From Deltaproteobacteria bacterium (GTDB lineage: Bacteria; Desulfobacterota; Desulfobulbia; Desulfobulbales; Desulfobulbaceae): DNA of 52,910 nucleotides. The stretch's first letter is position 1, and every line of letters begins with the position of its first letter. A model generated the notes under the pieces. That model worked only from the letters and a program-made list of their open reading frames with translations, was not told where the DNA came from and did no database searches. Location of the stretch: the NCBI GenBank assembly GCA_024280455.1, contig JAJRQC010000025.1:1-52910 (forward strand), read 5' to 3'. Shown here in pieces: positions 1-52,910 of this stretch. A program made the position numbers and the translations under genes.

Positions 1-260
1 AACGTATCCAGGAGCAACGGGTCCACGAACTCGCCACTGGCAACGACCTTTGATCTTTGAAATACGCCCTGTCTTGGGTTTCATATTCGGTGACAGCAAT
101 TCTGCACCAAACACTCGTCGTATAAACAGCCATACCACTATCGAGGATCAACCATCCTGGCCAGGATGAAGGACCGTGGCACTACCGATGAGCAAAAAGT
201 TGTTCCGGGCGAGAATGGGCCCTGAACTCTTGCTCGTCGGAGCCCGAGGGGAGTTCCGGG
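1..260. other. Left-edge stretch without a recognised gene
   Basis: On the reverse strand a frame is open from about 147 to the window edge, with an ATG at 84 and a GTG at 114. It gives 28 to 49 residues of basic sequence starting MKPKTGRISK and runs off the edge. I do not recognise it and see no good ribosome binding site, so it may be chance or the start of a real gene beyond the window. The forward strand shows nothing convincing. Bases 251-270 contain a short duplicated GAGTTCCGGG motif leading into the hairpin repeat. Confidence 0.25.
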
Positions 261-327
261 AGTTCCGGGGACAGCATATACAATTATCTTGATTCCACAA
301 GAAGTTTAATATACCGCCCCCGGAACT
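261..327. repeat. REP-like palindromic element disrupting ureG
   Basis: The left arm begins AGTTCCGGGGACAG. The right arm ends CCCCCGGAACT, and its reverse complement (AGTTCCGGGGGCGGTATA) matches the left arm with a few mismatches, so the segment can fold into one imperfect hairpin. The recognisable ureG reading frame starts immediately after the right arm. A half copy of the same arm lies at 25353-25379. Similar palindromes accompany REP-associated transposases in other genomes, but no such transposase gene is seen here. Confidence 0.65.
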
Positions 328-774
328 CCTGCGGCCGACCGGATCACAGGTGTGGAAACCGGTGGTTGTCCCCATACCGCCATTCGGGAAGATGCCTCCA
401 TGAACCTTGCCGCCGTCGATGATTTCATCCATCGCTTTCCCAACCTGGACCTGATCATCATTGAAAGCGGCGGCGACAACCTGAGTGCCACCTTCAGCCC
501 TGAACTGGCCGATCTGGCGATCTATGTCATTGACGTAGCAGCAGATGATAAAATCCCGCGCAAGGGTGGACCGGGTATCACCCGCTCCGACCTGCTGGTG
601 ATCAATAAGATTGATCTCGCTCCCATGGTCGGGGCGTCACTCTCGGTCATGGAGGAGGACACCAAAAAAATGCGTGGCAGCAAATCTTTTGTTTTTGCAA
701 ATATGAAAACCGGCAGGGGTGTGAATGAAATTCTCGCCTTTATCGAGCAGGAAGGCATGCTTGCAGTATCTTGA
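328..774 (+). pseudogene. 5'-truncated urease accessory GTPase UreG
   Basis: The translation retains the C-terminal two thirds of UreG: the [15 protein letters not shown] segment (352 onward), the [20 protein letters not shown] segment, and the GTPase specificity motif NKID in [11 protein letters not shown]. The N-terminal P-loop and switch I are missing. About 148 of the usual roughly 205 residues remain. Family-like sequence ([13 protein letters not shown]) continues upstream of the first possible GTG start to about 328 and stops at the palindromic repeat, so the gene was broken by that insertion or an associated deletion. No other urease gene is in the window. Without the P-loop the product could not act as the nickel-delivery GTPase. 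It is a recent remnant, since the remaining frame is intact to its stop. Confidence 0.88.
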
Positions 775-818
775 AGCAGACTACGTTCCCTGCCCACTCC
801 CCTCCTCTCACGATATTA

Positions 819-847
819 TTGACGATACAATTTAAAAAAAATGTAAC
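819..847 (+). promoter_or_regulatory. Possible sigma70 promoter for the Gly-rich secreted protein
   Basis: TTGACG at 819-824 and TGTAAC at 842-847 are separated by 17 bases of A/T-rich sequence, about 120 bases upstream of the ATG at 966. The -10 match is only moderate. Confidence 0.35.
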
Positions 848-965
848 CTTTCCTTCTCTGAATCGTTTCCCCATCAAGTTCTCCCAAAAGGGACCAATTA
901 CGGTGGGCAGGATGTCCTGCTCATCACAACCCGCCGGGAATACATTTATAACAGGAGGTTAGACC

Positions 966-1343
966 ATGAAACTCACGGTAAAAATCGCAAAAACACTCAT
1001 TGCAGCAACTGCAATCCTGATGCTGGCCGGACCGGTCATGGCAGGCAACGGGCATGGCCCCGGAGACGGGACCGGCACAGGTGACGGTCCTCAGGACGGC
1101 ACCGGCAATGGTCCGGGCACCGGAGACTGCCTTAATGCAACGACCTTTACCATTGATAACAGCATGCTGCTGGTTCGTGGTGGTAATGGAAACGGCGGTA
1201 ATGGAAATGGTTCTGCCGGTGGTGCCGGTAATGGTGGCGACCATGGCGGATATGGACCGAGTGACGGGACCGGTAATGATGGAGACGGCCCCCAGGACGG
1301 CACAGGATACGGCCCCGGCACCGGTGACTGTCTGAACGGATAG
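966..1343 (+). CDS. Secreted Gly/Asp-rich repeat protein (GPGTGDC type)
   Basis: This 125-residue protein has a clear Sec signal peptide (residues 1-26, cleavage after VMA). The mature part is almost entirely Gly, Asn, Asp, Pro and Thr. A block ending DGTGxGPGTGDCLN occurs twice, at about residues 44-57 and 111-124, each with one cysteine (C55 and C122) and separated by a GGNGNGG-rich linker. A strong ribosome binding site (AGGAGGT) lies 5 bases before the ATG, and a terminator follows at 1418, so it is a single-gene unit. The D/N-rich turns could bind Ca2+ or another metal, and the cysteines could pair or anchor a ligand. This is inference: I know no assigned function for this repeat type. 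Confidence 0.8.
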   Translation: MKLTVKIAKTLIAATAILMLAGPVMAGNGHGPGDGTGTGDGPQDGTGNGPGTGDCLNATTFTIDNSMLLVRGGNGNGGNGNGSAGGAGNGGDHGGYGPSDGTGNDGDGPQDGTGYGPGTGDCLNG

Positions 1344-1417
1344 AAATCCGTTGCTCCAGCGACAGCATAAAGACAATGGAAAACCTGTTTTTTGCTGTAA
1401 AGAATGCATCTCCAGGA

Positions 1418-1450
1418 AGACGCTGCCTCTACTCCGGCAGCGTCTTTTTT
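1418..1450 (+). terminator. Rho-independent terminator after the Gly-rich gene
   Basis: The stem AGACGCTGCC / GGCAGCGTCT closes an eight-base loop and is followed immediately by a run of T. Confidence 0.9.
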
Positions 1451-1573
1451 CCTTTCCCCCCCTGCCCTCTTGATGACCTCATTCCCCCGCCATCGACGGC
1501 GTAAAGGTTGTAATTCATTGTATCTCATACAGCCCAAACAAACTTTTGGTCTTTTTGAAAAACCATTTTTATT

Positions 1574-1742
1574 GTCTGTGTCGTAGATAGCGGAGACTTG
1601 CGGTAGTGATGTGGCAATGTCCACATGACGAGCAAACTCGTGAGACTCCGAGAATCCACGAAACCGACGGCGGAGAGGCCGTATCCTCTTGTAATCCTGT
1701 ACTGGAAAAATGGCGGCGGTTTTGACTTTTTATGCGTCCATC
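1574..1742. mobile_element. MITE-like element, copy 1 (169 bp, TSD TTTATT)
   Basis: The element is bounded on both sides by the 6-bp direct repeat TTTATT (1568-1573 and 1743-1748). Its left end begins GTCTGTGTCGTAGATAGCG and its right end resembles TTTTTACGAGTTCATC of the other copies. An internal segment shared almost base for base with copy 3 holds two adjacent hairpins: ATGTGG/CCACAT (1609-1626) and ACGAG/CTCGT (1628-1641). Copy 2 lacks this insert. No coding potential. The gap 1344-1899 otherwise holds only the terminator and the leader of the next gene. Confidence 0.75.
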
Positions 1743-1899
1743 TTTATTGACAAAAAACTACATTGTGGCAATACTGACAGGAATAATCAGCTGAATCTGA
1801 TTCCCTGTCGGACATTCTTCCCTTGAAGGGATTTTTATAAACGGCATCCCCTGCAGCAATAAATCCTTTCAAAAGCCCTAACAGAGAACAGGAACGAGT

Positions 1900-2706
1900 A
1901 TGTGTGAATTCTGCACGCAGCATGGTGATGGTAAGGTGTGGTTTAAAAATGCCGAAAATTACTCCAGGGACCTGATGAGCGATCTTGCCCGCCGACAGTA
2001 CATCAATGATTTCTTCACCTCCACAATCGAAGATGGAGTGGTCACCATTGGTCGCCTGGAAACTCTGTTCGGGAAAAAGAAACGACTGCCTGCCCGGCTG
2101 ATAAACCAGATTGTCGACAAGGCCAAGGTGGAGCATTTTGGTCAGGTTGTGACCATGGAAGATATCAGGGAACTGGTGGGTAAAGCCGCCACAGTGGTCA
2201 GGCTGCCCTGTGCCTGCCGCTGGGCCTCCATGAAAAAGGAAAATCGCTGTTGTTATTCGGTCAGCTACTCGCCCGATGCCTGGTACAAGGATCTTGACAT
2301 GGGGTATTTCGGCCTTGCTCAAGATCAGGGATTGGAATCACTCGCCCCGGCCGAGGCGATTATGCAGATGGAAGAGCTGGAAAAGAATGGTGCGGTACAT
2401 ACCATCTGGACCATGATGACTCCGTTTATCGGTGCTATCTGTAACTGTCAGCCTGAAGATTGCCTTGGCCTTCGGACCTTGGCCATAGACGTTGAGACCA
2501 TGTTTCGTGGCGAACAGGTGGCCTTGGTAGATGAAGAGCTGTGTACCGGCTGTGGAGCCTGCGAAGAGGAATGCCATTTCAAGGCAATCAGCAGCAGCAG
2601 TGTTTCCGGTGACCACAAGGCCCACATCCATACCTCTGCTTGTTTTGGTTGTGGTCTATGCCGCAATGGTTGTCCTGTTGATGCCATCTCCATGGTAAGA
2701 AGATAA
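1900..2706 (+). CDS. 4Fe-4S dicluster ferredoxin-domain protein
   Basis: The 268-residue cytoplasmic protein ends in a bacterial-type 2[4Fe-4S] ferredoxin domain: CTGCGACEEECHFKAI (about residues 217-232) and CFGCGLCRNGCPVDAI (about 249-264). The first 200 residues hold further cysteines (MCEFC at the start, PCACRW, RCCYS, CNCQPEDC) that could ligate another centre. It is probably an electron-transfer or redox-sensing protein; its partner cannot be read from the context because it stands alone between a repeat and a converging gene. The start is the only good ATG, preceded by an AGGAA-like ribosome binding site. It contains no radical-SAM CxxxCxxC motif and no membrane segment. Confidence 0.8.
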   Translation: MCEFCTQHGDGKVWFKNAENYSRDLMSDLARRQYINDFFTSTIEDGVVTIGRLETLFGKKKRLPARLINQIVDKAKVEHFGQVVTMEDIRELVGKAATVVRLPCACRWASMKKENRCCYSVSYSPDAWYKDLDMGYFGLAQDQGLESLAPAEAIMQMEELEKNGAVHTIWTMMTPFIGAICNCQPEDCLGLRTLAIDVETMFRGEQVALVDEELCTGCGACEEECHFKAISSSSVSGDHKAHIHTSACFGCGLCRNGCPVDAISMVRR

Positions 2707-2738
2707 TAGGCCCTTCCCTGCACGGCGGCTGTTACTCT

Positions 2739-3218
2739 TTATGCCGGGCGGCCCGGATCTTTTTTTCTGCTTCCTGCATGCCTGGTTAGAAACCTGTCCA
2801 GCTGATTGGCAAATGCCTGTTTGTCGTTTGCAGCAAGCGGCGGCGGGCCACCGGTCTCTATGCCGCCGACTCGCAGACTATCCATAAAATCTCTCATACT
2901 GAGACGTTCTCTTATATTGTCAGCGGAATACAATTGCCCCCGAGGGTTGATCGCATGGGCTTCCTTTGCAATCACCTCCGCGGCCAGGGGAATATCAGCT
3001 GTAATCACCAGATCACCGGCGACAAGTCGTGTTACAATCTCATTGTCGGCAACATCAAGACCGGCCTTCACCTGAACAAATGCAATCCAGGGAGACGGCG
3101 GTATACGCACCGGCCGGTTGGCTACAAGCGTCAACGGCACCTGCAGCCGTTGCGCCGCTTTAAATAGAATCTCTTTGATCACCACCGGGCAGGCGTCGGC
3201 ATCGACCCATATCTTCAC
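2739..3218 (-). CDS. YaiI/YqxD family protein (DUF188, PIN-like)
   Basis: The 159-residue protein opens with the family signature WVDADACPV and contains VITADIPLA and the [21 protein letters not shown] block typical of YaiI/YqxD proteins. The fold is PIN/NYN-nuclease-like with conserved Asp residues. The cellular role is not established. The ATG overlaps the stop of the upstream methyltransferase gene by 4 bases, so the two are translationally coupled. Confidence 0.88.
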
Positions 3219-3973
3219 GATCGAGACCTCTTCCCTCTTCCTTTTGACCTTTTCCCCTGCGGGATCCGCGCTTCACCGCCGCCTGTGGGCAGGATGCTTT
3301 TGTTTTCCGAGGCGACATAGATAAAATGTGACCGTGCGTTTTTTCCCTTGTGAGCCGGTGCCCTGTAGCGGCGGACATGAAAACCGCAGCCCATCAACAG
3401 TTCCTCAAAGTCCTTATTGGGTTTTGCCGACCACACGGCCAGACATCCTTTTTTTCTCAAGGCCCGGCGACAGGCCAGAATTCCTTCATGACCATAGAGG
3501 CGGAGATTGCCGGAATCGGTCATTGCCTCGGGCCCGTTATCAACATCCAGTAGAATGGTATCAAATGTATTTTTCGACTCCGAAACAATCTCGACAATAT
3601 CACTAATTTTGAGTTCAACCCGCTCATCTGCAAGCGGGTTTCCATTGAGTTTGCCGAAAAAATCCTGATTCCACTGAGCAACGGCAGGAACCAGTTCTCC
3701 GACCACTACCCGGGCCTCGGGCCCGAGCATGTCGAGAGTCCGGCACAGAGTATAGCCCATGCCCAGGCCGCCGATGAGTACACGGGTTGCTTTTTTACGA
3801 CCGACCAGATGGGCACAACCCAGCCGGGCCAGCTCAAATTCGGATTCATGCCTGCGGCTGTGCATCAGGTCTTCGCCGTTGACGATGATCGAAAAGTCAT
3901 GATCATGCTGATACAGCACCATCTCACCTCCGTCCGGGGTCATTGACGATGCTTTTTTAACTCTGGGTTTCAT
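3215..3973 (-). CDS. Spermidine-synthase-like SAM-dependent methyltransferase
   Basis: The 252-residue protein has the class I nucleotide-binding core of the spermine/spermidine synthase family: [13 protein letters not shown] (about residues 63-75), an acidic strand end [10 protein letters not shown], and [12 protein letters not shown] (about 137-148). It lacks recognisable polyamine-binding motifs and is shorter than typical SpeE (about 280-300). Such proteins are commonly annotated spermidine-synthase-like with unproven substrate. The C-terminus is a basic Lys/Arg tail. It is the first gene of a two-gene reverse-strand unit and is divergent from the EF-hand gene. Confidence 0.75.
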
Positions 3974-4061
3974 GGAACTCCTCGGCGTGGTTTTTCTTTT
4001 TTTTAACTCACCTGAGTGGGGCAGTAAAGGAAAGAGAGTTTACCCCTAATGAATATGTTTT

Positions 4062-4111
4062 GTAAAGTTCTTGTAAAGAGCATTGAAAAATATCCCCCCC
4101 GCCCCGATACT
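4062..4111 (+). promoter_or_regulatory. CpxR-like GTAAA direct repeat and promoter of the EF-hand gene
   Basis: GTAAA at 4062-4066 and 4073-4077, spaced by 6, sit immediately upstream of a candidate sigma70 promoter: TTGAAA (4083-4088), 17 bases, GATACT (4106-4111). The second half-site ends 5 bases before the -35. The same arrangement is found in front of the response-regulator gene. The consensus CpxR box known from E. coli is GTAAA-N5-GTAAA, so the spacing here is one longer. Confidence 0.55.
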
Positions 4112-4171
4112 AAACATGGAGATATACCATCTCCATCTACTTTTACCAGAGGAGTGCTCTGAACAGGAGAC

Positions 4172-4216
4172 TATGGAAACGGATATCCTTTCTCCCACTC
4201 TTTAACGATTTCCATA
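4172..4216 (+). promoter_or_regulatory. Leader hairpin and possible 10-codon uORF
   Basis: In the approximately 117-base leader of the EF-hand gene, TATGGAAA (4172-4179) and TTTCCATA (4209-4216) form a perfect 8-bp stem. The stem includes an ATG (4173) opening a 10-codon frame (METDILSPTL) preceded by an AGGAGA-type ribosome binding site. The hairpin ends shortly before the ribosome binding site (AGAGGA) of the EF-hand gene, so it could affect translation. This is a structural observation without a recognised family. Confidence 0.35.
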
Positions 4217-4234
4217 ACCAGAAGAGGAAACCAT

Positions 4235-4666
4235 ATGATAAGCGGAATTAGCGGTTCAGGCGGTTCTATGGCGCAAATGCAGATGCAGGGTTTGCGGCAA
4301 CGTCCGAACCAGGGAGAACGATTCAACAAACTGGACGCCGATAAAAACGGCGGTATCGATCAGGCTGAGTTACAGACTTTATCTGATCAGTTTTCAACCA
4401 TAACCGGGCAACAGCTCAATGTAGAGGAAGTGTCAAAGGCCTATGATTCCAACAGTGACGGCCTGCTGGCTCAAGATGAAATGCAATCCATGATGATGGA
4501 CCTGCAAGAGAAAATGGGTGGCCCGCAGGGAGGACGAAATTCCATGCAGGCACTTGCTGCCTACCAGTCGGATCCGAACCAGGATCAAACTTCAATACTG
4601 TTGGATATGCTAAGCGGTGAGGAAGAGGATCAGGAAGAATATATCCCCCTCGACACACAGGCATAA
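4235..4666 (+). CDS. EF-hand Ca2+-binding protein
   Basis: The 143-residue protein contains two complete EF-hand loops: DADKNGGIDQAE (residues 34-45) and DSNSDGLLAQDE (71-82), each with acidic or Asn ligands at positions 1, 3 and 5 and Glu at 12. The N-terminus is Gly/Ser/Met-rich with no obvious signal peptide, so its location is uncertain. The C-terminus is acidic (GEEEDQEEYIPLD). It is placed next to a two-component system and has a GTAAA-repeat promoter like the regulator, which suggests it belongs to that regulon, perhaps as a calcium buffer or sensor. The start has a good AGAGGA ribosome binding site. Confidence 0.85.
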   Translation: MISGISGSGGSMAQMQMQGLRQRPNQGERFNKLDADKNGGIDQAELQTLSDQFSTITGQQLNVEEVSKAYDSNSDGLLAQDEMQSMMMDLQEKMGGPQGGRNSMQALAAYQSDPNQDQTSILLDMLSGEEEDQEEYIPLDTQA

Positions 4667-4694
4667 CATGGATAAGCGGCACGCCTCTATTACC

Positions 4695-4724
4695 GACCGG
4701 CTGAAAAGGATTTTCAGCCGGGTC
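4695..4724. terminator. Strong hairpin between convergent genes (terminator-like)
   Basis: GACCGGCTGAAAA / TTTTCAGCCGGGTC form a stem of about 13 bp with one bulged G and a 3-base loop, between the convergent EF-hand and kinase genes. There is no T run after it, so factor-independent termination is uncertain. A 31-codon frame from an ATG at 4669 crosses it and is probably not a gene. Confidence 0.5.
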
Positions 4725-4828
4725 GGCGATCATTGTACTTTCAACATTCAGAGCAATACCTGAAAAAGCTTATGACTCCATCGCTTTGTATAATCGGGAT
4801 GTTTCAAGAAAAAGCCTGTCCCTGCCCC

Positions 4829-5698
4829 CTATGACAACGGCAGGCATATCTTTATCACCAGGCCGTCTTGCTCGTCGTTTTGTGCCTCGATAGTTCCACC
4901 GTGCATTAAAATGGCCTGTTTGGCAATCGCCAGACCGATACCGGTACCGCCGCTGTCCCGGTCCCGCGATTCCGCCACCCGGAAAAACGGTTTAAAAACC
5001 TGATCAAGATCTTTATCGGGTATACCCGGCCCATGGTCCTTAATGGTCAAGACGGCATGATCCTCACACCTTAGCAGCTCAATTTCAACTGCCGTTCCCG
5101 CCGCAGTGTAGCGCAGACCGTTTCGAATAACATTTTCCAGTGCACGGCCAAGCATCTCCATTGAGCCCGGCACTGTAATGTCATCAAGGCTATGCATGAC
5201 AATTTTCCGATCAAGGCCGACAGCTTCAAATGTGGCATCATTAACTATATTGCTCACCAGTTCCGGTAAACAGACCGATTCCCTGGGCGCGGTGTCCACA
5301 TCACTTTCAAGCCTGGTCAGGGTGAGAAGCTGGTCAATAAGTTCATTCAATCTTTCCGACTCTTTTTCAATCCTCAGTAAATAGTGCTCGGTATTATCAC
5401 TCCGCTGCCGGGCAAGTTCCAGCGATAGATTCATCCTGGTCAGCGGGGACCGCAGCTCATGGGAAATATCTCGCAGCAAACGCTTTTGAGATTCAAGCAG
5501 GGACTCGATCTGCTCGACCATGGTATTAAAATCCCGGCTCAAATCAGCAATTTCATCAGCTCTGCGACGGGGCTGATGAACCCGGGCTGAAAAATCACCT
5601 TTGGTCATCTGCTGGACAGCCGTGCGCAAATGACGAATCGGCGCAGTCAGGGAACGGGCCAACAGGTAGCAGCCGGCTGCTGCAATACACACAATCAC
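4829..5698 (-). CDS. Sensor histidine kinase, C-terminal part (CpxA/EnvZ-type), frame-shifted from 5695-6246
   Basis: The frame carries the end of the second membrane segment, HAMP (LTAPIRHLRTAV onward), HisKA with RDISHELRSPLTRM (phospho-His about residue 80) and the HATPase domain (NVIRNGLRYT, DHGPGIP, GGTGIGLAIA). Reading open upstream of the GTG at 5698 in the same frame yields FLEEEQRPFNRLPFHFPLG and then a hydrophobic stretch, which is the expected linker and TM2. The true protein therefore begins in the other frame, and this GTG is probably not a natural start. The upstream ORF ends at TGA overlapping this GTG. One extra T in the GCTTTTGCC run near 5775 would rejoin the two frames. It is either an inactivating mutation or a sequence error. 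Confidence 0.85.
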   Translation of the reverse strand: MIVCIAAAGCYLLARSLTAPIRHLRTAVQQMTKGDFSARVHQPRRRADEIADLSRDFNTMVEQIESLLESQKRLLRDISHELRSPLTRMNLSLELARQRSDNTEHYLLRIEKESERLNELIDQLLTLTRLESDVDTAPRESVCLPELVSNIVNDATFEAVGLDRKIVMHSLDDITVPGSMEMLGRALENVIRNGLRYTAAGTAVEIELLRCEDHAVLTIKDHGPGIPDKDLDQVFKPFFRVAESRDRDSGGTGIGLAIAKQAILMHGGTIEAQNDEQDGLVIKICLPLS

Positions 5699-6246
5699 CA
5701 GAAGAGGGAGCCCCAGAGGAAAATGAAAGGGCAGTCGATTAAACGGGCGCTGTTCTTCCTCAAGAAACCGGCAAAAGCAGGCGGCCAGAATATCCTGGCC
5801 GTGGTTCCCACCATGACCATCTCCTGTCCATTGAGGCCCGGTAAAGGCATGGCCACTGTTATTTTGTCTTTAGACACATTGTATTGAATATCATCGGACC
5901 TGAGGGCAGATACAGCAAGATCACCGGCACCCTCAGGCAAGGGGCGGCCTAAAAAAGTACGATCCCCCTCTTTCAGCAAAAAAAACTGCTGATCATCCAT
6001 TTTTCCAATGGCCCGCAAATAGGAGATCACCTCTTTTTTTCCTCCAGTCTCCAGAATCTTTTCTACTGCCGGACCGATTACCGAGAGGGTATGAACAAGA
6101 GTTTTATACTGCTGATGCTGCAGCCGATTTTTCAGTTCACCATAGGGGCCGATCTGGGCCCAGTAAGAGATCATGGCGGTGGTGATACTTGCCATCAGGG
6201 TAATAAGGAGAAAACTTAGAAAAATCTTACCAAAAAGGCTCTGCAT
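5695..6246 (-). CDS. Sensor histidine kinase, N-terminal part
   Basis: The frame has TM1 (about residues 6-26, KIFLSFLLITLMASITTAM) and a periplasmic sensor segment of about 120 residues ending around MVMVGTTARIFWPPA. After that the sequence becomes non-family-like (LRKNSARLIDCPF) up to the stop at 5695, while the neighbouring frame continues sensibly into TM2 of the downstream ORF. Together the pieces make a normal CpxA-like kinase of about 470 residues. The ATG at 6246 has a GAGGAAGGG ribosome binding site inside the end of the response-regulator gene, so regulator and kinase are an operon in the usual order. No CpxA-specific periplasmic motif could be identified. Confidence 0.82.
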   Translation of the reverse strand: MQSLFGKIFLSFLLITLMASITTAMISYWAQIGPYGELKNRLQHQQYKTLVHTLSVIGPAVEKILETGGKKEVISYLRAIGKMDDQQFFLLKEGDRTFLGRPLPEGAGDLAVSALRSDDIQYNVSKDKITVAMPLPGLNGQEMVMVGTTARIFWPPAFAGFLRKNSARLIDCPFIFLWGSLFW

Positions 6247-6248
6247 GA

Positions 6249-6953
6249 TCACCCTTCCTCTTGAGCCAAGGTGTAGAGATAGCCGACCGATCGAATGGTC
6301 TTGATCCGCTCCCGTTCAGCTATCTTGTGGCCCAGCTTCTTACGCAGGCTACTGACATGGACATCGATACTTCGATCGAAAATTTCAAGCTCACGGCCCA
6401 GAACCTTTTTTGTCAACTCTTCACGGCTCATCACCCGGCCTGCCTTGTTCAACAATTCATATAACAGGGCGAACTCAACAGCGGTGACCTTGATATCTGT
6501 TCTCCCCTGCTTGACAGTTCTTGATGCCTGGTCAATGACGATATCATCAAGCTCTATCCGCGACAGGCTTGAGTCAGAAGATTGATCAACCGTCCCGGCC
6601 CGACGCCCAATGGCATGAATTCGGGCCACAAGTTCACGGGGATTAAAGGGTTTTGGCAGGTAATCATCCGCCCCCATCTCAAGGCCGATGATACGATCAA
6701 TATCTTCTCCCCTGGCGGTAAGCATCAACACCGGCACCCGGGATGATTTCCGGAGACTGCGCAGAAGCTCAAATCCGGTCATACCGGGCAGCATCACATC
6801 TAGAACCACCAGCTGGTGTTCACCGGATAACGCTCGCAGCAAGCCGCGGTGAGGTTTATGTACCGTCTCAACAATAAAACCTTCCGGCCCTAAGAACTCA
6901 CTCAGTAACTCGCAGAGTTCCTTGTCGTCATCAATAACTAAAATTTGTTTCAT
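6249..6953 (-). CDS. OmpR/CpxR-family response regulator
   Basis: The receiver domain shows the acidic pair in ILVIDDDKEL, the phosphorylation Asp in LVVLDVMLPGMTG (about residue 53) and the Lys in DDYLPKPFNP. The C-terminal winged helix has VTAVEFALLYELL, DRSIDVHVSSLRKKLG and IKTIRSVGYLY, so it is an OmpR-type DNA-binding regulator of about 234 residues. I chose the ATG at 6953 (MKQILVIDDD) over an upstream start because the domain begins there and a CGGAG ribosome binding site precedes it. A GTAAA-N5-GTAAA box lies just upstream of its promoter, which by analogy with CpxR suggests autoregulation. Confidence 0.93.
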   Translation of the reverse strand: MKQILVIDDDKELCELLSEFLGPEGFIVETVHKPHRGLLRALSGEHQLVVLDVMLPGMTGFELLRSLRKSSRVPVLMLTARGEDIDRIIGLEMGADDYLPKPFNPRELVARIHAIGRRAGTVDQSSDSSLSRIELDDIVIDQASRTVKQGRTDIKVTAVEFALLYELLNKAGRVMSREELTKKVLGRELEIFDRSIDVHVSSLRKKLGHKIAERERIKTIRSVGYLYTLAQEEG

Positions 6954-6986
6954 ACCAGTCAAACTCCGAAAAACCATCTTATCCGG

Positions 6987-7035
6987 ATAGTACTGTACCC
7001 TTTATTTTTCCTGCAACAGCTTTACACAACTTTAC
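6987..7035 (-). promoter_or_regulatory. CpxR-type box and promoter of the regulator-kinase operon
   Basis: On the reverse strand GTAAA-N5-GTAAA (7021-7035) matches the E. coli CpxR consensus exactly. It lies 4 bases upstream of TTGCAG (7011-7016), which is 18 bases from TACTAT (6987-6992). In the forward direction TTGACC (7041-7046) starts 5 bases after the box, so the divergent lipoprotein gene could share control, although its -10 is poor. Confidence 0.6.
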
Positions 7036-7121
7036 ATAACTTGACCTGCACTTAACAGCAATCCGTACAGGGGTGCGGTACATTGTCGGCATTCAAGACT
7101 GACTCAGTCAAGGGAACTCTT

Positions 7122-7922
7122 ATGAAACCAAAAAAAACGTTTATGCCGGTTGCCATCAAAAAGTCATACCTGTTCATCCTGCTGGGCGCAGCCTTATCCC
7201 TGACTGCCTGTAATGAAGTTGAATTAAACAGCCGATGGCGGACAGATCCGATCACCATAGATGGCATCATTACGGACTGGAACGGAGATGCGCCCTATTT
7301 CGATCAGGATTCCAAAATACGGATTTCCATACTCAACGACAAAAAAAACCTCTACATCCACCTGTTGACCAGAAGCGAAACAACCAAGAGGGTATTTCTG
7401 CAAGCGGGTTTCACCCTCTGGATCAACAGCAGCGGTGATACTGACAAAGACTTCGGGGTGCAGTTTCCGCTCCCCAGGCAAAGACCGGATTTTGGAACTG
7501 TTGCAGATCATAAGCCACAAACCGGTATCCGGAAAATCCTGGCAGCCAGACAGTATAATCTGGCAATTGTCGATGGCACGGGCAGCCGCCGAACCATGCC
7601 GATAACCAGGGCCGAAGAAACGGGGATATATGTCCGAATAGGAATAAAACAGGGATACCTCATTTATGAGCTAAGAATGCCCATTCCCGGACCGGCAGAG
7701 AATAGAGTCCTGGGTATCGGTTTTGAGACCGGCAAATTAGAATCCCCATCCCGCGGCCGTGGAAGAGAGAGAGGCAGGGGTAATGAAGGCGGTCGTGGCG
7801 GCGGCGGAGGGATGAAGGGAGGCGGAGGGGGGCAGTATAGCGGCGGACGCCCTGAAGCTGTTGCAATCTGGACAAAGGTACATCTTGCTGAAAAAGAACT
7901 AACTACCGGCAACACCCTGTAA
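7122..7922 (+). CDS. Lipoprotein with CBM9/DOMON-like domain and Gly-rich tail
   Basis: The protein (about 266 residues from the ATG at 7122, preceded by AAGGGA) has a lipoprotein signal with lipobox LTAC at about residues 26-29. The next 150 residues, opening PITIDGIITDWNGDAP and continuing KIRISILNDKKNLYIHL, have the pattern of carbohydrate-binding family 9/DOMON-like sandwich domains found on exported redox or surface proteins. The C-terminal region is an Arg/Gly-rich low-complexity stretch (GRGRERGRGNEGGRGGGGG and so on) followed by EAVAIWTKVHLAEK. It is divergent from the regulator and may respond to it through the shared box. Ligand unknown. Confidence 0.7.
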   Translation: MKPKKTFMPVAIKKSYLFILLGAALSLTACNEVELNSRWRTDPITIDGIITDWNGDAPYFDQDSKIRISILNDKKNLYIHLLTRSETTKRVFLQAGFTLWINSSGDTDKDFGVQFPLPRQRPDFGTVADHKPQTGIRKILAARQYNLAIVDGTGSRRTMPITRAEETGIYVRIGIKQGYLIYELRMPIPGPAENRVLGIGFETGKLESPSRGRGRERGRGNEGGRGGGGGMKGGGGGQYSGGRPEAVAIWTKVHLAEKELTTGNTL

Positions 7923-7971
7923 CCGGTAACCCCGTATGCTGGACCGGTTTTTTCAGGCCACAGACACAATT

Positions 7972-8072
7972 GTCGGTGTTGTAAAAAGCCACGAAACCGA
8001 CGGTGGGAAGGTTATAAATTCTTGTAATTCCATGCAGTGCAAATGGCGGTTTTGCCTTTTTACGAGTTCATC
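7972..8072. mobile_element. MITE-like element, copy 2 (101 bp, TSD ACAATT)
   Basis: ACAATT occurs directly on both sides (7966-7971 and 8073-8078). The left end reads GTCGGTGTTGTAAAAAGCC, and the reverse complement of the right end reads GATGAACTCGTAAAAAGGC, sharing a GTAAAAAG core. This is the short form, without the structured insert of copies 1 and 3. The rest of the gap 7923-8212 has no recognised feature beyond an uncertain 22-codon frame at 8106. Confidence 0.8.
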
Positions 8073-8212
8073 ACAATTACAAACAGAGAAGCATAGATTT
8101 CAACGATGAAAAGATCTCGAATTTACGAATTCACCCGCTGCTGGCTGGCAGGGTATTCACCCCGAACCAGGTAAAAGAAAAAAAATGACTAAAAAACAAC
8201 TGAGGAGAAATC

Positions 8213-8524
8213 ATGTCACAAGGGAAACGTAGAACAACGGTGGCTTTGGCAATGGTGCTCATGGCGGTAATACCGGCATGGGCGGAAACAGACTATTCAA
8301 GCATGAGTAATGAAGAACTCAGTCAGAAACGGGGGACCATGCGTGAGGCAGGCGAGGCAGAGCAAAACGCATTTCGTTCGGAATGGCAACAGCGAACCCG
8401 AGATATGACAATGGAGGAACGACAGCAATATTCAGGCCCTCCGGCAAATGCGCCAGCCGATGGCAGTGGAAGCGGACAGGGTATGGGTCAGGGGCGTGGA
8501 GGTGGTCGACGCATGGGCCGTTGA
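8213..8524 (+). CDS. Small periplasmic protein, DUF1104-like
   Basis: The 103-residue protein has a signal peptide (residues 1-24, cleavage after AWA). The mature helical core, beginning TDYSSMSNEELSQKRGTM and containing RTRDMTMEERQQY, resembles DUF1104-type or Spy-like small periplasmic helical proteins. The tail is Gly/Met-rich (GSGSGQGMGQGRGGG). A strong GAGGAG ribosome binding site is present. Its position between a Cpx-like system and an outer-membrane protein fits a role in envelope stress, but this is inference. No metal-binding motif is certain. Confidence 0.7.
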   Translation: MSQGKRRTTVALAMVLMAVIPAWAETDYSSMSNEELSQKRGTMREAGEAEQNAFRSEWQQRTRDMTMEERQQYSGPPANAPADGSGSGQGMGQGRGGGRRMGR

Positions 8525-8583
8525 CAAACCAAAACAATAAACAACGATTTAATCACATTAATTTTTAACAAGAGGACTGAACA

Positions 8584-9201
8584 ATGAAAAAATCTCTAAT
8601 TACCGTTGCCGCCATGGCAGTACTTGCAGCACCTTTAAGCGCAATTGCCGCCGATGACAGCTTTTATATCAAAGGGAGTGTCGGGCTTGGCATGGCCATG
8701 GATACGGATATCGACAACATGCCCAATGCGGCAGGAACTGCTAAGATGACCTATGACACCGGAATATTAGCTTCCCTTGCCGCAGGATATGACTTCGCCA
8801 ACCCAATGCGGCTGGAGGTTGAGTTCATGCGGCAGAAGAATGATCTTGACCGTTTGTCTTACGACAATCTCTACGGCAACTTTACAGAAGGCGACCTGAC
8901 AACAAAATCTTTTATGTTCAATGGATATTACGATATCAGCACCGGATCTGCCTGGACACCGTTTGTCGGTGCCGGTATCGGATTTTCAAAACTTGACCTG
9001 GATACAACCGGTTTGGATATTTCGGACAATGACAACGTATTTACATACCAGTTTATTGGTGGTGTTGCCTATGCTTTCAATGAGCAATGGTCTGTAGATG
9101 CTCAGTACCGTTTTATCGGTACAAGCGATGCCACCATTGGTGGCGCTGATTTTGACTTCAACAGCAACAACCTGATGCTTGGTTTGAGGTACAGTTTCTA
9201 A
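8584..9201 (+). CDS. OmpA-type outer-membrane beta-barrel protein
   Basis: The 205-residue protein has a signal peptide (cleaved after AIAA at about residue 23) and then an eight-strand type barrel: FYIKGSVGLGMAMD, a TPFVGAGIGFSKL strand and the closing LMLGLRYSF, with the terminal Phe expected for BAM-dependent insertion. This matches the OMP_b-brl family, close to 200 residues. It lies 59 bases after the small periplasmic gene on the same strand and ends at a strong terminator, so the two genes may be co-transcribed. The function is likely structural or adhesive rather than a large-solute porin. Confidence 0.88.
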   Translation: MKKSLITVAAMAVLAAPLSAIAADDSFYIKGSVGLGMAMDTDIDNMPNAAGTAKMTYDTGILASLAAGYDFANPMRLEVEFMRQKNDLDRLSYDNLYGNFTEGDLTTKSFMFNGYYDISTGSAWTPFVGAGIGFSKLDLDTTGLDISDNDNVFTYQFIGGVAYAFNEQWSVDAQYRFIGTSDATIGGADFDFNSNNLMLGLRYSF

Positions 9202-9246
9202 AAAAAATACCTTATTACGTACAAAGCTCAGCTTTTCACAAATCAC

Positions 9247-9290
9247 AAAAAAGGCACTGGAGTTTTGTTTTATTCTCCAGCGCCTTTTTT
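9247..9290. terminator. Bidirectional terminator
   Basis: A stem AAAAAGGC(A)CTGGAG / CTCCAGCGCCTTTTT is flanked by A and T runs, so it can stop the forward barrel gene and the reverse-strand cyclase that ends at 9332. Confidence 0.9.
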
Positions 9291-9331
9291 CTATTCACGC
9301 AAATCAATACAGCTCCCCTGTAATGGAATAC

Positions 9332-11086
9332 TCACTGGTCAAAGACCACGACCCTGTTTCGTCCGATTTTTTTTGCCTGATAGAGGGCGGAATCGGCAGC
9401 AGTCACCACCTCTTCCCCGGTTTGAAAGTGATGTGGAAAACATGCAAGCCCAACACTGACTGTTTTACTGAAGGGTGGAATATCATCAATTAGAAAGACA
9501 TGGTCAGCCACCTTCTGCCGGATCCTTTCTGCGACTTTGACGGCGTCCTCAAGTGCTTCCCCTCTGTGGAGAACGATAAACTCCTCCCCTCCGTATCGGC
9601 ACGGAATATCGCCATGCCGAACATTCCTCCTGATTACCCCGGCGATAAGAGCAAGAACCTGATCCCCCACCGGATGACCATACCTGTCATTGACCTCCTT
9701 GAAATGATCAAGATCAAGGAGCATCACCCAGAACCCCACCTTTTCAACATGGAACCTATCGACGAACTCATTTATTTTCCGTAAAAAATAACGCTTGGTA
9801 TACAACAGGGTCAGGCCATCGGTTACAGCCATGCTGTACAGTTCAGCATTGGCAAAAGAAATGGTGATATGATGGGAGAGGACTGAAACTATCTTCTTTT
9901 CAGAGCTGGTAAAAATTTCTCCTGCCGGTTTGACGATCGCGACCAGACCGATCTTCATATTTTTTTGCTGAACAGGAACAAGAAGTTTCCTGCCGTCCTC
10001 TGAAAAAACAGGGCGGGTATAGTTATGATGCACCAGCCCCTGGATATCATCCTGAGTCAAGGCACACTCCGGTAGGACACCTGATGCAAGATCAAAAAAC
10101 AAATGATAATGTCGTTTATCTTTCCGGTGAATATTGACAATTTCAAAAACTCCATCCTTATTTTCAACCGGCAGGACCAGTGAAACTGTTTCCGCCTTAA
10201 GAATCTTACTGAGAAGATCAACCACGATCTCCTTAAGTTTCTTTTTTTCAATAGTCTGGCTCAAGGATTCGACAATGGTAAAATGGGCCTCCACTTCCGC
10301 CCGTCCCTCCTTGATCTCACCGACATACCTGCCGATTGCCCGGCTCATAATGTTAAAGGAGTCCGCCATCTGGGCGATTTCACCACCACATTGCACGTCC
10401 ACCCAGTAGGTAAAGTCACCACGACCGACTTTACCAAACCCAACCAGTAATTCTTCCAGAGGCCTGGTGAAAAACCGGGTGAGGATAAAGTGAAGCAGAA
10501 GAGCGCCAAGGAGAAAAACACCGATTCCGGTCAGGATAATACGCCGGGCAAGCCCGCCGATCAATGCATTCATCTCATCAAGGGATGAGTCGATTACAAG
10601 AATACCGACATTTTTCTCAGCCGCATCATGACAGCCATAACAGGCCGGTTCATTACGAATTGCAGTCACGTTACGGATGAAGGACTGCTGATCACTGTTC
10701 ATGATGACGGTTGGCCGTAATTCACCGACATTGCCGCTGTGACAGACAAGACAACCCGCATCTTTCTGTTTATCCAGCGTCACCCCGATATAAGCCGGAT
10801 CGCTGCTCATGATAACTTTCCCCTTTATATTTACAATAGTAATAAGGGAAAAGCCTTCAAGATTCAGCATATTATGAATAGTTGCCATGGTGGCCGCCCG
10901 GTCATTGAGCAGCATGGAAGAGTGAAGCCCGGCCTTGATGACCAATCCCGTCTGGATGGCATTGCGACTTGTCTGCTCAACCAGCCTGTCCCGCTGATAG
11001 GTCCACACGCCGTAGAGAACCATGCCCATGGCAAGAAAAAAAATTAAAAATACTCCTCCAAAAATTCGTACTGTCAAGGAGTTCAT
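9332..11086 (-). CDS. Membrane diguanylate cyclase with periplasmic diheme c sensor
   Basis: This is a protein of about 584 residues with TM1 (about 10-28), a periplasmic domain carrying two haem-c motifs CLVCH and CYGCH (about residues 112-116 and 149-153), TM2 (about 183-203), HAMP, a GAF-like segment and a C-terminal GGDEF domain. The active site is GGEEF with DLDHFKEVNDRYGHP, and an inhibitory RxxD (RHGD) lies 5 residues before it, so a catalytically competent, product-inhibited cyclase is predicted. The haems suggest sensing of redox state or a gas such as NO, CO or O2. The ATG at 11086 (MNSLTV) is preferred to an in-frame codon four residues upstream. Haem attachment would require the Ccm/Ccs system elsewhere. 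Confidence 0.92.
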   Translation of the reverse strand: MNSLTVRIFGGVFLIFFLAMGMVLYGVWTYQRDRLVEQTSRNAIQTGLVIKAGLHSSMLLNDRAATMATIHNMLNLEGFSLITIVNIKGKVIMSSDPAYIGVTLDKQKDAGCLVCHSGNVGELRPTVIMNSDQQSFIRNVTAIRNEPACYGCHDAAEKNVGILVIDSSLDEMNALIGGLARRIILTGIGVFLLGALLLHFILTRFFTRPLEELLVGFGKVGRGDFTYWVDVQCGGEIAQMADSFNIMSRAIGRYVGEIKEGRAEVEAHFTIVESLSQTIEKKKLKEIVVDLLSKILKAETVSLVLPVENKDGVFEIVNIHRKDKRHYHLFFDLASGVLPECALTQDDIQGLVHHNYTRPVFSEDGRKLLVPVQQKNMKIGLVAIVKPAGEIFTSSEKKIVSVLSHHITISFANAELYSMAVTDGLTLLYTKRYFLRKINEFVDRFHVEKVGFWVMLLDLDHFKEVNDRYGHPVGDQVLALIAGVIRRNVRHGDIPCRYGGEEFIVLHRGEALEDAVKVAERIRQKVADHVFLIDDIPPFSKTVSVGLACFPHHFQTGEEVVTAADSALYQAKKIGRNRVVVFDQ

Positions 11087-11677
11087 ACAATCATACATGA
11101 TGTAAAAACATTCTAAGTGATGAGCAGAAGGAGGTGTTGAGAACAGGTAAACTTTTACAGTACCTGAATATGGTCGGCTTCGGATACCCTGGTAAACTAT
11201 TACGAAAACAGGTTAAGGAAGAGGAGTAAGCAATCATCTTTTCGGACGGCACCCCTGGACCATAAAGGGTTGAGTTAAACCGAATTCATCCTGTTATTCC
11301 AGGCTATACAATGTAAATGAGCTTTTACAACTCCTGGGGACAGGCCGGGTCCATGTTATCCACACAGCCCAAGGCCGAATTCTATCGAACAATGTTTATC
11401 AATCAGAAACACAAACCCTTATCGAAAGCATTGAAAAACGTTCTGTAACAATCATTTCAGGACATCAGTAAAAATAAGTTATAAATGTTTTTAAGATTTA
11501 TTTCTTATTCATATGCTTTTTTCGTTCTCCTGTAAAGGGTGCGCTATGGTTTTCTCCTGCTGGAAATAAATTGACAGCTGCTCTTTGGATACATAAGCTG
11601 TACGTACACTGACATTTTCAAATGAACAAGAATTTCCTTTTGTCTGCAGATACTACCTTTCCGGAGGGAGGTTTTTT
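11087..11677. other. Long intergenic region between divergent genes
   Basis: About 590 bases without a convincing gene. It must hold the promoters of both neighbours. A possible forward promoter is TTGACA (11571-11576), 17 bases, TAAGCT (11594-11599), about 80 bases before the beta-helix gene; the -10 is weak. A small palindromic stretch around 11146-11166 (AGGTAAACTTTTACAGTACCT) could be an operator. Nothing else is recognised. Confidence 0.4.
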
Positions 11678-13210
11678 ATGATTCAGCCGACGACAACACT
11701 CTTTAAAAAATTTGCGGTCCTCTTGCCCCTGTTCCTGGTTTTTTGTTTTTCCTCTGCAAACGGGGCTCCGTTTCAAAGCAGCAATGGTCCCGGTGGTGGC
11801 AACATGCCCGAAGATATAGCCACGTTTCAGCAAAGCATGCGCGCCAAGATGCAGGCCAAGATGCAGAATCAGCAGCGCCGAAAAATACAGGACATGATGA
11901 GCGGAGTTCCGGACTCGGTCCTCAAGCTCCAAAGCATTGAACCAGTCCGGATGCCGTCCATCGAAGAAGCGGTCGCACTTGCTCTCAAAGCTGGGGCGGA
12001 AGCTGCAACACCTCTGATCGACACAAACTTTCACAACAACGGCAAAACCATCACCGTACCGGATGACTTCCCGACAATTCAGCAGGCCATTGATGCTGCA
12101 GAGTCAGGAGATACAGTTATCGTCAAGGCGGGGATCTACTTTGAACAACTGGTTATGAAAGACGGAATTAAACTGATCTCGGATCCATCCGACCGCGGCG
12201 ATGATCTTATTATGGTAGCGGATGCCCGCATCAAGCTGCCCAAAAGGGCCTTGCGGACCATTATCGACGGATCAAAATCCCAGCCTTCCAAACACGGCAT
12301 GATTGATTTTGATCCGGGTGTTGGCCGTAAATCCATAATCGATGGCTTTACAATTCAAAATCTTCCCATGCAGAATCACCATATCCCAGGTCATGCACAC
12401 GGCCTCAACGTTCGAGGCGCCAGCCCGGTTATTGCCAATTGCCTTATTCAAAATATGGGCAGTACCGGAATTGGCAGCCATGTAGTCTACAATGACCAGG
12501 AGAACAGGATATCCGAGCGGGATTTTCGCTGGGCCAACATTAAACACCAGGCCTCTGCCGTACTCTACAACAACATTATTCGGAACAGCGTCGGGCTTGG
12601 CATCGGTTGCAATCACTTTTCCAGCCCCTTTATTCTCGGCAACGAAGTCTTCAATAACAGTGATTCCGCCCTGGGCGAGACTCCATCCCCGGGAATGGGC
12701 AATAAACATGGCTCATTTGCGACCATTATCGGCAATATTGTCCACGACAACCCCGGCGGCGGCATAATGGCCAAGACCGGAGCACCCCAGGGAAAATACG
12801 GCATTGACCGCCAAACCCATCCAATCATCCGCAACAACGTTATCTACGATAACGGCAATAAAAAACCCGGCATATCCTGCAAAAATGCCGGAACCCGGGA
12901 AACCCCCATCATCATCAACAATAATTATGTGTACAGGGCAACCGGGGTCGGGATCGGCCTGAGCAAAAACTCTGTCGGCATTGTTGAAGACAACATGGTC
13001 ATGCACAGTCAGGGACCAAACATCTCCATAAACGACTCCATTGCTTTAAAGCTCAACAGGAATAAAGTGCTCGGCCTTGAAAATGCACCGGGTATAACCA
13101 TTGTCAACGGCTCAACCGTCTATGAGATGACAGGCAACGCGGTTGAAAACGGTACCCTGCCCCGCTTCATGGTTGACCAGAACAGTGAGGTAAAGGAGGC
13201 TGGTAGATGA
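11678..13210 (+). CDS. Exported right-handed beta-helix protein (NosD/DUF1565-like)
   Basis: The 510-residue protein has a signal peptide (about residues 1-30), a Met/Gln/Lys-rich helical segment (about 45-80), and a long parallel beta-helix domain. That domain starts with the characteristic TITVPDDFPTIQQAIDAAES and VIVKAGIYFEQL and continues through repeated Asn-rich coils such as ASAVLYNNIIRNS, IIGNIVHDNPGGGI and PIIRNNVIYDNG. This architecture is shared by periplasmic NosD-like proteins, pectate lyases and surface beta-helix proteins. I see no clear catalytic residues or C-terminal anchor, so substrate and location (periplasm or outside) are open. A strong GGAGGGAGG ribosome binding site precedes the ATG. 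Confidence 0.82.
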   Translation: MIQPTTTLFKKFAVLLPLFLVFCFSSANGAPFQSSNGPGGGNMPEDIATFQQSMRAKMQAKMQNQQRRKIQDMMSGVPDSVLKLQSIEPVRMPSIEEAVALALKAGAEAATPLIDTNFHNNGKTITVPDDFPTIQQAIDAAESGDTVIVKAGIYFEQLVMKDGIKLISDPSDRGDDLIMVADARIKLPKRALRTIIDGSKSQPSKHGMIDFDPGVGRKSIIDGFTIQNLPMQNHHIPGHAHGLNVRGASPVIANCLIQNMGSTGIGSHVVYNDQENRISERDFRWANIKHQASAVLYNNIIRNSVGLGIGCNHFSSPFILGNEVFNNSDSALGETPSPGMGNKHGSFATIIGNIVHDNPGGGIMAKTGAPQGKYGIDRQTHPIIRNNVIYDNGNKKPGISCKNAGTRETPIIINNNYVYRATGVGIGLSKNSVGIVEDNMVMHSQGPNISINDSIALKLNRNKVLGLENAPGITIVNGSTVYEMTGNAVENGTLPRFMVDQNSEVKEAGR

Positions 13211-13330
13211 TATGAAGCTTGGTACACATGAGTATTCGTACCAGAGCATTGAGCATGACAATTTTACGGTTGAGACGTTACGCCGGGTGCATTCCCATTT
13301 TGTCGCAACCTCATGGATGCAACTTTTTTC

Positions 13331-13518
13331 AACCACCCTGGATCCCCGATAACAACACTCGGGGATGACGGGTAGTGGTTATGCCTTCATGTTTAGCGGG
13401 GCCTTTCTTAGTACCTGCAATTCCTGGTTGATGTTCCATTGTTTACAAGACCAGCCCGGAAACCAGAGGAAAATGTCCTTTTTCCCGTCATCCCCGCGCA
13501 GGCGGTGGGAATTCAGGG
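13331..13518. repeat. REP-like palindromes in a 318-base gap
   Basis: AACCAC...TCCCCGA (13331 on) pairs with TCGGGGA...GTGGTT (to 13381), giving an imperfect palindrome with the widespread CTGGATCCCCG/CGGGGATGACGGG theme. A second related unit, CGTCATCCCCGCGCAGGCGG, is at about 13486-13505; the same unit lies inside the element at 38031-38163. The gap 13211-13528 shows nothing else. Confidence 0.7.
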
Positions 13519-13528
13519 GATAGCATAT

Positions 13529-14080
13529 TTAATTTCCCAGCCTTTCCCATGCAAAGTCGGTTATGTTTTTCTCCGCCGAATCAAAACTGATGCCCACCCT
13601 ACCACAAAACAGCAAATTCCAGAGTGGAGGGTGGTCATCGCCACCAAAAAACAACGTGTATGACAACGTCTTAAGCCTTTGCGACAAAATGGGAATGCAC
13701 CCCGTTACACCCTGTTCTTCAATTCTTTTTTGTATGATTTCAAGAAACTGTTCGCTTTCGAGATAGGGGCAGGGTTTGTCGTAGGGAAAGTCGCGGCACT
13801 GTTTCGGACGGGCCTGGTGGATCGAACAGCGCTTGCACATCCGATCACCGTGGAGGAAAACACAGGAACCATCCTCCCTGGTTTTAAAGGTATACTTTCC
13901 ATCAAGAAAACGCTTACGGACCTCGCCGTCGGTAATGTTGAAATGGCGTGCAATACGATTAATATCGACAGCCATGATGCACAGGCTGGCCCCCTCCAGA
14001 CGATAGCAGCAGTAGCCGGGACAGAAATTACAAACCTCCTTGTTCCTTGCCAGCGAGTACTGATGCGGTTCCGCTTTCAC
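13529..14080 (-). CDS. YkgJ-family cysteine-cluster protein
   Basis: The 183-residue protein has the family pattern CNFCPGYCC (C17, C20, C24, C25), followed by CVFLHGDRMCKRCSIHQARP and KQCRDFPYDKPC. YkgJ/UPF0153 proteins bind a Zn or Fe-S centre through these cysteines; their function is not well defined. It is the last gene of a long reverse-strand run, and its ATG overlaps the stop of the NtrC-type activator by 4 bases. The nearby phosphatase carries a partly similar cysteine pattern in its tail, which suggests a shared theme. Confidence 0.85.
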   Translation of the reverse strand: MKAEPHQYSLARNKEVCNFCPGYCCYRLEGASLCIMAVDINRIARHFNITDGEVRKRFLDGKYTFKTREDGSCVFLHGDRMCKRCSIHQARPKQCRDFPYDKPCPYLESEQFLEIIQKRIEEQGVTGCIPILSQRLKTLSYTLFFGGDDHPPLWNLLFCGRVGISFDSAEKNITDFAWERLGN

Positions 14081-15498
14081 GGCCGATACTCCCGGGCTTC
14101 AACGCCGAACCGACGAATGAGACGCTGCAGGGCCTGCCGTTCCATACCGCCCTGCCGGGCTGCGGCCGAAACATTGCCCTGATTTGAAGTTAAAATGTTT
14201 GCCAGATACGAACGGGTAAAATAACTCAGGACCTCTTCCTTTGCCTCCTTATAAGGCAGATGAAGAAAACAGGTCTGAGTACCCATCGGCCCGCCGCTCT
14301 CCCTGGAAAACTCAGACTCGTCGCCCATGAGATCATGGGGAGTGATCAGATCCCCATTGCAGAGGAGCACGGCCCGGTTGATCGTATTCTGCAGCTCTCG
14401 TATATTCCCACGCCATGGACGGCGCAACAGGCACTGCAGGGCCTCAGGCATAAATTCCAGTTCCTCACGCCCATGCTCCTCGCAGTACAACTCCAGAAAG
14501 TGCTGGGCAAGCAGAGGAATATCATTGGGAATCTCAGCCAGGCTCGGCATGACCACACTGACGACATTCAGGCGATAGTACAAATCTTCCCTGAACTCTC
14601 CCCGCTCTATTTTTTCTTCCAGATTCTGATTAGTTGAGGCAATAACCCGCACATCCACCGGATAGGTCCTGGTCTGTCCCAGGGGCTGAATCTCTTTTTC
14701 CTGCAGCACTCTGAGTAATTTCGTCTGAATGGAAACCGGGATATCGGCAATTTCGTCCAGCAGAATGGTTGAGCCGTTGGCCTCAAGAAACAGACCGTCT
14801 TTATCCCGGTCCGCACCGGTAAAGGCTCCCTTTTTATAGCCAAACAGCTCACTCTCCAGAATCTGTTCCGGCAAGGCTGGACAGTTGACCGTGATCATCC
14901 TGCGGTCTGCTCGGTTACTCATGTCGTGCAGAGCCCGTGCGGCAAGCTCCTTTCCGGTTCCCGACTCACCGCGAATCAAGACTGTTGCCTTACTTGGGGC
15001 AAGACGGGCCAGCAGATCAAGAATCTGGTTCAGCTTTTTTGAACGGCCGACAAATCCGGTTTCCTTATGATGTTTGACCAACAGGTTGTGCAACTGCACA
15101 TTTTCCCGCAGAAGCTGGGTCCGCTCTACGGCACGGTCAACGGCGTGCACGATTTTATCATTCTCAAAGGGTTTTTCAAAAAAATCATATGCCCCCTCTT
15201 TCAGGGCCTGGACCGCCATTTCAATGGTTCCGTAGCCGGTCATAATAATACTGCTGACGGTCTGATCAAATTCGTGCAGCCTTTGCAGAAATTCAAGCCC
15301 ATCCATGCCGGGCATTTTAATATCAGTGAGCACCACATCAGGGGTCCAGGACTCGGCGATATCAAGTGCGGCCTGACCTGATTCAGCAACCTGTACAGTG
15401 CATCCGCACTTCTTGGCGATCACCTTCTTGAGCAGGATAAGCATATCCCGTTCGTCATCAACCACCAGTACTCTTTTTTCCTTTTTTTCCGCTTTCAT
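14077..15498 (-). CDS. NtrC-family sigma54-dependent response regulator
   Basis: The 473-residue protein has a receiver domain (VLVVDDERD, phospho-Asp in VVLTDIKMPGMDG, Lys in FFEKPFEN), an AAA+ domain with Walker A GESGTGKE, the sigma54-contact loop GAFTGA and Walker B ILLDEIADIP, and a Fis-type helix-turn-helix at the end (NVSAAARQGGMERQALQRLI). All residues for activity are present. It overlaps its neighbours by 4 bases on both sides. No dedicated kinase is adjacent; the hybrid kinase at the head of the same gene run (21869-24559) is a candidate but has its own receiver. Confidence 0.95.
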   Translation of the reverse strand: MKAEKKEKRVLVVDDERDMLILLKKVIAKKCGCTVQVAESGQAALDIAESWTPDVVLTDIKMPGMDGLEFLQRLHEFDQTVSSIIMTGYGTIEMAVQALKEGAYDFFEKPFENDKIVHAVDRAVERTQLLRENVQLHNLLVKHHKETGFVGRSKKLNQILDLLARLAPSKATVLIRGESGTGKELAARALHDMSNRADRRMITVNCPALPEQILESELFGYKKGAFTGADRDKDGLFLEANGSTILLDEIADIPVSIQTKLLRVLQEKEIQPLGQTRTYPVDVRVIASTNQNLEEKIERGEFREDLYYRLNVVSVVMPSLAEIPNDIPLLAQHFLELYCEEHGREELEFMPEALQCLLRRPWRGNIRELQNTINRAVLLCNGDLITPHDLMGDESEFSRESGGPMGTQTCFLHLPYKEAKEEVLSYFTRSYLANILTSNQGNVSAAARQGGMERQALQRLIRRFGVEAREYRP

Positions 15499-16571
15499 GT
15501 TTTTAGTTTTTTGTTCACCCCTGCCTTCTTTCTATTCATCGCCTGGAAACAGGTTTGTACAAAACGGCCCGATACCGTATCGGCCATGGAAAACTGCAGT
15601 CGTTCTTCGGGCTGGAAAGTGCCGGTCAGAGCCAGAAAAATATTCTGGGAAAGATTGGTTAACATGGCTCTAAACTCCTTTTTTCGCTGATCCGTCAGTG
15701 TTGTCTGCTGCCAGCGGCAACGAAAGGGTCGATTGCCGGAGACCAGGCAATGGCCGCCAAGAAAAAGAGGACAATACGTTTCCGTGGCCGCAAAGAGACT
15801 GTTGAAATCCTCTCCGATCAAGCAGGGGTAGTGCTGATGAAGTGTTTGTACCGTTTTCATAACCCCAAGATACTCCATCGCCCTTTCCATGACTTGTTGA
15901 CGTGCATCCTGACTTAACAAGGCATTGACTCTGCCCTGCAGATAAATACTCTCAGCCAGTTGCAGTTCAAAATAACCCTTACAGCATTTATCTGAGCTGT
16001 CACCGCAGGTCGATGGATCGGAGCTCTCATTCAACTCTTCATCAAGTTCCAGAACAAAAGCCTCATACTCTTGAAAGAAGGGACTCAGATCAACCGAGCT
16101 TTTCAGCTCCACCCGAGGGGTGGCAAGAGCGAGTACGCCTTCCTGTTTATGGAATTTTCTCAACAGCTTCCACTGACTGAAATTGGTTGGACTGGCGCGG
16201 GTATTTTTTAAAATCTTTTCAGCCTTTTTCAAGCCCAGCCCGCGGCGAACAAGATACGCCGAGACAATGGTTCCGGTTCGGCCATGACCATGACGACAGT
16301 GGACAAGAACTTTTTTACCGAGATATACCGCCTCATCAAGCCATGCCAGTGCCTTTTCCATGTCCCCCATGGAAGGCGCACACTCATCGGGAATAGGCAG
16401 GTAATAGACTTCAAACCCGGCCTTTTCCTCAATTTCATACAGATCGCTGAACTCGGCACAGAGATTCATAATCGCCACAATCCCCATCTCCCTGATCTCA
16501 TCAAGGGCCTCATGGGACATTGGCGCATGGCCAACGGCAAGTTGACTGGTTATCCAGGTTGGTTCATACAT
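15495..16571 (-). CDS. Dual-specificity phosphatase fused to a cysteine-rich YkgJ-like tail
   Basis: Residues 1-145 form a compact dual-specificity/PTP-like phosphatase: VLVHCRHGHGRTG with catalytic C92 and R98 and a preceding IPDECAP loop (possible general acid D62). Residues about 185-300 hold C189, C196-C197, C250, C267, C275 and C285 in CCKGYF, YCPLFLGGHC and NRPFRCRW. This resembles the CC...CxFL...C...RPxxC order of YkgJ proteins, though it is degenerate. At 358 residues it is about twice the usual single-domain length. It overlaps the NtrC-type gene by 4 bases. The substrate may be a phosphoprotein or phospholipid; a redox- or metal-controlled phosphatase is a reasonable hypothesis only. 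Confidence 0.8.
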   Translation of the reverse strand: MYEPTWITSQLAVGHAPMSHEALDEIREMGIVAIMNLCAEFSDLYEIEEKAGFEVYYLPIPDECAPSMGDMEKALAWLDEAVYLGKKVLVHCRHGHGRTGTIVSAYLVRRGLGLKKAEKILKNTRASPTNFSQWKLLRKFHKQEGVLALATPRVELKSSVDLSPFFQEYEAFVLELDEELNESSDPSTCGDSSDKCCKGYFELQLAESIYLQGRVNALLSQDARQQVMERAMEYLGVMKTVQTLHQHYPCLIGEDFNSLFAATETYCPLFLGGHCLVSGNRPFRCRWQQTTLTDQRKKEFRAMLTNLSQNIFLALTGTFQPEERLQFSMADTVSGRFVQTCFQAMNRKKAGVNKKLKT

Positions 16572-16627
16572 AAGGATGTAAACCCAGTTTCGTAATTAAA
16601 AATTTATTAAAAATAAAAAAGATAAAA

Positions 16628-17623
16628 TCAGGAAAAATGATCAAAACCACGATAATCAATAGCAGTCGCAGTCCTCTTACCCGCATCCTCTGCAAGCAGA
16701 AAAATCCCCTGTTCCCTGACCATTCTTCCGACAGGATACAAGACATGACCGGCATTGGCCACCACTTCCTGCAACCTTTCCGTTGCACTCGTGGACGCAG
16801 TGAACAGAAGCTCGTAATCCTCACCGCCGCCGATCATCCAGTCAATGCTGTCCTGCCCCAAAAGGGCAGCAGCTTTTTCCAGGACAGGATCGCAGGGGAG
16901 TTGTTCACAGCGTATCCGGGCGCCGAGTCCGCTCCGCTCACAGATATGGGCAAGGTCAGTGGCCAGACCATCGGAAAGGTCCATCATGGAGTTCACCAGC
17001 CCGCTGCGGGCCAGGCATTTTCCGAGCTCGACCCGGGCATGAGGATCCAGATGGGCTTCATACAGCTGCTTGAATTCTTCCTCACGCCCCATTTTCCCTT
17101 TGCAGAGCGCAAGACCGGCAGCGGCAAGCCCCAAGGGTCCGCTGACATAGATACTGTCTCCAGGCTGAGCTCCATTCCGATACAATACCTGTTCAGCCCG
17201 AGCCTCACCGATCACGGTCAGGGTCAGGGTTATACCGGCAGGACTTGATACGGTATCACCGCCGATGAGCAGACAGCCATACTGTTCACAGGCCCGGCCA
17301 ACCCCTTTACTCAAGCTCAAGGCCCACTGATCATCAAAATCAGGCGGCAGGCCGAGTGAAAAGAGAAGATAGCAGGGATTTCCACCCATAGCCGCAATAT
17401 CACTGACATTGACCGAAACCGCCTTCTTACCGAGCAGCTCTGGAGGATGCCATCGCAGGTCAAAGTGAACCGATTCAATCAGGGTGTCCATGGTGTAGAG
17501 CAGGACCAGTTCATCGGTTTTCCGGACAACCGCGCAGTCATCCCCTATTCCGCACAGCAGGGCCGGGTCAATGTTGAGCCCTGCCATGGCATCAATACGC
17601 TGAATCAGTTCGCGTTCGTTCAT
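16628..17623 (-). CDS. thiL: Thiamine-monophosphate kinase
   Basis: The 331-residue protein is a full-length ThiL: GIGDDCAVV near the N-terminus, TMDTLIESVHFDL (Mg/ATP-binding Asp), VSVNVSDIAAMGG, LLIGGDTVSSP and MMDLSDGLATDL. It catalyses ATP-dependent phosphorylation of thiamine monophosphate to thiamine diphosphate in the cytoplasm. It overlaps the enzyme I gene by 4 bases, a link with no obvious metabolic logic. No other thiamine gene or TPP riboswitch was seen nearby. Confidence 0.95.
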   Translation of the reverse strand: MNERELIQRIDAMAGLNIDPALLCGIGDDCAVVRKTDELVLLYTMDTLIESVHFDLRWHPPELLGKKAVSVNVSDIAAMGGNPCYLLFSLGLPPDFDDQWALSLSKGVGRACEQYGCLLIGGDTVSSPAGITLTLTVIGEARAEQVLYRNGAQPGDSIYVSGPLGLAAAGLALCKGKMGREEEFKQLYEAHLDPHARVELGKCLARSGLVNSMMDLSDGLATDLAHICERSGLGARIRCEQLPCDPVLEKAAALLGQDSIDWMIGGGEDYELLFTASTSATERLQEVVANAGHVLYPVGRMVREQGIFLLAEDAGKRTATAIDYRGFDHFS

Positions 17624-19425
17624 CGGCAGCCGAACTCTTCGGGATAGGTTGACGGCAGGTAACGGGTTAAAAAATTACGAACTTCTCCACCATCATTACA
17701 GCTGAGAACGGCGTGGCTCAGTTCAACAAGCTGCCCGTAGTCGGAACGACGTAAAATTCTTCGGACATGGGGAATAGCCGAGGGCCGCATGGATAACTCA
17801 TCAAGCCCCAGGCCGAACAATACAGCAGCACTGACAACCTCACCGGCCATCTCACCACACAGGGAGACCTCGATCCCCTGGCCATGACCGGCATCAACCG
17901 TTTGCTTGATCATCCGCAGAACAGCCGGGTGAAACGGTTCATACATATGGGCCACATACTGGTTTCCCCGGTCAATGGCCAGGGAGTATTGAATAAGATC
18001 ATTGGTGCCGATACTGAAAAAATCAACAGCCTTGGCAAGTGAGTCGGCCATGATAACCGCACTGGGAACCTCGATCATGATACCGAGCTCAACATTGGTG
18101 TCAAAAGGGATCTGCTTGCGGGTCAACTCGGCCTTGACCTGTAGAAGTATGCCCTTGACATGCTGCAGTTCCGACAATGAAGAAATCATCGGCAGAAGAA
18201 TGCGGAGCCGACCATGAACAGATGCCCTGAGCAGGGCCCGCAACTGGGTTCTGAAAAGGGCCGGTTCACGAAGCGAGTAACGAATGGAACGTAGTCCCAG
18301 GGCCGGGTTCCGTTCTACGCCAGGGCGAATACCGCTGTCCGGGAGATATCTGCTGAATTTATCGCCCCCCACATCCAGGGTCCGAATCGTTACCGGCATG
18401 GGGGCAAGCGTGCTGACCAGCGTACTGTAGGTACTGGTGAGCATGTCCTCATCGGGAATTTGATCACAATTGAAATAATCAAATTCACTTCTGAAAAGGC
18501 CTATACCCTCGGCTCCGTAGCGCAGGACGCTCTGGACCTCATCCCTCATCTCGATGTTGCCTGCCAGACGGACCCTGTGGCCGTCCAGAGTTTCCGAGGC
18601 CAGATGAATATACAGGGCCAGCTCTTCGGAAAAATTTCTGTGCTGGCGGTCATATTCACGGTACTGGCACAACTGATCCGGGGTCGGATGCAGATAGACA
18701 CGGCCGAAAAAACCATCAAGAATGATTGTATCCCCACTGACGCAGTCCCGGGTGACATCGCCTAAGCCGACAACAGCAGGAATATTCAGCGAACGGGCGA
18801 CAATGGCCGTATGCGAGGTCATACCGCCTTCTTCGGTGATAAAACCAAGGACATTTTCGGTCTGCATGCGCAGGGTATCTTCGGGTGAAAAATCGTGCCC
18901 GACCACGATGACCTTCTCGTTGATACCGGTCAGCACATCTTCCTCATGGCCGGAAAGCAGCCCGAACACCCTGTCGACGACATTTTTCACATCAACGTAC
19001 CGCTGCCGGATATAGGGGTCGGCAATGGTATCAAATCTTTTTTTGATTCTTCCCAGGGCCTGGTCCAACGCCCATTCCACGTTTATTTCTTTTTCCCGGA
19101 TAATATCCACTGTTCGTTCTAGGATCATCTGGTCCTTGAGAATCAGGATATGCGAATCAATTATGGAAAGGGCATCGGCAAGATCGCCGGCAAAGGTTCT
19201 GCGCAGCTCACGGAGTTCGGATTCGGCCTGCTCTGCTGCTCTAAGAAAACGATTGATCTCCTCTTCAACCTGACCGGAATCCAACCGCTTCCAGACCGTC
19301 CGGTGCGTATGTTTTTTGAGAACAAATATCCGAGCGACAACAATACCCGGTGAGGCACCAATACCAAACAGGGTCTGTGGTTCACAGGTCGAAGCCCGGC
19401 TGTCGGTTGAGTTGTCGGGCTCCAT
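17620..19425 (-). CDS. ptsI: PTS enzyme I (PEP-protein phosphotransferase)
   Basis: The 601-residue protein has the EI domain order: N-terminal HPr-binding helical segment (FGIGASPGIVVARI onward), the phospho-His swivel loop GGMTSHTAIVARS (about residue 200), and the C-terminal TIM barrel with GIGLFRSEFDYF, TIRTLDVGGDK, GIMIEVPSAV and SLCGEMAG. It transfers phosphate from PEP to HPr. The ATG overlaps the HPr stop (TGATG), so expression is coupled. No sugar-specific EIIB/EIIC transporter is in the window, which suggests a regulatory phosphorelay. Confidence 0.95.
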   Translation of the reverse strand: MEPDNSTDSRASTCEPQTLFGIGASPGIVVARIFVLKKHTHRTVWKRLDSGQVEEEINRFLRAAEQAESELRELRRTFAGDLADALSIIDSHILILKDQMILERTVDIIREKEINVEWALDQALGRIKKRFDTIADPYIRQRYVDVKNVVDRVFGLLSGHEEDVLTGINEKVIVVGHDFSPEDTLRMQTENVLGFITEEGGMTSHTAIVARSLNIPAVVGLGDVTRDCVSGDTIILDGFFGRVYLHPTPDQLCQYREYDRQHRNFSEELALYIHLASETLDGHRVRLAGNIEMRDEVQSVLRYGAEGIGLFRSEFDYFNCDQIPDEDMLTSTYSTLVSTLAPMPVTIRTLDVGGDKFSRYLPDSGIRPGVERNPALGLRSIRYSLREPALFRTQLRALLRASVHGRLRILLPMISSLSELQHVKGILLQVKAELTRKQIPFDTNVELGIMIEVPSAVIMADSLAKAVDFFSIGTNDLIQYSLAIDRGNQYVAHMYEPFHPAVLRMIKQTVDAGHGQGIEVSLCGEMAGEVVSAAVLFGLGLDELSMRPSAIPHVRRILRRSDYGQLVELSHAVLSCNDGGEVRNFLTRYLPSTYPEEFGCR

Positions 19426-19694
19426 CAGCTTGCCGTTTCTCCCATGAGCAGTTTTCTGACCGCCTGCAGCGCATCTTCCGCCCTGTCACCCCGGACCAGG
19501 ACACTGATCCGGGTTCCCTGAACCAGAGCCAGACCAAGCAGCTCCAGAATTGAGTTGCAGCTCACCTGCCGTCCGCCGCTTGCAATGTGGAGCTTTACTT
19601 TTTTTTCTTCAGCAATTTCCGCAAGCTGAACCGCCACTCTTCCGTGAACACCACAGTGAACAAGGACTTCCATTTTTTCGGATAATACGATCAT
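19425..19694 (-). CDS. ptsH: HPr-like phosphocarrier protein
   Basis: The 89-residue protein is the size of HPr and keeps the active-site His and Arg in a diverged loop, GVHGRVA instead of GLHARPA. The helix-2 region CNSILELLGLA matches the Ser46-region pattern, with Ser retained. C-terminal GDRAEDALQAVRKLL is typical. It accepts phosphate from the adjacent EI. It overlaps the gene on either side by 1 or 4 bases. The loop divergence suggests a specialised partner set. Confidence 0.88.
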   Translation of the reverse strand: MIVLSEKMEVLVHCGVHGRVAVQLAEIAEEKKVKLHIASGGRQVSCNSILELLGLALVQGTRISVLVRGDRAEDALQAVRKLLMGETAS

Positions 19695-20071
19695 TTAACA
19701 ACTCGTAACCTTGCAGTTCCCTTTGTATGAGTTTTTGTCGTGCCCTGCTCCGGTACCGGCTGGGGGCGGGGCGCACCATAGAGGATGCGAACCGGGGCCA
19801 TGTACATTTTTTTGCCGCCCATGGTGAAAATCTCCAGGCCACACATCTGCGGCATTCGCAAGGTCCAGGTCATCGGCTGCAGGGGGACGGATAACATCTG
19901 CATGCTTACATGCCACCACTCGGCTTTACGGCTGGAATCACGGGTGATATCCGTCACAACGGCAAAGGCAAGCATTTTCGGGTCTTCAGAGGCAACAAGA
20001 GCCACATCGCCCACCTCAACGGTCTCTTTGAAATCCATCAGCTCTTTCAACTCCGCTACCAGGTCATCCAT
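19691..20071 (-). CDS. Conserved-looking 126-aa protein, function unknown
   Basis: The 126-residue soluble protein has an N-terminal helix (MDDLVAELKELMDF), a middle beta-rich part (VGDVALVASEDPKMLAFAVV and a Met-rich PLQPMTWTLRMPQMCGLEIFT stretch), and a Pro/Thr/Lys-rich basic tail. No signal peptide, no membrane segment, no recognised motif. The ATGA overlap with ptsH argues that it is a real gene working with the phosphorelay or at least co-expressed. I cannot assign a function. Confidence 0.7.
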   Translation of the reverse strand: MDDLVAELKELMDFKETVEVGDVALVASEDPKMLAFAVVTDITRDSSRKAEWWHVSMQMLSVPLQPMTWTLRMPQMCGLEIFTMGGKKMYMAPVRILYGAPRPQPVPEQGTTKTHTKGTARLRVVK

Positions 20072-20147
20072 ACACTCTCCTGTTTGTTCCTGCCCATCGA
20101 ATTTCCGTATTGCTCTTCTACCGTCTCAATCAAAAAGGTAGCGCGAA

Positions 20148-21872
20148 TTATTTCCTGTTCAACTCCTCCGTCATCAATATCGTCGATTGCAGGACAATCT
20201 CTCCCGGGCCGGTATAGCTCCGGACGGCCCCGGCCTTGATCATGGTCAAGCCGTCAAGCAGGGGGATAACTGCCTGATCGACCAGAACCTTGCTCCTGGA
20301 TCCTGCCTGTTCATCACGAATGGCGATGATTGTGCCCAGCCAGGAAGCCAGTTCTTTTAAACCTTGAATCAACTGGGCAGCCCTGGCAAAAAAGACCAGG
20401 TTATTGGCCTGCTGCATCCCCATGTCCAGCTTGAGAAAAACGGGATCCCGAATCAGCATGTTCTCGGTCGGCTTGAGAATATCTTCAATCTGATCACGGC
20501 CATCGGCCAGGAGGAGATACTCCTTGAGCAACGCATACGAGGGCTGCATAAGCCCGCCTGCCGCAAGCACGGATACAACAGGCACTCCGGCAATCATAGC
20601 ACGATGGACCGGTACATCGGCAACCATTTTCTCAAGCAATGTCTGAACCTGCTCTCGATCGTTTACCTCCACACAAAAACAGATCCTGGGAACAGGAAAA
20701 AAACCGGAGAATTTGATTTCCTTTATATCCAGGCCGACCTGTTGCCCGAACAGGGCCAGGAAATCATCCATTTTCATCCCCAGGTTACGGTCGACAAACT
20801 CGGCCAGACGATCGGCGCGCTCAATATCACTCTTAGAGGCGTTTTCCCTGGTCTTCCGCCACCAGGCCGGCAAGTCAAGCCAGTTGGACCAGAAGTAGAC
20901 CTGCAGATTAGCCGACATATTGGCGAGTTTTCTGTTTTCTATCGGCGGCCGTACATAAATCCGCTGCTGAAAGGAAGAGAGTGTAGACGCATCGAAGCGG
21001 ACAATTGTGGTAAACTGATGAATCGGTTGCAAAGCCTGATGGAAAAACACCGCCTTTTGGACACCACCCTGCATCCCCCCTGCAAATGAAATATTCGTTG
21101 CCGTGGTTATGGATTCTTGCCCGTTCAAATTCCGGATCAGCCCTTTAAGCGGTGCAAGGTCAACATAGAGAAAAAAATCATCTAGCCCTCTGGCCCGTTT
21201 TTTTAACCCAATATAATCGGCATTGTCGACCATGCCGCCACCCTTTTGAATAATCCGCGCAAGCAGAAGATCAAGGCATTGCCGGATGGGAGCCGGATCA
21301 AAGGCGGCAACCAGAAGTTCCTTATCGCTGACAAAGTACAGGGAAAAGGTGTTGTTCAGCAGATACCCATGGATGGTATACCCCTGGTATTTCGAAGCCG
21401 GCAGCTTTTGTACTCCGGAGAGACCGGCAACAAGCGTTTTCAGCAGAGCTGTTTTACGGCCGGAGGTATTGAGAAGGACAAAATTATTCAACAGGTCGGC
21501 GGAGATATCAGGGCCTGATTTTTTTAAAGGCATCAGGGCAACAACAGTTCTTGTGCCAAAAAATTCCTTAAAAAACAGGCTGCCGAAAAATGTTTCCCAG
21601 GTTGCGGCAAGTCTCTCTATTTGCGCTGTTTTATCTAGACTGAACCCAAGGGCACTCAAGATGAGCGGCCGGTCAATCCCGCCTATTTGCCTGCCGAAAT
21701 ACGTGTTCATAAAGGCCTGGTACGAACCGGCCGGGTTTTCCCAGTCAACAAAAGCGACACTTTCGGCCGGTACCAGTTCCAGAAGATCCGGCACCTGCGG
21801 CTGAACCATAAAAAAATAACCGACACCGCCGGTCAGTGCCACGATGGCAAGCAACAGGATAAAACGTTTCAT
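20148..21872 (-). CDS. Membrane-anchored protein with DUF3352-like organisation, function unknown
   Basis: The 574-residue protein has an uncleaved-looking N-terminal membrane helix (residues 4-22) and a large exported domain that begins DLLELVPAESVAFVDWENP, a pattern seen at the start of DUF3352-like proteins (VPAdavayv). Multiple segments of alternating beta and helix follow without cysteines or obvious catalytic motifs. Its ATG overlaps the stop of the hybrid kinase by 4 bases, so it is probably co-expressed with the kinase and might be a periplasmic partner of its sensor domain; this is inference. Confidence 0.6.
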   Translation of the reverse strand: MKRFILLLAIVALTGGVGYFFMVQPQVPDLLELVPAESVAFVDWENPAGSYQAFMNTYFGRQIGGIDRPLILSALGFSLDKTAQIERLAATWETFFGSLFFKEFFGTRTVVALMPLKKSGPDISADLLNNFVLLNTSGRKTALLKTLVAGLSGVQKLPASKYQGYTIHGYLLNNTFSLYFVSDKELLVAAFDPAPIRQCLDLLLARIIQKGGGMVDNADYIGLKKRARGLDDFFLYVDLAPLKGLIRNLNGQESITTATNISFAGGMQGGVQKAVFFHQALQPIHQFTTIVRFDASTLSSFQQRIYVRPPIENRKLANMSANLQVYFWSNWLDLPAWWRKTRENASKSDIERADRLAEFVDRNLGMKMDDFLALFGQQVGLDIKEIKFSGFFPVPRICFCVEVNDREQVQTLLEKMVADVPVHRAMIAGVPVVSVLAAGGLMQPSYALLKEYLLLADGRDQIEDILKPTENMLIRDPVFLKLDMGMQQANNLVFFARAAQLIQGLKELASWLGTIIAIRDEQAGSRSKVLVDQAVIPLLDGLTMIKAGAVRSYTGPGEIVLQSTILMTEELNRK

Positions 21873-24559
21873 GATTGGGATTCTGCAGAGCGATGGTTTC
21901 CGGTTAACAGCCCGCTTTCTTCCCTGAAGATATATTTTCGCAGAAGAGTCAACAGCAGGACGGCATCTATTGGTTTGGCTATATAATCATCCATGCCGGC
22001 GGCAAGACATTTCTTCCGGTCATCATCCATGGCATGGGCAGTCATCGCAATAATCGAGATATGCTCTCCTGTTGACTTTTCCTGCTCACGGATCAGCGCC
22101 ACCGCCTCATAGCCGTCCATTTCCGGCATCTGGATATCCATCAGAATACAGTCGTACTTCCCCTGCTGCCAGGATTGCACCGCCTCCAGACCGTTTGAGA
22201 CCGTAGTTACCTGCAGACCTGCCCGAACAAGCAGAGCTTCAGCTAGAGTAACATTAATAAATTCATCATCAACCAGCAGCACAGAGTATCCGGCAAGGGG
22301 TCTGTAACTTTCCCGGTTCAAGTTCATATCCGAGTCGGAGGTGGATGTTACATCTTCCGATGCCAGATGAAATGGAATGGAAAAATAAAAACGGGTTCCC
22401 TTTTTCCGTTCACCGTCAAAATGAATATCGCCCCCCATCAGACGGACAAACTGACGGGAAATGGCAAGCCCGAGTCCGGTGCCCCCGTACCTTCTGGAGT
22501 GGGTGGAGTCGACCTGGGTAAAGGCCTCAAAGATGGTGGTCTGCATGGCAGGATTGATGCCGATTCCGGTATCCCGGACCTCAAAAAATATCCGCACCCG
22601 GTCAACATCAAACCTGGCCTGCTGGGAAACCAGGATGCCGACCCTGCCTTCATGGGTAACCTTCACCCCGTTGCCGACCAGATTTATAAGAACCTGGGTC
22701 AACTTTCCGGCATCACCTAACAGAACATCAGGTACATTCTCATCTATGATATACTCGAGCTCCAATCCTTTTTCTTGAGCCAGCACATCAAGATTACGGT
22801 GGATTTCAGCGATCATATCCCGCAGGGAAAAAATCCGCTCATTGAGCTCGACCCGACCGGCTTCCACCTTGGAGAAATCAAGAATACCATTGATGATTGA
22901 GACCAGACGGTTCCCGGAGCTGCGAATAAGCCGGAGATGGCTATGCTGTTCCGGGGTCAGTTCTTCCTGTAAGAGCAGATTCGAGAGCCCGATAATCCCG
23001 TTCATCGGTGTTCGAATCTCATGACTCATGTTGGCAAGAAACTCACTCTTGGCTTTCGAAGCAGCCTCTGCCCGTATTTTGGCTTCCTCAAGTTCTCTTT
23101 CCACAATCTTGCGCTGACTGATATCCTGAACAACCCAGACCACACCTAACGAGAGATCGTCCGGAGAGATAGCTTTTCCACTGAGTGTACAGGCGACCGG
23201 GGTACCATCTTTTTTCTTGAGAATGTATTCAATCTGTTCCAGATCTCGACGGGCAAGCTGACGCGCATATGTTTTCACAAAATGACGAAACGCCTTCCGG
23301 CTCGGAAAAAACAACCGGATATCACCATGGAGAATTTCATGCTGGCTGTAGCCGAGGATCTCCCCCATCCGGGCATTGACATTGACAATTCTGCCATCGC
23401 GAACGAGAAGAATCCCGATCAGGGAGGTACTGAAAATCGTTTCAAGTTCACGCATTGTCTCCTTTCGGGCAACCTCAGCCCGAACACTGCGTTTTTTCCC
23501 GCGCGCCACCTCTTCAGTGAGCCGCCGTTCCTTACGGGAATGCAGGCTCATGGTTATCAGCATGGCTCCCGCCCCTATGAGCAGGAAACTGCCGGCAATA
23601 ACCAGTACCCAGGGATAGGGGACCGGCTGCAGAACCACAACCTTCCAGCCGTCAAGTCCAATAGGTCGAGTATACACAGTCGCCCTTGTACCCTTGAGAG
23701 AGACAAACTCTTCATTGAGTGAAAACGGCAAAGGTGCCAGTGAAAGACTGCTGAATTGCCGACCGGCTCGAATCCGCTGTAAAGCGGTTTCGGAGAGTGA
23801 ATATCCGGTACGAAAAAGGTACTCTTTTCTATTTGAGGCAAAGACAACCCCCTCAGGGGACAACAACAGGGCAACCTGATCAAAGGTTTCGGCCTGAAAG
23901 AAGGAATCAATGGTCGAGAGATCGGTTTTGATCACCAGAACCCCAATCGGGATTTCACTGTCTGCGGTCTTTACCGGCGTACTGAAATAAATCCCACGTC
24001 TTCCGGTTGTGACGCCAACGGCGGCATATTGAACCTGATGCCCCTCCATTGCACGGATAAAATAGGGTCGGAAACCATAGTTTTTCCCGGTAAGAGTTTT
24101 TTGTTCCGGCCCATACGGGGAACAGCCGATCACCAGGCCGTAACTGTTGAGTACATAAACGATGGAGGCGCCTAAAACTTCTCTGGCTGTGATCAAGACC
24201 TGTAATAATTCTTCATTATCCGGTCGTGTTCTATCAAGGCAGACATCGACAACCACTGATTTAACGGCTAGATTTCCGGCGGCATCGCCGAAATGCTGAA
24301 CAATAAAATCGTTGATCTGATAGACAAGATGGTCGGTTGTGATTTTCTGGCGGCTGAAAGAGATCATCCGAATCAGGCGATCGCTGCCGAAGAAAAGCAG
24401 ACCAATGGCAAGGGCGGTCAAAATACAGATAAGGACGATAACCCGCCTTGAGGAATCTTTCTGCCGGGCTGGTTTCAGATCACTGTTGCGTGGGAGTGTT
24501 GAAGCATTTTGCATAGCGTGAAAGATCCAACCTCTTGCATGAAAAGCCGACACCTGCAT
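21869..24559 (-). CDS. Hybrid histidine kinase (dCache-PAS-HisKA-HATPase-REC)
   Basis: The 896-residue protein has TM1 (about residues 39-60), a periplasmic double-Cache-like sensor with STPVKTADSEIPIGVLVIKT, and TM2 (about 316-336). A PAS domain follows (about 370-490: GILLVRDGRIVNVNARMGEI), then HisKA with FLANMSHEIRTPMNGIIGL, HATPase (INLVGNGVKV, DTGIGI, GGTGLGLAIS) and a C-terminal receiver (LLVDDEFINV, phospho-Asp in CILMDIQMPEMDG). All catalytic residues are present. It is the first gene of the reverse-strand run ending at 13529. An AAGGA ribosome binding site supports the ATG at 24559; an internal ATG at 24514 is possible. Ligand unknown, typically small organic molecules for dCache. 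Confidence 0.92.
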   Translation of the reverse strand: MQVSAFHARGWIFHAMQNASTLPRNSDLKPARQKDSSRRVIVLICILTALAIGLLFFGSDRLIRMISFSRQKITTDHLVYQINDFIVQHFGDAAGNLAVKSVVVDVCLDRTRPDNEELLQVLITAREVLGASIVYVLNSYGLVIGCSPYGPEQKTLTGKNYGFRPYFIRAMEGHQVQYAAVGVTTGRRGIYFSTPVKTADSEIPIGVLVIKTDLSTIDSFFQAETFDQVALLLSPEGVVFASNRKEYLFRTGYSLSETALQRIRAGRQFSSLSLAPLPFSLNEEFVSLKGTRATVYTRPIGLDGWKVVVLQPVPYPWVLVIAGSFLLIGAGAMLITMSLHSRKERRLTEEVARGKKRSVRAEVARKETMRELETIFSTSLIGILLVRDGRIVNVNARMGEILGYSQHEILHGDIRLFFPSRKAFRHFVKTYARQLARRDLEQIEYILKKKDGTPVACTLSGKAISPDDLSLGVVWVVQDISQRKIVERELEEAKIRAEAASKAKSEFLANMSHEIRTPMNGIIGLSNLLLQEELTPEQHSHLRLIRSSGNRLVSIINGILDFSKVEAGRVELNERIFSLRDMIAEIHRNLDVLAQEKGLELEYIIDENVPDVLLGDAGKLTQVLINLVGNGVKVTHEGRVGILVSQQARFDVDRVRIFFEVRDTGIGINPAMQTTIFEAFTQVDSTHSRRYGGTGLGLAISRQFVRLMGGDIHFDGERKKGTRFYFSIPFHLASEDVTSTSDSDMNLNRESYRPLAGYSVLLVDDEFINVTLAEALLVRAGLQVTTVSNGLEAVQSWQQGKYDCILMDIQMPEMDGYEAVALIREQEKSTGEHISIIAMTAHAMDDDRKKCLAAGMDDYIAKPIDAVLLLTLLRKYIFREESGLLTGNHRSAESQS

Positions 24560-24633
24560 CAGGCAAGTCCTTATAATATCAAAAACAGATTGAACAACAG
24601 GTGTATTGTTTCATAGATGACAAAAAAAAGACA

Positions 24634-24663
24634 TAAAAAAAGGCCGTGTCCAGAGACACGACC
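24634..24663 (-). terminator. Terminator of the superoxide reductase gene
   Basis: Read on the reverse strand, GGTCGTGTC / GGACACGGCC forms a stem with a short loop, followed by seven T. Confidence 0.9.
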
Positions 24664-24688
24664 GAGTTAAAAGCGAAGAAAAAAAGGG

Positions 24689-25096
24689 TCAGGCTTTGAC
24701 TTCGGTCAGCCAGAAATCATGGAGATTGCAAAAGCTGGTTGCATACAGATCGCCTTTATAGCCAGCCGGCAGAGTGTATGTGGAAACAGGTTTATCTTTA
24801 GAAGTAAAGGCTGCCCCACCAACCACGGTGCCGTCTGCAAGGACCAGAGTATGGCGGACAATAAAATGCGCTTCAGACATGGGGTGCTTGGTCTCCACAG
24901 TTACCGCACTGCCTTCAATGGTCACCACCGGTGCATGACTACCCACCTTTTTCGCCCACTGGCCGGGATTTTCCTTGGTATAGACAATTCCCTTATACTC
25001 AGAATCACCCGAGGCAAGAGCAGATCCAGTTTGAGTCAGGGCCAGGACGGAAACAGCAACAGCGGAAGTTTTCAAGAATGAACGTCTGTCAGTCAT
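24689..25096 (-). CDS. Tat-exported class II superoxide reductase (neelaredoxin-like)
   Basis: The 135-residue protein starts with a twin-arginine signal (TDRRSFLKTS, then a hydrophobic stretch and ALASG). The mature domain carries ligands of the SOR mononuclear iron site: H54 (GSHAPV), H71 and H77 (KHPMSEAHFIV), C123 and H126 (SFCNLHDFW). It lacks the N-terminal desulforedoxin [FeCys4] domain, so it is class II. It would reduce superoxide to H2O2, here in the periplasm. The ATG at 25096 has a GGAGG ribosome binding site, making the upstream in-frame Met unlikely. It is a single-gene unit with its own terminator. Confidence 0.9.
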   Translation of the reverse strand: MTDRRSFLKTSAVAVSVLALTQTGSALASGDSEYKGIVYTKENPGQWAKKVGSHAPVVTIEGSAVTVETKHPMSEAHFIVRHTLVLADGTVVGGAAFTSKDKPVSTYTLPAGYKGDLYATSFCNLHDFWLTEVKA

Positions 25097-25458
25097 AATG
25101 CATTCCTCCATTTGATTTTTTTAATAATAATTATTGATAATATAAAAAAATGAGAAGTGCAATACTTTTGTGTTCCAAATCACGTTCCCCCGAATACAGC
25201 ATAGCCGTCAAGGAATAATATTTACAATATCGCATGACACCATTTATTGTTGGTGGAAATTCACCCTGTCAAGGATAACGATTTGCCCCCCCGGCTACCG
25301 CATGCCAAATCACTCGAGATCAGGAGGTCTGATATTACTTCCGCAACCCCACAAGATACATATACTGTCCCCGGAACTCTCCCAATGTATGGCTTCTCAT
25401 CCATGAATCTTTTTTTTCTCACGTCCGCGGTCATGTCTTTGACCGCCTATAAATTTCT
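25097..25458. other. Intergenic gap with a half REP-like arm
   Basis: The gap holds the SOR promoter region and, at 25353-25379, one arm (AAGATACATATACTGTCCCC then GGAACT) of the palindromic element that truncated ureG; the partner arm is not found. At 25199-25212 the 14-mer GCATAGCCGTCAAG is shared with the small palindromic insertion at 37716-37749. No gene is evident. Confidence 0.6.
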
Positions 25459-26394
25459 CTACTTATCTCCAATATCACTGCTCATCGTTACACCCTGTGC
25501 TTTAAAACTTCTACTGGCCTCCTGTGATATGACGGCAACAGCAGGATGGTGGATTATCCGCTCAATAGAAATGACATAAAATTTTTCTCTAACACCACTT
25601 GTTCTCCCGACAATTTCCACCTGATACTGCCTCTGGACCTCGTCTTCAATGATTGATGGCGCTGCAAAAACTCCATCCCCCTTCTGGCCGAACGCCTTCA
25701 GCAGAGCACTGTCATTAAATTCGCCGATCACAATCGGTTTAATATTGAGAGAATCAAACCATAAGTCAAGCTGTCCCCGCAGCGAGGTCATCTCCATGGG
25801 CAGCAATACGGGCGCACCATTTAACGAGCCTGGAAAGTCCGGGCGCAGCGGCGCGGCCAATCGTCTGGTCGCAAAAAAGGTAATTCCGCACTCTCCCAGG
25901 ACATGATTATAGGCCTTTACGCTCAGGCCCGAACCCATCGGCGAATCACTGAGTACAGCATCAAGCTTATGCAGTGACAGCTCTGCCAGCAGATTTTCCT
26001 TCTTGTCTTCAGAACAGATGAGCCGTACCGGTTCAGGCAACTTTAAGACCGGTTCCAGCAGCATGCGCACAACCATCTTCGGGAGCACATCCGCAACCCC
26101 GATCCGTAGCGGTATCCTGCCAGTCATGGGGAGAGTATCGAGACTGTCCATGAGTTCCCGGCCAATGGAGAATATTTCGTCTGCATAGCGGAAAACATGA
26201 TGACCAAATTCAGTGGGTTTAAGGTTTCGGCCGACCCGATTAAAAAGTTTGCCGTCCAGAGTCTCTTCAAGTCTTCCTATCTGAGAACTCACTGTTGCCG
26301 GCACCAGGTGGAGTTTCTTGCAGGCGGCGGTAATTGAACCTTCACGCATGACGGTCCAGAAATAATAGAGGTGATGATAGTTGAGCCATTCCAT
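25459..26394 (-). CDS. LysR-family regulator, NhaR-like
   Basis: The 311-residue protein starts WLNYHHLYYFWTVMREGSIT, very close to the NhaR signature NYNHLYYFW. It has a LysR helix-turn-helix (ITAACKKLHLVPATVSSQIGRLEETL) and an effector-binding domain (IPLRIGVADVLPKMVVRML). In E. coli NhaR responds to Na+ and activates the nhaA antiporter; no antiporter is seen here, so the target may be the divergent stress genes or lie elsewhere. A palindrome at 26425-26437 just upstream could be its operator. Confidence 0.88.
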   Translation of the reverse strand: MEWLNYHHLYYFWTVMREGSITAACKKLHLVPATVSSQIGRLEETLDGKLFNRVGRNLKPTEFGHHVFRYADEIFSIGRELMDSLDTLPMTGRIPLRIGVADVLPKMVVRMLLEPVLKLPEPVRLICSEDKKENLLAELSLHKLDAVLSDSPMGSGLSVKAYNHVLGECGITFFATRRLAAPLRPDFPGSLNGAPVLLPMEMTSLRGQLDLWFDSLNIKPIVIGEFNDSALLKAFGQKGDGVFAAPSIIEDEVQRQYQVEIVGRTSGVREKFYVISIERIIHHPAVAVISQEASRSFKAQGVTMSSDIGDK

Positions 26395-26424
26395 GATCGT
26401 GTTCCAGAAAGATTACAACATTCC

Positions 26425-26437
26425 GCCCGAGTCGGGC
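26425..26437. promoter_or_regulatory. Palindrome, possible LysR-type operator
   Basis: GCCCGA-G-TCGGGC is a perfect 13-bp palindrome about 30 bases upstream of the LysR gene in the divergent intergenic region, followed by another GCCCGA half at 26451. Position and symmetry fit an autoregulatory LysR site; binding is not shown. Confidence 0.4.
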
Positions 26438-26509
26438 AAATGAAAGCCCTGCCCGAAGCAGTTTTTAAATCATTCGATAATATCAAAAGATAGTACTTGT
26501 ATTTTCAAA

Positions 26510-26538
26510 TTGTTCAAACTGTTTTCCTTCCCTACTAT
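26510..26538 (+). promoter_or_regulatory. Sigma70-like promoter of the stress island
   Basis: TTGTTC (26510-26515), 17 bases, TACTAT (26533-26538), about 70 bases upstream of the hibernation-factor-like gene. Confidence 0.5.
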
Positions 26539-26610
26539 AGATACAGGCGGTATGGAACTCGCTGCAAAGGAACCATACCAAAACGAATGCATAGAAATCA
26601 GGAGCAATAG

Positions 26611-27018
26611 ATGCAGATCAATATCAAGGGCCGGCAGGTGCAGTTACAGGATGAGACAATCAAAAACATGAAACGGCGACTGCTTTTTTCACTGAGTCGT
26701 TTTGGTCATGCCATCCAGGGTGTGACCGTACAGTTGACGGATATCAACGGCCCGAAAGGCGGGCATGACAAAGAGTGCCTCATCGTGGTAAAGTTGCAAA
26801 AGGGAGGTAAAGTGGTTGTCCAGGGAAAGGGGACTGATTGCGACCTGGCTCTGAATCATTGCGCCGACCGAATCAGTCGAACGGTGGACAGGGAACTGAC
26901 CAGACGCCGGAAGACGCCGATTCGCAAAATGCGTCGTGAGCGGAAAGCGGAGAAGAACGTTGCCCTTGATGGTGAAGATCATGAAAGTGAAGGTAGTCTT
27001 GAACAACAACATCTTTGA
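26611..27018 (+). CDS. HPF/RaiA-like ribosome hibernation factor
   Basis: The 135-residue basic protein has the beta-alpha-beta pattern of the sigma54-modulation/RaiA family: MQINIKGRQVQLQDETIKNM, VTVQLTDINGPKGGHDKECLIVVKL, and DLALNHCADRISRTVDREL, followed by a highly basic tail (TRRRKTPIRKMRRERK). Such proteins bind the 30S subunit and stabilise inactive ribosomes in stationary phase. It is the first gene of a forward unit, 25 bases before the P-type ATPase. The C-terminal dimerisation domain of long HPF is absent. RNA binding is inferred from family and charge. Confidence 0.75.
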   Translation: MQINIKGRQVQLQDETIKNMKRRLLFSLSRFGHAIQGVTVQLTDINGPKGGHDKECLIVVKLQKGGKVVVQGKGTDCDLALNHCADRISRTVDRELTRRRKTPIRKMRRERKAEKNVALDGEDHESEGSLEQQHL

Positions 27019-27043
27019 TTGAAACTTTAGTAGCGAGGAGAAA

Positions 27044-29791
27044 ATGAGCATAGTATCAGATAAACCGTGGCATCATCTTGAAGGGGACGCCGTCACTACT
27101 CTTTTAAAAAGTAACCTGAAAAGCGGCCTTGATCCGCAGGAAGCCCGGCAGCGCCTGGACCAATACGGGCCCAACGCCCTGAGTACTCAAAAGGGATTGA
27201 GTACATGGATGCGTTTTCTGCTCCAGTTTAATCAACCGCTGATTTATATTCTGATTGCTGCAGGGTTCATTACAGCCGCACTCCAGGAATGGGTCGATTC
27301 AGGAGTGATTTTTGGTGTGGTTCTGGTCAATGCGGTCATTGGTTTTATCCAGGAGTCCAAGGCGGAAAATGCACTTGCCGCGCTGGCAGACACCATGGTT
27401 TCCGAAGCTACGGTTGTACGCGGAGGTGAAAAGAGACGAATTCCGTCTGCAGAGCTGGTGGTTGGAGATATCGTCCTGCTTCAGGCCGGCGACAGAGTTC
27501 CTGCTGATATGCGGTTATTGCATTGTCGTAATCTGCAGGTTGATGAATCCGCTCTCACCGGTGAATCGGTAGCGGTTGAAAAAACCGTAGATCCCCTTGG
27601 CCCGGATACGACTCTTGCCGAACGGATAAACATGGCCTATGGATCGTCCATGGTCACCTATGGCCAGGCGACCGGTATTGTTACCGCAACCGGTAACCAG
27701 ACCGAAGTCGGCCGCATCTCCGAGCTCATCTCCTCGGCCCAGAATCTGGCGACCCCGCTCACCAAAAAAATCAGCCATTTCAGTCATATTCTTCTCTATG
27801 CCATCCTGGTGCTGGCCGCATTGACTGTAGTTGTCGGCCTGGTTCGCGGGCAGCCGCTTATTGATATGTTCATGGCTGCGGTTGCCCTGGCGGTCGGTGC
27901 AATACCCGAAGGCCTGCCGGCAGCGGTGACCATCACTCTGGCTATTGGCGTTTCGAGAATGGCAAAACGCAGGGCGATAATCCGTAAACTCCCGGCAGTG
28001 GAGACCCTGGGCAGTACAACGGTCATCTGTTCGGACAAGACAGGCACGCTCACGGAAAACCAGATGACCGTACAGGCGATCATGGCAGGCAACGCTCATT
28101 TCGAGGTCAGCGGGGCCGGTTATGCCCCCCTTGGTCGTATCGTTGCGCTAGATGATGAGCATACCACAGACAGCCCGGCATTGAAGGAATGTCTGTTGGC
28201 CGGAATTCTGTGCAACGACAGTCTGGTGCTCGAAAATGACGGCAGCTGGCAGGTTCAGGGCGATCCAACCGAGGGCGCCTTGTTGACCGCGGCGGAAAAA
28301 GGTGGTCTCCATGAGAAGGATATGGAAAAAACATATCCACGCTTGGATACAATTCCTTTTGAATCCCAGCACCAGTACATGGCCACTCTGCATGATACCG
28401 GCAAGGGCCGACCGCCTCTGGTATATGTTAAGGGAGCGGTGGAACAGATACTTGCCAAATCATCTGAAATTCTCAGTACAGACGGCGAATCTGCCGAGCT
28501 GAATCCAGAAAAAATTCAGCAGGATGTATCACACATGGCAGCCAGGGGACTGCGGGTCCTTGCCTTTGCCCGCCTGGAACTTCCAGCTGGAACAACCACG
28601 ATAGAACACAAAGATATTGCCAGCGGTCTTACTTTTCTTGGTTTGCAGGGCATGATTGATCCACCAAGAAAGGAAGCTATAACAGCAGTTAAAATCTGTC
28701 GGACGGCAGGAATTAAAATCAAGATGATTACCGGGGATCATCCGGTGACTGCGGCAGCCATTGCCGAACAGATAGGCATCATCAGCGTCGATACTGGTTC
28801 ATCAGTCAACAAGGCCGTATTGACCGGCCGGGAACTGGAGCAGCTCTCCGATGAGGAGCTGGTTGGTGTTGCTCAGGAGACAAACGTTTTTGCCAGGGCG
28901 ACCCCGGAACAGAAAATTCGCCTGGTGCGCGCTCTGCAGGCCCGAGGGCACATCGTTGCCATGACCGGTGACGGGGTAAACGATGCCCCGGCCCTGAAAC
29001 AGGCTAATATCGGGGTGGCCATGGGCATTACCGGAACAGATGTTTCCAAAGAAGCAGCAGACATGGTGCTGACTGATGATAACTTCAGCTCGATTGAGGC
29101 CGCGGTCGAGGAAGGTCGGGGTGTTTTCGACAATCTGACCAAATTCATTGTCTGGACTCTGCCCACCAACCTTGGAGAGGGGCTGGTTATTCTGATGGCT
29201 GTTTTTCTTGGCATTACCCTGCCCATCCTGCCGGTACAGATTCTCTGGATCAATATGACAACGGCTGGTTTTCTTGGGCTGATGCTTGCCTTTGAGCCAA
29301 AAGAAGCCGGTATCATGCAGCGGATGCCGCGCAGTCCCGATACCCCTATTCTCACCGGAGACCTGATCAGCAGGATTTTTCTGGTCGGCACCCTGCTCCT
29401 TATCGGTGCCTTCGGTCTCTTTGAGTGGGAACTCAGACAAGGCGCTTCCATTGAATACGCCCGTACAGTGGCTGTAAATGCGTTTGTTATCATGGAACTG
29501 TTCTACCTGTTCAACTGTCGGTCCTTGAGTAGATCCATCTTCAGGCTTGGCCTGTTCACCAACATGTGGGTCTTCGGCGGGGCAACGATCATGCTGCTTA
29601 TGCAGATATTCTATACCTATATACCCTTTATGAACATGTTATTTCAAAGTACTGCCATCGGCATGGAATCATGGGCCCGGATCGTACTTGCCGGGTTTAT
29701 TACCTATCTCATCGTAGAGGCGGAAAAAAAGATTCAAAACTCTCGCTTGAAGCAACAGGCCCACCGTGGCGGCGGCATACAGGAGCTATAA
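27044..29791 (+). CDS. CtpF/PMA-type cation-transporting P-type ATPase
   Basis: The 915-residue membrane protein has the full P2-type core: actuator TGES (DESALTGESVAVEK), TM4 motif AIPEGLPAAVTITLAIGVSR, phosphorylation site CSDKTGTLTENQMT, nucleotide-binding GDPTEGALL, hinge MITGDHPVTA and AMTGDGVNDAPALKQANIGVAMG. Along its length it closely follows Mycobacterium CtpF as I recall it. The TM6 segment reads NMTTAGFLGLMLAFEP, lacking the Asp of the SERCA site, so a classical Ca2+-pump mechanism is doubtful; the ion could be Ca2+, Na+ or another cation. Its location beside Usp and HPF genes parallels CtpF in the mycobacterial dormancy regulon. GAGGAG ribosome binding site. Confidence 0.92.
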   Translation: MSIVSDKPWHHLEGDAVTTLLKSNLKSGLDPQEARQRLDQYGPNALSTQKGLSTWMRFLLQFNQPLIYILIAAGFITAALQEWVDSGVIFGVVLVNAVIGFIQESKAENALAALADTMVSEATVVRGGEKRRIPSAELVVGDIVLLQAGDRVPADMRLLHCRNLQVDESALTGESVAVEKTVDPLGPDTTLAERINMAYGSSMVTYGQATGIVTATGNQTEVGRISELISSAQNLATPLTKKISHFSHILLYAILVLAALTVVVGLVRGQPLIDMFMAAVALAVGAIPEGLPAAVTITLAIGVSRMAKRRAIIRKLPAVETLGSTTVICSDKTGTLTENQMTVQAIMAGNAHFEVSGAGYAPLGRIVALDDEHTTDSPALKECLLAGILCNDSLVLENDGSWQVQGDPTEGALLTAAEKGGLHEKDMEKTYPRLDTIPFESQHQYMATLHDTGKGRPPLVYVKGAVEQILAKSSEILSTDGESAELNPEKIQQDVSHMAARGLRVLAFARLELPAGTTTIEHKDIASGLTFLGLQGMIDPPRKEAITAVKICRTAGIKIKMITGDHPVTAAAIAEQIGIISVDTGSSVNKAVLTGRELEQLSDEELVGVAQETNVFARATPEQKIRLVRALQARGHIVAMTGDGVNDAPALKQANIGVAMGITGTDVSKEAADMVLTDDNFSSIEAAVEEGRGVFDNLTKFIVWTLPTNLGEGLVILMAVFLGITLPILPVQILWINMTTAGFLGLMLAFEPKEAGIMQRMPRSPDTPILTGDLISRIFLVGTLLLIGAFGLFEWELRQGASIEYARTVAVNAFVIMELFYLFNCRSLSRSIFRLGLFTNMWVFGGATIMLLMQIFYTYIPFMNMLFQSTAIGMESWARIVLAGFITYLIVEAEKKIQNSRLKQQAHRGGGIQEL

Positions 29792-29792
29792 G

Positions 29793-30146
29793 CGTTCACC
29801 AGGTCACTGGTAAACGTTTACAAGTATGGGTTTATCCGAAAATCGCCCACGAAGTGATACCGCATCAGGCTATTTTCATCCTTGGTTGTGGCTGTGACGT
29901 TAAAAATCCTGGTCCAGCCATGCTGGTTTATCCGAAAATAGCCCACGAAGTGATGTCGTATCAGGCTATTTTCATCCTTGGTTGTGGCTGTGACCTGTAT
30001 AATATGGTCCAGCCATGCTGGTTTATCCGAAAATCGCCCATGAAGATGGAACTTTTAGGCTATTTTCATGGTTCGTAGTGGCTGTGACGTTAAAAATCTG
30101 GTCCAGCCATGCTGGTTTATCAATCTTAGTTGGTGTCTGGTGAACG
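29793..30146. repeat. Tandem array of 94-96 bp hairpin repeats
   Basis: Three head-to-tail units begin GGTTTATCCG at 29829, 29925 and 30020 (96, 95 and 94 bp); a fourth is cut off after GGTTTAT at 30114. Each can form a stem GAAAATMGCC / GGCTATTTTC around a variable loop, and a second stem TGGCTG / CAGCCA around another variable segment. The array is bracketed by 10-bp inverted repeats CGTTCACCAG (29793-29802) and CTGGTGAACG (30137-30146). Single and reversed copies occur at 38601 and 52684. Frames crossing the repeats are not genes. It separates the ATPase gene from psiE and may act on their shared transcript. Confidence 0.88.
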
Positions 30147-30172
30147 GTTACCAAGAACTTAAGGAGTAAGTA

Positions 30173-30655
30173 ATGGATGATCTGGCAAACCCGAGAGAAC
30201 CACTGATTCAGATTCTACGAACAGTCGTCCGCATAGCTATCAGAATGCTGGCTGTACTTATGACCATCGTAATCCTTTGGGGTGTGGCCGATGTTGTAAT
30301 GGTCCTGTATCAGGAGCTTATGACACCTCCGGTGATGATGTTGACCATTTCCGATATCCTGACTCTGTTCGGTGCCTTTATGGCGGTATTGATCGCCATT
30401 GAAATATTAATCAACATCATCATCTATCTCAGGGATGATGTAATCCACTTAAAAATCGTCATGGCTACGGCCCTGATGGCTATTTCCAGGAAGGTTATCA
30501 TTATGGATTTTACCATTATTTCAGCAGAATATGTATTTGCCGTTGCGTCGGTGGCACTTTCCATGAGCGTGGGCTACTGGCTTGTGGTCATCAAAGACTC
30601 CAAAGACGGTGGAAAAATAGACTTTCGTGAGACACTTCAAACAAGGATAAAATAA
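30173..30655 (+). CDS. psiE: PsiE-family membrane protein
   Basis: The 160-residue protein has four predicted membrane helices (about residues 22-46, 55-82, 99-118 and 123-144) and the PsiE pattern, including DILTLFGAFMAVLIAIEILIN and ATALMAISRKVIIMDF. PsiE was named as phosphate-starvation inducible in E. coli; its biochemical role is unknown. AAGGAG ribosome binding site; the next gene starts 3 bases after its stop, so it is co-transcribed with the universal stress protein. Confidence 0.88.
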   Translation: MDDLANPREPLIQILRTVVRIAIRMLAVLMTIVILWGVADVVMVLYQELMTPPVMMLTISDILTLFGAFMAVLIAIEILINIIIYLRDDVIHLKIVMATALMAISRKVIIMDFTIISAEYVFAVASVALSMSVGYWLVVIKDSKDGGKIDFRETLQTRIK

Positions 30656-30658
30656 GCT

Positions 30659-31627
30659 ATGAAACGATTTAAAAATATACTCCTCGTTGCCGATGACGGG
30701 TCCTGGCAGGAGACCGCTCTTCAGCGGGCCATAGCCTTGGCGGAACACAATCAGGCTGAACTGACAATTATTCACACCCTGAATTTTCCACGTGACACTG
30801 CTCTGGCCGGCGACTCTGTTTACGGCAGATTAAAAAGTGCAGTAATAGAAGAACGACAAGACCAACTCAGAAAGATCATTTCGGCAGACACAACTGGTGT
30901 CAACGTAATGAGCAGGGTTATTGAAGGACAGGTATTCCCCGAAATTATACGGGAAGTGCTGCGCAACGGGTATGATCTGGTCATAAAATGTGCTGAAGAA
31001 TCCAGCCGACTGCGAGATCGGATATTCGGCAGTACGGATATGCACCTGCTGCGCAAGTGTCCCTGCCCGGTATGGATAATGAAACCAAGTAAAAAAACAA
31101 AATACCAACGGATTCTGGCAGCTGTAGACGTAGGCCAGGGAAAAAATGATCAGCAGATAAACAGCCTGAACCAGCAGATTCTGGAGCTTGCCTCCTCTCT
31201 GGCCATATCAGAATTCAGTGAATTTCACGTCGTCCATACCTGGACAGCCTGGGGAGAAAGCCTGTTAAACACTCCTCGATTCAATTTTACAGGAGACAGC
31301 GAAATGGCGGATTGGGTGGAGCAGCAGAGAGTGGTTGATAAAACAAAGGTACAGGATCTTATGCAGGAACTCACAGAAACTTTGAGCCGGGAAACAATGG
31401 GCTATCTCAAACCTCAGATACACATTATTAAAGGTGAGGCCCACAAGATTATCCCGAAACTGGCCCTGGAAAAAAAGGTGGATCTGGTTGTCATGGGCAC
31501 GGTTGGACGTACAGGTATTCCCGGGCTCATAATGGGGAATACGGCAGAGAGCATACTCAATGGTATCGAATGCTCGGTACTGGCTGTCAAGCCTCCGGGC
31601 TTTATTTCACCGGTGACTACCGGGTAA
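30659..31627 (+). CDS. Universal stress protein, tandem UspA domains (copy 1)
   Basis: The 322-residue protein contains two UspA domains. The first opens FKNILLVADDGSWQETALQRA, has DLVIKCAEE and ends near LLRKCPCPVWIMKP. The second starts about residue 145 (YQRILAAVDVG) and keeps the nucleotide-binding loop VVMGTVGRTGIPGLIMGNTAE (Gx2Gx9GN type). UspE-like tandem proteins act in stress survival. It is about 40-50% similar by eye to the next Usp (31924-32874), so the pair is an old duplication. Coupled to psiE upstream. Confidence 0.93.
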   Translation: MKRFKNILLVADDGSWQETALQRAIALAEHNQAELTIIHTLNFPRDTALAGDSVYGRLKSAVIEERQDQLRKIISADTTGVNVMSRVIEGQVFPEIIREVLRNGYDLVIKCAEESSRLRDRIFGSTDMHLLRKCPCPVWIMKPSKKTKYQRILAAVDVGQGKNDQQINSLNQQILELASSLAISEFSEFHVVHTWTAWGESLLNTPRFNFTGDSEMADWVEQQRVVDKTKVQDLMQELTETLSRETMGYLKPQIHIIKGEAHKIIPKLALEKKVDLVVMGTVGRTGIPGLIMGNTAESILNGIECSVLAVKPPGFISPVTTG

Positions 31628-31712
31628 TTTTCGATACTGTTTGCACTAACTCATTAAAAGTACATAATAGGGGGGGGCGAGGTACCCTGTTTTTAGCCTT
31701 TTGTTCAGCATT

Positions 31713-31879
31713 GTCGGTGTGGTAGATAGCGAAGACTTCCGGTAGTGATGTGGCAATGTCCACATGACGAGCGAACTCGTGAGACTCCGAGAATCCTCGC
31801 CACCGACGGCGGAAAGGTTATAAATTTCTTGTATTTTCGTACAGTGCAAATAGCTTTTTTGCCTTTTAACGAGTCCATC
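31713..31879. mobile_element. MITE-like element, copy 3 (about 167 bp)
   Basis: Begins GTCGGTGTGGTAGATAGCG and ends AACGAGTCCATC. It carries the same internal two-hairpin insert as copy 1 (GTAGTGATGTGGCAATGTCC, then CACATGACGAGC...ACTCGT). AGCATT precedes it (31707-31712) and TGCATT lies 5 bases after the expected end (31885-31890), a possible imperfect target duplication. It separates the two usp genes in a gap of 296 bases that otherwise holds only the leader of the second gene. Confidence 0.7.
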
Positions 31880-31923
31880 TCATCTGCATTGCTTACGATA
31901 AAAAAAATTAGAGAGGGTTTACC

Positions 31924-32874
31924 ATGCGACGTTTTAAAAATATCCTGTTGGTCTATGACGGACCCCAATCCGACCAATCGGCACTTACAAGGGCCATAGA
32001 GCTTACCGAACAAAACCGGGCAACCCTGACGATTATTCAGGTCATTGATCAGATTCCAAACGATTATAAGATGTTGATCACATCACTTCCGCCCGATGAA
32101 ATACTAACCATTGCAATCAAGGAGCACACTAAACGCCTTGAACAGCATCTGGCTAATTTTAAGGGTGCCGCCGGAATACAGCTCAAAGTAGTTGCCGGCA
32201 GGGAATTTATCGAGATTATCCAGGAGGTGCTGCGCAACGGCCATGACCTGGTGATCAAAACCGCCCGAGGCATGGGCGGAAGCCTTGGTATACTGTTCGG
32301 CTCAACGGCCATGCATCTGCTGCGCAAGTGTCCCTGTCCGGTGTGGTTGATTAAACCTGATGTACAGCAGCATTTCGGACGAATAATGGCGGCTGTTGAC
32401 GTGATGCCCCGGGAAATAGAAGAGAATGATTTAAACAAAAAAATTATGGAACTGGCGACTTCACTGGCCCTGCTGGAAAAAAGTGAACTTCATATTGTTC
32501 ACGCCTGGGAAAAGCCGGACACCAATCTTTTTTCAGGCGGGCTTGATTATTTTCCCGGCGACATGAACCAGCTGGTTAACGAAACAAAAAACATGCACAT
32601 CAGGTGGCTGGATGACTTTGTAGAATCGTATGACCTGGAGCACCTGCAACACCAGGAGCACGTGGTGGAAGGCTGGGCCGACAAGGTGATTCCAGAGTTT
32701 GCAGAACAGCAGCAGGTCGATCTTATCGTCATGGGCACGGTATGCCGAACCGGAATTCCCGGTTTTTTCATAGGTAATACGGCTGAAAAGATATTGCTCA
32801 AAATTAACTGTTCCGTGCTGGCGGTAAAACCCGGCGACTTTATTTCACCGGTACAGCTTGATGAAAAAGAGTAA
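31924..32874 (+). CDS. Universal stress protein, tandem UspA domains (copy 2)
   Basis: The 316-residue protein is built like its upstream neighbour: first domain FKNILLVYDGPQSDQSALTRA to LLRKCPCPVWLIKP, second from FGRIMAAVDVMP with the nucleotide loop VMGTVCRTGIPGFFIGNTAEK and the end VLAVKPGDFISPV. Both copies share the C-terminal FISPV ending. The pair probably arose by duplication and is now separated by a MITE-like element. A GAGGG ribosome binding site precedes the ATG. Confidence 0.93.
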   Translation: MRRFKNILLVYDGPQSDQSALTRAIELTEQNRATLTIIQVIDQIPNDYKMLITSLPPDEILTIAIKEHTKRLEQHLANFKGAAGIQLKVVAGREFIEIIQEVLRNGHDLVIKTARGMGGSLGILFGSTAMHLLRKCPCPVWLIKPDVQQHFGRIMAAVDVMPREIEENDLNKKIMELATSLALLEKSELHIVHAWEKPDTNLFSGGLDYFPGDMNQLVNETKNMHIRWLDDFVESYDLEHLQHQEHVVEGWADKVIPEFAEQQQVDLIVMGTVCRTGIPGFFIGNTAEKILLKINCSVLAVKPGDFISPVQLDEKE

Positions 32875-32927
32875 ACCAGCCGGGAAATTAATCTATCGGC
32901 AACAGGGTCTCCATGAGGAATACAGCC

Positions 32928-33743
32928 ATGAACATGCCGACAACAACAAAAAAATTCCCAACAGATGGCTTTGCCGAATACGACTACAGCCTGAACCGGT
33001 ACAGACGCGCGTTCCAATTCTTCCTTTTTGCAGTGGCGGTGGATGTGCTGTTCATTCTGGTTGAACTTGCGGCCGGGATCTCCCCCCTGGAGGACATCAG
33101 ACGAAATCCCTGGCTGTACGGGTATGTCTTTTTCATCACCATTGCCTCCTTTTCATTTTTCGGGGCAATGATCGGCTGGCGCGAGGATCAGCTGGAAGCA
33201 CTTGCCCTGCGTGACTCACTGACAGGTCTCTTCAACTCCCGCTACCTGTGGGCACGTATGGACGAACAGTGGGCGACGGGAAAACGTGAAACAGGTGCCA
33301 GCTCACTGGTCCTGTTTGATCTAGATCATTTTAAAAGAGTCAATGATTCCTACGGCCATCCAATTGGCGATGAACTCCTGAAACACATTGGCCGGATACT
33401 GCAAAATGCAGCCCGTAAAGGTGACACGGTTTCCCGAATCGGTGGTGAGGAATTTGTACTGTTCCTGCCCAATACCGAAGAGACGGACGCGGCGGCCATT
33501 GCAGAACGTATTCGTCATACAATCAGCCGGACAACGATGATCACCCACAGGAAGCAGCCGATCAAAATTACCGTCTCAGCTGGTGTCGCCGGCACAAGAA
33601 AATATACCGCCATTACGCCACAGATGCTGTACGCACAGGCTGACAAAGCGCTCTACCTTGCCAAGGCCCAGGGAAGAAACAGAGTAATCACCAGTACTAT
33701 TTCAAACCGGGAGTCCTACAATACGCTGGACACAAAAGCGTGA
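32928..33743 (+). CDS. Membrane GGDEF diguanylate cyclase
   Basis: About 271 residues: two N-terminal membrane helices (about 25-45 and 66-85) and a C-terminal GGDEF domain with RDSLTGLFNSRYL, FDLDHFKRVNDSYGHPIGD and active-site GGEEF; an inhibitory RxxD (RKGD) sits 5 residues upstream. It should make c-di-GMP. Sensory input would have to come through the short membrane part. The ATG at 32928 is preferred because of the GAGGA ribosome binding site 8 bases before it; 32913 is also in frame. Last gene of the stress island. Confidence 0.93.
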   Translation: MNMPTTTKKFPTDGFAEYDYSLNRYRRAFQFFLFAVAVDVLFILVELAAGISPLEDIRRNPWLYGYVFFITIASFSFFGAMIGWREDQLEALALRDSLTGLFNSRYLWARMDEQWATGKRETGASSLVLFDLDHFKRVNDSYGHPIGDELLKHIGRILQNAARKGDTVSRIGGEEFVLFLPNTEETDAAAIAERIRHTISRTTMITHRKQPIKITVSAGVAGTRKYTAITPQMLYAQADKALYLAKAQGRNRVITSTISNRESYNTLDTKA

Positions 33744-33825
33744 TGGCGGATCGGCACATTGCCTTTAAATCATTTTCTTACTGACAAGTCAATTGGTTAC
33801 ACAACCAGAAAAGTCAAATGGCTGT

Positions 33826-33984
33826 TCAATACAACTGCTCTTCATTTTTACGATGCAACAACTCATAGACCATGGCCGCCAGCCTATGTCCGCTCACCGG
33901 TTTCATGATATAGCGTTGTATCCCCGCCTGGATCGCATCCTCCTTACTGATAAGTTCAACTCGATAGAGCTTCCATGCAGTCAT
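33826..33984 (-). pseudogene. Remnant of a receiver domain C-terminus
   Basis: A 52-codon reverse-strand frame reads ISKEDAIQAGIQRYIMKPVS then GHRLAAMVYELL, which matches the last third of a CheY-type receiver (the invariant Lys-Pro in YIMKPVS and the final helix). The phospho-acceptor part is missing. It starts a few bases after the chemoreceptor stop, so it is probably left from a deletion that removed most of a response regulator or hybrid kinase. Confidence 0.65.
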
Positions 33985-33993
33985 TCAGGCACC

Positions 33994-35631
33994 TTAGACT
34001 TTAAAGTCAGAAGACATGTGACGAAGCTTCTCTGCAAGCTGAGAGAGCTCCTGTACGCTTTCTCTAACCTGGCCACCTGCAGTGCTCATTTCCTGTGATG
34101 CCTGATTGACTTCGACAATATCCCGGGCGATTTCCCCAGCCACGGTTGAGCTCTGAGCAACATTCTCAGTCACTTCCTGCAACCCCTGAGTGGCCTGATT
34201 CATATTGGCTGAAATTTCACCGGTGGTGGCAGTCTGTTCCTCAACCGCAGTGGCAATGGTGGCAACAATGGTATTGACCTCATTGATCACTGAAGAGATC
34301 TGGGTAATCTGGGTCACAGTGCCTCGGGATGAATTTTGAATCCGCTCAATTCGCGAACGTATTTCTCCCGTGGCCTCGGCAGTCTGTTTGGCCAGCTCCT
34401 TGATTTCATTTGCAACTACTGCAAATCCCTTACCCGCTTCACCGGCCCTAGCAGCCTCAATAGTGGCGTTGAGTGCCAGCAAATTGGTCTGGTCCGAAAT
34501 CTCGGTAATAGTCTCTGTTACCTTGTCGATTTCATCGGCAGCATGACCGAGTTCAACGACCTTTTCAGAAGCCGCCTCCACATCCTTAACCGCGGTGCCG
34601 GTTATGATGCTGGCCTTGGCGGTATTCTCAGCTATCTCATTGACGGCACTCGTCAATTCGTCGGTTGCGGTGGCAACCATGTTGACGTTGGTTGCAGCCT
34701 GTTCCGCAGCCGCAGCCACGGAATTCATATTTGCACTCATCTCCTCGGCTGCAGTTGCCACTGTTTCAGCTTTGTTGGAGGGTTGTTCCGATCCGGCCGC
34801 CACCTGTTCCGAGATCGCGGAAAGCTCGGTTGAAGAGGAGGCAAGCGTATCCACACCGGTTACTATCCCCTTTATCATAGAACCGGTATTCTCAACGATC
34901 TTGTTCATCGAAGCGGCCAGCTGGCCTGCTTCATCTTTTTGATCCACATCAAGATGCCGGCTGAAATCACCCTGAGCCAGGATGTCGGCAAAATCTCTTG
35001 CCTTGAGAATGGGCCGAGTAATTAGACCGGTCAGGAGCAAAGTTATTGATATACCAAGAATCAGGGCGATCGCGGTGCTGGTGTACAGTGCCCTGTTCAT
35101 TGAATGAACGGCGTGCAAGGCATTTTTTGCCTCCTCAATAACCACCTCCATGCTGTTTAGGGAAATTTCCTCGGCCAAGGTAAGGATTTCATTGCCTTCC
35201 TTCTCCAGTTCAATCTGAATCTCTTCCGAATAATTATTTTTTTGTTCCAGGTTAGCTTTCTCGTAGAGATGCAGTATCTTTTCAAGCTTTAGAAGACCTT
35301 CTGCAAAAGAGGCCAGCAATGGGTACTTTCCGGTAAGTTCTTTTGACTCCATCAGGAATTTTTTAGCCTTCTGCAACTCGTCCATTCCTTTTTGAAAATC
35401 TTCCGGGTTTTGTTGAATACGAAAATTCAAGAAACGACCATTGGCCTTGGCAAAACTGGTCGTAAATTCATCCGCCAGCTCAACTGCCGGGATATATTGT
35501 GCATCAATCTCCAAATTTCTATCTTCAATTCTGATTAAATATCCCTTATTGATCACAGCGCTCACCAGGATGATCAGCAGAAGCAGTCCAAATCCGAGCC
35601 CCAACTTATAGGACAGTTTCAAATTTTTCAT
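33994..35631 (-). CDS. Methyl-accepting chemotaxis protein
   Basis: About 545 residues from the ATG at 35631 (AGGGG ribosome binding site; the longer in-frame start is unlikely). TM1 about 9-30, a helical periplasmic domain of 4HB type (about 31-185), TM2 about 186-206, HAMP, and a long cytoplasmic coiled coil with the conserved hairpin tip [20 protein letters not shown] then [18 protein letters not shown]. It signals to CheA/CheW; no che gene is in the window. No C-terminal CheR-binding pentapeptide is seen. Confidence 0.95.
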
Positions 35632-35951
35632 GTGATGGTTACCCCTTGATATGATAGTTATTTTCCTGACACACCCAGAGAACTCGACTGCAGGGAATGC
35701 AAGCACCGAATTCATCGACAAATTAACTCGAATCATACATCGAGAATATGTCACATCTGATTTTTTCTCTTTAATTAAGAAGAGTTAAATTAAATTAAGG
35801 ATATGTGGAACTAACAATCATGTCAACATAGCGAAAACAACTATCCACCACAGTGGAAAACACTATGGTGAGAAGGGGAATGGAGAGAAATCTGCAAAAG
35901 GATGAAAGGCTAACATCCTTGGACTGCAAGGCTTTTCAGCGAGATGAGTGT
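35632..35951. other. Gap upstream of the chemoreceptor
   Basis: About 320 bases between the chemoreceptor start and the stop of the PAS-LuxR gene. It must contain the chemoreceptor promoter (A/T-rich tract around 35762-35806), but no sigma28-type or sigma54-type box was convincing. Two short imperfect inverted repeats (CCACCACAGTGG near 35848, CCTTGGACTGCAAGG near 35919) are noted without a role. Confidence 0.35.
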
Positions 35952-37673
35952 TCAGGTTTCTGAAATAAAAGTTGAGGTCAGATACTGTTTTAACGTTATA
36001 TTTTTTTTATTCAAATGTAACTTTTTTCTAATTTGGTTGCGATACGCTTCGACGGATCTTGGCTGCAGGCCAAGCAGTTTTGCTATCTCTTTTGTGCTTT
36101 TGCCCTGTCTGACCAGATCGGCCACCAGGATTTCTCTCTTGGTTAGTCCCAGATCAGGGTTACTCAATTTTTTAATGAACGGTGCTCCCACCGCCTGGAG
36201 ATGACCGGTTAAAATATCGAGATACTCTTCTCCATGCTCGTCAAGAAGACACCGCCTCAGAAGCTCTATATAAGGTAATACGGTTTTTTCAAACTGAATC
36301 AGAATACGTTGCTGTACCTCTTCCCCAGCTTTTTTCTGTTGATTCAATAAAACCCGAAGGGCAATATTGACTTCTTCTGTTTCTTTACTCTTCACCCGAA
36401 TGACCTCAAAAGCCTGTTTGCGGGCAACTATTTCCCTGCGCAACCGCTGTTCCCTCTTGCGACGCACGGTTGTGTCATGGCCCAAAATAACCAGTCCTTT
36501 GCGCCTTCCATCAGGATAAAACAAGGGTACTTTGATGATCCAAAAAATCTTGTCTTCTCCATTAGGATTCGGAATTTTCTCTTCATACTCATACGGTTGA
36601 CCTTTATGCCACACGTCCTCATCACTCTTCATGGAGGCCAACAATACATTGCCATACAATGTATTGTACTGGGCCAGCTCCACGTCTGTTCTTCCTTTAT
36701 AATCATCACCTGAGATTTGAAACAATCGCAAGTTGGCCTCGTTTGCCTGGAGCCACCGCCCCTCTCCATCCTTAAGACAAATAATGTCAGGTGATGCATT
36801 AATCAAGGCTGTCAACCTCTCATTGCTAGCCTGCAGATCTACCTCTAACTTTTTACGATCGGTTATATCGGTCGAGATCTTGGCTACGGCATAAACTGAA
36901 TCATCGGCATTAACTAACGGGAATTTAATTGAAATATAAACAAGGTCACGGTCTTTATGCCGCAAATTTTCTTCAAACTGTTGAACCTGTCTGCCCATCA
37001 GTACTTTCCGGTCGCTAGCCCGAAACAGGCGCGCCTGATATTCAGGGAAAAAATCAAAATCGGTTTTACCAATAATATCCAGACCGCTCTCGTTGAACAA
37101 ATCATTAAATCTAGTATTCGCCATCAGGTATTTACCCTGCGTATCCTTAATGCAGATGACTGCCGTCGAATTATTTACAATACCGTCTAACAGCAGTTGA
37201 TTTTTCACCAACATTTCCGTTGCCTGCTGTACAGCAGTGGCATCATGAAAAAAGGCAAGCTTATTAAGCACACCCTCGGCATTTTTTAACGGAGAATCGA
37301 AAATAACATAGTACTTATTATTTTTTCTTGAATACCATTTTTTGCGAATTGATTTTCCGGCGAAAACCTCCTTATTTTTACAGTCCAGGCAGGGTTCTGT
37401 TCGGTTATGCAGATATTGAAAACATTTCCTACCGTTAACGGGCCCAAATTCTCTGAGCAAAACAGGGTTAACATACTCAATACCGTACCCCTGATTTACA
37501 ACATAGGCCCCCTCAGGTATAGCCTGCATAACGCTGACAAAACGCTCCTGTTCAAAATCCCGTCGGCTATGTGCCGATTTGAGCGAAATGATGGTATCCT
37601 GAGCAGCAGCAAGTTGTTCTCTAAGACTTTCAACTTCCTGTGTCAGCTCATTATAAGACGGTTTTGTTGACAT
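35952..37673 (-). CDS. PAS-domain LuxR-family regulator
   Basis: The 573-residue soluble protein has an N-terminal coiled coil (about 5-40), three PAS domains (about 45-150, 160-280 and 285-400) and a C-terminal LuxR/GerE helix-turn-helix (LTKREILVADLVRQGKSTKE then IAKLLGLQPRSVEAYRNQI). The first PAS has a CLDCKNKEVF motif, a CxxC that may bind a metal or sense redox. Such PAS-HTH proteins are frequent in Desulfobacterota. The ligand and target genes are not apparent; it is isolated between the chemoreceptor and a repeat-rich gap. Confidence 0.88.
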   Translation of the reverse strand: MSTKPSYNELTQEVESLREQLAAAQDTIISLKSAHSRRDFEQERFVSVMQAIPEGAYVVNQGYGIEYVNPVLLREFGPVNGRKCFQYLHNRTEPCLDCKNKEVFAGKSIRKKWYSRKNNKYYVIFDSPLKNAEGVLNKLAFFHDATAVQQATEMLVKNQLLLDGIVNNSTAVICIKDTQGKYLMANTRFNDLFNESGLDIIGKTDFDFFPEYQARLFRASDRKVLMGRQVQQFEENLRHKDRDLVYISIKFPLVNADDSVYAVAKISTDITDRKKLEVDLQASNERLTALINASPDIICLKDGEGRWLQANEANLRLFQISGDDYKGRTDVELAQYNTLYGNVLLASMKSDEDVWHKGQPYEYEEKIPNPNGEDKIFWIIKVPLFYPDGRRKGLVILGHDTTVRRKREQRLRREIVARKQAFEVIRVKSKETEEVNIALRVLLNQQKKAGEEVQQRILIQFEKTVLPYIELLRRCLLDEHGEEYLDILTGHLQAVGAPFIKKLSNPDLGLTKREILVADLVRQGKSTKEIAKLLGLQPRSVEAYRNQIRKKLHLNKKNITLKQYLTSTFISET

Positions 37674-37705
37674 AGAAAAACATCCCTCACGGGGGCCGGC
37701 ATCCG

Positions 37706-37759
37706 GTTTTTAAGGCATAGCCGTCAAGCTGATATGGTTGACGGCTATAGTTTTTAAGG
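37706..37759. mobile_element. Miniature palindromic insertion flanked by 10-bp direct repeats
   Basis: GTTTTTAAGG occurs at 37706-37715 and 37750-37759. Between them lie 34 bases dominated by an 11-bp perfect stem ATAGCCGTCAA / TTGACGGCTAT (37717-37727 and 37738-37748). Direct repeats around a palindrome are what a small transposed unit leaves. Part of the arm (GCATAGCCGTCAAG) recurs at 25199-25212. Confidence 0.6.
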
Positions 37760-38030
37760 GTCGATACATCGAGCTTGCATTTCTCACAAAAGATACGACC
37801 CATTTAAGCGCCTGCCAATTTATGAGAATTCTCGTTCAGTGATGCAGCTCGAAATCTTCGCTTACCTGATCGTACCAGACCATACAAGCATAACCTTTGG
37901 AACATATTAAAGAAAACAATAGGTTACGGCCTAGCCAGCATTTCAAGGACAATCTATTTCTCGTAACATCTATACAGCAATAAAAAACCATTAAAACAAG
38001 ATCATATAGCGATGTTACGCTTTCATATAA

Positions 38031-38163
38031 GATGGCCTCGTAAAAAGTCGGAATGAACATTTTTTCGTCATCCCCGCGCAGGCGGGGATCCAATAATTCC
38101 GACACGTTACACTTGTCTTCCTTTGCCGAAATGATGACTAGGACGACTTTTTACGAGTTCATC
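38031..38163. mobile_element. MITE-like element, copy 4 (133 bp, TSD ATATAA)
   Basis: Terminal inverted repeats GATGGCCTCGTAAAAAGTCG (38031-38050) and the complement of CGACTTTTTACGAGTTCATC (38144-38163) differ at 2 of 20 positions. ATATAA flanks both sides (38025-38030 and 38164-38169). The interior contains the REP-like CGTCATCCCCGCGCAGGCGG unit also found near 13486. The right end is the same as in copies 1-3, the left end and interior are different. Confidence 0.85.
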
Positions 38164-38346
38164 ATATAATACATATAATATGTATATATAAAAGAGGAAG
38201 ATAAGGCAAATGAAAAAAGTTCCCATTACCCATCTCGATGACATATCCGCATAAGACGCCTGAACAGACAGTGCAGATCAAAAGGTCGCAGTGATAATTA
38301 AAATTTTTTCTTTAAGCTCATACTAAGCTCATACCTGTCCGACATT

Positions 38347-38571
38347 TTAAAAAGAATAGGTTGTGCCCCTGCTGTAGTCTTCGTAAAAAAATACTTTTGC
38401 GGGACCACTTGGTGTTACAATAAATAGGGTGCCGTTGGGCAAAACAGTTGAATTGGGAAGATATGTTCCGTTGTCGTATTTCAATTCCTTAAAGACACCA
38501 CCGTCCTTGACGAATAAAATAATATCGACCAGCCGTTTACTTTTTCCTTCTTTGCAAAAACAGGATCCTTG
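38347..38571 (-). pseudogene. Probable C-terminal gene remnant, family unknown
   Basis: A reverse-strand frame of about 74 codons without a start (upstream TAA at 38572) reads KRLVDIILFVKDGGVFKELK, then YDNGTYLPNSTVLPNGTLF and FFYEDYSRGTTYSF before its stop. The amino-acid composition looks like real protein with regular beta pattern, so this may be the tail of a degraded gene. I do not recognise it. The rest of the 37674-38738 gap holds insertions, one repeat unit and short frames without support. Confidence 0.4.
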
Positions 38572-38600
38572 TTACTGAGGATTGCGTCAGTAGATTGTCA

Positions 38601-38694
38601 TCTTTATCCGAAAATCGCCCACGAAGTACGCTGATTCAGGCTATTTTCATCCTTGGTTGTGGCTGTGACGTTAAAAATCCGGCCCAGCCATGCT
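38601..38694. repeat. Solitary 94-bp hairpin repeat unit
   Basis: Same orientation and scaffold as the array at 29829 (CGAAAATCGCCCACGAAG, GGCTATTTTCATCCTTGG, TGTGGCTGTGACG, CAGCCATGCTGG), with its own version of the first variable loop (TACGCTGATTCA). Confidence 0.88.
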
Positions 38695-38738
38695 GGTTTT
38701 TCCAGAATATGAAAGGGGCAACCATCGATTCCGGCAAA

Positions 38739-38779
38739 CAAAAAAAAAGGCGTTTCAGGCCAACAGCCTGAAACGCCAT
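38739..38779 (-). terminator. Terminator of the tRNA-His gene
   Basis: On the reverse strand GGCGTTTCAGGC / GGCCTGAAACGCC forms a 12-bp stem followed by nine or more T, directly after the tRNA 3' end. Confidence 0.93.
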
Positions 38780-38788
38780 GAATATACA

Positions 38789-38866
38789 TGGGGTGAGCGA
38801 TGGGACTTGAACCCACGACCTCCGAGGCCACAACCCGGTGCTACCACCAGCTGAGCTACGCCCACC
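38789..38866 (-). tRNA. tRNA-His (anticodon GTG)
   Basis: The reverse strand reads G(-1)-GTGGGCG acceptor, D-arm GCTCAGCTGGTGGTAGC, anticodon stem-loop CGGGTTGTGGCCTCG (anticodon GTG), T-arm GTGGGTTCAAGTCCCAT, and CGCTCAC-C-CCA. The acceptor stem pairs throughout with one G-T. The extra encoded G at -1 facing C73 is the histidine identity element, and the CCA is encoded. Confidence 0.97.
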
Positions 38867-38923
38867 ATGTGCGAGCGCTTTTATACCCATTAGGCGCCCA
38901 TTTGGCAAGGAGAAAGTCTAATT

Positions 38924-39577
38924 TCAAGACAACTCCTTCTGACAATGTTTACATACCGTAGCCCGGGATTTGATCAGCTCAAAACAGAACGGACATTCCT
39001 TTTGAAAATTCTTGGTCAGGATGGCGGAAATAGCCATCTTGACCTCCTGTTCAAGTGAAGTATCCTTGAAGGTATGGTTGCGTAGGGGTTCCACACAGTC
39101 AGGATCGTTGAACGGGACAAGCAGGGCAGCAGCCTTCTTCCGATCCCGAATATTGGCAGCCTCATCCTTGATGAGGAACAGGACCGGCTCAAGATTTTTT
39201 TCATCCAGGCAGGTGTCAAGGGCGGCTACCGCCTTTTTTTCCTCCTGATAACGAGCATTTTGTTCTTTGATGGCTTCCACATCAACAATACTTCCGGTAA
39301 AAGCCCCCCTCCCGGCAACCATCATATTGTAGGTTTCCTTACTGCCGGGGATCTCCATGTAGCGGTATGAGCCCACATGTCCGTATTGGTTTTCAATGTG
39401 CTGCCAGCCATTTGCAAAAAGAGAGCACTCGTCGTTCAAGCAGATAAACAGGTATTCACAGCCCCATCCCAGCCCATCTCCAACATGAACCGGCGGCGCA
39501 TGACAGAGAGACAACTCACTTTTACAGTGGGGACAGACATGTTTTTCCTCAAGATATTTCAGAATAGTCGACAACAT
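38924..39577 (-). CDS. Zinc-ribbon protein, function unknown
   Basis: The 217-residue protein has an N-terminal zinc ribbon (HVCPHCKSELSLC and CLNDEC, about residues 14-52), a conserved GWGCEYLFICLNDECSLFANG segment, a helical HEAT-like middle with KEQNARYQEEKKAVAALDTC and IRDRKKAAALLVPF, and a second C-terminal ribbon (CPFCFELIKSRATVCKHC). Two ribbons bracketing a repeat-type scaffold suggest nucleic-acid or protein binding. It is directly upstream, on the same strand, of tRNA-His but the spacing (about 57 bases) does not require co-transcription. Function not assigned. Confidence 0.72.
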   Translation of the reverse strand: MLSTILKYLEEKHVCPHCKSELSLCHAPPVHVGDGLGWGCEYLFICLNDECSLFANGWQHIENQYGHVGSYRYMEIPGSKETYNMMVAGRGAFTGSIVDVEAIKEQNARYQEEKKAVAALDTCLDEKNLEPVLFLIKDEAANIRDRKKAAALLVPFNDPDCVEPLRNHTFKDTSLEQEVKMAISAILTKNFQKECPFCFELIKSRATVCKHCQKELS

Positions 39578-39769
39578 AATGTTTTAAACTCCAGACCGGT
39601 ATTTCCGGCGCGTAAAAGAAGAAAAGAGATACAGTAATTTTATACCGTAATCAAAATAAAAGATTACCAACCAAACCCGATTTTCATCAACCAGACCGAC
39701 AACAGGCTATTGCGCCTGTTCCGGCAAAGCACATTGGGTTCCGCCACCCGGCGCAACAGGGTATGGCCG

Positions 39770-39871
39770 TCAGGAAGAACCGGTGCCATTGATTGACTGG
39801 TAGACGGCCAGCATAAGCCAAAGCCCGAAGAGAACCAGAAAAAACAGCTTGGGATTAAATTTTCTTTTCAT
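39770..39871 (-). CDS. Possible 33-aa single-pass membrane peptide
   Basis: The frame MKRKFNPKLFFLVLFGLWLM... encodes a basic N-terminus, one hydrophobic helix (about residues 8-24) and a short polar tail. This positive-inside pattern is typical of small membrane proteins, but the ribosome binding site is weak. The remainder of the 39578-40043 gap holds a short hairpin (AACAGGC / GCCTGTT at about 39702-39722) and nothing else recognised. Confidence 0.35.
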   Translation of the reverse strand: MKRKFNPKLFFLVLFGLWLMLAVYQSINGTGSS

Positions 39872-40043
39872 AACCCATTTATTTTAAGCACGGTTATCCT
39901 GCAGGTCAACCGGCGGACTCACCCATAAAATACGTGAAGGTCGGAGATTCTCGTAAGCTTGTCGCCCTCGTTGAGTAGGTTACAAAAATACTTGGTCGAT
40001 ACGGTGTGCCTCCTAAACAGGGAAAATGTATTTTTTTAAACCG

Positions 40044-41726
40044 TCAGATCATTCTCCCGAGCACTTCATCAACAGCCTTGGCCTGATGCATTCTCGCCTT
40101 GAGAAAGTCTTCGGTCAAACGATCGGCGTTAAGATGAATCAAGTCACTAAGATTTTCAATGTCGGATTCATCAGCCATGGCCAGGACTTTTTTCAGGTTT
40201 TCGGCAAAGTCCTGAACAATTTTTCTGCTCTCGCCCGATGTGGACATGATCTCGGCATAGGTTCGCGGATTCTGCGAATGGACCCTGGCCATGGCAAGGA
40301 TCGGGTACAGGGAGGTCAGGGTGCAGTGACCGGCGATATCCTCGGCCGTGATGTTGTTCATATCCAGGGTCATGGCCAGCGCTACGGAGATAACGGTCGG
40401 CAGTTTCTGGCCGATGCCCATGAGCAGGTCATGTTTTTCAGCCGAATCATGGTAAATGTCGGCGCCGTGTTTATATAAAAAGGCCTCAAACTCACCGCAG
40501 AATCGACCGCTTCTGGCCGTACGGACCACAACCGCATTTTTGTCCTTCATGGTTGCCGCCTGGGGCCCCCAGAGATTATGAACCAGCATGACTTCAACAC
40601 CGGGCGAGGTAACCGCAAGCGCTCGTTCAACCGTAGTTTCCGATTCTCCGGCCAACAGAATCAAGGCCTTGCCGTCGCTCAACAAAGGTGCATACTTATT
40701 AATGGTGTCAACGGTTACCGAGATCGGTACACAGATAACAAGAACATCCACCTGCGGAATCATCTCCTCGGGCCGCAGTTCTGTTGAGCGGCCGCTGAAC
40801 AAAACCCGGTAGCCTTCACGCTCCAGCCGATCGGCGAACCACCTGCTCATGGCGCCGGTCCCGACAAACCCAAACGATTTGATATACTTGGTTCGCATAT
40901 CAACCCTGGGAAAACTGCCGAGCAGGCGCAGGGCATCGGACTGGCCGATAACCCTGTTCTCAATATGGGTTACCGCACTTTTGATCACCTCGTCCTGGAT
41001 ATGGCCCTCAACTTCGAAGTACACCTGCAGTTTCTGGGTCTTGATGTCGTTTTCAGAACGCATATCCAGAATATTTATTCCCCGGCGGGTAAATTCGCTC
41101 AGGATGTCCACCAGCATGCCGACCCGGTCATCAAGGGGTTCGGATATAAGAGCAGTGGCATCATAACCGGTCGACACTGCAAGTTCAGGGCCTAGGACAG
41201 CGTAGCGTGTTCTGTTATGGGGGGCCACATCCCGTTCCAGAACCGCAAGACCAAGGGAACTGAGCAACTCTTCGCCACTAAGAACACCATAACCGGAACG
41301 CTGCTCTTCTCGTATCTCACGAACAGCCTGTTCAACATCATGAACGCCCATAAGGGTTACATCGGGCAGGATATTGCCCAGATATTCTTCACACTGTTTG
41401 AATACGGCCTGATTGCCGATCAGGATTCGGAGATCGGATATATCTTCACCGGGAAAAAGGGCTCCAAGTGACACATTGGACGGCAGAACTATATTATCAA
41501 TCCAGTACCCGGATTTTATCTTCTCAAAAAGACGAAAATACGGTTTATTCTCACCTTCGCGGGTATTATAAACAGGAACAATGACCAGATTGGCTTTGCC
41601 GCTGACAAAGGCCTCAAGCAGGGCCTTGGTGTGCGGATAGAGATCAATGGCGGCACCGGTGGCATACCGGGTGGCGGCCAGCCAGGCATGGGATTTCCTG
41701 GGCCCTAGGGTTGCAACGGTGATCAT
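40044..41726 (-). CDS. PheA-ACT-TyrA fusion (prephenate dehydratase-like / prephenate dehydrogenase)
   Basis: About 560 residues. An N-terminal prephenate-dehydratase-like domain (about 1-175) ends with NRTRYAVLG, the TRF motif being TRY, but its GPEGTFS and PVENS motifs are changed to GPRKSHA and PVYNTREG. An ACT domain follows (about 194-270: DDRVGMLVDILSEFTRRGIN). The C-terminal half is a TyrA-type dehydrogenase: FGFVGTGAM (NAD fold, about 286-294), VLVICVPISV, and HNLWGPQ at the usual HPMFGP site. No chorismate mutase part is present. It probably makes 4-hydroxyphenylpyruvate and perhaps phenylpyruvate from prephenate with Phe/Tyr feedback; the dehydratase half may be regulatory only. The ATG at 41726 is preferred over a TTG 27 bases upstream. 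Confidence 0.82.
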   Translation of the reverse strand: MITVATLGPRKSHAWLAATRYATGAAIDLYPHTKALLEAFVSGKANLVIVPVYNTREGENKPYFRLFEKIKSGYWIDNIVLPSNVSLGALFPGEDISDLRILIGNQAVFKQCEEYLGNILPDVTLMGVHDVEQAVREIREEQRSGYGVLSGEELLSSLGLAVLERDVAPHNRTRYAVLGPELAVSTGYDATALISEPLDDRVGMLVDILSEFTRRGINILDMRSENDIKTQKLQVYFEVEGHIQDEVIKSAVTHIENRVIGQSDALRLLGSFPRVDMRTKYIKSFGFVGTGAMSRWFADRLEREGYRVLFSGRSTELRPEEMIPQVDVLVICVPISVTVDTINKYAPLLSDGKALILLAGESETTVERALAVTSPGVEVMLVHNLWGPQAATMKDKNAVVVRTARSGRFCGEFEAFLYKHGADIYHDSAEKHDLLMGIGQKLPTVISVALAMTLDMNNITAEDIAGHCTLTSLYPILAMARVHSQNPRTYAEIMSTSGESRKIVQDFAENLKKVLAMADESDIENLSDLIHLNADRLTEDFLKARMHQAKAVDEVLGRMI

Positions 41727-41875
41727 GAAAACCGGTTGGTGTGGGTTAATCAAACTGGAGAAAAAGCCGAAGAGTGCCGGCCGTTATTTTCCCCCTTTCC
41801 TGCAAAAAATAAATAAGATCATATCATAGAATATATGAACCATTTATTAAACCATAAAATATCCGCTCCGGCCCC

Positions 41876-44785
41876 ATGAAACCTGAAACCGGAACAGTGG
41901 CCGAGTATGTACAAGCCTTTAAACAGTCCAGCCGATTCGGGCCCCGGATCATTGATCATAGACAATTTGCGGCAAAAGAAGGAACAATGGTCGAGCCCGA
42001 TCAATGGCTGCCCTCCGAACTCAACAAACTGCTTGCCCGGGTCGGGATATCAGGACTCTACAGTCACCAACAGCAGGCGATTGAACTGATTTTCGATAAA
42101 AAAAATGTGCTGGTTGCCACGCCGACGGCCAGCGGAAAAAGCCTCATCTACAACCTGCCGGTTTTCAGAGAGCTGCTCGAAAATCCCCAGGCAAGAGCGC
42201 TCTATCTCTTTCCGCTCAAGGCCCTGGCTCAGGATCAGCTCAAGACCCTGGACAAGTTCAGAGAACTGCTGCCCGATCATTTTGCAAAAAGCAACCGTCA
42301 AACGGCGGCCATTTACGATGGCGACACCTCCGGCTATATGCGGAAAAAAATCCGGGACAATCTCCCTGCAATTCTGATCTCCAATCCCGACATGCTGCAC
42401 CTGTCCATGCTGCCCTACCATCATCTCTGGGGGACATTGTTTGCCAACCTGACCCACATAGTTCTTGATGAAGTGCACACCTACCGTGGGGTGTTCGGCT
42501 CCCACATGGCCTGGGTGATCCGCAGACTTCGCCGGATATGCGCCCTGTACGGCAGCGATCCGGTCTTTATCCTGTCCTCGGCCACCATCGGTAATCCGGA
42601 AGAACTCGGCAGCGGCCTGCTCTCCGCCCCGGTTGAAGTCATCACCGATTCAGGGGCTCCGCAACCGGCAAGAAATGTAATTCTGCTCAATCCGCTGGAT
42701 TCGGCAGCGACCACTGCGACAATGCTCCTTGAATCGGCTATCCACCGGCAACTGCGGACCATAGTCTACACCCAGTCCCGTAAGATGACCGAGCTGATCA
42801 CTATCTGGTGCGAGAAGCGTTTAAAGGAAAACAAAGGCCGCATTGCCGCCTACCGGGCAGGATTTCTGCCTGAAGACCGACGTCGGATTGAACAACGACT
42901 CGCTGACGGGGATCTGCTGGGCGTCATCTCGACCTCGGCCCTTGAACTCGGCATTGACATCGGCGGGCTCGACATCTGCCTGCTGGTCGGCTACCCCGGT
43001 TCCATGATGGCCACCTGGCAGCGGGCCGGCCGGGTCGGACGCGACGGCAGGGAATCCCTTGTTGTCCTGATCGGCCATGAAGATGCCCTTGACCAGCACT
43101 TTATGCGAAATCCCGATGACTTTTTTAAGCGCAGCATTGAACCGGTGGTCCTCAATCCGGACAATGAAAACATTGCCGCCCGTCACCTGGTGTGCGCTGC
43201 GGCTGAAAATCCGCTGACGACAACCGACGAACTCTTGAGCCAGGGTAAATACACCTCGCTTATCTCCTCGCTGGAGCTGAAAGGAAAGCTCCTTCTGACA
43301 GCCGACGGCACCACCTGGTTTTCCGCCCGTAAATATCCGCAACGCAGGGTCAACCTGCGGGGTACAGGTGAGCGTTTCATCTTATATTCCGCAACAGACC
43401 GTTCCGTTCTCGGTGAAATCGATGGTCACCGGGCCTGTACCGAGTGTCATCAGGGAGCGATTTACCTGCACATGGCCAAGACCTGGCTGGTCACATCTCT
43501 TGATCTTGAAGCACGGGAGATCCTTGTCCAACCTGTCCACCCGAACTATTACACCCGGGCCATTGTCGATAAGGACACCGAAATTCTTGTCGACGAACAG
43601 GCCGTTTCCTGCGGAGCAAGCACACTCCATTTCGGCCGTCTGCGGGTCACGGAACACATTACCGGCTATCATAAAATTCTCACCGGCAGACAACAGGTCA
43701 TTGCCCGCCTGCCACTGGATCTGCCGCCGCAGGTTTTTGAAACCAAAGGTTTATGGCTGGAAATCCCCTTGAAGCTACAAAAGGAGTTGGAGGAGAAAAA
43801 AATCCACTTCATGGGCAGTATCCACGCCCTGGAACACGCAATCATCGGCACAATGCCGCTGCTCATTCTCTGTGACCGTAATGATATAGGCGGGATTTCC
43901 TATCCCTTTCACCAGCAGCTGCAAAAACCGGCCGTTTTTATCTATGACGGGTATGCCGGCGGGATCGGCCTGTGTGAAAAGGCTTTTATTTCCGCCCGTG
44001 AACTTCTGGAGCAGACCATGGAAATCGTCACCGGCTGTGGTTGTGATCTCGGCTGCCCCTCCTGCGTCCATTCACCGAAATGCGGCTCCGGGAATCGTCC
44101 TATTGACAAAAACGGCTGCATACTGCTGCTTAAACAACTGCTTGATTCAGGCAAAAAACCAACTGCTCTCAATCGATCACAGGTGAAAATCCTTGAACCG
44201 GAGCCGGTTGTTCGCAAAAAAGATATTCCTCGACGATATGGTGTTTTTGATCTGGAAACCAAGCGATCGGCCAAAGAGGTCGGCGGCTGGCACAGGGCCG
44301 ACCAAATGGGGATATCGATGGCCGTGGTGTACGACGGTTTTGAGGGTACATTTTATTCCTATGAGGAAGATGAGGTTCCCCAACTCCTGGAGCATCTTTT
44401 CCGGCTTGAGCTGGTAGTGGGGTTCAACAATAAACGTTTCGACAACAAGGTGTTATCTGCCTATACAACGAAAAAACTCACCAACCTTCCCTCTCTGGAC
44501 ATCCTGGAAGAGATCACCAGTCAACTTGGCTACAGATTAAGTCTGGACCGGTTGGCCGAGCATACCCTGGGCGTGAAAAAAAGCGGCGACGGCCTGCAAG
44601 CCTTGCAATGGTACAAACAGGGGGAAATAGAAAAGATACGAACCTACTGCAGAAAGGATGTGGAGATCACCAGAGACCTCTTTCTCCACGGGTTCCGGCA
44701 GCAGCACCTGCTTTTTCAGAACAAGGCAAAAAAGATAGTGCGGCTGCCGGTGGATTTTTCCAGGACCATTCAAAAACTCTGCTAA
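41876..44785 (+). CDS. MrfA-MrfB-like fusion: DEAH helicase with DUF1998 plus RNase H-fold exonuclease
   Basis: Residues about 1-760 match the YprA/MrfA helicase: Walker A TPTASGKS (about 83), DEVH box (about 198), SSATI, STSALELGIDIGG, QRAGRVGR, and the DUF1998 four-Cys cluster CGCDLGCPSCVHSPKCGSGN (about 720-740). Residues about 785-969 are a YprB/MrfB-like 3'-5' exonuclease with DEDD motifs FDLET (about 789), NNKRFDNK (about 851) and YCRKDVEITRD (about 923). In Bacillus subtilis MrfA and MrfB are separate proteins that act together in repair of mitomycin-C adducts. Here they form one 969-residue chain without the MrfB TPR tail. The N-terminal region aligns with MrfA, supporting this start although the ribosome binding site is weak. 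Confidence 0.9.
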   Translation: MKPETGTVAEYVQAFKQSSRFGPRIIDHRQFAAKEGTMVEPDQWLPSELNKLLARVGISGLYSHQQQAIELIFDKKNVLVATPTASGKSLIYNLPVFRELLENPQARALYLFPLKALAQDQLKTLDKFRELLPDHFAKSNRQTAAIYDGDTSGYMRKKIRDNLPAILISNPDMLHLSMLPYHHLWGTLFANLTHIVLDEVHTYRGVFGSHMAWVIRRLRRICALYGSDPVFILSSATIGNPEELGSGLLSAPVEVITDSGAPQPARNVILLNPLDSAATTATMLLESAIHRQLRTIVYTQSRKMTELITIWCEKRLKENKGRIAAYRAGFLPEDRRRIEQRLADGDLLGVISTSALELGIDIGGLDICLLVGYPGSMMATWQRAGRVGRDGRESLVVLIGHEDALDQHFMRNPDDFFKRSIEPVVLNPDNENIAARHLVCAAAENPLTTTDELLSQGKYTSLISSLELKGKLLLTADGTTWFSARKYPQRRVNLRGTGERFILYSATDRSVLGEIDGHRACTECHQGAIYLHMAKTWLVTSLDLEAREILVQPVHPNYYTRAIVDKDTEILVDEQAVSCGASTLHFGRLRVTEHITGYHKILTGRQQVIARLPLDLPPQVFETKGLWLEIPLKLQKELEEKKIHFMGSIHALEHAIIGTMPLLILCDRNDIGGISYPFHQQLQKPAVFIYDGYAGGIGLCEKAFISARELLEQTMEIVTGCGCDLGCPSCVHSPKCGSGNRPIDKNGCILLLKQLLDSGKKPTALNRSQVKILEPEPVVRKKDIPRRYGVFDLETKRSAKEVGGWHRADQMGISMAVVYDGFEGTFYSYEEDEVPQLLEHLFRLELVVGFNNKRFDNKVLSAYTTKKLTNLPSLDILEEITSQLGYRLSLDRLAEHTLGVKKSGDGLQALQWYKQGEIEKIRTYCRKDVEITRDLFLHGFRQQHLLFQNKAKKIVRLPVDFSRTIQKLC

Positions 44786-44834
44786 AAAACAGCTGGGCCA
44801 GGTCCTGTTTTTCCATATTGGACGAATTCCGGAA

Positions 44835-45293
44835 TCAGGGCCAGATCAGGTTCATGTGAACCCAGCCGGTAATTTTCGGGTGTGAGACCTTAACCCACTC
44901 CCCTTTTTTACCCACCTTCTTCAGGATAACTTCCCGGGCCAGACTGCCGACCTTGTCATAGTTGGTGCCTGGACCGCTGCGGACATTACACTCCTTGACC
45001 TTGACGATCACATGCGGAGTTTTATTGACCAGTGTACCAAAGATCCAGCCCTTATCATTTTCAAAATCACTGACTTTAAGCCACTTCCCTTTTCTAGCCA
45101 GCACCTTGAGCGGGTACCCGGCAGGTAACTGATACAGTACTTCATTGCTGGTTGCAGGGCCGGAGCGCATATTAACACCGTCTTTGACCACACTGACAAA
45201 CTCTGCCGCCACAACACTCACCGTTGACAACGTGACCATGACCGCAGCCAGAACTCCGATCTTGATCACCTGCTTCAAGCCTTTATTTCTCAT
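44835..45293 (-). CDS. Periplasmic protein with two SH3b domains
   Basis: From the ATG at 45293 (AAGGAG ribosome binding site) the protein has 152 residues: signal peptide (about 1-30, cleaved after VVAA) and two bacterial SH3 domains, the first with DGVNMRSGPATSNEVLYQL, the second with VKECNVRSGPGTNYDKVGSL. Each is followed by the GKWLKVSD/GEWVKVSH strand. Such proteins bind peptidoglycan or cell-wall peptides. The gene starts 1 base after tlyA stops, so the two are coupled. Confidence 0.88.
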   Translation of the reverse strand: MRNKGLKQVIKIGVLAAVMVTLSTVSVVAAEFVSVVKDGVNMRSGPATSNEVLYQLPAGYPLKVLARKGKWLKVSDFENDKGWIFGTLVNKTPHVIVKVKECNVRSGPGTNYDKVGSLAREVILKKVGKKGEWVKVSHPKITGWVHMNLIWP

Positions 45294-45294
45294 C

Positions 45295-46068
45295 TCACTC
45301 TCCTTCAATCACCGGAGCCGATTCTCCGGCAGCTCCTGTTAAATACATCAGATATTCCTGGTTCCCCTTAGCTCCCTGAATGGGAGACGGGATCACACCC
45401 TGACAATGAAGATTCAGACTCCGGCCAAACTGTATGATCTTGGCCAGGGCTTCCTCCTGTAAATGTTTTTCCCGGACAACACCGCCCCGGGCAACTTTTT
45501 CCCGCGGCAGTTCAAACTGTGGTTTTACCAGTGCTACAATACGAATTTCACCTTGAAAAAGAGAGGTCATGGGATCGATTAACAGTTCCAGGGAGATAAA
45601 TGATGCATCGACCACACAGAGATCAATGTTCTCCGGAATATCTTTTTCGGTTAGGTATCTGGCATTGCAACGCTCAAGAACCACAACCCGGTCGTCCTGC
45701 CTCAGTGTCCAGTCCAGTACACCATACCCGACATCTACTGCGTAAACGCGAGCGGCGCCGTTCTGCAACAGGCAGTCGGTAAAGCCGCCGGTGGAACAGC
45801 CGATATCGGCACAGACCAACCCCTCAGGGTTAATGGAAAAAGCGGCCAAACCAGCCGCAAGCTTTTTTCCACCCCGGCTGACGAAGGGCTCCTTCTCCTT
45901 AAGCGTAAGCTGACACTCAGTCGCGTACAGGTTACCGGCCTTGCAAAAGGGATTACCGTCAACAAAGACTCTTCCGGTCCCGACCAGGGCCGCGGCCTCG
46001 GTCTCGTTTTCGGCCAGTCCCCGGTCAACAAGCAGTGTATCCAGGCGCTTCTTTTTACGTCCCCCCAT
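45295..46068 (-). CDS. tlyA: TlyA-family rRNA 2'-O-methyltransferase
   Basis: From the ATG at 46068 the protein (about 257 residues) has an N-terminal S4 RNA-binding domain (RLDTLLVDRGLAENETEAAA), the linker PFVSRGGKKLAAGLAAF and an FtsJ-like methyltransferase domain (CADIGCSTGGFTDCLL, CVVDASFISL, ALVKPQFELPREKV). TlyA proteins methylate 16S and 23S rRNA ribose and are sometimes annotated haemolysins. It sits between cpoB and the SH3 gene on the same strand. Confidence 0.93.
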   Translation of the reverse strand: MGGRKKKRLDTLLVDRGLAENETEAAALVGTGRVFVDGNPFCKAGNLYATECQLTLKEKEPFVSRGGKKLAAGLAAFSINPEGLVCADIGCSTGGFTDCLLQNGAARVYAVDVGYGVLDWTLRQDDRVVVLERCNARYLTEKDIPENIDLCVVDASFISLELLIDPMTSLFQGEIRIVALVKPQFELPREKVARGGVVREKHLQEEALAKIIQFGRSLNLHCQGVIPSPIQGAKGNQEYLMYLTGAAGESAPVIEGE

Positions 46069-46172
46069 TCCCCTTACGGTTACCCCCGGCAGCCAGCCGC
46101 TCTTTTCATACAACCGAATTCAAGTCTGCCCGGACATGATAAAAGGAGGTATCGGACCTGTTTGGCCATTGC

Positions 46173-47207
46173 CTACAGATTTTCCAGTCGTTTTTTGGCC
46201 TTTGCCGCTTCCGGGCTGTTGGCGTATTCGTTGATCAGCTTGTTGTAAATAATTTTAGCAGTTTCATTATCAGTCAATTTTTCAAACGACATGCCCTGCT
46301 TCAAAAGGGCTGACGGGGTATGTGAATCCTTGGAGTGATTGGAAATGACTTTCTGATAATCAAGAATGGCCAGATCAAATTCCCCCTGATTATACAAGGC
46401 CTCACCCATATAAAACAAGGTCAGTGCAGCTTTTTCCCGGCTGGGGTTGCCTGCCAGGACCTGTTCGAAACTGCGATAGGCATCTTTATACCGGCCATTT
46501 TTGAACTTGGCCATTGCCTGCTCAAAGGGACCTGAAACAGTATCGGGCGCTACAACGGTTTGTACGGATGCATCTGTTTTTCCTTTTTCCGTTCGCCCTG
46601 CAACAGGTTTCGTTTCGGTTGTCCGGGACGATTTTTCAGCAATCGTTGCTGTACCCACCCGCCCTGAGCCCACGCGCATTTTTCGAGTTTGCGGGGTGAC
46701 CCTGATGAAAGAACCAGCGGGTACCGCTGATGCTGCCATAACCGTCCGTTTTCTGGCCAACTCGGCCTTCCTGGCCGCTTCGCGTGCCCGCTGTTCAGCC
46801 GCACGAATCCGTGCCTGCTGCATGGAGTCCAACCCGACGGACAATTGCTCGATCTGTTGTTGCAGCTCAACCATTTTCTGGTCATTGGCCGCAAGCCGTT
46901 CTTCAATAGCAGCCTGCAGACTGGTCATGCTTTCCATATTCTGACGGCGATACTCTTTTTCGAGGTGGTCGATCTCTTCAAGGCGCGATTTAAGCCGTAA
47001 AACCTCTTCTTCCACCTGGTCAATCTTGCTGACGGAACTGGCCTGTCGCTTCTGCATCTGATCAACGGTGGTCGACTTCACCTCCTCAACCCTCTGATTG
47101 ACGGCCCGAACCTGATAGTTCAGCTTTCGGACATCATCACGGGTTGCGCACTGAGTGAGCAGAAAAAGCGCGCAACCTGCCACAACAATATTTCGAATCA
47201 CCTTCAT
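46173..47207 (-). CDS. cpoB: Tol-Pal system coordinator CpoB/YbgF-like lipoprotein
   Basis: The 344-residue protein has a lipoprotein signal with lipobox LLTQC, a long coiled coil (about residues 30-150) for trimerisation, a low-complexity linker, and a C-terminal TPR domain (FEQAMAKFKNGRYKDAYRSF, KAALTLFYMGEALYNQGEFD, SALLKQGMSFEKLTDNE) ending SPEAAKAKKRLENL, as in YbgF/CpoB. E. coli CpoB is periplasmic and soluble; the lipobox here would anchor it. It would link Tol-Pal to peptidoglycan synthesis at division. Gene order after tolB fits, except that pal is missing between them. Confidence 0.88.
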   Translation of the reverse strand: MKVIRNIVVAGCALFLLTQCATRDDVRKLNYQVRAVNQRVEEVKSTTVDQMQKRQASSVSKIDQVEEEVLRLKSRLEEIDHLEKEYRRQNMESMTSLQAAIEERLAANDQKMVELQQQIEQLSVGLDSMQQARIRAAEQRAREAARKAELARKRTVMAASAVPAGSFIRVTPQTRKMRVGSGRVGTATIAEKSSRTTETKPVAGRTEKGKTDASVQTVVAPDTVSGPFEQAMAKFKNGRYKDAYRSFEQVLAGNPSREKAALTLFYMGEALYNQGEFDLAILDYQKVISNHSKDSHTPSALLKQGMSFEKLTDNETAKIIYNKLINEYANSPEAAKAKKRLENL

Positions 47208-47258
47208 TGCTACTCCTCTCTCTTCAAAGAGACCTGATTTATATATCTTTATAATTTA

Positions 47259-47292
47259 TTTTCTTTTTAATCAAATTTTCTTTTTAATCAAA
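47259..47292. repeat. Perfect 17-bp tandem duplication
   Basis: TTTTCTTTTTAATCAAA occurs twice head to tail at 47259-47275 and 47276-47292, in the A/T-rich 217-base gap between tolB and cpoB, the place where pal is usual. Confidence 0.85.
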
Positions 47293-47424
47293 AAAACAGC
47301 ATGGCAGGACCAGCTTTTCCGGGACAGAGCCATAGAAAACCATGAAAACAGCCTAACATAACTATACGTTACAGGCAATTTTCAGGCAAAGACCAACCGC
47401 TGGTTCCGACACCGGGCTGAATAC

Positions 47425-48723
47425 TTATTTTGGCCGACTCGACCAGCGCGGATAAGACTGATTACCCTTGAGGGAAAAGAGAACCTGCATGCCCTTCCCG
47501 TTTGAAAATATCCTGCAGATCTCGGAATGCCCGTTCCGCCGCCTGGCAAAAACCAGTTGCTTACCATCCGGAGACCAGGTTGGTGATTCAAAATCACCCC
47601 ATTCCGAAGTCACCTGGGTAGGACGCCCGCCTTTAGGGTCAATGGTGAAAATATGATACCGACCTCCGACTCTGCCGGTATAGGCTATCTGGTCTCCTTT
47701 GGGGGACCAGGAAGGCTCGCTGTTCTCTTTGCCCTCAAAGGTTAAACGCTGTACCTTTCCCGAGCTCATGTTCATTAAGTACAGTTGCGGCTGCCCACTT
47801 CGATCTGAAACAAAAACCATGGTTTTGCCATCCGGAGAAAACGAAGGCGAGACATTGATTCCCATCCTGGATGTCAACCGTTTAATAATCTTCCCTTCCC
47901 TGGTCAACAGGTACAGATCTGGGCTGCCGTCTTTACTCAGCGTCATCACCATGGTTTTACCATCCGGGGAAAAGGCAGGGGCCAGATTCATACCTTTACG
48001 CCTGGAAAGTGATCGCGTAACCTTGCTTTGCCGTAGATCGGTTATATAGAGATCCTGATTGGCTCGATGATAGGTCGTATAGGCCAGAAAATTCCCATCG
48101 GGTGTAAAGCGCGGCGATACACAGAGATGTTTATGTCTGGTTATCTGCCGCCGGCCACGGTTCATCACATCGCCGAGAAATACCTCTTTGGCACCGGTTT
48201 CATCGGAAACGTATGCAATCGACGTTCGGCTTATTCCCGGCTCACCGGTGAATTCCTTGACTAAGGCATCGGCCAGCCGCAGGACCATATCATCCTGCTG
48301 TACGGCCGCACCTTTATATCGCCTGCCGGCAAGCATTCTATTTTCAGCTATATCCTGCAGCCGTCCTTCAACCACAAGTTCCCGGCCGGTACGATTAAAT
48401 TGTCCTCTGACCACATAATCAACTCCGTAATCGGTCCAGTTGACATCGGACGTCGTTCCATAACTCTTGGGATCAACCACACGGACAAAGCCATGAAATT
48501 CAAGGGCACGGCCAAGGAGATCAGCCATCATCCGGCCGGTTGTTCCGTCGGGAGCACCGGTTTTCTGATCCTGAAAATCAGGAATGGCTACAACAACTTT
48601 ACGGACATCACTGGCGGTGATATCAAGATAGACGCGTTCCGCCAGAACCTGCGGTGCAAAGCCGACAAGCAGGAGAATAAACAGGGACAACGATAGAAAA
48701 AAGGGAATATTTGTTTTTTTCAT
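47425..48723 (-). CDS. tolB: Tol-Pal system protein TolB
   Basis: From the ATG at 48723 the protein (432 residues, normal TolB length) has a signal peptide (about 1-28), the N-terminal D1 domain (VRKVVVAIPDFQDQK, FVRVVDPKSYGT) and a six-bladed beta-propeller with repeated motifs such as PRFTPDGNFLAYTTYHR, SPDGKTMVMTLSKDG and WSPDGKQLVFARR. The periplasmic protein connects TolA and Pal. The longer upstream frame lacks a signal at its start and is not used. Confidence 0.95.
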   Translation of the reverse strand: MKKTNIPFFLSLSLFILLLVGFAPQVLAERVYLDITASDVRKVVVAIPDFQDQKTGAPDGTTGRMMADLLGRALEFHGFVRVVDPKSYGTTSDVNWTDYGVDYVVRGQFNRTGRELVVEGRLQDIAENRMLAGRRYKGAAVQQDDMVLRLADALVKEFTGEPGISRTSIAYVSDETGAKEVFLGDVMNRGRRQITRHKHLCVSPRFTPDGNFLAYTTYHRANQDLYITDLRQSKVTRSLSRRKGMNLAPAFSPDGKTMVMTLSKDGSPDLYLLTREGKIIKRLTSRMGINVSPSFSPDGKTMVFVSDRSGQPQLYLMNMSSGKVQRLTFEGKENSEPSWSPKGDQIAYTGRVGGRYHIFTIDPKGGRPTQVTSEWGDFESPTWSPDGKQLVFARRRNGHSEICRIFSNGKGMQVLFSLKGNQSYPRWSSRPK

Positions 48724-48828
48724 TACAAACCAGATATGGTTGATTAAATAATTGTTTTCAAGGCAACCTAAAAGAACCGGCCCCTCTTGACGGCCCAGGG
48801 GAATGGTATAACTACCTCTCAAGCCTCT

Positions 48829-49767
48829 TTAATGCTGGATACCGGCCGGACGCAATCGAAAACCAAGATCCATCCGGTCTTTCTTAAGAACAGCAGGAAA
48901 CGGCGGCATGGGTGCAGCTTTTTTTACGGTCTCCTTTGCAAAGCGGTCAAAAAAAGTATCTCCGGAACTTTTGGTAATCTGTATATTGACCAGACGGCCA
49001 TCACGCTGAACGGTAAATTCGACAATGGTCTCAAGAGACGGCGACCATTTTTTAATTTCCGGCAGAACCCACAATCGTTGCACACGACTGGCCAGATCCA
49101 TATAATATTGTTTTTCCAGAGCGGAGTTGACCTGTTTGGTGCCCGATGATCTTCCGGCGGTTGTTCGGCGTGGCGCAGATGTAACCGCCTGGGTTTCACG
49201 AATAACCGAGGCCAGCTCCGCCCGTGCTCTGCGAGCCTCATCCGCAGCCTGCTTTTCCAGAGTCCTGGCCCGGGCAATTGCCCGCTTTCGCTTCAGTTCC
49301 TGGCGCTTAAACTTTTCCGCCCGCCGCTGACGCTGTTTTTCCTCGACCAGACTGGTATCCCTGGCTTTTTTTATTTTACGCTTTAAAGGGCGTACGGATA
49401 TAGGTTTGGCTTCCACCACCGGTGTCTCCACTGGTTTCGGAGTGGGGTGAACAGGTTCTATGGCAACAGCCTTTTCAGGTTCTGGTGGAGGGTGAACCGG
49501 CTCCGGTTTTGGTACGGCTTTCTGCTCTGCAACAAGCGGCGATGGCACCGATCTGGTCTCGGCTGGTTCCGGCAGCGAGACCAGATCAATGGTCATGATC
49601 TCATCAAGCAACGGCTTTCGATCAAACAGATCCGGCAGGTAAAGAGCTCCTAAAAAAATTGCCGCATGGAGGACGATTGCAAAATTGATTGCCCTGCCCC
49701 ACCGCCGGTCATGTTCCCCCTGCTGTTGATAAAATTCTTTTTCAGAAAATGGAATTCCGTCCAACAC
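48829..49767 (-). CDS. tolA: TolA-like energy-transducing protein (TonB C-terminal domain)
   Basis: The 312-residue protein has one N-terminal membrane helix (about residues 26-44), a Pro/Glu/Val-rich periplasmic linker, a long Arg/Lys/Ala helical segment (about 140-195), and a C-terminal TonB/TolA domain (SLETIVEFTVQRDGRLVNIQ, KSSGDTFFDRFAKETVKKA, PPFP). The GTG start shares its G with the tolR stop (TAGTG). It transmits the energy of the TolQR motor to TolB/Pal. Confidence 0.9.
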   Translation of the reverse strand: MLDGIPFSEKEFYQQQGEHDRRWGRAINFAIVLHAAIFLGALYLPDLFDRKPLLDEIMTIDLVSLPEPAETRSVPSPLVAEQKAVPKPEPVHPPPEPEKAVAIEPVHPTPKPVETPVVEAKPISVRPLKRKIKKARDTSLVEEKQRQRRAEKFKRQELKRKRAIARARTLEKQAADEARRARAELASVIRETQAVTSAPRRTTAGRSSGTKQVNSALEKQYYMDLASRVQRLWVLPEIKKWSPSLETIVEFTVQRDGRLVNIQITKSSGDTFFDRFAKETVKKAAPMPPFPAVLKKDRMDLGFRLRPAGIQH

Positions 49768-50186
49768 TATTTTTCCTTTTCCGACGGCTGGGTAATCATG
49801 CCCAGCTTTTCAAACCCTGCCCGCTTGATATCAGCCATGACGGTAACGACCAGTCCGTATGGAACCTCCTTGTCTGCTCGGAGATACAAGGGCTGCTGGT
49901 TTTTTTCTTCAGGAAGCTTGCTGAGCTGCTGACGAAGAAGAGAAGAATTTATCTTTATTTTACCAAGATAAATCTCTCCCTTGGCGTTGACGGACACAAC
50001 CAGTGGTTCTTCATGCTGGCGTAAGGATTTTGCCGTGGTCTTCGGCAGATCCACCTCCAGCCCCTGGGTCATCATCGGGGCTGTTACCATAAAGATAATC
50101 AACAGAACCAGCATAACGTCAACAAGCGGCGTCACATTGATCTCGGCAACCAACCGTTTTTTTCTTCTACCGCCAATGGGGCCCAT
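49767..50186 (-). CDS. tolR: TolR/ExbD-family motor protein
   Basis: The 139-residue protein has one membrane helix with the essential Asp in INVTPLVDVMLVLLIIFMV (D about residue 23) and a periplasmic domain (GLEVDLPKTTAKSL, PLYLRADKEVPYGLVVTVMA). It forms the proton-driven motor with TolQ. It starts 69 bases after tolQ and its stop overlaps the tolA start. Confidence 0.95.
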   Translation of the reverse strand: MGPIGGRRKKRLVAEINVTPLVDVMLVLLIIFMVTAPMMTQGLEVDLPKTTAKSLRQHEEPLVVSVNAKGEIYLGKIKINSSLLRQQLSKLPEEKNQQPLYLRADKEVPYGLVVTVMADIKRAGFEKLGMITQPSEKEK

Positions 50187-50255
50187 AGTCAGTACATTTC
50201 AGATAAAAGTATCAATTGAAAAGACAAGAATCAAGGGTCTGCAATCGGAGACGAA

Positions 50256-50942
50256 TCACCGACGTGCCAAGATATCTCGTTCAATAAGATTCAAAAAATC
50301 AGTGGTAAAATTTTCCACCTCCGTTTCAACATCGTCCTGCTTATTCGAATAAAAATTATAAAAAATAACAGCAGGAATGGCAACGGCAAGACCGGCGGCC
50401 GTGGCGATCAGCGCCTCGGAAATACCCGGAGCAACAACGGCAAGGGAGGCTGAACCACGGATGCCGATTTCCTGGAACGAGGTCATGATCCCCCAGACCG
50501 TGCCGAACAGCCCTATAAAAGGGGTGGTGCTACCGGTAGTTGCCAAAAAGGAAAGGGAACGCCCGAAACGTTCACTCTCAATAAGCTGTGCCTTTCGGAC
50601 AGCCCGTTTCAGGTTTTCCATAGTGGCCAGCTGCATCTCCAGGGTTTCACTGCCGCCCTGGTTTGCCCGGGCACTGCTAATCTTCTTGAGTTCATTGAAG
50701 CCGGAGACAAAGACTGCGGCCTCGGGGCTCAGAGTATATTCACGGGCGGAATCGTAGGCCTCATTTAAATTCTTGCTGGACCAGAACAGTTCCAGGAAAT
50801 CTTCCGAGGACCTGCTCGCCCGCTTGAATATCACCTGCTTGATAATAATAATAGCCCAGGAAACAACAGAGAAGACCAGCAGGGTAAACATGACCAGCTT
50901 GACCATGAGGCCTGCACCGGTCATCATTGAAAAAATAGACAT
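50256..50942 (-). CDS. tolQ: TolQ/ExbB/MotA-family motor protein
   Basis: The 228-residue protein has three membrane helices (about residues 13-35, 130-155 and 170-195) with the family motif LATTGSTTPFIGLFGTVWGIM and GISEALIATAAGLAVAIPAV. It uses the proton gradient to drive TolA. First gene of the reverse-strand tol operon. Confidence 0.95.
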   Translation of the reverse strand: MSIFSMMTGAGLMVKLVMFTLLVFSVVSWAIIIIKQVIFKRASRSSEDFLELFWSSKNLNEAYDSAREYTLSPEAAVFVSGFNELKKISSARANQGGSETLEMQLATMENLKRAVRKAQLIESERFGRSLSFLATTGSTTPFIGLFGTVWGIMTSFQEIGIRGSASLAVVAPGISEALIATAAGLAVAIPAVIFYNFYSNKQDDVETEVENFTTDFLNLIERDILARR

Positions 50943-51290
50943 AATTTTTATTAATTAATGAGATTAGAATGAATACAATTGTTACGCTTTCTTATCTGCA
51001 ATACTCCGGGCAAACCAACCCGAAGCCTTCACTACGTTCCGCTCATCTGCGAAACTCCAAATTGATGTCGGAATCAACAACAACCAGCCGGAATGTTTCT
51101 TGTGTATAGCCGCCTGCAAGGCAGGTTTTCAGGTAAATTTTTAAAAGTATGATTATAGCTTAGAATAAATATTCTGTCGACCTTGTTCTATGGATAGTGT
51201 AAAAATATCTCTTATTCATACAGAGAGTCCGAGCATGGTCTTCGGTAGACCTCAAAATTTTTTTTTACAATCGTGTCAGGAGAAAAATAC
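50943..51290. other. Divergent intergenic region, tolQ and flavoprotein
   Basis: About 350 bases holding the promoters of the tol operon and of the flavoprotein gene. No strong -35/-10 pair or palindrome stands out in either direction. An A/T-rich run with many T (51255-51266) lies just before the flavoprotein ribosome binding site. Confidence 0.4.
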
Positions 51291-52202
51291 ATGTCTGAAC
51301 CCATTATTGACGTTGTTATTGTCGGGGCTGGTCCAGCCGGAATCCAGGCGGCAATACATGCCGCCAGAAAAAAAACAAGCGTCCTCATGCTTGGACGGAT
51401 TGAAAACAGCGCCCTGTATAACGCCCATATCGAAAACTATGCCTGCATTGCCGGAGTCTCGTCCGGTAAAGACCTGCTTGAAGCCGGTCTTTCACAGGTA
51501 ACCGGATTCGGCGCCGAGATATTCCCGGAAGATATCCTCAAAATAGAACAACAGGAGCAACTGTTTGAGCTCGAACTTGAGAGCGGCAAACATATTACCT
51601 GCCGAACCATTATTTTTTCCATGGGCGTTTCAAAGAAAAAACTCAGCGTGCCCGGGGAAAAAAAACTTGCCGGCCAGGGGGTCAGCTATTGTGTTGACTG
51701 TGATGCAAACTTTTACAGAGGGGCAACCGTTGTGGTGGCAGGTAACAGAAGTGCTGCTGTTGATGGTGCCCTCACCCTGCTCGGATATGCCGACAAGGTC
51801 TATCTTGTCGCCAAAGAGCTCAAAGTGTCAGACGAACTCATGGCGCGCCTCAAACAGAGTGAAGTGGAAGTTTTAGAACCCGCCTGGGTCAAGGAGATCC
51901 ATGGAGAACATGAAGTTACTTCCATCTCCCTTGAAGACGGCTCGCCTCTTGATGTTGACGGTATCTTTATCGAACTCGGCTCTAAAGGTGCCCTGCAACT
52001 TGCCACCCAGATCGGGGTTGCCCTTGACACCGAGCATTTCAAATACATCAACACCAACCGCAAGCAGGCGACAAATATTCCCGGCGTATATGCAGCAGGC
52101 GATATTGTCGGACCTCCTTACCAGATGGCCAAGGCTGTGGGTGAAGGCTGCGTCGCCGGGATGGAAGCGGCAACCTATGCCCGCAAACACAAAAAAAACT
52201 AA
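51291..52202 (+). CDS. Thioredoxin-reductase-like flavoprotein, atypical NAD(P) site
   Basis: The protein (about 303 residues from the ATG at 51291 with a CAGGAG ribosome binding site) has an FAD domain (VVIVGAGPAGIQAAIHAAR), the redox-active disulfide CVDCD at the usual TrxR place, and the C-terminal FAD motif PGVYAAGDIVGPPYQMAKAVGEG. In the pyridine-nucleotide domain the usual GGGDSA and HRR signatures are replaced by VAGNRSAAVDGA and VYLVAKELKV, so the NADPH 2'-phosphate-binding arginines are missing. It may use NADH, ferredoxin (as in FFTR-type enzymes) or another donor. Confidence 0.85.
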   Translation: MSEPIIDVVIVGAGPAGIQAAIHAARKKTSVLMLGRIENSALYNAHIENYACIAGVSSGKDLLEAGLSQVTGFGAEIFPEDILKIEQQEQLFELELESGKHITCRTIIFSMGVSKKKLSVPGEKKLAGQGVSYCVDCDANFYRGATVVVAGNRSAAVDGALTLLGYADKVYLVAKELKVSDELMARLKQSEVEVLEPAWVKEIHGEHEVTSISLEDGSPLDVDGIFIELGSKGALQLATQIGVALDTEHFKYINTNRKQATNIPGVYAAGDIVGPPYQMAKAVGEGCVAGMEAATYARKHKKN

Positions 52203-52237
52203 TACAAAGGGCCAAACAAAGAATGTGAGAGGGGAGA

Positions 52238-52542
52238 TCAGAATTTCTTCATCTTCTCCCCGATCACAGTGGCCTTGTCACAGTGAGCACCTTCTTTCGG
52301 GTTATACACCCCAGGAGAACGGTCATTACCCGGTCGGCTGTTCTTCAGCAGCGGGCGTTTTCTAACCTTGCCGGCAAATCCGACATTTTTCCATTAAACT
52401 CCAGACACTTATCATAGTCGGAAACGGCACGCCGGTGCAGAGCACATGCCCCTTCCAAGTCTTTTTTGAAATCATCGGGAATGTTATCGACTAACTTTTG
52501 CTTGACGAGTTTTAATAATTCATGCGAAGGTAATAATAGACC
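52238..52542 (-). pseudogene. Broken gene of unknown family
   Basis: A reverse-strand frame from about 52542 reads LLPSHELLKLVKQKLVDNIP, then DDFKKDLEGACALHRRAV and ends at 52345; a different frame then continues plausibly as PGVYNPKEGAHCDKATVIGE to a stop at 52238. No start codon fits. The pair looks like one gene of about 100 residues broken by a frameshift and lacking its start. Family not recognised. Confidence 0.4.
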
Positions 52543-52683
52543 TTAACAGTACCGATTGGACAAAACATGTGTCATTGCAATGGCTCGCACCAGACGGATT
52601 ATTTCCTGCAACAACTGGTTTCCAAGCCTCTCCAGTCCTTTAATCAGGGATATCGGTATATATTTACATCACGCATTCAGTCA

Positions 52684-52910
52684 GATAAACCAGCATGGCT
52701 GGACCAGATTATACAGGTCACAGCCACAACCAACGATGAAAATAGCCTAAAAAGTTCCATCTTTGAGGGCGATTTTCGGATAAACCAGCATGGCTGGACC
52801 AGATTGTACAGGTCACAGCCACAACAAACTATGAAAATAGCCCGGATCGGCATCACTTCGTGGGCGATTTTCGGATAAACCAGCATGGCTGGACCAGGAT
52901 TTTTAACGTC
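52684..52910. repeat. Reversed tandem hairpin repeats at the window edge
   Basis: Two full units of 95 bp (52684-52778 and 52779-52873) and a 37-bp partial unit run off the edge, in reverse orientation to the array at 29829. The first carries the GATGGAACTTTTTAGG variant of the loop (as in unit 3 at 30020), the second a GTGATGCCGATCCG variant. Both carry the CTGTAYAATC form of the second variable segment. Confidence 0.9.

Follow-up and report, generated by a model that had tools for sequence, protein, structure and literature searches.

MITE-A copies and the 65-nt insert

The window (the whole stretch of DNA analyzed here, 52,910 nt) is contig 28 of a 4.15-Mb genome in 173 contigs. It contains copies of a repeat that we designated MITE-A, two of which bear a 65-nt insert (Table 1). 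MITE-A is non-coding, has imperfect TIRs (TGTCGGTGTCGTAAAAAG / TGATGGACTCGTAAAAAG) and target duplications, and is present in many dispersed copies, which are the features we tested for a MITE. Matching flanks of 4-9 bases, commonly 6, were found in 22 of the 32 complete copies, and 48 copies could be classed genome-wide. Copies 1 and 3 are 80% identical over the whole elements. A previous sequence-only reading of this DNA had counted four copies in the window. Its fourth copy corresponds either to a decayed body fragment (~1483-1565) or to an element at 38026-38168, in which the MITE-A TIR (GATGGCCTCGTAAAAAGTC / GACTTTTTACGAGTTCATC) surrounds a CGTCATCCCCGCG repeat. A plasmid search found no MITE-A.

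Table 1. Coordinates of MITE-A copies and of the parts of the insert in the window
Feature	Position	Strand	Remarks
Decayed MITE-A body fragment	1483-1565	+	Directly upstream of copy 1; nhmmer E 1.2e-7
Left target duplication, copy 1	1568-1573	+	TTTATT; perfect 6-base match to right duplication at 1743-1748
MITE-A copy 1	1574-1742	+	Ends GTCTGTGTCGTA ... TATGCGTCCATC
65-nt composite insert, copy 1	1586-1650	+	Between TCGTA and AGAATCC; aligned with empty and shorter copies
Unit A, copy 1	1586-1601	+	GATAGCGGAGACTTGC; 16-nt variant of dispersed 17-nt unit GATAAGCGNAGACTTCG
Unit B, copy 1	1602-1650	+	GGTA...AGCAAACTCGTGAGACTCCG; 24 nt if uninterrupted; tandem to unit A
Unit C, copy 1	1606-1630	+	GTGATGTGGCAATGTCCACATGACG; 25 nt; nested in unit B between GGTA and AGCG
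Outer stem 3' half, copy 1	1651-1668	+	AGAATCCACGAAACCGAC
MITE-A copy 2	7972-8072	+	Naturally empty site TTGTA-AAAAGCC; 6-nt duplication ACAATT at both flanks
MITE-A copy 3	31713-31879	+	80% identical to copy 1
65-nt composite insert, copy 3	31725-31789	+	Unit C at 31745-31769

The sequence-only reading had also described a nearly identical structured segment that is shared by copies 1 and 3, is missing from copy 2 and holds two hairpins inside an outer stem. Most of this description held. The two inserts differ at 3 of 65 positions, both hairpins (ATGTGG/CCACAT, which sits in unit C, and ACGAG/CTCGT) are present and belong to units C and B, and copy 2 keeps the outer stem around a short loop, AAAAAGCC. 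The outer stem was correctly given as GTCGGT/ACCGAC for copy 3 and most other copies, but copy 1 has GTCTGT. When the 48 MITE-A copies were lined up, a single insertion site was observed, TCGTA^AAAAGCC, which lies within the loop of the hairpin GTCGGTGTCGT-AAAAAGCC-ACGAAACCGAC at the left end of the element.

The occupants of this site fall into modular size classes. Nothing is inserted in 4 of the 48 copies; 11 have unit A alone (17 nt, GATAAGCGTAGACTTCG), with one further copy carrying a 16-nt variant; 4 have a 24-nt form (GATAGCGAGTGTGGCGAGACTTCG); and 5 have both in tandem (17 + 24, 41 nt). The largest class (65 nt, 21 copies) is the 41-nt form plus 25 nt nested in its second unit between GGTA and AGCG, and in two copies the insert is ~73 nt, its first unit being of the 24-nt type, followed by the rest. 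Unit C is missing from the 41-nt class and present in the 65-nt class, and unit B is uninterrupted in the 41-nt copies L019, L026/L030, L033, L038 and L066. The units share the ends G(A/G)TA(A)GCG...AGACTYCG.

In agreement with the earlier claim that the structured part is better conserved than its flanks, mean pairwise identity among 20 full long-insert copies was 0.886 for the insert (taken over the last 42 nt of the long insert) versus 0.739 for the MITE-A body, a difference of 0.147 (bootstrap 0.090-0.204). The insert class is decoupled from the body: both body subfamilies contain classes 0, 17, 41 and 65, and 18 class changes were counted on the body tree, which is poorly resolved, versus a minimum of 4. 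This independence indicates that classes were repeatedly gained or exchanged among copies. Because empty copies, such as copy 2, also have target duplications, the insert is dispensable for MITE-A movement. We infer that recent spread or exchange, and not RNA function, accounts for the stronger conservation of the insert relative to the body.

The 17-nt unit occurs in unrelated contexts across Desulfobulbales

The analysis was based on searches of the genome and on individual stretches of it. There are about 100-150 occurrences of the 17-nt unit GATAAGCGNAGACTTCG in the genome, compared with 0-2 for reversed-pattern controls. The 16-mer TAAGCGTAGACTTCGA was found at 150 genomic places when up to 2 mismatches were allowed (2 for the reversed control), and the gapped end pattern GATAAGCGN(1-31)AGACTYCG at 106 places (0 for the control). 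The contexts of the unit form 26 flank clusters over many genomes and include MITE-A, other MITEs, a 95-nt repeat B (two sites), a hairpin repeat C (three sites), a CGTCATTCCCGCG repeat and single contexts. Unit C was seen in MITE-A only. Repeat B (~95 nt, CAGCATGGCTGGACC...) is also arrayed in the window, at 29829-30121, 38600-38703 and 52681-52910, and elsewhere in the genome two of its internal sites are occupied by 17- and 27-nt units.

The preferred target is CA^, with A at position -1 in 24 and C at position -2 in 21 of the 26 flank clusters. Both bases lie outside the search patterns, and the A at +1, which the patterns partly force, was left out as evidence. Empty counterparts of occupied sites were found, and in each case the joined flanks aligned without gaps: at 59/60 identical positions in repeat B, 59/59 between L128 and L120 (same MAG), 60/60 between two copies in Desulfobulbus rhabdoformis (L160), 56/60 between L174 and L142, and 44/49 between L191 and L119. 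Filled sites are longer by exactly 17 nt, and the target is not duplicated. The MITE-A site does lie in a hairpin loop, but hairpin-loop targeting was rejected as a general rule, as the junction was in a loop for 8 of the 26 contexts versus 46 of 151 control sites.

Units also occur in head-to-tail arrays with periods of 17, 24 and 13 nt. Repeat C has 0 (L072), 1, 2, 3, 4 or 6 of them at its CCA^GTGC site, with 17-nt spacing. Six 17-nt units lie head-to-tail at G000:C150:57648-57747 and three 24-nt units at C113:1815-1884. The longer members (22-27 nt) have common ends and differing middles, and one relative has an inverted 17-nt unit inside a longer unit (G010:C201:15095-15135).

The 17-nt unit is present in every one of the 8 genomes of the genus, with copy numbers from 4 to 164 under the strict pattern. 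Across Desulfobulbales it is frequent but patchy, and matches are lacking in 24 of 57 relatives, so that the unit is unlikely to derive from a conserved host RNA or gene. Outside the order, among 297 genomes of the phylum, matches were at control level, with three in one genome; beyond the phylum, the distribution was sampled only. Among the matches listed from an exact 18-mer scan of species genomes, almost all belonged to Desulfobulbaceae, Desulfocapsa, Desulfopila, Desulforhopalus, Desulfobulbus and similar organisms. The cultured Desulfobulbus rhabdoformis DSM 8777 has 224 pattern matches. The 65-nt insert, searched in 57 genomes, was missing from 56 relatives, except for a 24-nt stub in one sister genome.

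Explanations for the insert and for the spread of its units

For the insert, the sequence-only reading had suggested a choice between a functional RNA and a second nested element. The latter half agrees with the modular dispersed units described above, whereas the former found no support in fold, covariation or Rfam. If the insert were a functional structured or cis-regulatory RNA carried by the MITE, its hairpins would be kept by selection. Its conservation above the body and the hairpins that are intact in most copies (helix 3 paired in 95%, helix 4 in 89%) would be consistent with this. However, the insert region folds no better than dinucleotide shuffles (z-score -0.51; 63 of 200 shuffles fold equally well), and base pairs are often broken by substitutions. 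Covariation, which had been named as the check, did not exceed that of shuffles: in 22 aligned copies and with the structure proposed by the reader, 2 pairs had two-sided change versus 1.1 +/- 1.0, and the RNAalifold covariation term was unfavourable (+0.53). Neither the covarying helices nor the stability above shuffles expected of a structured non-coding RNA was therefore found. No Rfam family matched the insert at gathering or relaxed thresholds; the reading had recognized no riboswitch or ribozyme family. The insert is also lineage-specific, and the size series and the copies without an insert are difficult to reconcile with such a role. A functional RNA is thus largely refuted and, in our view, highly improbable. 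More generally, modular and well-conserved "structured inserts" of MITEs can be stacked micro-repeats instead of RNAs.

Very probably, the insert arose when very small repeat units, dispersed and mobile-like, piled up at a single MITE site. The stack would consist of a 16/17-nt unit of the GATAAGCGNAGACTTCG type, an adjacent 24-nt unit with the same end pattern and a 25-nt hairpin unit nested in the second, with the left terminal hairpin of a ~100-nt MITE hosting all of them in its loop. Units would insert precisely, preferably after CA (in MITE-A after TA), and without target duplication; the MITE would then spread the stack by its own transposition, with mostly 6-nt duplications, and MITE copies would exchange insert states. 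The units themselves are most likely micro-elements of the small dispersed repeat (SDR) type, copied into CA^ sites by a putative trans-acting process, and we infer such a process rather than rare unrelated events. It is possible, but we propose this only tentatively, that the 17-nt sequence is a mobile element across a whole bacterial order which inserts after CA without target duplication and depends on neither a known transposase nor a RAYT. Several points weigh against the stack of mobile-like units: the tested links to Y1/RAYT and reverse transcriptase genes identified no mobilizing gene for the units, unit C is confined to MITE-A, slippage could produce the arrays, host repeats carry much of the unit copy number, the body tree is of low resolution, and mobility is read from sequence comparison.

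If units spread only via replication slippage, template switching or gene conversion between repeats with short homology, arrays with the observed periods and an insert class decoupled from the MITE body would be expected. However, base-precise insertions were found across many genomes in flank families that share nothing beyond CA^A, and we consider this explanation rather unlikely. Alternatively, the 17-nt units might be what remains of a larger transposon with the ends GATAAGCG...AGACTYCG, either as excision footprints or as deletion relics. Common ends around a varying middle (17-27 nt) are indeed a property of internally deleted elements, but no element of larger size turned up, 17 nt is by far the most frequent unit length among the examined loci, the two ends do not form inverted repeats and target duplication is absent. 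This origin appears improbable.

A similarly low probability applies to mobilization of the units, as REP-like sequences, by a RAYT (Y1/HuH) transposase. All 18 relatives with at least 4 unit copies have one or more Y1 genes, and the common form of the unit contains GTAG. Y1 genes, however, are also found in 19 of the 24 relatives with zero copies, and no unit lies within the 1-3.7 kb examined around five of the eleven Y1 hits in the own genome. The GT[AG]G foot plus hairpin of REP/RAYT systems was not seen either, as the base in question is variable (GNAG) and the 17-mer has neither palindrome nor hairpin. A hand count with an assumed origin revealed no replication-strand bias among the places listed for one complete chromosome (about 29:21). 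Neither Y1 transposase counts (rho 0.35) nor reverse-transcriptase counts (0.34) tracked unit copy number any better than genome size did (0.33), and both partners were rejected on these correlations and on gene neighbourhood. At one locus (L203, G000:C26:44500-49500), Group II intron D1-D4 RNA and a broken reverse transcriptase adjoin a repeat C with four tandem 17-nt units.

Relation to known short repeats

ERIC is a MITE family in which some copies have extra sequence at a fixed site. MITE-A resembles ERIC and other MITEs with internal insertions in this respect, but the units that make up its extra sequence occur outside the MITE as well. For the 17-nt units, the nearest known kind is the cyanobacterial SDR. 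SDR1-8 of Nostoc and relatives are dispersed units of 21-27 nt that occur inside minitransposons and nested in one another, and SDR4-6 reportedly have a common secondary structure with compensatory changes. Similarly, the Desulfobulbales units are very short (less than ~30 nt) and dispersed, occur above chance in unrelated contexts, insert precisely with empty sites, lie in minitransposons and nest in one another. However, Nostoc belongs to another phylum, the common Desulfobulbales unit is shorter (17 nt) and, unlike Nostoc SDRs, often forms head-to-tail arrays. By eye, the 17-27-nt units have no consistent stem, in contrast to the structured SDR4-6, and we know of no sequence shared between the two groups. 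The targets also differ, CA^ in Desulfobulbales and HIP1 in Nostoc, where, as cited in PMC4390886, SDR5 is inserted precisely between defined HIP1 bases.

REP/REPIN sequences with RAYT (PMC3116915, PMC6006769) are likewise short, non-coding dispersed repeats of high copy number, but the Desulfobulbales units lack a hairpin with the 5' GT[AG]G foot, doublets and a link to Y1 genes. Neither the 17-nt unit sequence nor a report of such repeats in Desulfobulbales was found in the open literature that was searched. The main puzzle is how a 17-base sequence gets copied through genomes, and the mode of dispersal of 17-27-nt sequences has been a long-standing question ever since cyanobacterial SDRs became known (Elhai et al. 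2008, Genome Res 18:1484). The Desulfobulbales units make it testable, as they form a second system that spans an order, has a defined target with exact empty sites, and is present in the cultured D. rhabdoformis. Two 17-nt units each were also observed in two IMG/VR viral contigs (L258 and L259), which may reflect phage carriage or host contamination.
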